From a virus, in the IMG/VR virus record IMGVR_UViG_3300030451_000130, positions 2,965 to 26,285 of that record: a stretch of 23,321 nt of DNA. One strand, written 5' to 3'. How positions within the stretch are numbered: the stretch's first letter is position 1; every line of letters starts with the position of its first letter. The notes under the pieces were generated by a model. That model was given only the letters and a program-made list of their open reading frames with translations. It had not been told where the DNA came from and made no database searches. The translations under genes and the position numbers were made by a program. Shown one piece after another: positions 1 to 23,321 of the stretch.

Positions 1-187
1 TACTGCCCTTATAATGGGCGGCATCCATTCCGTCACGGTTGCCATATGTACCAAGTTTTCTATTAAGTTTGTTTGCATTGACTCTAAGTGCTAGACCTTT
101 TTTAGTTTTATTGTATTTAGCCTGTTGTTTAAGGCGTCGTTTTCTTGCTTCCGGATTTTTCTTGTAATATTCAGAAGTTCTTGCCAT
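1..187 (-). CDS. Truncated small basic phage protein next to terS (unknown function)
   Basis: The gene starts at an ATG at base 187 and runs off the left edge of the window after 62 codons without a stop. It is preceded by a good Shine-Dalgarno sequence (AGAGGA), which lies inside the end of the small terminase gene; the two genes overlap by 17 bases. The visible product is very rich in Lys and Arg, begins MARTSEYYKKNPEARKR, and contains LNRKLGTYGNRDGMDAAH near its end. From memory, similar short basic proteins with an NR..GTYG..DG.D.(S/A)H pattern lie between or near terminase genes of marine phages, but I know of no proven function. Base composition and orientation match the neighbours. The basic character would suit DNA or RNA binding; that is inference only. 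Confidence 0.7.
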   Translation of the reverse strand, partial: MARTSEYYKKNPEARKRRLKQQAKYNKTKKGLALRVNANKLNRKLGTYGNRDGMDAAHYKGS

Positions 188-434
188 ATACTTTCCTCTT
201 AACAAGTGAAGGGTCAACTGTAGGCAGAAGTTGGTTTAACTTATCTAAAGGACTACCTTCATAGGCAACACCTGTTATATCATTGGTCTTTAGCCAATCA
301 CACGCTGCTTTTAGATCTTGTGTAGTCGCTTCTCCGCTTTTTATTCTATGTAAGAAGTCTTCTGTAACAAGGTAGTGTAGCTCGTTAAAACTGTCTTCTG
401 TCGCCTTTCTGGGTAGTTTCTTTAGTTTATCCAT
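171..434 (-). CDS. terS: Terminase small subunit (T7 gp18-like)
   Basis: This 87-residue protein is close to the 89 residues of T7 gp18, the small terminase subunit that recognises concatemeric DNA and works with the large subunit to package it into proheads. The stretch ELHYLVTEDFLHRIKSGEA is followed by a helix containing LKAACDWLKTNDITGV, the pattern usual for podoviral small terminases. The C-terminus is basic (VKRKVYGKNF), as expected for contact with DNA or the large subunit. The start ATG overlaps the stop of the upstream 52-residue gene (TAATG), which suggests translational coupling; no separate ribosome binding site is seen. The large terminase would be expected just past the left edge. 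Assignment rests on remembered family resemblance, length and position. Confidence 0.8.
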   Translation of the reverse strand: MDKLKKLPRKATEDSFNELHYLVTEDFLHRIKSGEATTQDLKAACDWLKTNDITGVAYEGSPLDKLNQLLPTVDPSLVKRKVYGKNF

Positions 435-592
435 TATTTAGTAATTAAGTTTTTTTTAACTAGCTCGACTAGCTTGTCATCCACAGTATTATCTGTAGAT
501 TTTGCGTATGCCTCTAATAGTTTAACTATCAGTTCTTTAACTGCTTCAGTTTTAATAAAGGCAAATAAAATAGGTTTTACTAATGTAATCAT
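434..592 (-). CDS. Small 52-residue phage protein of unknown function
   Basis: This short gene is easily missed. It reads from an ATG at base 592 to a TAA at 434-436 and gives a 52-residue protein beginning MITLVKPILFAFIKTEAV. A hydrophobic first 14 residues is followed by an amphipathic helix region (VKELIVKLLEAYAKS) and an acidic-to-basic tail (DDKLVELVKKNLITK). It fills the gap between the exported-protein stop (600-598) and the terS start almost exactly: five bases separate it from the upstream stop and its own stop overlaps the terS start as TAATG. From memory, very similar short proteins occur in cyanophages. The hydrophobic N-terminus is too short and interrupted to call a membrane span with confidence. 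Function is unknown; a minor lysis or membrane role is possible only by context. Confidence 0.75.
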   Translation of the reverse strand: MITLVKPILFAFIKTEAVKELIVKLLEAYAKSTDNTVDDKLVELVKKNLITK

Positions 593-597
593 TGGTG

Positions 598-1128
598 TTA
601 AAATAATAGGAATTTCTTTTCTTTTTTAGGTGGTTTGACTTTAACTATAGGTACTATATCCTGACACATCTTGTAATTATCTGAGTCAGGTCTATACATA
701 AATCCCTTCTTCATTAAATCTGCACACCTATGAGCTCGTGTTATCTCATACTCAAGCTTTAGTTTTTCTTCGTAGCGTTTTGCTACTTCTTTACATTGTT
801 TATATCCTGACTTATCTAGAGGAACCATAAAGTTAATCTGGAATCCCCAGTTCTCTGCGATTGTATAACCTGTAGGCTGCATAAGCTCGTCTAGTGGTTT
901 GGAATGATTACCCATATAAAAAGGCTGGAATGTCATTGTACTGCCATTACAGCTTATATTAGGACCAAAATACTGTCTGCTTTGTGCTCCATTGTTCTGA
1001 AACTGTACAGCTTGATTAGTTACATTACCCGTAGCTGCTGCTACAGGATTACTGACGTTGGTATCTTCTCCTTCAGCAAATACAGGTGTTGTTATTGCGA
1101 GAAGATAGAGTAAGAGTTGGTAGTAGAT
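598..1128 (-). CDS. Exported four-cysteine phage protein; start codon unclear
   Basis: The frame gives an export signal (LLLYLLAITTPVFA, cleavage expected after the final Ala), then a mature protein of about 159 residues. It contains PVAAATGNVTNQAVQFQNNG, NISCNGSTMTFQPFYMGNH, WGFQINFMVPLDKSGYKQC, a charged helix, and CQDIVPIV near the end, with a Lys-rich tail. Four cysteines (CNG, KQC, HRC, KMC) would suit disulphides outside the cytoplasm. From memory this resembles an exported hypothetical protein of cyanophages. The frame is open upstream as far as 1440, but that stretch is an Arg/Asn-rich shadow of the neighbouring gene. No ATG, GTG or TTG lies just before the signal peptide. The coordinate given assumes an ATC start at 1128-1126; an unusual start, coupling to the overlapping gene or a base error are all possible. 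Function unknown. Confidence 0.65.
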   Translation of the reverse strand: MYYQLLLYLLAITTPVFAEGEDTNVSNPVAAATGNVTNQAVQFQNNGAQSRQYFGPNISCNGSTMTFQPFYMGNHSKPLDELMQPTGYTIAENWGFQINFMVPLDKSGYKQCKEVAKRYEEKLKLEYEITRAHRCADLMKKGFMYRPDSDNYKMCQDIVPIVKVKPPKKEKKFLLF

Positions 1129-1448
1129 TCTGTTTCGATTGTTCTGTCGATAGATATTGTCTCTATTGTTCCAGCTTCTCTTGTTGTTATTGATAGATCC
1201 CACTCTGTTGCACCCTCTACGATTGAATATGTTGTGGCGTCTGCACCAATCGTTGAACTTGGTGTAACATTTGTTCCAGACCAAGTCTTGACTTCGGCTC
1301 CGAGTATGTCGTGTTCTATCGTTTCTGTTATAGTTTGTGATGTTGTCGTTGTTGACTGCATACTGCCTGTGGTAAACTGAGGCGTTACAGTGTTGGCTCT
1401 TGCGGCTGCGGGTGACAACAGTGCTAAGAGTATTATCCATTTAGTCAT
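1092..1448 (-). CDS. Exported Thr/Ser-rich phage protein, unknown function
   Basis: This 118-residue protein begins MTKWIILLALLSPAAARA, a textbook Sec signal peptide: Lys near the N-terminus, a hydrophobic core, and an Ala-x-Ala site giving a mature start at NTVTPQF. The mature part of about 100 residues is very rich in Thr and Ser, with a predicted beta-strand character (TTTTSQTITETIEHDIL, SIDRTIETESTTNSYSIFSQ). No lipobox cysteine is present, so it is not an outer-membrane lipoprotein of the Rz1 type. The ATG overlaps the stop of the holin-like gene (ATGA) and the 3-prime end overlaps the start region of the next exported protein by about 37 bases. I recall similar proteins from cyanophages, without a known function. 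A periplasmic or virion-surface role is inference. Confidence 0.75.
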   Translation of the reverse strand: MTKWIILLALLSPAAARANTVTPQFTTGSMQSTTTTSQTITETIEHDILGAEVKTWSGTNVTPSSTIGADATTYSIVEGATEWDLSITTREAGTIETISIDRTIETESTTNSYSIFSQ

Positions 1449-1729
1449 GTCTTAGGTTTTGTTTCTTTGTCTTTTTTGCCGTTGCCAGTGGACAAGCCAA
1501 ATGTGGCGAGTGCTCCAGTAAATATTGAAGCTGGGAATGTGATATCCCCACCGGGACTCTTTTTAACCATGGGTAGTTCGACATAATTAAGGGTTATGAT
1601 AAACCCAGACCAGATAACGACACCAAGACGAACCATCGCCCCCAATACCACCATCTGTTCTTCATGATCGTCTATTCCTTCTTTGATTCTTTTGAAGAGT
1701 CCTTTTTGTTCTTCCGGTTTTTTCTCCAT
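1445..1729 (-). CDS. Two-span membrane protein, candidate holin
   Basis: The 94-residue product has a charged N-terminal helix (MEKKPEEQKGLFKRIKEGID), then a hydrophobic segment at about residues 27-50 (VVLGAMVRLGVVIWSGFIIT). A short loop containing VELPMVKKSPGGD follows, then a second, weaker hydrophobic segment at about 63-80 (ITFPASIFTGALATFGLSTG) and a Lys-rich tail. Small size, two candidate membrane spans, charged ends and a position just before terS, where T7 places its gene 17.5 holin, make a class II-type holin the best guess. No homology proof is available and no endolysin is in the window. The gene overlaps the preceding gene by 58 bases and shares an ATGA junction with the next. 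Cyanophages carry similar proteins as far as I recall. Confidence 0.55.
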   Translation of the reverse strand: MEKKPEEQKGLFKRIKEGIDDHEEQMVVLGAMVRLGVVIWSGFIITLNYVELPMVKKSPGGDITFPASIFTGALATFGLSTGNGKKDKETKPKT

Positions 1730-2067
1730 TTAAGTATCTTATCTTGTAGGAATTTCTGTACTTTCTTTCTAATACTTTCGATTATAGGCTGTGTAAGCGT
1801 GGTAGCTGCTACAGCTGTAACCGCCGTCGTAACAGCCGTAACTATAACTTCCGTAGAAGGTTGAGGTACTGGCTGTTTGATAAACGGTATTTTAAGGGTA
1901 GGTGGTTCAACTTTTTCTTCTGTTTTAACTGGTTTAGCTTCTTGATCTCGAAGGTCGCTGGGTGGTACAACCATCGGAGTATAATAAGGTACATCAGCTG
2001 TAGGAAGAGGGATGGATATAGTTTTAATTTCCGTTATTTCAGGAATTTTTATACTAGGTTCAGGCAA
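1672..2067 (-). CDS. Pro-rich single-span membrane protein of cyanophage type
   Basis: The 131-residue protein has three parts. Residues 1-72 are Pro-rich with PLPTADVPYYTPMVVPPSDL, a stretch I recall from T4-like cyanophage proteins of unknown function. Residues about 73-95 are a hydrophobic Ala/Thr/Val membrane span (EVIVTAVTTAVTAVAATTLT). The C-terminal 35 residues are strongly basic (KKVQKFLQDKILKWRKNRKN) and end in a Lys/Ser/Glu tail. By the positive-inside rule the C-terminus would be cytoplasmic. The most likely start is a TTG at 2067-2065, because the upstream gene ends at 2060-2062 and no ATG lies near the conserved N-terminus. The start overlaps the upstream stop by eight bases, pointing to translational coupling. 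Its role (virion, lysis or host membrane) is unknown. Confidence 0.7.
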   Translation of the reverse strand: MPEPSIKIPEITEIKTISIPLPTADVPYYTPMVVPPSDLRDQEAKPVKTEEKVEPPTLKIPFIKQPVPQPSTEVIVTAVTTAVTAVAATTLTQPIIESIRKKVQKFLQDKILKWRKNRKNKKDSSKESKKE

Positions 2068-2455
2068 ATCTACGCTGTGGATTCTTAGGTGTTACTTCTT
2101 TTTTATCCCAACCCGTAGGTAGCGGACCTAAGTAGTTAACATGCCAGCCGGGAAGTTTAGTTGGAGCTTCTATTTCTTTCGTAGTTCCATCTTCCTGCAT
2201 TTCCCATTTACCACCTTCATACAACGTACCAACTACATCAATAGCATGGTCGTGTGTATAAGCATCAAGTACCTCAGTTGTTGTCTCTTTACCTTCTTCG
2301 TCTGTTTCAGTAACAGTTTTTATAAAGCCAGCTTTTTTAGCTGCTGTGAGCCAAGTCTTTTCGCTTGACCATTTAAAAAAAGGACCGGGAACTGGAGCCG
2401 GTGCTTCAAATTCCTCTTCCTTTTTAGTCTCTTCTTTTTTAGCTTCTTCTGCCAT
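2060..2455 (-). CDS. Small acidic phage protein, unknown function
   Basis: The 131-residue protein starts with a highly charged Glu/Lys-rich segment (MAEEAKKEETKKEEEFEAP) and a Pro-rich linker. A compact domain follows with FFKWSSEKTWLTAAKKAGF, AYTHDHAIDVVGTLYEGG and a C-terminal PGWHVNYLGPLPTGWDKKEV. Aromatic residues and glycines are spread through the domain, suggesting a small beta-rich fold. From memory, similar proteins occur downstream of tail-fibre genes in cyanophages of both the T4-like and T7-like types. That fits its position two bases after the stop of the giant adhesin gene. Possible roles include a fibre chaperone or minor virion protein; neither is shown by the sequence. No signal peptide or membrane span is visible. 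Confidence 0.7.
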   Translation of the reverse strand: MAEEAKKEETKKEEEFEAPAPVPGPFFKWSSEKTWLTAAKKAGFIKTVTETDEEGKETTTEVLDAYTHDHAIDVVGTLYEGGKWEMQEDGTTKEIEAPTKLPGWHVNYLGPLPTGWDKKEVTPKNPQRRFA

Positions 2456-2457
2456 AA

Positions 2458-5400
2458 TTATGTGTTAGTTATGTTTATTAATGATGCGTCTGGTAGACGT
2501 GTTTTCCAATGAGTAATTCTGGCAACAGGGTTATTAATATAACTACCATAAGACCCAGCATTAAATTCTCTATGTCCAATATGCATTAATGTTGGTTTTT
2601 GAGTATCAGTTGGTAAGTTATGTATAGGTGCAGTTGTATCCTGACCAGTTAAAGTACCATTTAATATCGCTCGCATATCATTTAATTGATGAGCAAATGC
2701 AGCTTTAGCAATATCTCCATCACTTAAAGAAGTATTCATAACTCTTGCGTGACTAGCTCCTTGTACCTGATGTTTAAAATATAGTTGAGTACCAGCGAAT
2801 TGTATGTTTTGACTATAACCACTTGAATGAGAAAACTGCATAAATCTTCCATGAGGTTTAAAACTTGTATCAGACTGTAGTTTAACATGACCAAACATAG
2901 TATTAGCAGTAGGACTCCAGAAAGCTTCCTTATTACCACCATCACGATCAAACACTGTTGTAGCTGTTGATGTGTAGGTGTCGGCTGGTCTGGTTACTTG
3001 TCCACCATCTGTTTCTATATAAGAAGAAGGATATGGAGTATTTTCATTTTGTAACCCAAATAAAGCCCATGTTGCTTTTCCGTTACCTGTATAACTGCCA
3101 TTATATTCAGAACTTATTATTCCTTCACCCTCACCAAAACTTATAGTTACATTTGGGTTTCGGTATGTAGCTGTTATGAATACGTTTTTTAGTCCTACTC
3201 TGTACCAACCGTTTGCATATTCCTCTATAAATGGTATGGCTTCCCAAGCTACACCTTGGCTACTTGTACCAGAAGTTCCAGCATGGGCATTAGTTTCTTT
3301 AGTAGAAACATTATAAGCCATTTTAATTGTATTAGAACCTATACCGTTAATTCTAATATTAAATGTTTTTCGATTTGATAAAGGTTTAATAAACCATGAA
3401 TAACTAGACCTTACACCTTCTTTTATAACATCGGGGTTAGCGGCTGAGTTAGAGTTTAAGTTATGAGTACCAGTGGATGTATCCTCTGTAAAAACAACTA
3501 CTTTTCCAGTTTCACCTGTAGGAGCAGCTATTGTATTATCAATATCAGAACTTCCTCCATTTGCTGCCCATTTATTACCACGCCAAAAACCATTTGAAAA
3601 AGTAATATAGTTAATTGCTGAAGGTTCAAGATATAAACCAGTAGGAACTAATGTCTTAGGATCATGGCTGTAGCGTGGTCCGCCAGACTTAGAGGCTCCT
3701 GTATTAACAGCAATATCAGTTACTTCACTACCTTCTTCTACTTGCCATCCAGTCCAGTAAGCAGTACCTAACGTATCAGTAGTATTTCCAGCGTGTCCAG
3801 TAATAGATGAAGTACCAGAATAATTTACAGTTACAAATATTCTATACCAACCATCACTAAGTTTGGTAAAACCCGGATTAGACATAGTTGAATGTAGCCC
3901 AGAAAATGTTTCTGTAGCAAAATCAAAATAAAATCCTCCATTTGAAAAAGTATTCATTCTAACCGCAGAAGAAGTTCCTTGTTTAACAAAAACTGAAATT
4001 GTATGTAACCCATTTAGAGTATAAGAAGCTCCAGCATGACCTCTATGATGATAACCACTACTTGTATGTGTACTTTTTATAACCCTAGTTATCCAAGGAG
4101 CTTCGGTTGGAGGATTAACTTCTGTTGTATTAGCTTCACCAGAATTTGTTGAAGAATAACCACCATGTTGAGAAGCATCTTGACTATACGATGAGTAGTT
4201 TATTTTAGTCGTCTTAATCAAACCATTACTATCAACATACGTTGCGTTACCTAGTCGGCTTACAAATTTCTCTATTGATGGGATGTAGTTTGTTAAATAA
4301 CCTTCTTCTGTTTGACCACCATATACTTCAATTCCATCTGTACCATTTCCTATTACAACAGTAGTTGTTGCAGAATTTGAAGGATGTGCATGAACAAAGT
4401 TTGTAGTATCAGGACTAGTTACTGAACACCTATACCAACCATTACCAACATCTTCCATTGCGGCAGCGTCTGGAACACTTAATTGAACATTTCCGTCACG
4501 ATAACCTGTTGACATGGTTCCGTTAATTAAATCAAAACATTTACCAACATTTCTATTTCTTATATGAAGAAAACGCAAACCTGAAGCTTTAGCATAGATA
4601 CTAAATGTTTTTCTACTTGAAACATTAGCCGTAAATCCAGACCAATATATTCTTTTTATTCCACTATTGTCTGTATTAGGAATTAATTTAGTCGAGTCAT
4701 ATTTACCACTTGGAGATAAGCCGTAATAAGATATTGGTATTAGACGTTCAATACCGTTTGTACCATTAACAGTCTCTTGTCTAGGTAGATTACTATGAGT
4801 AAATAAGTTTGTCCTATAAGTACCAAATTTATCATCACTTATTGATACGACATCGGCTGATCTGGTTACTGATGAACCTGATGTTGGTATAACAGAAGTT
4901 TCAAAAGTACCAGCTTCAAACTGAACACCCCATATTAAAAATCCTTTACCAGTACCCGCATAACTCGAACCTGTACTAATGTTTGGCATGAAATAAACAG
5001 TAGCAGCTCCACCGGGTTCAACAGTGTAAGTTATTTTTATACGAAACCAACCATTTCCTACGGGAGTTATAGTTGTAGTACCTACTACCCTTGCACCATT
5101 ACCGGCATTATGTATTTTTCCTTCTTGAAGATCAAACACAAATGCTCCACAATTATGCTGTGTTACACGAACATATCTAATACTATTTGTAGCTGGTTCT
5201 TTTAAATATGCAGTAAGAGTATGGTTTGTTCCGGCGGTACGAGTTTGTCCAAATTGATTATAATGAATCTGATTAGCAGTATTATCACTTACTAATGAAG
5301 CTGTATTTGTACCGTCTGGAGCTGTCGCAGCATTTGTACTAATAACACATCCATTTTGACTCCAACCTGCATTAGCACTTTGAGGTTGAACACTACTATG

Positions 5401-8121
5401 AGTTATTAAGTTTGTCCTAGATTCTTCAATCAACAAACCTCTTGGTTCAAATGTTTCTGTAAGATTAGGTGTTGAGGTATATACGTCTGCTGCTCTGGTT
5501 ACATAAGAACTAGAATTAGAAATAATAGGTGACTTTAAATAATCTTCAGTTTTATTAACTCCCCAAATATAAATTCCACTATCAAAATCATCTAAGTCAT
5601 TAGATCCACCATGCCAATGAATATTATTAGTAGGATGTTTATTTATTGTAAGGCCATGATATCCATTAAAATTAGTAGAAGTAGATTTCATACTAATTCT
5701 AAACCAACCATTAGGGTATTTTTGTATTAATGGTATATTATCACTAGTACTATGATTATGAGCTATCGTGCCATCAATAATATCAAAAACTACACCTCTG
5801 GTAGAAGTACCAGCACCGTGCATAAATAGCTGTACATATCTGTAACCAGCAGACTTAACAAATGCAGATAGAACAAAAGTTTTATTACCACCTGTTCTCT
5901 GCTGTTCCGTCATCATTGTGTCTTGGGTTGGTTTTAATAATGTAGCTGTTTGGGTTCCATCTGGAGCTATAGCAGCATTAGCTGTCCATATAGCGTTTTG
6001 ATTGTTAGACCAACCAGCTCGATTACCAGAATCATTGACTAATTGAGTAAATGTTGAATGATTTTGTGCAGCCGGTTCTAAATACAAACCTGTTGGTATT
6101 AATGTATCTGGGTCGTGGCTGTAGCGTGGTCCACCTGTTTTAGTACCTTCAGTTGGTGCATATTCTCCAGCATCATCTTTGTTATCAGTTTGCATTGCAT
6201 GCCAAAGATGTATTCCTTTAATATTATTACCTGTTACAGTTGATCTAAAATAAAAATTTGTATCTGGCGGTCCACCAGTATTAGGTTGTATAGCTACAAT
6301 AGTACTAAAAAAAGAATTTGGTTTTAAAATACATCTATACCACCCATTACCTTCATTAATCATTTCTCCTGTACCATTTGCAGTAAAAGTTACAGTACCA
6401 TTGATTAAATCAAACTGAGCACCGGGACTTGCAGTTGCACTAGAACCTTGTAATAGTAAATTAACATGAGTCATACCATCAGCTTTTGCATAAACTGATA
6501 CAGCACCGTGTGCTCCCGTTGATTGATATATAACAGCATTATTATCAGTCAAGTTTGCCTGTACAAATTTACTAGCAGTTTGTGTCCCATCTGGGGCTGT
6601 AACCGTACCAGTAAAAACTTGTCTATTATTAGCAATAGTCCACAAAGAAAAATTATTAGAATTAAGGAAATGATTTCGATAAGCCGTCTTAATTAAACCA
6701 GTACTATCAACATATGTCGCATTACCTAGTCGGCTTGTAAATGTGTTAATACTAGGGACAAATGTAGAAGCAGATTCACTTTGTTCAGCTTGTGCTCCCC
6801 ATACATAGACACTTGCCGATGTAGCCGTACCCTCGTTACCTCTTAACCTAATATTGAGTGGTTGATCTGCTAAATCTGACGTTGGAGTACTTGTATTTTC
6901 AAATCTCTGCCATTCTCCAGTAACTGTAATTGAAGTACTACTTCCAGATATTGTACCTAATCTCATTACTTTTGTGGTACCATCAGTAGTCTTTAAATAA
7001 ACACTAGCTGTATAAGGTTTACCCTTAAAAGCAGTAGCAACTGTTGGTATTTTGAGCATTGCACGATCATTCGATGTTCCTCCGCTACCGATTGCAAAGT
7101 CAACTTTAAATGCTGAATAAGTACCATCAGGAGCTAAAGCTCTTTCGCCTGTAACAGTAGTTGTTCCGCTAGAACTTCCCGGTGCAGTAGTCCAATCTTG
7201 ATAGGTATTACTTGCATGTAATAAGTTCCCAGTTTCAACACGCTCATGGGTGAATCGTGGTGAATGATTATAACCCGGAGTATTAACAACATAATCTTTA
7301 AGCTCACCAATGTTTAATTGTGGATGAGCTATATAAATTCCTTTGTTAATATCCCAAGAGTCAGACTCATTATAAAAATCTGTACTAACAGAAGTAGCAG
7401 TACTTCTACTTAGTACCCAGTTCGCACTAGGATACTGACTTGTACCATCTATTGTTATCCAACATCTATACCAGCCACCACCTACATCAATCATTCCATA
7501 AGTAATATGATCTACTACATTTGAACTATTATTTGGGTAATATAAAACCCCTTGAATTACTCCTTCTTGTAAATCGTACCTAACATGAGCTGTTCGTACA
7601 TTAGCCGAAGCCCAACCATAATGTACTAAATATCTATAACCATTTGTTGGCATTTTGGCATAGATACTTTTTGTTATTTTTCTACCAGAATAGTCTATGT
7701 TATTGTTCCAACTAATTCTTGGGTTTACTGCACCATTAACATTACTTGGTTGAGTTCCAGACTGATTAGGTTTAATTAACCTAGCTAACTGACCTCTTGG
7801 TGTATAAACTCCGTCTGTGTTATCTATAACAACACTTGTACCACTCAAATTTAACCACGTAGCTTGAGTTTCATCTAGGCTTTCTGAAGCAGATAAATAA
7901 TTTCTATATGAGGTTTCTATTAACCCTTCATTATTTATAAAAGTACCATTACTTCCTCTCGTATGATCTACTAAATATTCTCCAGTTACTTTATCTCTTA
8001 AACTACTTGTGCCAGCAAAATCTAGGTCTAAGGACGGGCGAGCTCCAGCCTTGTCATATAGAAGATCACCAAAACCTCTAGTTTGACTGACTGCACTCGC
8101 CCTTGAAGCAGTCGTTTTCAT
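2458..8121 (-). CDS. Giant modular tail adhesin with eight repeat modules
   Basis: This 1887-residue protein is the largest product in the window and is likely a receptor-binding fibre or adhesin. Eight modules of about 190-220 residues each carry an APDGT-type strand, an FDL..GT strand and a G(N/G)GW(Y/F)R-type strand. The last lies near residues 219, 405 (degenerate, GEWQRF), 595, 805, 1025, 1229, 1425 and 1639. This is the pattern of concanavalin/LamG-like beta-sandwich domains in phage fibres. Linkers carry SRLGNATYVDS (twice), GGPRYSHDP (twice) and VTR(A/P)ADTYTST-like strands. The last 150 residues, ending HWKTRLPDASLINIT, look like a further LamG-like cap. No T7 gp17-type attachment domain is visible, so how it joins the particle is unknown; the 122-residue neighbour, whose stop overlaps this start (TAATG), could be a partner. 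Cell-surface polysaccharide is the probable target, by inference. Confidence 0.8.
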   Translation of the reverse strand: MKTTASRASAVSQTRGFGDLLYDKAGARPSLDLDFAGTSSLRDKVTGEYLVDHTRGSNGTFINNEGLIETSYRNYLSASESLDETQATWLNLSGTSVVIDNTDGVYTPRGQLARLIKPNQSGTQPSNVNGAVNPRISWNNNIDYSGRKITKSIYAKMPTNGYRYLVHYGWASANVRTAHVRYDLQEGVIQGVLYYPNNSSNVVDHITYGMIDVGGGWYRCWITIDGTSQYPSANWVLSRSTATSVSTDFYNESDSWDINKGIYIAHPQLNIGELKDYVVNTPGYNHSPRFTHERVETGNLLHASNTYQDWTTAPGSSSGTTTVTGERALAPDGTYSAFKVDFAIGSGGTSNDRAMLKIPTVATAFKGKPYTASVYLKTTDGTTKVMRLGTISGSSTSITVTGEWQRFENTSTPTSDLADQPLNIRLRGNEGTATSASVYVWGAQAEQSESASTFVPSINTFTSRLGNATYVDSTGLIKTAYRNHFLNSNNFSLWTIANNRQVFTGTVTAPDGTQTASKFVQANLTDNNAVIYQSTGAHGAVSVYAKADGMTHVNLLLQGSSATASPGAQFDLINGTVTFTANGTGEMINEGNGWYRCILKPNSFFSTIVAIQPNTGGPPDTNFYFRSTVTGNNIKGIHLWHAMQTDNKDDAGEYAPTEGTKTGGPRYSHDPDTLIPTGLYLEPAAQNHSTFTQLVNDSGNRAGWSNNQNAIWTANAAIAPDGTQTATLLKPTQDTMMTEQQRTGGNKTFVLSAFVKSAGYRYVQLFMHGAGTSTRGVVFDIIDGTIAHNHSTSDNIPLIQKYPNGWFRISMKSTSTNFNGYHGLTINKHPTNNIHWHGGSNDLDDFDSGIYIWGVNKTEDYLKSPIISNSSSYVTRAADVYTSTPNLTETFEPRGLLIEESRTNLITHSSVQPQSANAGWSQNGCVISTNAATAPDGTNTASLVSDNTANQIHYNQFGQTRTAGTNHTLTAYLKEPATNSIRYVRVTQHNCGAFVFDLQEGKIHNAGNGARVVGTTTITPVGNGWFRIKITYTVEPGGAATVYFMPNISTGSSYAGTGKGFLIWGVQFEAGTFETSVIPTSGSSVTRSADVVSISDDKFGTYRTNLFTHSNLPRQETVNGTNGIERLIPISYYGLSPSGKYDSTKLIPNTDNSGIKRIYWSGFTANVSSRKTFSIYAKASGLRFLHIRNRNVGKCFDLINGTMSTGYRDGNVQLSVPDAAAMEDVGNGWYRCSVTSPDTTNFVHAHPSNSATTTVVIGNGTDGIEVYGGQTEEGYLTNYIPSIEKFVSRLGNATYVDSNGLIKTTKINYSSYSQDASQHGGYSSTNSGEANTTEVNPPTEAPWITRVIKSTHTSSGYHHRGHAGASYTLNGLHTISVFVKQGTSSAVRMNTFSNGGFYFDFATETFSGLHSTMSNPGFTKLSDGWYRIFVTVNYSGTSSITGHAGNTTDTLGTAYWTGWQVEEGSEVTDIAVNTGASKSGGPRYSHDPKTLVPTGLYLEPSAINYITFSNGFWRGNKWAANGGSSDIDNTIAAPTGETGKVVVFTEDTSTGTHNLNSNSAANPDVIKEGVRSSYSWFIKPLSNRKTFNIRINGIGSNTIKMAYNVSTKETNAHAGTSGTSSQGVAWEAIPFIEEYANGWYRVGLKNVFITATYRNPNVTISFGEGEGIISSEYNGSYTGNGKATWALFGLQNENTPYPSSYIETDGGQVTRPADTYTSTATTVFDRDGGNKEAFWSPTANTMFGHVKLQSDTSFKPHGRFMQFSHSSGYSQNIQFAGTQLYFKHQVQGASHARVMNTSLSDGDIAKAAFAHQLNDMRAILNGTLTGQDTTAPIHNLPTDTQKPTLMHIGHREFNAGSYGSYINNPVARITHWKTRLPDASLINITNT
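2968..4260 (-). repeat. Adhesin block repeat, copy 2
   Basis: This part of the adhesin gene encodes linkers SRLGNATYVDSNG, GGPRYSHDPKTLVP and VTRPADTYTST in that order, with modules between them. The same ordered set is found in copy 1 about 2.45-2.5 kb upstream in gene order. At the DNA level, TGGCTGTAGCGTGGTCC (plus-strand letters) occurs at 3665-3681 and again at 6116-6132. Boundaries are approximate. Confidence 0.6.
5471..6735 (-). repeat. Adhesin block repeat, copy 1
   Basis: This copy encodes linkers SRLGNATYVDSTG, GGPRYSHDPDTLIP and VTRAADVYTST, in the same order as copy 2. The spacing between equivalent points is consistent (6116 versus 3665, and about 6724 versus 4249). Linkers stay closer in sequence than the modules between them. 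Boundaries are approximate. Confidence 0.6.
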
Positions 8122-8489
8122 TAAATAAGCTCCGTGAGTTCTAAAGTTCCATTTACTGTGCCATCTCTGATGATAGCTATGTTAGGACCGTTTATTAATT
8201 GTCCATAAGTAGAACTAGTAGGATCCTTATCTCTTTCAAATGATGCAGGAACAGCAAAATCTAATCTTTCACCATTAGCGATGAAATTACTTGTGTTTCC
8301 GTTAGCGGTTTGGGTTCCTTTTCCAATGCTAAATCTAATATCAGCTCCAACTGCTCTTATTGAGATTCGTTGAACTGATGGTGTCAGTGCAGTATTACTT
8401 GATGCAGAACCAGCAGCCAGTTGCCTAGCTACGGAAGGTACACCTAATATTTCTACCTGAGCGTCTTTGTATTTACTTGGGTATGCCAT
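8121..8489 (-). CDS. Small conserved virion-type protein between fibres and adhesin
   Basis: The 122-residue product starts MAYPSKYKDAQVEILGVPSV and contains RISIRAVGADIRFSIGKGTQ, FIANGERLDFAVPA and ends in DGTVNGTLELTELI. It is rich in predicted beta strands and has no signal peptide or membrane span. From memory, short proteins with the same RISIRAVGADIRF and ANGERLDF strands are encoded near tail-fibre genes of marine cyanophages and are treated as structural. Its stop codon overlaps the start of the giant adhesin (TAATG) and it begins 13 bases after the second fibre gene. That position makes a connector or cap between the tail and the adhesin a reasonable hypothesis, not something the sequence shows directly. 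Confidence 0.65.
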   Translation of the reverse strand: MAYPSKYKDAQVEILGVPSVARQLAAGSASSNTALTPSVQRISIRAVGADIRFSIGKGTQTANGNTSNFIANGERLDFAVPASFERDKDPTSSTYGQLINGPNIAIIRDGTVNGTLELTELI

Positions 8490-8501
8490 TGTTTGTTTTG
8501 T

Positions 8502-9656
8502 TTAATATTTAATGCACATTAAAAGTGCTACGTTTCTTGGTCTTGATTCTGAACCTTGATTGCCAGAAGTACCAGAGGCAGAAAATGTATGATCGTGTGA
8601 ACCATCAAAGTTAACACCACCTACAGGACTATTAGAACTAGATCCTGTTATAGAGCTATTACCGTCTTGTGTTTTGGTAAATACACCACTTGCAGAACCA
8701 TTCGCATTAAATCCTTCTGATATTTTTCTGATACCACCTGTTAATGATTTATTGCTAGTTGTACCAGAAACACTTATAGAGTGGTTGTGCTGTTTATTTT
8801 CATCTGCTTGAGCTGACCTAATCTGTCTACCAGAGTCAACTCCTCTACTATCATCTAATCCTCTAATAAATTCTCCTCTAAGGTCAGGTAATGTAGCACC
8901 AACTACTGCATATAAAGCAGAAAAATCAGCAGTAACACTTTGAACTGTTCCTGACCCATTAGGTATGCTATCACCATTAGCTTTTAAATAACCCGCTGGA
9001 GCAGTAGAACCAGCATAAGTAATAACAGTACCTACGGGTGTAAAAATAACAGCACTATTTATTTTAGTTTGAGTTACAGCACCATCAGCTATTTTAGCTG
9101 TGGTAATATTAGTGTTAGCGATTTTAGCTGTTGTTACAGCAGCAGCATCTATTTTAGCTGTAGTAACAGCAGTGTCAGCTAACTTACCTGTAGTAACAGC
9201 AAGGTTATTTATATCAGCAGTTTTAACTTCTAAATCCACAATCTTAGAACTAGAAATAGAGTTGTCTGCTATGTTAGTTCCGCTGATTACAATAGCAGAC
9301 CCTGCGTTACCTAAAGCTAGACTATTAATAGACGTTCTATTTTCATCAGCTAAGAATATAGTCTGCTTATTACAATTATTCAAGTCGTTAGCACTGATTG
9401 AAGATCCAGCAACAAACGTAGCTGCTAATGTCTCAGGTTCAGTTTGTCTATAAATTCGTACATTATTTGTACCACTAGCAGTATTGCTTGTAAAAGTTAC
9501 ATCACCACCAGTTACTGGATCATAGTTATTTATAGAAAATCCAGAAGTTACTTCAGCATTACCTACACTAACTTTAATATCGGATTGTTCTAAAGACGGA
9601 AAGTCAAAGGTAAATGGACCTGTACCACCCCCGTTATGTCGTTTTTCTGATGCCAT
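8502..9656 (-). CDS. Tail fibre protein 2 (T7 gp17-type N-terminus, collar tip)
   Basis: This 384-residue protein shares its plan with the fibre encoded just before it. Residues 1-110 form a T7 gp17-like tail-attachment domain (GPFTFDFPSLEQSDIKVSV, RIYRQTEPETLAATFVAGSS, ISANDLN). Residues 131-200 are a decapeptide-repeat shaft of the AVTTAKIA(D/N) type. Residues 205-270 are a phage collar domain (VITYAGSTAPAGYLKANGDS, LPDLRGEFIRGLDD). The Gly/Ser/Asn-rich tip holds two HxH motifs (H290-N-H292 and H354-D-H356), which in T4 long-fibre tips bind iron ions, and the end SRPRNVALLMCIKY is typical of collar-type fibres. It differs from its neighbour mainly in the tip, suggesting another receptor specificity. 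The gene starts five bases before the upstream stop triplet. Confidence 0.85.
   Translation of the reverse strand: MASEKRHNGGGTGPFTFDFPSLEQSDIKVSVGNAEVTSGFSINNYDPVTGGDVTFTSNTASGTNNVRIYRQTEPETLAATFVAGSSISANDLNNCNKQTIFLADENRTSINSLALGNAGSAIVISGTNIADNSISSSKIVDLEVKTADINNLAVTTGKLADTAVTTAKIDAAAVTTAKIANTNITTAKIADGAVTQTKINSAVIFTPVGTVITYAGSTAPAGYLKANGDSIPNGSGTVQSVTADFSALYAVVGATLPDLRGEFIRGLDDSRGVDSGRQIRSAQADENKQHNHSISVSGTTSNKSLTGGIRKISEGFNANGSASGVFTKTQDGNSSITGSSSNSPVGGVNFDGSHDHTFSASGTSGNQGSESRPRNVALLMCIKY
9057..9266 (-). repeat. Decapeptide repeat shaft in fibre 2 (30-base period)
   Basis: Seven imperfect 30-base units encode a ten-residue repeat; the clearest are AVTTAKIDAA, AVTTAKIANT and NITTAKIADG. 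The period keeps Thr-Lys-Ile and Ala-Asp/Asn at fixed positions, as in a regular trimeric fibre shaft. Confidence 0.75.
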
Positions 9657-9660
9657 ATTT

Positions 9661-10755
9661 TTAAGTTTTCATTATAAAAGCAAGTGCATAATATGGTGGT
9701 CTGTTTTCGTGAGCTTGTCCTCCACCAGTATCACTTGTTATAGGTTTACGCCGAGTACCACCCAGATGAACTTGTCTGTAACCACTTTCAGTAGCCCAAG
9801 TACCATGCTGACTTGCAAACTCGTTGTATGTATCTACATTATGGTCATGAGAAGGTATTTGATTAACGGTTAAAGTAACTGTATTGGCACCACCTGTATT
9901 TCCAACAGAATAAGTAGAACCAGCACCAACAATAAATCTATCTCTTAAGTCTGGTGCACCAGCTGCTTGGGCTGCTGTGGAATTATCACAAAAAACCCAA
10001 CCACTAGGAGCTGTACTTCCTGTAAACATTATTATCATGCCTGTAACAAACGAAGCTGGAACTTGAGCTAAAGTTATGTAATTAGTGTCGTTAGTAAAAG
10101 TTGAAAGATTTGCACCAGTATTAGCTTTACCAGCAATCGTAGTATTTATTGAGTTAGCTAGTTTATCTGTTGTAACTGCATCGTCAGCTATCTTAGCTGT
10201 AGTTACGTTTAAATCAGTGATTTTTGCTGTAGTTACAGCATTATTAGCTAAGTCACTTGTTCCAACTTCTAAGTCTAAAATTTTGCTAGTTGTTATAGAG
10301 TTGTCTGCTATATTAGATCCGCTAATCTGTATTGCACCAGAAGCGTCTCCAGCAGCTAAACTTGTAATAGAGTCACGATTCTCTTCTGATAAATGAAAAG
10401 CTTGTTTACCTTGTGTATTTAAATCTGAAGCAGTAATAGATGATCCAGCAGTAAAGTTGACTTTTGGAACTGCTGGTGTCTGTCTTGATATCCTAACTTT
10501 GTATGTTGTTTGAGAGTTTGTAAATCCTCGAGCAGTTTCAGATACAAATTTAATATGTGCGTTACTACTACCAGCCTCTAGATAACTTTCAATAGTATAG
10601 TGGGTTGTAACTGTTTTAGTTGTTTTAGTATTTGAAGGATCTATAACTTCTACTTGTATATCTTCACGATTTAAAGTAGCAAATGAAAAAGCATAACCTA
10701 AGCCATTTGTATTAGAAACCTGCCCGACTCCTGTATGTGTAATTGATGATGCCAT
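9661..10755 (-). CDS. Tail fibre protein 1 (T7 gp17-type N-terminus, collar tip)
   Basis: The 364-residue product begins with the T7 gp17-like attachment domain at about residues 10-130 (GLGYAFSFATLNREDIQVEV, YKVRISRQTPAVPKVNFTAG, SSITASDLN). This domain docks fibres on the podoviral tail. A short decapeptide-repeat shaft occupies residues 151-202 (NNAVTTAKITDLNVTTAKIA). Residues 238-305 form a phage collar domain (GMIIMFTGSTAPSGWVFCDN, APDLRDRFIVGAG, TVNQIPSHDHN). The end GGGQAHENRPPYYALAFIMK is a very common terminus of that family. It is shorter than T7 gp17 (553 residues), but the first 130 residues are unmistakable. It follows gp16 after two bases, the same order as T7 genes 16 and 17. 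Probable role: host receptor binding as a trimer on the tail. Confidence 0.88.
   Translation of the reverse strand: MASSITHTGVGQVSNTNGLGYAFSFATLNREDIQVEVIDPSNTKTTKTVTTHYTIESYLEAGSSNAHIKFVSETARGFTNSQTTYKVRISRQTPAVPKVNFTAGSSITASDLNTQGKQAFHLSEENRDSITSLAAGDASGAIQISGSNIADNSITTSKILDLEVGTSDLANNAVTTAKITDLNVTTAKIADDAVTTDKLANSINTTIAGKANTGANLSTFTNDTNYITLAQVPASFVTGMIIMFTGSTAPSGWVFCDNSTAAQAAGAPDLRDRFIVGAGSTYSVGNTGGANTVTLTVNQIPSHDHNVDTYNEFASQHGTWATESGYRQVHLGGTRRKPITSDTGGGQAHENRPPYYALAFIMKT
10150..10305 (-). repeat. Decapeptide repeat shaft in fibre 1
   Basis: About five imperfect 30-base units encode a ten-residue repeat of the NAVTTAKITD type (residues 151-202). The unit matches that of the neighbouring fibre gene, so the shafts share an origin. 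Confidence 0.7.
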
Positions 10756-10757
10756 AG

Positions 10758-13700
10758 TTATTTATATATATTTAAAAGAGTAGCAGTTTCATTTCGTTTT
10801 GTAAGCTGTAAATCCTTTTTCATACGTTGTTCACGTATTAACTGTGCAATACCGGCTTCATCACGTATTTCACGCCATGCACGTTTTCGTGCTTTATCAA
10901 ACATTCTTTTTATAATTATGTTATGATAGTAGTCTCTGGCATTATACTGTCCACGTTTGCCTGCTTTGATGTCTCGATACATCTGATCTATAGAAGCTAA
11001 TATTTTAGGATCTGTAGCTAACTTATCAAGTTCACGTTCGAGATTTTGTTGACCTATAGCACGTTGAAATTCAGATCTAACTCGAGGAGAGTCTGTTAAG
11101 TTTGTGCCATCAGGAGCATAGTAAGTAGATAAACGTAGGTCATAACCACTATCAAACAGCATATTTCTACCGGGACTTTGATCTAAACTAAGACTCACTG
11201 GACTTACTGCATTAAATGCACGAGTTAGAAAGTCCCAATCTTTTAAAGGTTGACCATTTAGAATATCATATTTAATAGGTAATGGTTGATTTCCGTCTAA
11301 TTGAGCAAACTGTTCATTAATTAAGTTACGGTTACGTATAGACTGATCTATACCAGATCCAATCTCACGCATATATGGTAAAAATAACTTACCTAACTCA
11401 TTACGTAAACCAGCTAAAGGCACTTGGTTGTTTGCAAGACTTGCTATAATTCTATCAAACTGTCCGGGTCTTCCACCAAATAAATCTACAAATGACTGTA
11501 TACCAGCTAGATAAGATTTACTACTTACAGCCTGTGCAACTACAAGAGATATTTTTTGTAATTCTGTTTCTGTCCACTCTTCTCCCATAAGTTCACTTGC
11601 GTCACCTATGTCAGCTACAGTCGACATAATAAGGTTAAATGGTTCAAAGTCGTCGTAACCAACACGTACAGCACCTAGCTTTATAGTTCTTGGTTCCCAT
11701 TTACCATCAAGCCACATCTGTCTCTTTTGTCTGTCAACTGGACCATTACCATTAAGATCACCTCTCATCCAAGCTTGTACAGCCATGAACGTTACAGCAG
11801 AGCCTATCGCCAATCTACCTGTTTGTAAAGCTTTAGCATTAGCTAGCTCAACAGCGTCAGTAATTCCATACTTAGCTACTTCTGTAAGATCAGAAGGTTT
11901 AGCTAGTGCAATATCATTAAACTCTTTGACTAAAAAGTTGAAACCCGGTGTATACTTCCCCGTTAAAGCAAGTCCGTTTACACCTGTTCTAGCAAACAAA
12001 AAGAATGGTTTAGCTAATGGCATAGCAGTAAAAGCATCGTTTAAGCCTTTTGCAAAACCTGTAAGTTCTTGTGTAAGTGTAACTTCTTTACGAGCAAACT
12101 TAGTTGCTTCGTCTGTAATGTTACCAGCGTTATCGAAGACCTGATTATAGAAATCATCTTCGTATGCTCGCATAATTTCTTTTGTAATCTTTGGTGTTTT
12201 ATATCCACCATCCTGTAAGTCAAGAGCTCTACGCATAGCTTTTTCACGCATCTTAGCACGACCAAGAATGTATGCAAAAGCGTCGTCAGTAGCAGCCATC
12301 AGCTTTGTAGAGTATGTTAGAAAATTACTATCGTTCATACTACGAGCCATGTTAGCCATACGAAAAGCTGCTTTTTCTCCTTCAGTAGCTCTACCACTAT
12401 CTTCTGCCCATCTACGTAGAATCTCCCAGTTATCGTCTCCTTTACTATATTCTGAGAATCTAGTTTTAATAGTTGCTATATCACCTTTCCAGTAGGAGTT
12501 TAATCTTTCTCTAAATAAAGTAAAAGATTCTGGTATAGCTTCTATCATTCCATTAATAGATGCAAGACTTGCTCTAAGAGTTTGTGTATCACCACTAAAT
12601 GGTAGTCGTACAACAGAGCCTAATGCCGTAGCAAAAGGTCTTAAGAATGTTGCAGTAGATGTACCCATAATTGCTCGGATTGGTGTTTTAGGACCGGATA
12701 GAACACTGTGGCTCATTACACCTTCTAGTTCTCTAATTAAGATACCAGTTCTGCTTACACCACCTGTTTCTAGTTTACCACCTAGCAATACAGTTCTTGC
12801 CCACTTATCAAAGTCGTCAAGAGTATTAACATCCTTCATCATGGAAAATGCTTCAAACATTGCCATGAGTAAATTCTCATCATCGTCAGCTATCTTAAGC
12901 ACTGTCTGTATAGACTCTCTTGATTTAGCTACGTCTTCTGCAAGTACTTCTTCGATTGCTCTTTTTCGAGCTTTACCAGCACCTAACTCTTTAAATGAGT
13001 CAGACTTTACAAGTCTAGCTTTCTTAGTCTCGTATAATGCAGTAAGCATAGTATCTGCAATCTGTTTAGCTGGACCATCGATAGAGTTTAAGTCTACTAA
13101 ATCAGCTATTTCTCTACCAGATACACCTGTATCACGTAGTTGTTTAAGCAATGAACCTATCACTAGGTCAGCTACAACTACATTTTTAGATGTCCAGACT
13201 TCGATACCATCTATTACATCAGGTCTTGCTTCAAGTAATTCTTTTAAATACTCTTGTGGAGACATATTAGCTGCCTCTCTACCTAGAGTTATACGCTGAT
13301 GTTCCTCTACAGCTTCTTTAAATTTAGCTGCTAAAGCTTGTCTGTTACCTTTTACAGCATCTAATTCTTTTTTAAACTTCTGCTCGCTCATCAAACCTTG
13401 AAGTATGCGATCAGCTGTTTCTTCATTTGTACCACCTAATCTAGCTACACGCTCACGTTCGACTGGGGTTGTTACACTACCAGTAGATCCTTCTTCTGAT
13501 CCCCACTCTTTACGAGTACGAGATAGTTGTTTACGTGCTACAGAAGGTTCAACTTCTGATATATGTGCACCTTGATGTGGTTCTGCTAATGGTCTATTTT
13601 TATCAGCTCTAAAGTCAGCTTCTCCTTGACGGAGTTGTGCTATACCAGCTTTAACTGTTTGGTCATCTAAGCTTTTATTTCTAGATACGATCTGATCTAC

Positions 13701-14465
13701 TGCTTCTTTGCTACCCTTTTTTAAAGTATAAGCAATACCATCAAATAGTAATCCTATTCCCATACCTTCTACGATGTTTTTAACTTTCATCATAACAGGA
13801 TGGTCAGTATCCTTTGTAGCTAGTGGGGTATCAGCCCAACCATATCTATCACGTAGTGCACCTAATGCGTTCTGTTCATCTGATTCTTTAGATATAAGAT
13901 CAGACACAGCTCCAACAGCTGCACCACGAGCTAGACTACTGCTAGCAAGTCCTACTAAACCAGCTGGTATAGAAACTATGCCGGTAGCTGCTGCTGCCTT
14001 AGCTGCTGCTATAGTGCCGACTGCTAGAGATCCAAAATGTACAAGACCTCTAAGTTGTTTACCCCACCATGTCTTAGTTTCGATTGGATTATCATAAGAG
14101 TCAAATGGTGTAAACTCTGGTTTGTAATATCCTTTTTCTTCTTTCTCTCTTTGCATTTCTCCTGATAACGCATCTTTTGTACGCTCAGGGAATGTGGCTA
14201 TAGATGACGCAGTGTCTTGCAAGCCGCCAGATAATATAGACTGTCCCTCTTTAATGAGTGCCTTAGCACCCCAAGTTTCAGCATTACGTGGATCGACTTG
14301 TTCAGATACTGCCTGCTCTTCAGCTGTATTAACTGCTTCTTGTTTAAGTAGCTTTTCTTGACGCCTAGCTTCAAAATCATCTATAGCGTTTCGAGCTGCT
14401 TCAACTCCAGCAGTTATGTCATCTTCATTTATTTGATAGTTGCCACCTGAGTAGGAGTCGCTCAT
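10758..14465 (-). CDS. Internal virion protein D (T7 gp16-like ejection protein)
   Basis: The 1235-residue protein has the length (T7 gp16: 1318) and position of the largest internal core protein. That protein is ejected at infection and helps form the channel that carries DNA across the envelope. Residues 1-135 are charged and helical; residues 141-190 form a long Ala/Gly-rich hydrophobic region ([20 protein letters not shown] onward) that could insert in a membrane. The rest is mostly helical with charged stretches and further hydrophobic patches. I cannot see a lytic transglycosylase domain at the N-terminus, where T7 gp16 has one; its Glu-Ser catalytic context and the GLMQ-type motif are absent. 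The ATG overlaps the gp15 stop (ATGA). The call rests on order, size and composition. Confidence 0.78.
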
Positions 14466-17218
14466 CGTTTAAATCTTCCTGTTCTTTTTGTAGGTTCTTC
14501 TTTTGTAATACCTTTTTCTAAATCACTTAAAATAACCTTAGCTATCTGTGGAGTTAGATTATGTAGTTGTGCCATGGTATAAGTTTTAAGTCGAGGAAAT
14601 AGCTCATTAACTGCTTCTTGTTCCTGTGGACTAAAGGTTGTAAGTTTAGTTGTAACTTCACCACCTTGGACTGACATACCACGTATCGAGTTCATTCGAT
14701 TTAGTTTATATCGTATAAGTTCAAAAGCAAGATAGTCTTGAAAATTTGCATCAAACTTTTGACCTTCTGGTATAATTCTTTTTAATGCACCATTGTTGGC
14801 ATCAAATAGCTCTGTTAACTCTTTACCAGTTATACCATATCTACCTAGCTTCATGTTAGGGTGCTTGAGTGATTGCTCATATACACCACCACCAAATCTG
14901 TTAATGACATCTCTTGTTTGTACACTAACAAATCTTCTATCTGTTTGTTCTATATTACCTTGTGCATCTACAGAGATCTTAAATGGATTACCAATCATTT
15001 CACCAAAATCAGCAGCTCCAGAGTGATAGTCATAACCTTGTAAATTATGGTATCCTTTTGTAGCTTCTGGTGCTTCAAATGAGTCTAGTACTTGTTTTGC
15101 ATATAACTCACCGCTGTCATCAACAGCTGTCATAACAGTTAATGTACCATGTAAACCATTCTTAGTCTGATAATTAAATAACTCAGGTTCTATAAACTTT
15201 GTTTCTCTAGGTATGTATTTACCAGTTTCTTTACTATCTTTAAATGCACCAACAGCTTCAAGTCTTTGCATCATAAACTCACGTGGTCTTTTTAAATAAC
15301 CATCTTCATCTTTGACTTTAAATTCTTTCCACCATTCAATGACTTCTGGATATAATATACCACCACTACGTATATGTGCTACAGACTTTTCTAACCATAA
15401 TGCTTCTCCCGGTTTTACGTTAGGATCATTAATTGAGTCAGGATCTTTCAAGTATTTCTCTGCCATATCTTGCTTCTGATATGCAAGCTTAGGAGATGTG
15501 TCTGTAATAAATGTATCAAACTCACCAGCATTAAGTCTAACATTTAGATCATTTACCTGATCGGCTATAAAAGCTAAAGGATCTAAACCTTTATCTAAAT
15601 GTATTTGAAAGTCACTTTTAACACCAGCTGTTCCAAGTGCAATAGAGCCACCAAGTTCCTGTTCTAACTGTTGTACAAGAAACTCATCTTCAACTGTTAG
15701 ATCTTTAACTTGTTTCTGTAAATACTGAGCTACAGCTTTTCTAAGTACACTACTTTGATTGTTTATAAGATTAGCATACTTAAGTTTATTTTGTATCTGT
15801 TCATTACCTGATAGATCAAGACCAGTAAGAGCCGACTTTAACCATTCTGGTATGCTACCTTTTAGTCTGTGTCCAGCTTTATAGGAGTTAGGATCACCTG
15901 TAAACTCAGAATATAATTTATATATTTCTGTAGGTGTAGGTGCTCTATCCTGATCCATTAGCTTATCAAAGTTTCTTTTATGAACATTACGTGCATCTTG
16001 TATTTGTTTTGCGTCGTTAGATTCTTCTTCTTTATTTTGAGATCGGATTGCATCTTGTAATTGAGTTATTCGTCTTGTTACTTTACCAAAGTGTTTACTA
16101 GCTGGACTGAGTGTAGCAACATAGTCTTGTATATTTTCATATACTTTACCATTTGGAAGTTTTGATGATATAGATGAACCATCTACGTATGGTAAATTAT
16201 TTAAAATATCTTGACCTTGATTCACACTTAATCCACCGTTTTCTACAGCTTTAGAAACTACATCAAAGTAGAGATCCATAGCTTTAGACATCGGCTGAGG
16301 CTGATTAGAAAAATACTCAAGAGCTAGCTGTTTAATTAAACCAGTTTTTATATCTGAAAAGGTTGTAAGGTCTTGACCATTCTCTGGCTTTTTAGATATG
16401 TTACGAGCTGAGTCAAGTATCTTATTTTCAAACTGTTCTTTTCTGTAAGCTCTTCTATTCTTACTTATAGATTCACCGAGCATCCAAGTGTGCTGCTCTT
16501 CTATTTTATCTAGTTTATCGAGAATTATGTTTACATAGTTTTTCTCGTATCTTCCAGAATTTATATCATAGTCACGCTTAAGTGCATCTACATGTATCTT
16601 ATTACTTATAAGACGTTTGATGAACTTTATCTGATCTATGCCGTCAATCTGGTTAGTAGACTGATCGACTTTTAAAGCATCATATACACTTCTAAAAGTA
16701 GCAGAAAGTAACGCTTTGTCATATTGATTAAAGAAAGTTTGCTGAGCAACATCTGGATTTAAGTTATCTGCTAGCTGAGCTAGAATTTCTTGAACTTCAG
16801 CTTTGGCTGTATCTTCCTCAATTTCTATTTCTTTATTTAAAATAACATTATTATAAGTATGAGCGTTCTCACCAAATTGATTTATGTTATTTCTATCAGC
16901 TCTATCAGCAGCAAGCCTTGCATCATTTTCTCTTTCTGTTGCTCGATTAGCTGCTATAGATGATGCTAAATCTCCTACTTTACCAGTTATCTCAGCGATA
17001 TAAGCGAGTCTTTTATCTCTCGCTTTATATCTGTTCTCCTCTATCTTCATCATGTCATCGTAAAACTCCTTAGTGTCCACGATGTTTCTGTCTATCTCTT
17101 TGTTAACTGCCTCTGTGAGGTCAGCTTCTGTGGCTAAGTAATTAGTATCACTTATGTCAGGTAACTTATCTCGAGGCGTACCTACGACGTTACCGAAGTT
17201 GTCAAATGATGATGTCAT
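14462..17218 (-). CDS. Internal virion protein C (T7 gp15-like ejection protein)
   Basis: This 918-residue protein occupies the T7 gp15 position and is longer than T7 gp15 (747). It is largely helical and highly charged. Residues 30-80 (EAVNKEIDRNIVDTKEFYDD and on) and 100-150 look like coiled-coil or helical-bundle segments, and the end is basic (RTGRFKR). There is no signal peptide or membrane span, as expected of a soluble core protein ejected with the DNA that assembles with gp16 in the periplasm. A more glycine- and aromatic-rich stretch near residues 720-800 contains GYHNLQGYDYHSGAADFGEM. The start lies one base after the gp14 stop and the stop shares an ATGA with gp16. Identification rests on context, length and fold class rather than a catalytic motif. 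Confidence 0.78.
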   Translation of the reverse strand: MTSSFDNFGNVVGTPRDKLPDISDTNYLATEADLTEAVNKEIDRNIVDTKEFYDDMMKIEENRYKARDKRLAYIAEITGKVGDLASSIAANRATERENDARLAADRADRNNINQFGENAHTYNNVILNKEIEIEEDTAKAEVQEILAQLADNLNPDVAQQTFFNQYDKALLSATFRSVYDALKVDQSTNQIDGIDQIKFIKRLISNKIHVDALKRDYDINSGRYEKNYVNIILDKLDKIEEQHTWMLGESISKNRRAYRKEQFENKILDSARNISKKPENGQDLTTFSDIKTGLIKQLALEYFSNQPQPMSKAMDLYFDVVSKAVENGGLSVNQGQDILNNLPYVDGSSISSKLPNGKVYENIQDYVATLSPASKHFGKVTRRITQLQDAIRSQNKEEESNDAKQIQDARNVHKRNFDKLMDQDRAPTPTEIYKLYSEFTGDPNSYKAGHRLKGSIPEWLKSALTGLDLSGNEQIQNKLKYANLINNQSSVLRKAVAQYLQKQVKDLTVEDEFLVQQLEQELGGSIALGTAGVKSDFQIHLDKGLDPLAFIADQVNDLNVRLNAGEFDTFITDTSPKLAYQKQDMAEKYLKDPDSINDPNVKPGEALWLEKSVAHIRSGGILYPEVIEWWKEFKVKDEDGYLKRPREFMMQRLEAVGAFKDSKETGKYIPRETKFIEPELFNYQTKNGLHGTLTVMTAVDDSGELYAKQVLDSFEAPEATKGYHNLQGYDYHSGAADFGEMIGNPFKISVDAQGNIEQTDRRFVSVQTRDVINRFGGGVYEQSLKHPNMKLGRYGITGKELTELFDANNGALKRIIPEGQKFDANFQDYLAFELIRYKLNRMNSIRGMSVQGGEVTTKLTTFSPQEQEAVNELFPRLKTYTMAQLHNLTPQIAKVILSDLEKGITKEEPTKRTGRFKR

Positions 17219-17219
17219 G

Positions 17220-17792
17220 TTACCACTTTATTATATTTAATCCATTCGGCCCAAGACTACTTGCCATACTGAGACCCTGACTAGCGATACTAAGGAATCC
17301 GCTAAATCTATCTGTTGGTGACAACATTACAGGTGCTCCATATGCAGCTGGTATACCCAGTGCTTCTCTTGCTTTCGCATTTCTATTAAGAAACTTACGT
17401 CTTGCACCTTCCTGTGCATACGCCATGTTTCTACCAAAGGTTGCGTTCATTACACTGTCTACTTTTGCAGCTGTACCTAAATAATTAAGATAAGCATTTC
17501 GACCAGCAGTCCGAGATCGACCACCCTCTAGTGCTTTACCTCTAGCTTTATTACTGTAAAACTTTCGAGCAGCTTGCTGTACTGCCAGTCTACCCTTACC
17601 TTGGGTATATAATCCTCTGACATAGGCATCGCTAAGATCACGACCATAACCTATGACGTTTCGTTGTTGTGTTCTGGCGAGACTTGTTTCTTTATTAAAA
17701 AACTTCAGTGCTTGTTGAGCAAATACTGCGTTCTTCTCTCTCCATTTTTGTTTTTGCTGGGCTCTAAGTCCCGCATTAGCATCTACGCACAC
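17220..17792 (-). CDS. Internal virion protein B (T7 gp14-like)
   Basis: The 190-residue product is close to T7 gp14 (196 residues), a core protein ejected into the outer membrane of the host at the start of infection. It is rich in Ala, Arg and Gln. The N-terminal half is helical (LRAQQKQKWREKNAVFAQQA), a basic middle part follows (KFYSNKARGKALEGGRSRTA), and the end is Gly/Ser-rich and moderately hydrophobic (FSGFLSIASQGLSMASSLGP). The best start is a GTG at 17792-17790: the frame has no ATG near the N-terminus, and the GTG lies inside the last codons of the gp13 gene, giving a 17-base overlap. Identification is from length, position between gp13 and gp15, and composition. Confidence 0.75.
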   Translation of the reverse strand: MCVDANAGLRAQQKQKWREKNAVFAQQALKFFNKETSLARTQQRNVIGYGRDLSDAYVRGLYTQGKGRLAVQQAARKFYSNKARGKALEGGRSRTAGRNAYLNYLGTAAKVDSVMNATFGRNMAYAQEGARRKFLNRNAKAREALGIPAAYGAPVMLSPTDRFSGFLSIASQGLSMASSLGPNGLNIIKW

Positions 17793-18225
17793 GGCAAAAT
17801 TCTATAAATGTTACATTGTTCGGCCCATGTTTTAACTTACGTAAAAACTTAAAGCCAAGAAACTTAAGCAATCTGAGATGTGCTTCGTTTCGACTGTCAA
17901 CTATATTCCAAAGTAAAGGTTCCGTACGGCTATCGACGAACCGTTTTGCCTGTCTTGAGAATAGAATCGGTTGTTCATGGATTACATTGGTGCAAAGCAT
18001 CCAAATATCACCCTTTTTTCCTACGCCTGCCATACCAGCAGCCTTGCCGCTAGGCGACGTAAAATAGACTGTAGAGGGGTCAGCGGACATGGCTGCTAGA
18101 TACGTTAGTGGGTCTAGTCCATGCCCGTCTGAGAGCTCTCTGAAGTCCTCTGAGCGTAAATTACAGGCCACCTCTAGGGCAGCCTTTAAAGTTATAGGAT
18201 GAATGTATTTACTTAAGGTTTTCAT
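17776..18225 (-). CDS. Internal virion protein A (T7 gp13-like, GNAT-fold-like)
   Basis: The 149-residue protein lies where T7 has gene 13 (138 residues), needed for proper assembly of the internal core. The second half reads like an acetyltransferase of the GNAT fold: a beta strand with PSGKAAGMAGVGKKGDIWML, a long helix, then LLWNIVDSRNEAHLRLLKFL followed by GFKFLRKL. The last part matches the GNAT C-terminal N..(N)..a..ll..lGF pattern. The usual acetyl-CoA binding loop (Q/R-x-x-G-x-G/A) is not obvious, so catalysis is doubtful and a structural role is more likely. The ATG at 18225 overlaps the end of the small upstream gene by 17 bases. Function is by position and family resemblance. Confidence 0.7.
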   Translation of the reverse strand: MKTLSKYIHPITLKAALEVACNLRSEDFRELSDGHGLDPLTYLAAMSADPSTVYFTSPSGKAAGMAGVGKKGDIWMLCTNVIHEQPILFSRQAKRFVDSRTEPLLWNIVDSRNEAHLRLLKFLGFKFLRKLKHGPNNVTFIEFCRVRRC

Positions 18226-18379
18226 ATATTGGTTCTAACTTTTCTATCGTAGCTGCCATCCAAGGTTCCCATGGAACAGCTTTATTCCCTTTCTGGAAAT
18301 ATCTTTCGTACCATCTGTTGGTTTTCATTCTCCAATAGAAGTATCCAAGTTCTGTTTCTGTTAATTGTACGTTATACAC
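18209..18379 (-). CDS. Small aromatic-rich protein between gp12 and gp13 genes
   Basis: The gap between the tail tube B and gp13 genes holds an open frame of 56 codons, from a GTG at 18379 to a TAA at 18209-18211. An alternative ATG at 18328-18326 gives 39 residues. The product is rich in Tyr, Trp and Phe (ELGYFYWRMKTNRWYERYFQ, then AVPWEPWMAATIEKLEPIYE) and looks like a genuine small folded protein rather than chance sequence. It overlaps the end of gp12 by eight bases (GTGTATAA) and the start of gp13 by 17 bases, filling the whole space. No strong ribosome binding site precedes either start, so coupling to gp12 is likely. I do not recognise it. Confidence 0.6.
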   Translation of the reverse strand: MYNVQLTETELGYFYWRMKTNRWYERYFQKGNKAVPWEPWMAATIEKLEPIYENLK

Positions 18380-21233
18380 GGCGATAATATTTGGGTGAGT
18401 AATCCCCTTCCCAAGACAACGATCTAAGCGTAGCTGGAGCAGGGTGTGATGATTTGAGTATTATCTCAACATTTGTATTCTTTTCATATACAGGTATAGT
18501 CTTAATAAACTCATCTAAGTATGGTGCATCAGACGCATCATATTCGTTAAGTTGTGTAGACTCGTATACTTCTGTATAATCTGTTTTACCTACACGTTCT
18601 AATGTAGTTTCATATAGACCTATCTTACCAAAGTGAAGCTTGATTCGATGTAAAACTAAAGAGGAATTAACGTCAGCTGTTGAGCGTGCTCCCTCGACTT
18701 TAGTAGGATATATAGTTGGTAGCTTAACTTGATAAGGATAGATATAACCTATTGTAAGTGTTGTACTAGACCAGTTACCTTGTAAAGTAAAGCTTGTACC
18801 TGAACTATAAGTAGGTTTTGCATATCTACCAGTGCTTGTATCTATAACAACTAACTCATGATTAGGTGTTGTGACTGAAGGTAACCAGTTGACATTTGAA
18901 AATGTAGTAATATTTGTACTTACGTTATGTACACCTCCACTTACAGTAGTGTAGTTATCTATGTGTAACAAGAAGTTAACACCATCTTGTATGATACTTG
19001 GGTCAGAGTCTCCTTGTACTAAGTTAATACTTTGTAAGTAATAGTCACTATCTAAAAAGAAGTACTGGTCATTGACGATAAAATGATAAGTTAATGGGTT
19101 ATTCAACTTCCATTTAAACCATGCAGCTTGTACTCTTTTATCAGCTGTCTGAAAATATTTGTATCCATACACTTCATCTGTTCCTGACTTACCTATTAAC
19201 ACAATAGAGTTTTCTCTAGAGTTAGTCATAAGGTCTATATCTTTCGGTAGTAAGGTGGGTACAACTTTACTGACTTCAATTATATTTGGTTCCCCCTCTC
19301 GTGCTGTATTAGCCATCTCATTAAACCTACTAAACTTACCAGAGTTATCTATGTAAGCTACTGTAGTTCCAAGAGAGATAGGAGGCATATCTTCGTTATA
19401 GTTAAACGTAGATATACTTCTCAGTTTAGCAGTATCAGGGTTAAAAACTGTATCATCTGATGCAAGTAAGAATTGCTGGTTTGTACTGAATACAAGTAGA
19501 CCGGCATTGATTTCGATACCATCAAACAGGTCAGATGGAAACATAGATGCAGCTGATATATCAACAGGGTCAGCTACGGATACTGTCAGAGCTGTTTCAA
19601 TAAAGAAATTTGGTTCTCCTAATGTACCCGGTCGTGATGTTATTACATTTTCGCCTGCTAGAAATGCTAGCCTGTTACGAAAGAATAAAACTTTGTTGAT
19701 ACGTTTACCTACAAAAGACGGCATTGGATTGGTATTTGTATCACCAACCTCTCTAGTTCCGTATGTAAACTGTCTTACAGTAAAGGTAGTTGTGCCTGTA
19801 CGTTGTATCACTAAAGGCATATTAGTTAGAGTTGTAGTGATACCGGGAAGAGCACACTCTGTCCAAGCTCCACTACCATCCTTTCCGTTTTCACCTTCAA
19901 ACTTTAGATAGTAGTCATCTTCTTCTGATCGTAAAGCATTAGATACTCTAACTATATATCCATTTTTACACTGGTTGGGTAAGTTCTGTACATCGTTTAC
20001 TGAACCTTGCATAGATCTCATCAGATCATTTTCGACAATGTTAACTGTAAACGACTGATTGCTAAAAAGATATATACCATTACCGATTTGTTTACCACTA
20101 ATACCACTAGGTAGCTCTGCTATAATACCACCAATAATGGTATCAGCAGTTACCGCCGTCTGAGCATCAAAAGGTGTAGGCTCTGGACGTATAAGACCGT
20201 CACCATTACTGCTAATTGTAGCGTTTAAATCTGTAGATTCAATCTCTTCTACACGTATAGTATAAGTAGCATTAGTTGTTTGTGCCTGTGTTTTATTACT
20301 TCCACCTCCACCTTGAGCTGAATCTAAGGTTACTGTAACTGTATCTCCTACTTGCCAGCCTTCACCACCATGAAGTAATACAACTTCTCTTTGGTAACTG
20401 CATTGGTAGTTGTCACCATCTGCTCCAGTATTACCACTAGCATTATAGTTAGGGCTTACGCCTTGCTGACCTAATGTATTAATTCTAAATATAAGATTCT
20501 TTTTATTACCTTGGTCAACACTGAAAACTTGTGTACCAATACCGGGACATGTACCTGATCCATCCCCTTCGTACAAAGTATCACTATTAATTTTAATACG
20601 TGTAGCACGTGTTAGAGTTGTAACGTCAGCAGTTCTAAATACATCTACTCCGTATTGTCTTCCGTTTTCTGTTCGTAATAATTCAATAAAGCCAAAGTGT
20701 GCATCTGGTCTTGCTGTTGAACTACCAGTTTGACCTACAGTTGTAACGGTTCGAGGATCACCAGCACTTATACCACCGGGAACACCTCCACCGTTTATCT
20801 CTGCTTGAGTGTAGTTACTAATATCTCTATTACTGACAAATGTAGTATCGTTAATTGTTAAGAATTGTAAGTTCTCTGGTGTAGCTGTTTGTAAATAATT
20901 TTGTATTGCAGTTTGTCCACCTGTGCCATAAACTGTAGTCATCTGAGTACCATCGCTACAACGCCATACTCTAACCTGACCGTCAGGTGCAACTTGTCCT
21001 ATATATGATCCCTCTGTCTCATCACGAAAGTAATGAAACCAAGACCCACCAGTCTGTACGTTAGTTAGTGGGTTGGTTCCTATTCTTTTCGCACCCGGTC
21101 TTTTAAATAATCCATTGGTAACGTCTGGAATAGCGTTTACTATGTCTGTTACTTGACCGGGAAACTTAAGGTTGTCAGGCTGTTCTGACATACCTAATGA
21201 GAACTGAGGGATAGTTTGTGTTACGCTTGCCAT
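18372..21233 (-). CDS. Tail tubular protein B (T7 gp12-like)
   Basis: The 953-residue protein begins MASVTQTIPQFSLGMSEQPD and continues with NAIPDVTNGLFKRPGAKRIG, the characteristic N-terminal pattern of T7 gp12 (S.Q.P.NL..PGQ..D..N..PD...GL.KRPG). That protein forms the tapering nozzle at the tail tip. It is longer than T7 gp12 (794), mainly through insertions in the beta-rich regions at about residues 200-470. A second family-like stretch is INKVLFFRNRLAFLAGENVI followed by SRPGTLGEPNFF and DPVDISAASMFP at about residues 510-580. The C-terminus carries beta-sandwich strands and ends YSPKYYRRV. Its start overlaps the gp11 stop by one base (TAATG). In the virion it sits below gp11 and near the fibre attachment sites. 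Confidence 0.9.
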   Translation of the reverse strand: MASVTQTIPQFSLGMSEQPDNLKFPGQVTDIVNAIPDVTNGLFKRPGAKRIGTNPLTNVQTGGSWFHYFRDETEGSYIGQVAPDGQVRVWRCSDGTQMTTVYGTGGQTAIQNYLQTATPENLQFLTINDTTFVSNRDISNYTQAEINGGGVPGGISAGDPRTVTTVGQTGSSTARPDAHFGFIELLRTENGRQYGVDVFRTADVTTLTRATRIKINSDTLYEGDGSGTCPGIGTQVFSVDQGNKKNLIFRINTLGQQGVSPNYNASGNTGADGDNYQCSYQREVVLLHGGEGWQVGDTVTVTLDSAQGGGGSNKTQAQTTNATYTIRVEEIESTDLNATISSNGDGLIRPEPTPFDAQTAVTADTIIGGIIAELPSGISGKQIGNGIYLFSNQSFTVNIVENDLMRSMQGSVNDVQNLPNQCKNGYIVRVSNALRSEEDDYYLKFEGENGKDGSGAWTECALPGITTTLTNMPLVIQRTGTTTFTVRQFTYGTREVGDTNTNPMPSFVGKRINKVLFFRNRLAFLAGENVITSRPGTLGEPNFFIETALTVSVADPVDISAASMFPSDLFDGIEINAGLLVFSTNQQFLLASDDTVFNPDTAKLRSISTFNYNEDMPPISLGTTVAYIDNSGKFSRFNEMANTAREGEPNIIEVSKVVPTLLPKDIDLMTNSRENSIVLIGKSGTDEVYGYKYFQTADKRVQAAWFKWKLNNPLTYHFIVNDQYFFLDSDYYLQSINLVQGDSDPSIIQDGVNFLLHIDNYTTVSGGVHNVSTNITTFSNVNWLPSVTTPNHELVVIDTSTGRYAKPTYSSGTSFTLQGNWSSTTLTIGYIYPYQVKLPTIYPTKVEGARSTADVNSSLVLHRIKLHFGKIGLYETTLERVGKTDYTEVYESTQLNEYDASDAPYLDEFIKTIPVYEKNTNVEIILKSSHPAPATLRSLSWEGDYSPKYYRRV

Positions 21234-21877
21234 TATCGTCTAAGGTTTCTCCAAGGTTGATAAGTTTGATATGTAGTATTTTCTGGAAATCCAAACATAC
21301 TGTAGTCTGCTTGGTTGCACTCATACTCTTGTAATGCTGCTCTTGCTAAACTAGCTTGATTTGTTAGTAATTTAACTAAGCTAGGGTTAGCAACTAGCTG
21401 TGTAGCTGCGGCAGCAGATGCTCTGTATGTAATAAATCTTCTGAATACAATAGGTAAGTTTTCAAATGTTCTGAGATAAATTACATCTAGATCTAATGAT
21501 GAATCGAATTGATCTGAATGTTTGATTTTATCATATAAAAATCCATCACGTCTGACAAGATCCATAGTTCTCTTCGCTTGATTATCATGTAAGTCTAGAG
21601 ATAATACGTTGTCAGGTATTGCAATCTTTTTAGTAACTGGGTCAGGATCAAAGGGAACATGCTCTTCTTTGTTAAAGTGCCATCCTTCTGCCTGTGTATC
21701 TACATTTGCATCACGCAAAAGGTTGTAGATAAAAGCTACTTCTGGATTATCATATGCTGTGATACCGTTAGTCACGCTAACTGTACCTAATGTTGTTACC
21801 GGTGATTGTCCGATAGCCCCCAGTATTGCGTTCACTGCGGATAGTTCGGTATCGGTGTCAATAGTTGTGGAAGCCAT
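21233..21877 (-). CDS. Tail tubular protein A (T7 gp11-like)
   Basis: From the ATG at 21877 the product is 214 residues (T7 gp11: 196), beginning MASTTIDTDTELSAVNAILG and then AIGQSPVTTLGTV. This matches the T7 gp11 N-terminal pattern TAAELSAVN.IL..IGE.PV.TL. Further matches are EGWHFNKEEHVPFDPDP, VRRDGFLYDKIKHSDQFDSS, IYLRTFENLPIVFRRFITYR and the final acidic helix. The frame is open upstream to an ATG at 21979, but those extra 34 codons cross an intrinsic terminator and overlap the capsid gene, so the shorter start is preferred. No Shine-Dalgarno sequence is visible: a U-run and hairpin occupy its place. gp11 forms the dodecameric adaptor between portal and nozzle and anchors the fibres. 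Confidence 0.9.
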   Translation of the reverse strand: MASTTIDTDTELSAVNAILGAIGQSPVTTLGTVSVTNGITAYDNPEVAFIYNLLRDANVDTQAEGWHFNKEEHVPFDPDPVTKKIAIPDNVLSLDLHDNQAKRTMDLVRRDGFLYDKIKHSDQFDSSLDLDVIYLRTFENLPIVFRRFITYRASAAAATQLVANPSLVKLLTNQASLARAALQEYECNQADYSMFGFPENTTYQTYQPWRNLRR

Positions 21878-21880
21878 AAG

Positions 21881-21903
21881 AAAAAAGGGGAGCCGAAGCT
21901 CCC
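21881..21903 (-). terminator. Intrinsic terminator after the capsid gene (UUCG loop)
   Basis: Read on the minus strand: GGGAGC-TTCG-GCTCCC followed by C and six T. The six-pair stem with a C(UUCG)G tetraloop is a very stable hairpin with a clean U-run. It lies 20 bases after the capsid stop, at the position of T7 T-phi (between genes 10 and 11), and the U-run ends three bases before the gp11 start. Partial readthrough would lower tail and core gene expression relative to capsid. Confidence 0.9.
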
Positions 21904-21923
21904 GTATAAAATAATAATCACAA

Positions 21924-23129
21924 TTAAGTGAATGATGCGTTAGAAACAGCAGTGTTATTGAAGTTAGAAGAAACGTCAATTCCAGCTACTAATTCAACAG
22001 CAGCAGCAGGGTTTAGGAAATCTGCACCCATTGCTAAACGACCTAGGATTACGTCGCCTTGGTAAACCACGGATATGTCTCCGCTTGTTACCTGTACTTG
22101 AGGACCGATTGCTTCAACTACACCAGCAGCTTCTTTCTGGAAGATTAATCCACATGACTTGGCAAACTTAGCTTGTGTACCATAGTTGTTGATTGTCTTC
22201 TGTGTGTCAGAGTTAGAAGGTGTGAGTTTAGAATCTTGATCTCCCATTGCTTCACCAATAAAGCTTCCAGCATTGTCATTAGAAGCTCTTGGGTTCTTAG
22301 CTGGGTCTGTACCAAACTTACCAAAGAACGGAATGTTCATTGACTTGTAGATTTTGATACCAGCAATTTCAATGATGCCTTGTCCTGACTGAAGTGCAGT
22401 ACCAGTAACGTCACGGTTGATTAGTCCACCACCACTAGCAGCAGCCTGTATAAGGGCATAGTATTGGCGTGGGTTAATAACAGCAACTCTACCGTCACCA
22501 CTAACTCCTTTCTCATCAAGGATAGCAGCAGCATCATAGAAAGCATCTATAAGTTTACCAGCATCATAAGCGTCAGCTTCAGTTGTACTTGAATCAGTAC
22601 CAACTTTAACTACGCTACCACCGGGCTCAACGAAGCCTGACATTGTAACTGGTGATGGCTGTCTAGCAGCTTTTGTGATAGCTCTGAAGATACGTCTATC
22701 ATAGTTTTCTGCAAGAGCGTAACCGATCTTACGAGAAATTTCACCACGTAAATCGTAGTGTGCAAGTGTCTCGTCAAGTTCATAAACGAACGCACTTGAG
22801 ATGAGTAGGTCATCGCACTCAATAGTTTTCTCTGCTACTGGAGGTGTCTTCTCATCGTTACCGAGGATGCTCTGTCCGGGAACATGGAACTCAGCCTTGG
22901 TTCTACCTGTGTAGATGAACTGTAGACTACGGCCATTTGTTAATGTACGTCTTGTTACTAAGTCTCTAGCGATAGTATTGTGCTGAAATCCTTTGAACAT
23001 CTCTCCACTGAAGAGCTTTAAATAAAGTGCTCTTCTCTGGTCAGCTGTACCAAGTCCTGTTAGTGTACCATTATTGGCACCCATATAAATAGGACCATTG
23101 GCTGTAGCTGTTTGGGCTTGTTGTGCCAT
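21924..23129 (-). CDS. Major capsid protein (T7 gp10-like, HK97 fold)
   Basis: The 401-residue protein is somewhat longer than T7 gp10A (345). Matching family patterns include ALYLKLFSGEMFKGFQHNTI near residues 30-50, RSLQFIYTGRTKAEFHVPGQ (T7: S.QFPVLGRT.A.YL.PG), then IECDDLLISSAFVYELDETL and AHYDLRGEISRKIGYALAEN, the start of the long spine helix of the HK97 fold. The C-terminal half has VAVINPRQYYALIQAA, GIIEIAGIKIYKSMNIPFF and LIFQKEAAGVVEAIGPQVQV. The start ATG is preceded by an AT-rich stretch without a clear Shine-Dalgarno sequence, odd for the most abundant virion protein. The upstream leader is structured and GC-rich; a terminator follows the stop. No convincing frameshift to a second form was found. 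Confidence 0.93.
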   Translation of the reverse strand: MAQQAQTATANGPIYMGANNGTLTGLGTADQRRALYLKLFSGEMFKGFQHNTIARDLVTRRTLTNGRSLQFIYTGRTKAEFHVPGQSILGNDEKTPPVAEKTIECDDLLISSAFVYELDETLAHYDLRGEISRKIGYALAENYDRRIFRAITKAARQPSPVTMSGFVEPGGSVVKVGTDSSTTEADAYDAGKLIDAFYDAAAILDEKGVSGDGRVAVINPRQYYALIQAAASGGGLINRDVTGTALQSGQGIIEIAGIKIYKSMNIPFFGKFGTDPAKNPRASNDNAGSFIGEAMGDQDSKLTPSNSDTQKTINNYGTQAKFAKSCGLIFQKEAAGVVEAIGPQVQVTSGDISVVYQGDVILGRLAMGADFLNPAAAVELVAGIDVSSNFNNTAVSNASFT

Positions 23130-23189
23130 GGTTCAAGTTAAAAAATTAAAGTTTATATTTCTTTGTACAAATTTTTTCTCGAGATTTTT

Positions 23190-23281
23190 GTAGGTCTATC
23201 CCTACCGTCTAGACGGCTCAAGGTGTCCAGCGTACTGGGCTCGTGCCAAGTGCAGGGGAGTCCGACTCTGAGGTGCTCCCC
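23190..23281 (-). promoter_or_regulatory. GC-rich structured leader upstream of the capsid gene
   Basis: This stretch is about 64% GC by hand count (23205-23280), against an AT-rich background. It contains consecutive inverted repeats: GTAGG/CCTAC with a six-base loop (23190-23205), the perfect palindrome CCGTCTAGACGG (23205-23216), CCAG-CGTA-CTGG (23227-23238), and GGGGAG/CTCCCC (23255-23281) with an 11-base near-palindrome GAGTCCGACTC across its edge (23258-23268). No frame through it has a normal start codon, though two frames stay open for more than 30 codons. No known phage promoter or riboswitch was recognised. A structured 5-prime leader, a processed RNA or an RNA-processing site before the capsid message is inferred. 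Confidence 0.5.
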
Positions 23282-23291
23282 GTGCTGTTTG

Positions 23292-23321
23292 TTACTTCAC
23301 AATTCTTGTGTAAGCAACGCC
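23292..23321 (-). CDS. Possible C-terminal end of an upstream gene (scaffold position)
   Basis: At the right edge one frame reads GVAYTRIVK followed by TAA at 23292-23294. In T7-like phages the gene before the capsid is the scaffolding protein (gp9), so this may be its last codons. Only nine codons are visible, and another frame is open across the same bases, so identity cannot be shown. Confidence 0.3.
   Translation of the reverse strand, partial: GVAYTRIVK

Follow-up and report, generated by a model that had tools for sequence, protein, structure and literature searches.

How does a phage fibre come to hold eight related modules between connectors that recur in a set order? Which cells are open to a phage depends on receptor recognition, and the question is raised by an adhesin gene in a window of 23,321 nucleotides (positions 2,965 to 26,285 of IMG/VR record IMGVR_UViG_3300030451_000130, a virus contig of 26,285 bases). 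Homologous recombination located in the connectors is probably the answer: it would swap module cassettes in a multi-slot adhesin, itself predicted from homology to bind polysaccharides. Positions below are those of the window; loci of relatives carry L numbers.

The window phage is most likely a T7-like (autographivirus) marine cyanophage by its structural genes, because its tail tube protein B is 47.6% identical, over the full length, to that of Synechococcus phage S-TIP37. The putative host is assigned by cyanophage similarity only. A T7-like virion gene set (major head protein, tail tube A and B, internal virion proteins) is encoded upstream of the adhesin, together with two T7-tail/collar fibre proteins. 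The whole-window DNA gave no match to phage genomes. The collar fibre gene contains a 30-nt repeat in five copies (9061-9210), encoding ten-residue TAKI-type repeats. The 918-aa internal virion protein (14462-17218) is 28–30% identical to those of L007, L008 and L022, whose tail tube B is 87–90% identical to that of the window; it looks locally replaced. Two long minus-strand ORFs (598-1440 and 1092-1448) overlap in different frames. The latter has a signal-peptide-like start; the true start of the former probably lies further in. The next gene downstream (2060-2455) is likewise unusually similar between distant phages, with a pS of 0.21–0.39 against five relatives and 0.69 against L182. The genes that follow it are saturated, and it behaves as if travelling with the fibre locus.

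Eight modules follow the N-terminal anchor of the adhesin and precede a LamG-like domain at the C-terminus; the order of the connectors is A-B-A-B-C-D-A-B-E (Table 1). The modules are 176–233 aa in size. They are defined by two profiles: NCBIfam NF048003 (GTA_spike_fiber), matched with 507 bits against a curated cut-off of 36 (E 2.4e-153), and PHROG 5939 (tail protein), matched at 1.9e-120. Each profile is found in eight stretches, which confirms the eight modules of the initial annotation. The G-W-(Y/F)-R strand ascribed there to every module is present in seven; module 2 has EWQRF only. The connectors lie where they had been placed: SRLGNATYVDS at residues 463 and 1288 (2475 nt apart), GGPRYSHDP at residues 663 and 1480 (2451 nt apart), VTRxAD at residues 874 and 1709, and a divergent VTRSAD at residue 1085. 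Exactly repeated protein 6-mers number 22, against a mean of 0.1 (maximum 2) after shuffling. The identical DNA stretches reported between duplicated connectors reduce to partial likeness (87% over 61 nt, 75% over 77 nt).

Table 1. Parts of the adhesin gene and its upstream neighbour (window coordinates).
Feature	Position	Strand	Remarks
Whole adhesin gene	2458..8121	-	1887 aa, open intact frame
N-terminal anchor, aa 1–52	7966..8121	-	DNA 92–99% identical to L086, L087, L103, L104, L105, L114, L122
Module 1, slot A1, aa 53–285	7267..7965	-	Profile match; GGGWYR; search gave no close relative of the body
Module 2, slot B1, aa 286–461	6739..7266	-	Body aa identity 89% with L104 slot B1, 71% with L141 slot D
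Module 3, slot A2, aa 462–660	6142..6738	-	Best body matches: slot A3 of L182, L187, L087
Module 4, slot B2, aa 661–872	5506..6141	-	Profile match; best body match L087 slot B3, next L103 slot B2
Module 5, slot C, aa 873–1083	4873..5505	-	Modelled jelly roll, pLDDT 85.8; PDB matches
Module 6, slot D, aa 1084–1286	4264..4872	-	Body identity 56% with L103 slot D
Module 7, slot A3, aa 1287–1477	3691..4263	-	Best body match L087 slot A1
Module 8, slot B3, aa 1478–1707	3001..3690	-	Profile match
Connector E and C-terminal LamG/CBM40-like domain, aa 1708–1887	2461..3000	-	Without similarity to modules
Connector A1	7897..7965	-	
Connector B1	7195..7266	-	DNA identity 95–100% across five relatives
Connector A2	6670..6738	-	
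Connector B2	6064..6135	-	
Connector C	5407..5505	-	First half E-like, second half B-like
Connector D	4807..4872	-	
Connector A3	4195..4263	-	Between-phage DNA identity 90–100%
Connector B3	3613..3684	-	DNA identity 86–99% between relatives compared; L182 lower
122-aa protein, probable anchor partner or base	8121..8489	-	Homologue upstream of related anchor-type fibre genes

The modules belong to the family of gene transfer agent (GTA) head spike fibres. A profile built from 87 modules of the locus set matches the Rhodobacter capsulatus GTA (RcGTA) head spike fibre Rcc01080 at 8e-51 and the baseplate proteins of Pseudomonas phages E217 and Pa193 at 4e-30 and 7e-30. A confident AlphaFold model of the module 5 region (4846-5436) is a jelly roll. 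By Foldseek it resembles the E217 and Pa193 baseplate proteins (TM 0.77–0.78) and carbohydrate-binding jelly rolls of CBM4, CBM22 and CBM16. The CBM4/CBM22 matches (E 3e-4 to 1e-3, probability 1.0, TM 0.45–0.6) denote likeness of fold, not family membership. No Pfam family, CBM_4_9 included, is matched by the window adhesin; among the 87 modules collected, 11 match CBM_4_9 (E up to 0.1). The homologous C-terminal domain of L093, in a low-confidence model, is similar to folds of laminin G, CBM40 and galectin. The model of the one-module protein (pLDDT 61 overall, poor in the N-terminal half) served for its C-terminal fold only. The LamG/concanavalin folds first suggested for comparison with the modules suit the C-terminal domain alone; the modules are CBM4/22-like jelly rolls.

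RcGTA head fibres attach the particles to the polysaccharide capsule of the host (PMC7296036, PMC10218006); the fibre model in the PDB entry is computed, not resolved. Because the RcGTA head fibre enables capsule attachment, binding of surface polysaccharides is the best-supported function of the modules, by homology only. The adhesin would be a tail fibre or a head spike fibre.

The 122-aa protein encoded upstream is likely the base or adaptor of the anchor. A homologue lies immediately upstream (<50 nt) of 49 anchor-type fibre genes, out of 77 whose upstream sequence is long enough. These are almost exactly the genes with a full anchor; nearly all of the remainder have a different N-terminus. 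Homologues occur in cyanophage records only. The protein is possibly similar to the GTA spike base. No sequence match to solved structures was obtained; homology to the GTA spike base Rcc01079 was not confirmed, again with no sequence match.

The anchor, the 122-aa protein and two connectors served as queries to gather the loci of relatives; body peptides of the window returned only four distant loci. In IMG/VR and isolate S-TIM54, fibres of one, two, three, four, five or eight modules are found. The one-module layout is A.B-M-D-LamG, in which connectors A and B, 17 residues apart, are fused. Two-module proteins read A-M-B-M-D-LamG. L161 has three modules and isolate S-TIM54 four. Five modules, in the order A-M-B-M-D-M-A-M-B-M-E, are present in L094, L134, L141 and L142, and eight in L087, L103 and the window. 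L104, L190, L182, L187 and L189 are fragments that agree with the eight-slot layout over the slots they contain. A scan of genome contigs with connector B returned no relative; the five- and eight-module forms were thus not found in any single-cell or cultured genome. Cyanomyovirus isolates L201 (4724-7340), L202 (3902-6476) and L203 (4561-7219) each carry two tandem one-module fibre paralogs, with anchors at about 72–80% DNA identity and different modules.

The eight-slot form equals the five-slot form plus one A2-M-B2-M-C-M block, and the order and spacing of connectors repeat. Both features would be expected had modules 3–5 been copied recently, as one piece, into modules 7–8 and the C-terminus in the window phage, followed by divergence. 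A recent event of this kind is nevertheless improbable. The bodies that it should have made alike do not stand out among body pairs: between residues 460–880 and 1285–1720 the self-similarity foreseen by the initial annotation is confined to connectors, with the A2-A3 bodies ranking 17 and the B2-B3 bodies 11 among 28 pairs. The third element of the second block, taken for a module, is the unrelated C-terminal domain. The duplication predates these relatives, as L087 and L103 have all eight slots and L104 and L190 agree over the slots contained. Within a gene, connectors B2 and B3 encode nearly the same peptide and are synonymously saturated (pS 0.74); the block duplication is therefore old. 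Copying of the block from the C-terminal A3-B3-E region fits connector C, with its E-like and B-like halves. The duplication of a multi-module block is contradicted as a recent event and remains as an old one that set up the slots, fitting the connectors, which alone record it; the bodies bear no trace. Module number presumably changed by growth, not by loss.

Connectors and bodies differ in their divergence between phages. Same-slot connectors have a pS of 0.15 (dS 0.17); bodies have a pS of 0.57 and are saturated. Compared with L103, L104, L105 and L086, tail tube B and the internal virion proteins of the window are 28–51% identical in amino acids, with synonymous sites saturated, and the anchor DNA is 96–98% identical. 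Similarity of DNA is limited to islands, mostly of 41–142 nt, at most connectors. Whole modules are occasionally kept, as module 2 against L104 (90% over 601 nt). Connector B3 in the same slot of different phages has a pS of 0.12, against the 0.74 of B2 and B3 inside one gene.

Out-of-slot matches between bodies of different phages lie at 54–82%. The slot C body of L104 is 72% identical to that in slot B3 of L190, and the slot C body of L190 is 62% identical to that in slot B1 of the five-module L094. For 80 bodies, the nearest counterpart in another phage occupies the same slot 40 times (12.8 expected) and stands behind the same connector type 58 times (26.7 expected). The nearest connector lies in the same slot in 71 of 80. 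Exchange appears to take place mostly between like connectors, since the nearest bodies favour the same slot and connector type; this is the pattern predicted by homology-driven recombination. The modular exchange offered in the initial annotation as one of two explanations is supported across phages, by saturated bodies beside conserved connectors and by out-of-slot matches.

Breakpoints lie in the connectors. L094 and L191 share 98.8% identity along the 2317 nt leading to connector B3; the bodies behind it are unrelated, and likeness resumes from connector E. The slot B1 body of L091 is the slot B3 body of L134 (88% over 694 nt), and the switch falls inside the connector. US103 and US23, cultured isolates of one species (ACG-2014j) and a one-module case, are 96% identical through the anchor, and this identity stops with the final residue of the fused A-B connector. 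Their modules differ past that point, and the downstream region is 97.6% identical.

The window and most of its relatives are metagenome contigs, and connectors of 60–110 nt at 88–100% identity are natural points of mis-joining. Swapped combinations might therefore be assembly chimeras, an explanation that is very improbable. Even chimeras presuppose, for every slot, existing genomes whose bodies differ although the flanking connectors are the same. The breakpoint at the connector is present in isolates US103 and US23, and the replacement of modules at connectors is therefore not an effect of assembly alone. A four-module array with a fused A-B connector is present in isolate S-TIM54. The slot preference of bodies is, moreover, far above chance.

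In-place divergence of bodies, by rapid point mutation under diversifying selection and with no exchange, would agree with connectors that are structurally constrained and conserved in protein beside very different bodies. It is already contradicted, and its probability is slighter still. Selection on amino acids does not produce saturated synonymous sites in bodies next to unsaturated ones in connectors, and diversifying selection, the other cause first suggested, is thereby rejected as the main one. Connectors can change freely at synonymous sites, as B2 and B3 have done within one gene, and bodies match other slots of other phages. A dedicated system for module variation, either a diversity-generating retroelement or a site-specific recombinase at the connectors, would suit short conserved connectors that mark the breakpoints, but is exceedingly improbable: whole bodies are replaced instead of single sites being mutated, connector DNA differs between slots, the saturation of B2-B3 leaves no fixed DNA site and means that a fixed DNA signal is not needed, and an enzyme search made for RVT_1 (reverse transcriptase) only gave no match in the 26-kb record, a fragment.

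Connector-located homologous recombination could then operate as follows. The adhesin would be a long virion protein held to the particle by its N-terminal anchor, with eight jelly-roll modules and a LamG-like tip providing up to nine probable glycan-binding sites. Slots would be set by connectors, each slot with its own, conserved in protein and DNA despite diverged structural genes. Recombination may occur between co-infecting phages or between mixed templates within one cell. Crossovers in the connectors would replace the module body of a slot. Most donor bodies would share the slot or connector type of the body replaced; some would derive from a different slot or from five-module fibres. 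Duplicated connectors would permit gain or loss of whole module blocks, giving fibres of one, two, three, four, five or eight modules. The outcome would be a combinatorial adhesin able to track changes of host surface polysaccharides. A broader reading is doubtful: connectors would be kept both for structure and as position-specific recombination joints, in an ordered receptor array with cassettes swapped across genera, as a general diversification strategy of marine phages. The saturation of B2-B3 indicates that the DNA sequence of connectors, as such, is not fixed.

The unit of exchange is directly visible at this locus, as a fixed connector scaffold across very different backbones and a mobile pool of bodies. 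For uncultured marine phages, the fibre locus offers a natural archive of recombination. Each module is predicted to bind a different glycan.

Several known systems share parts of this organization. The RcGTA head spike fibre Rcc01080, which binds the host polysaccharide capsule, has the same NF048003 domain family, but one module instead of eight, and is without connector slots A2-D. The baseplate triplex subunit of E217 (gp45) and Pa193 (gp46) shares fold and sequence with the modules, at the values given above; it has one copy of the domain and is a baseplate protein holding the tail fibre of a contractile phage. A virion structural protein of isolate S-TIM54 shares the connectors, in the order A-M-B-M-D-M-(A.B)-M-E, and the LamG-like end. 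It differs in belonging to a 180-kb phage of another group, in having four modules and in the fusion of its second A-B connector. No description of an ordered slot-wise module array was found in the openly licensed literature. In the portions consulted, PMC10579305 describes host-recognition modules shared horizontally between unrelated Alteromonas phages, and PMC10684548 domain shuffling in phage receptor-binding proteins. As in the window fibre, receptor-binding parts are exchanged there between distant phages; what these portions describe is entire fibres or combinations of domains, as opposed to an ordered array whose slots have their own connectors. Fibre mosaicism is already known, and slot-wise exchange, each slot with its own connector, is a new variant of it.
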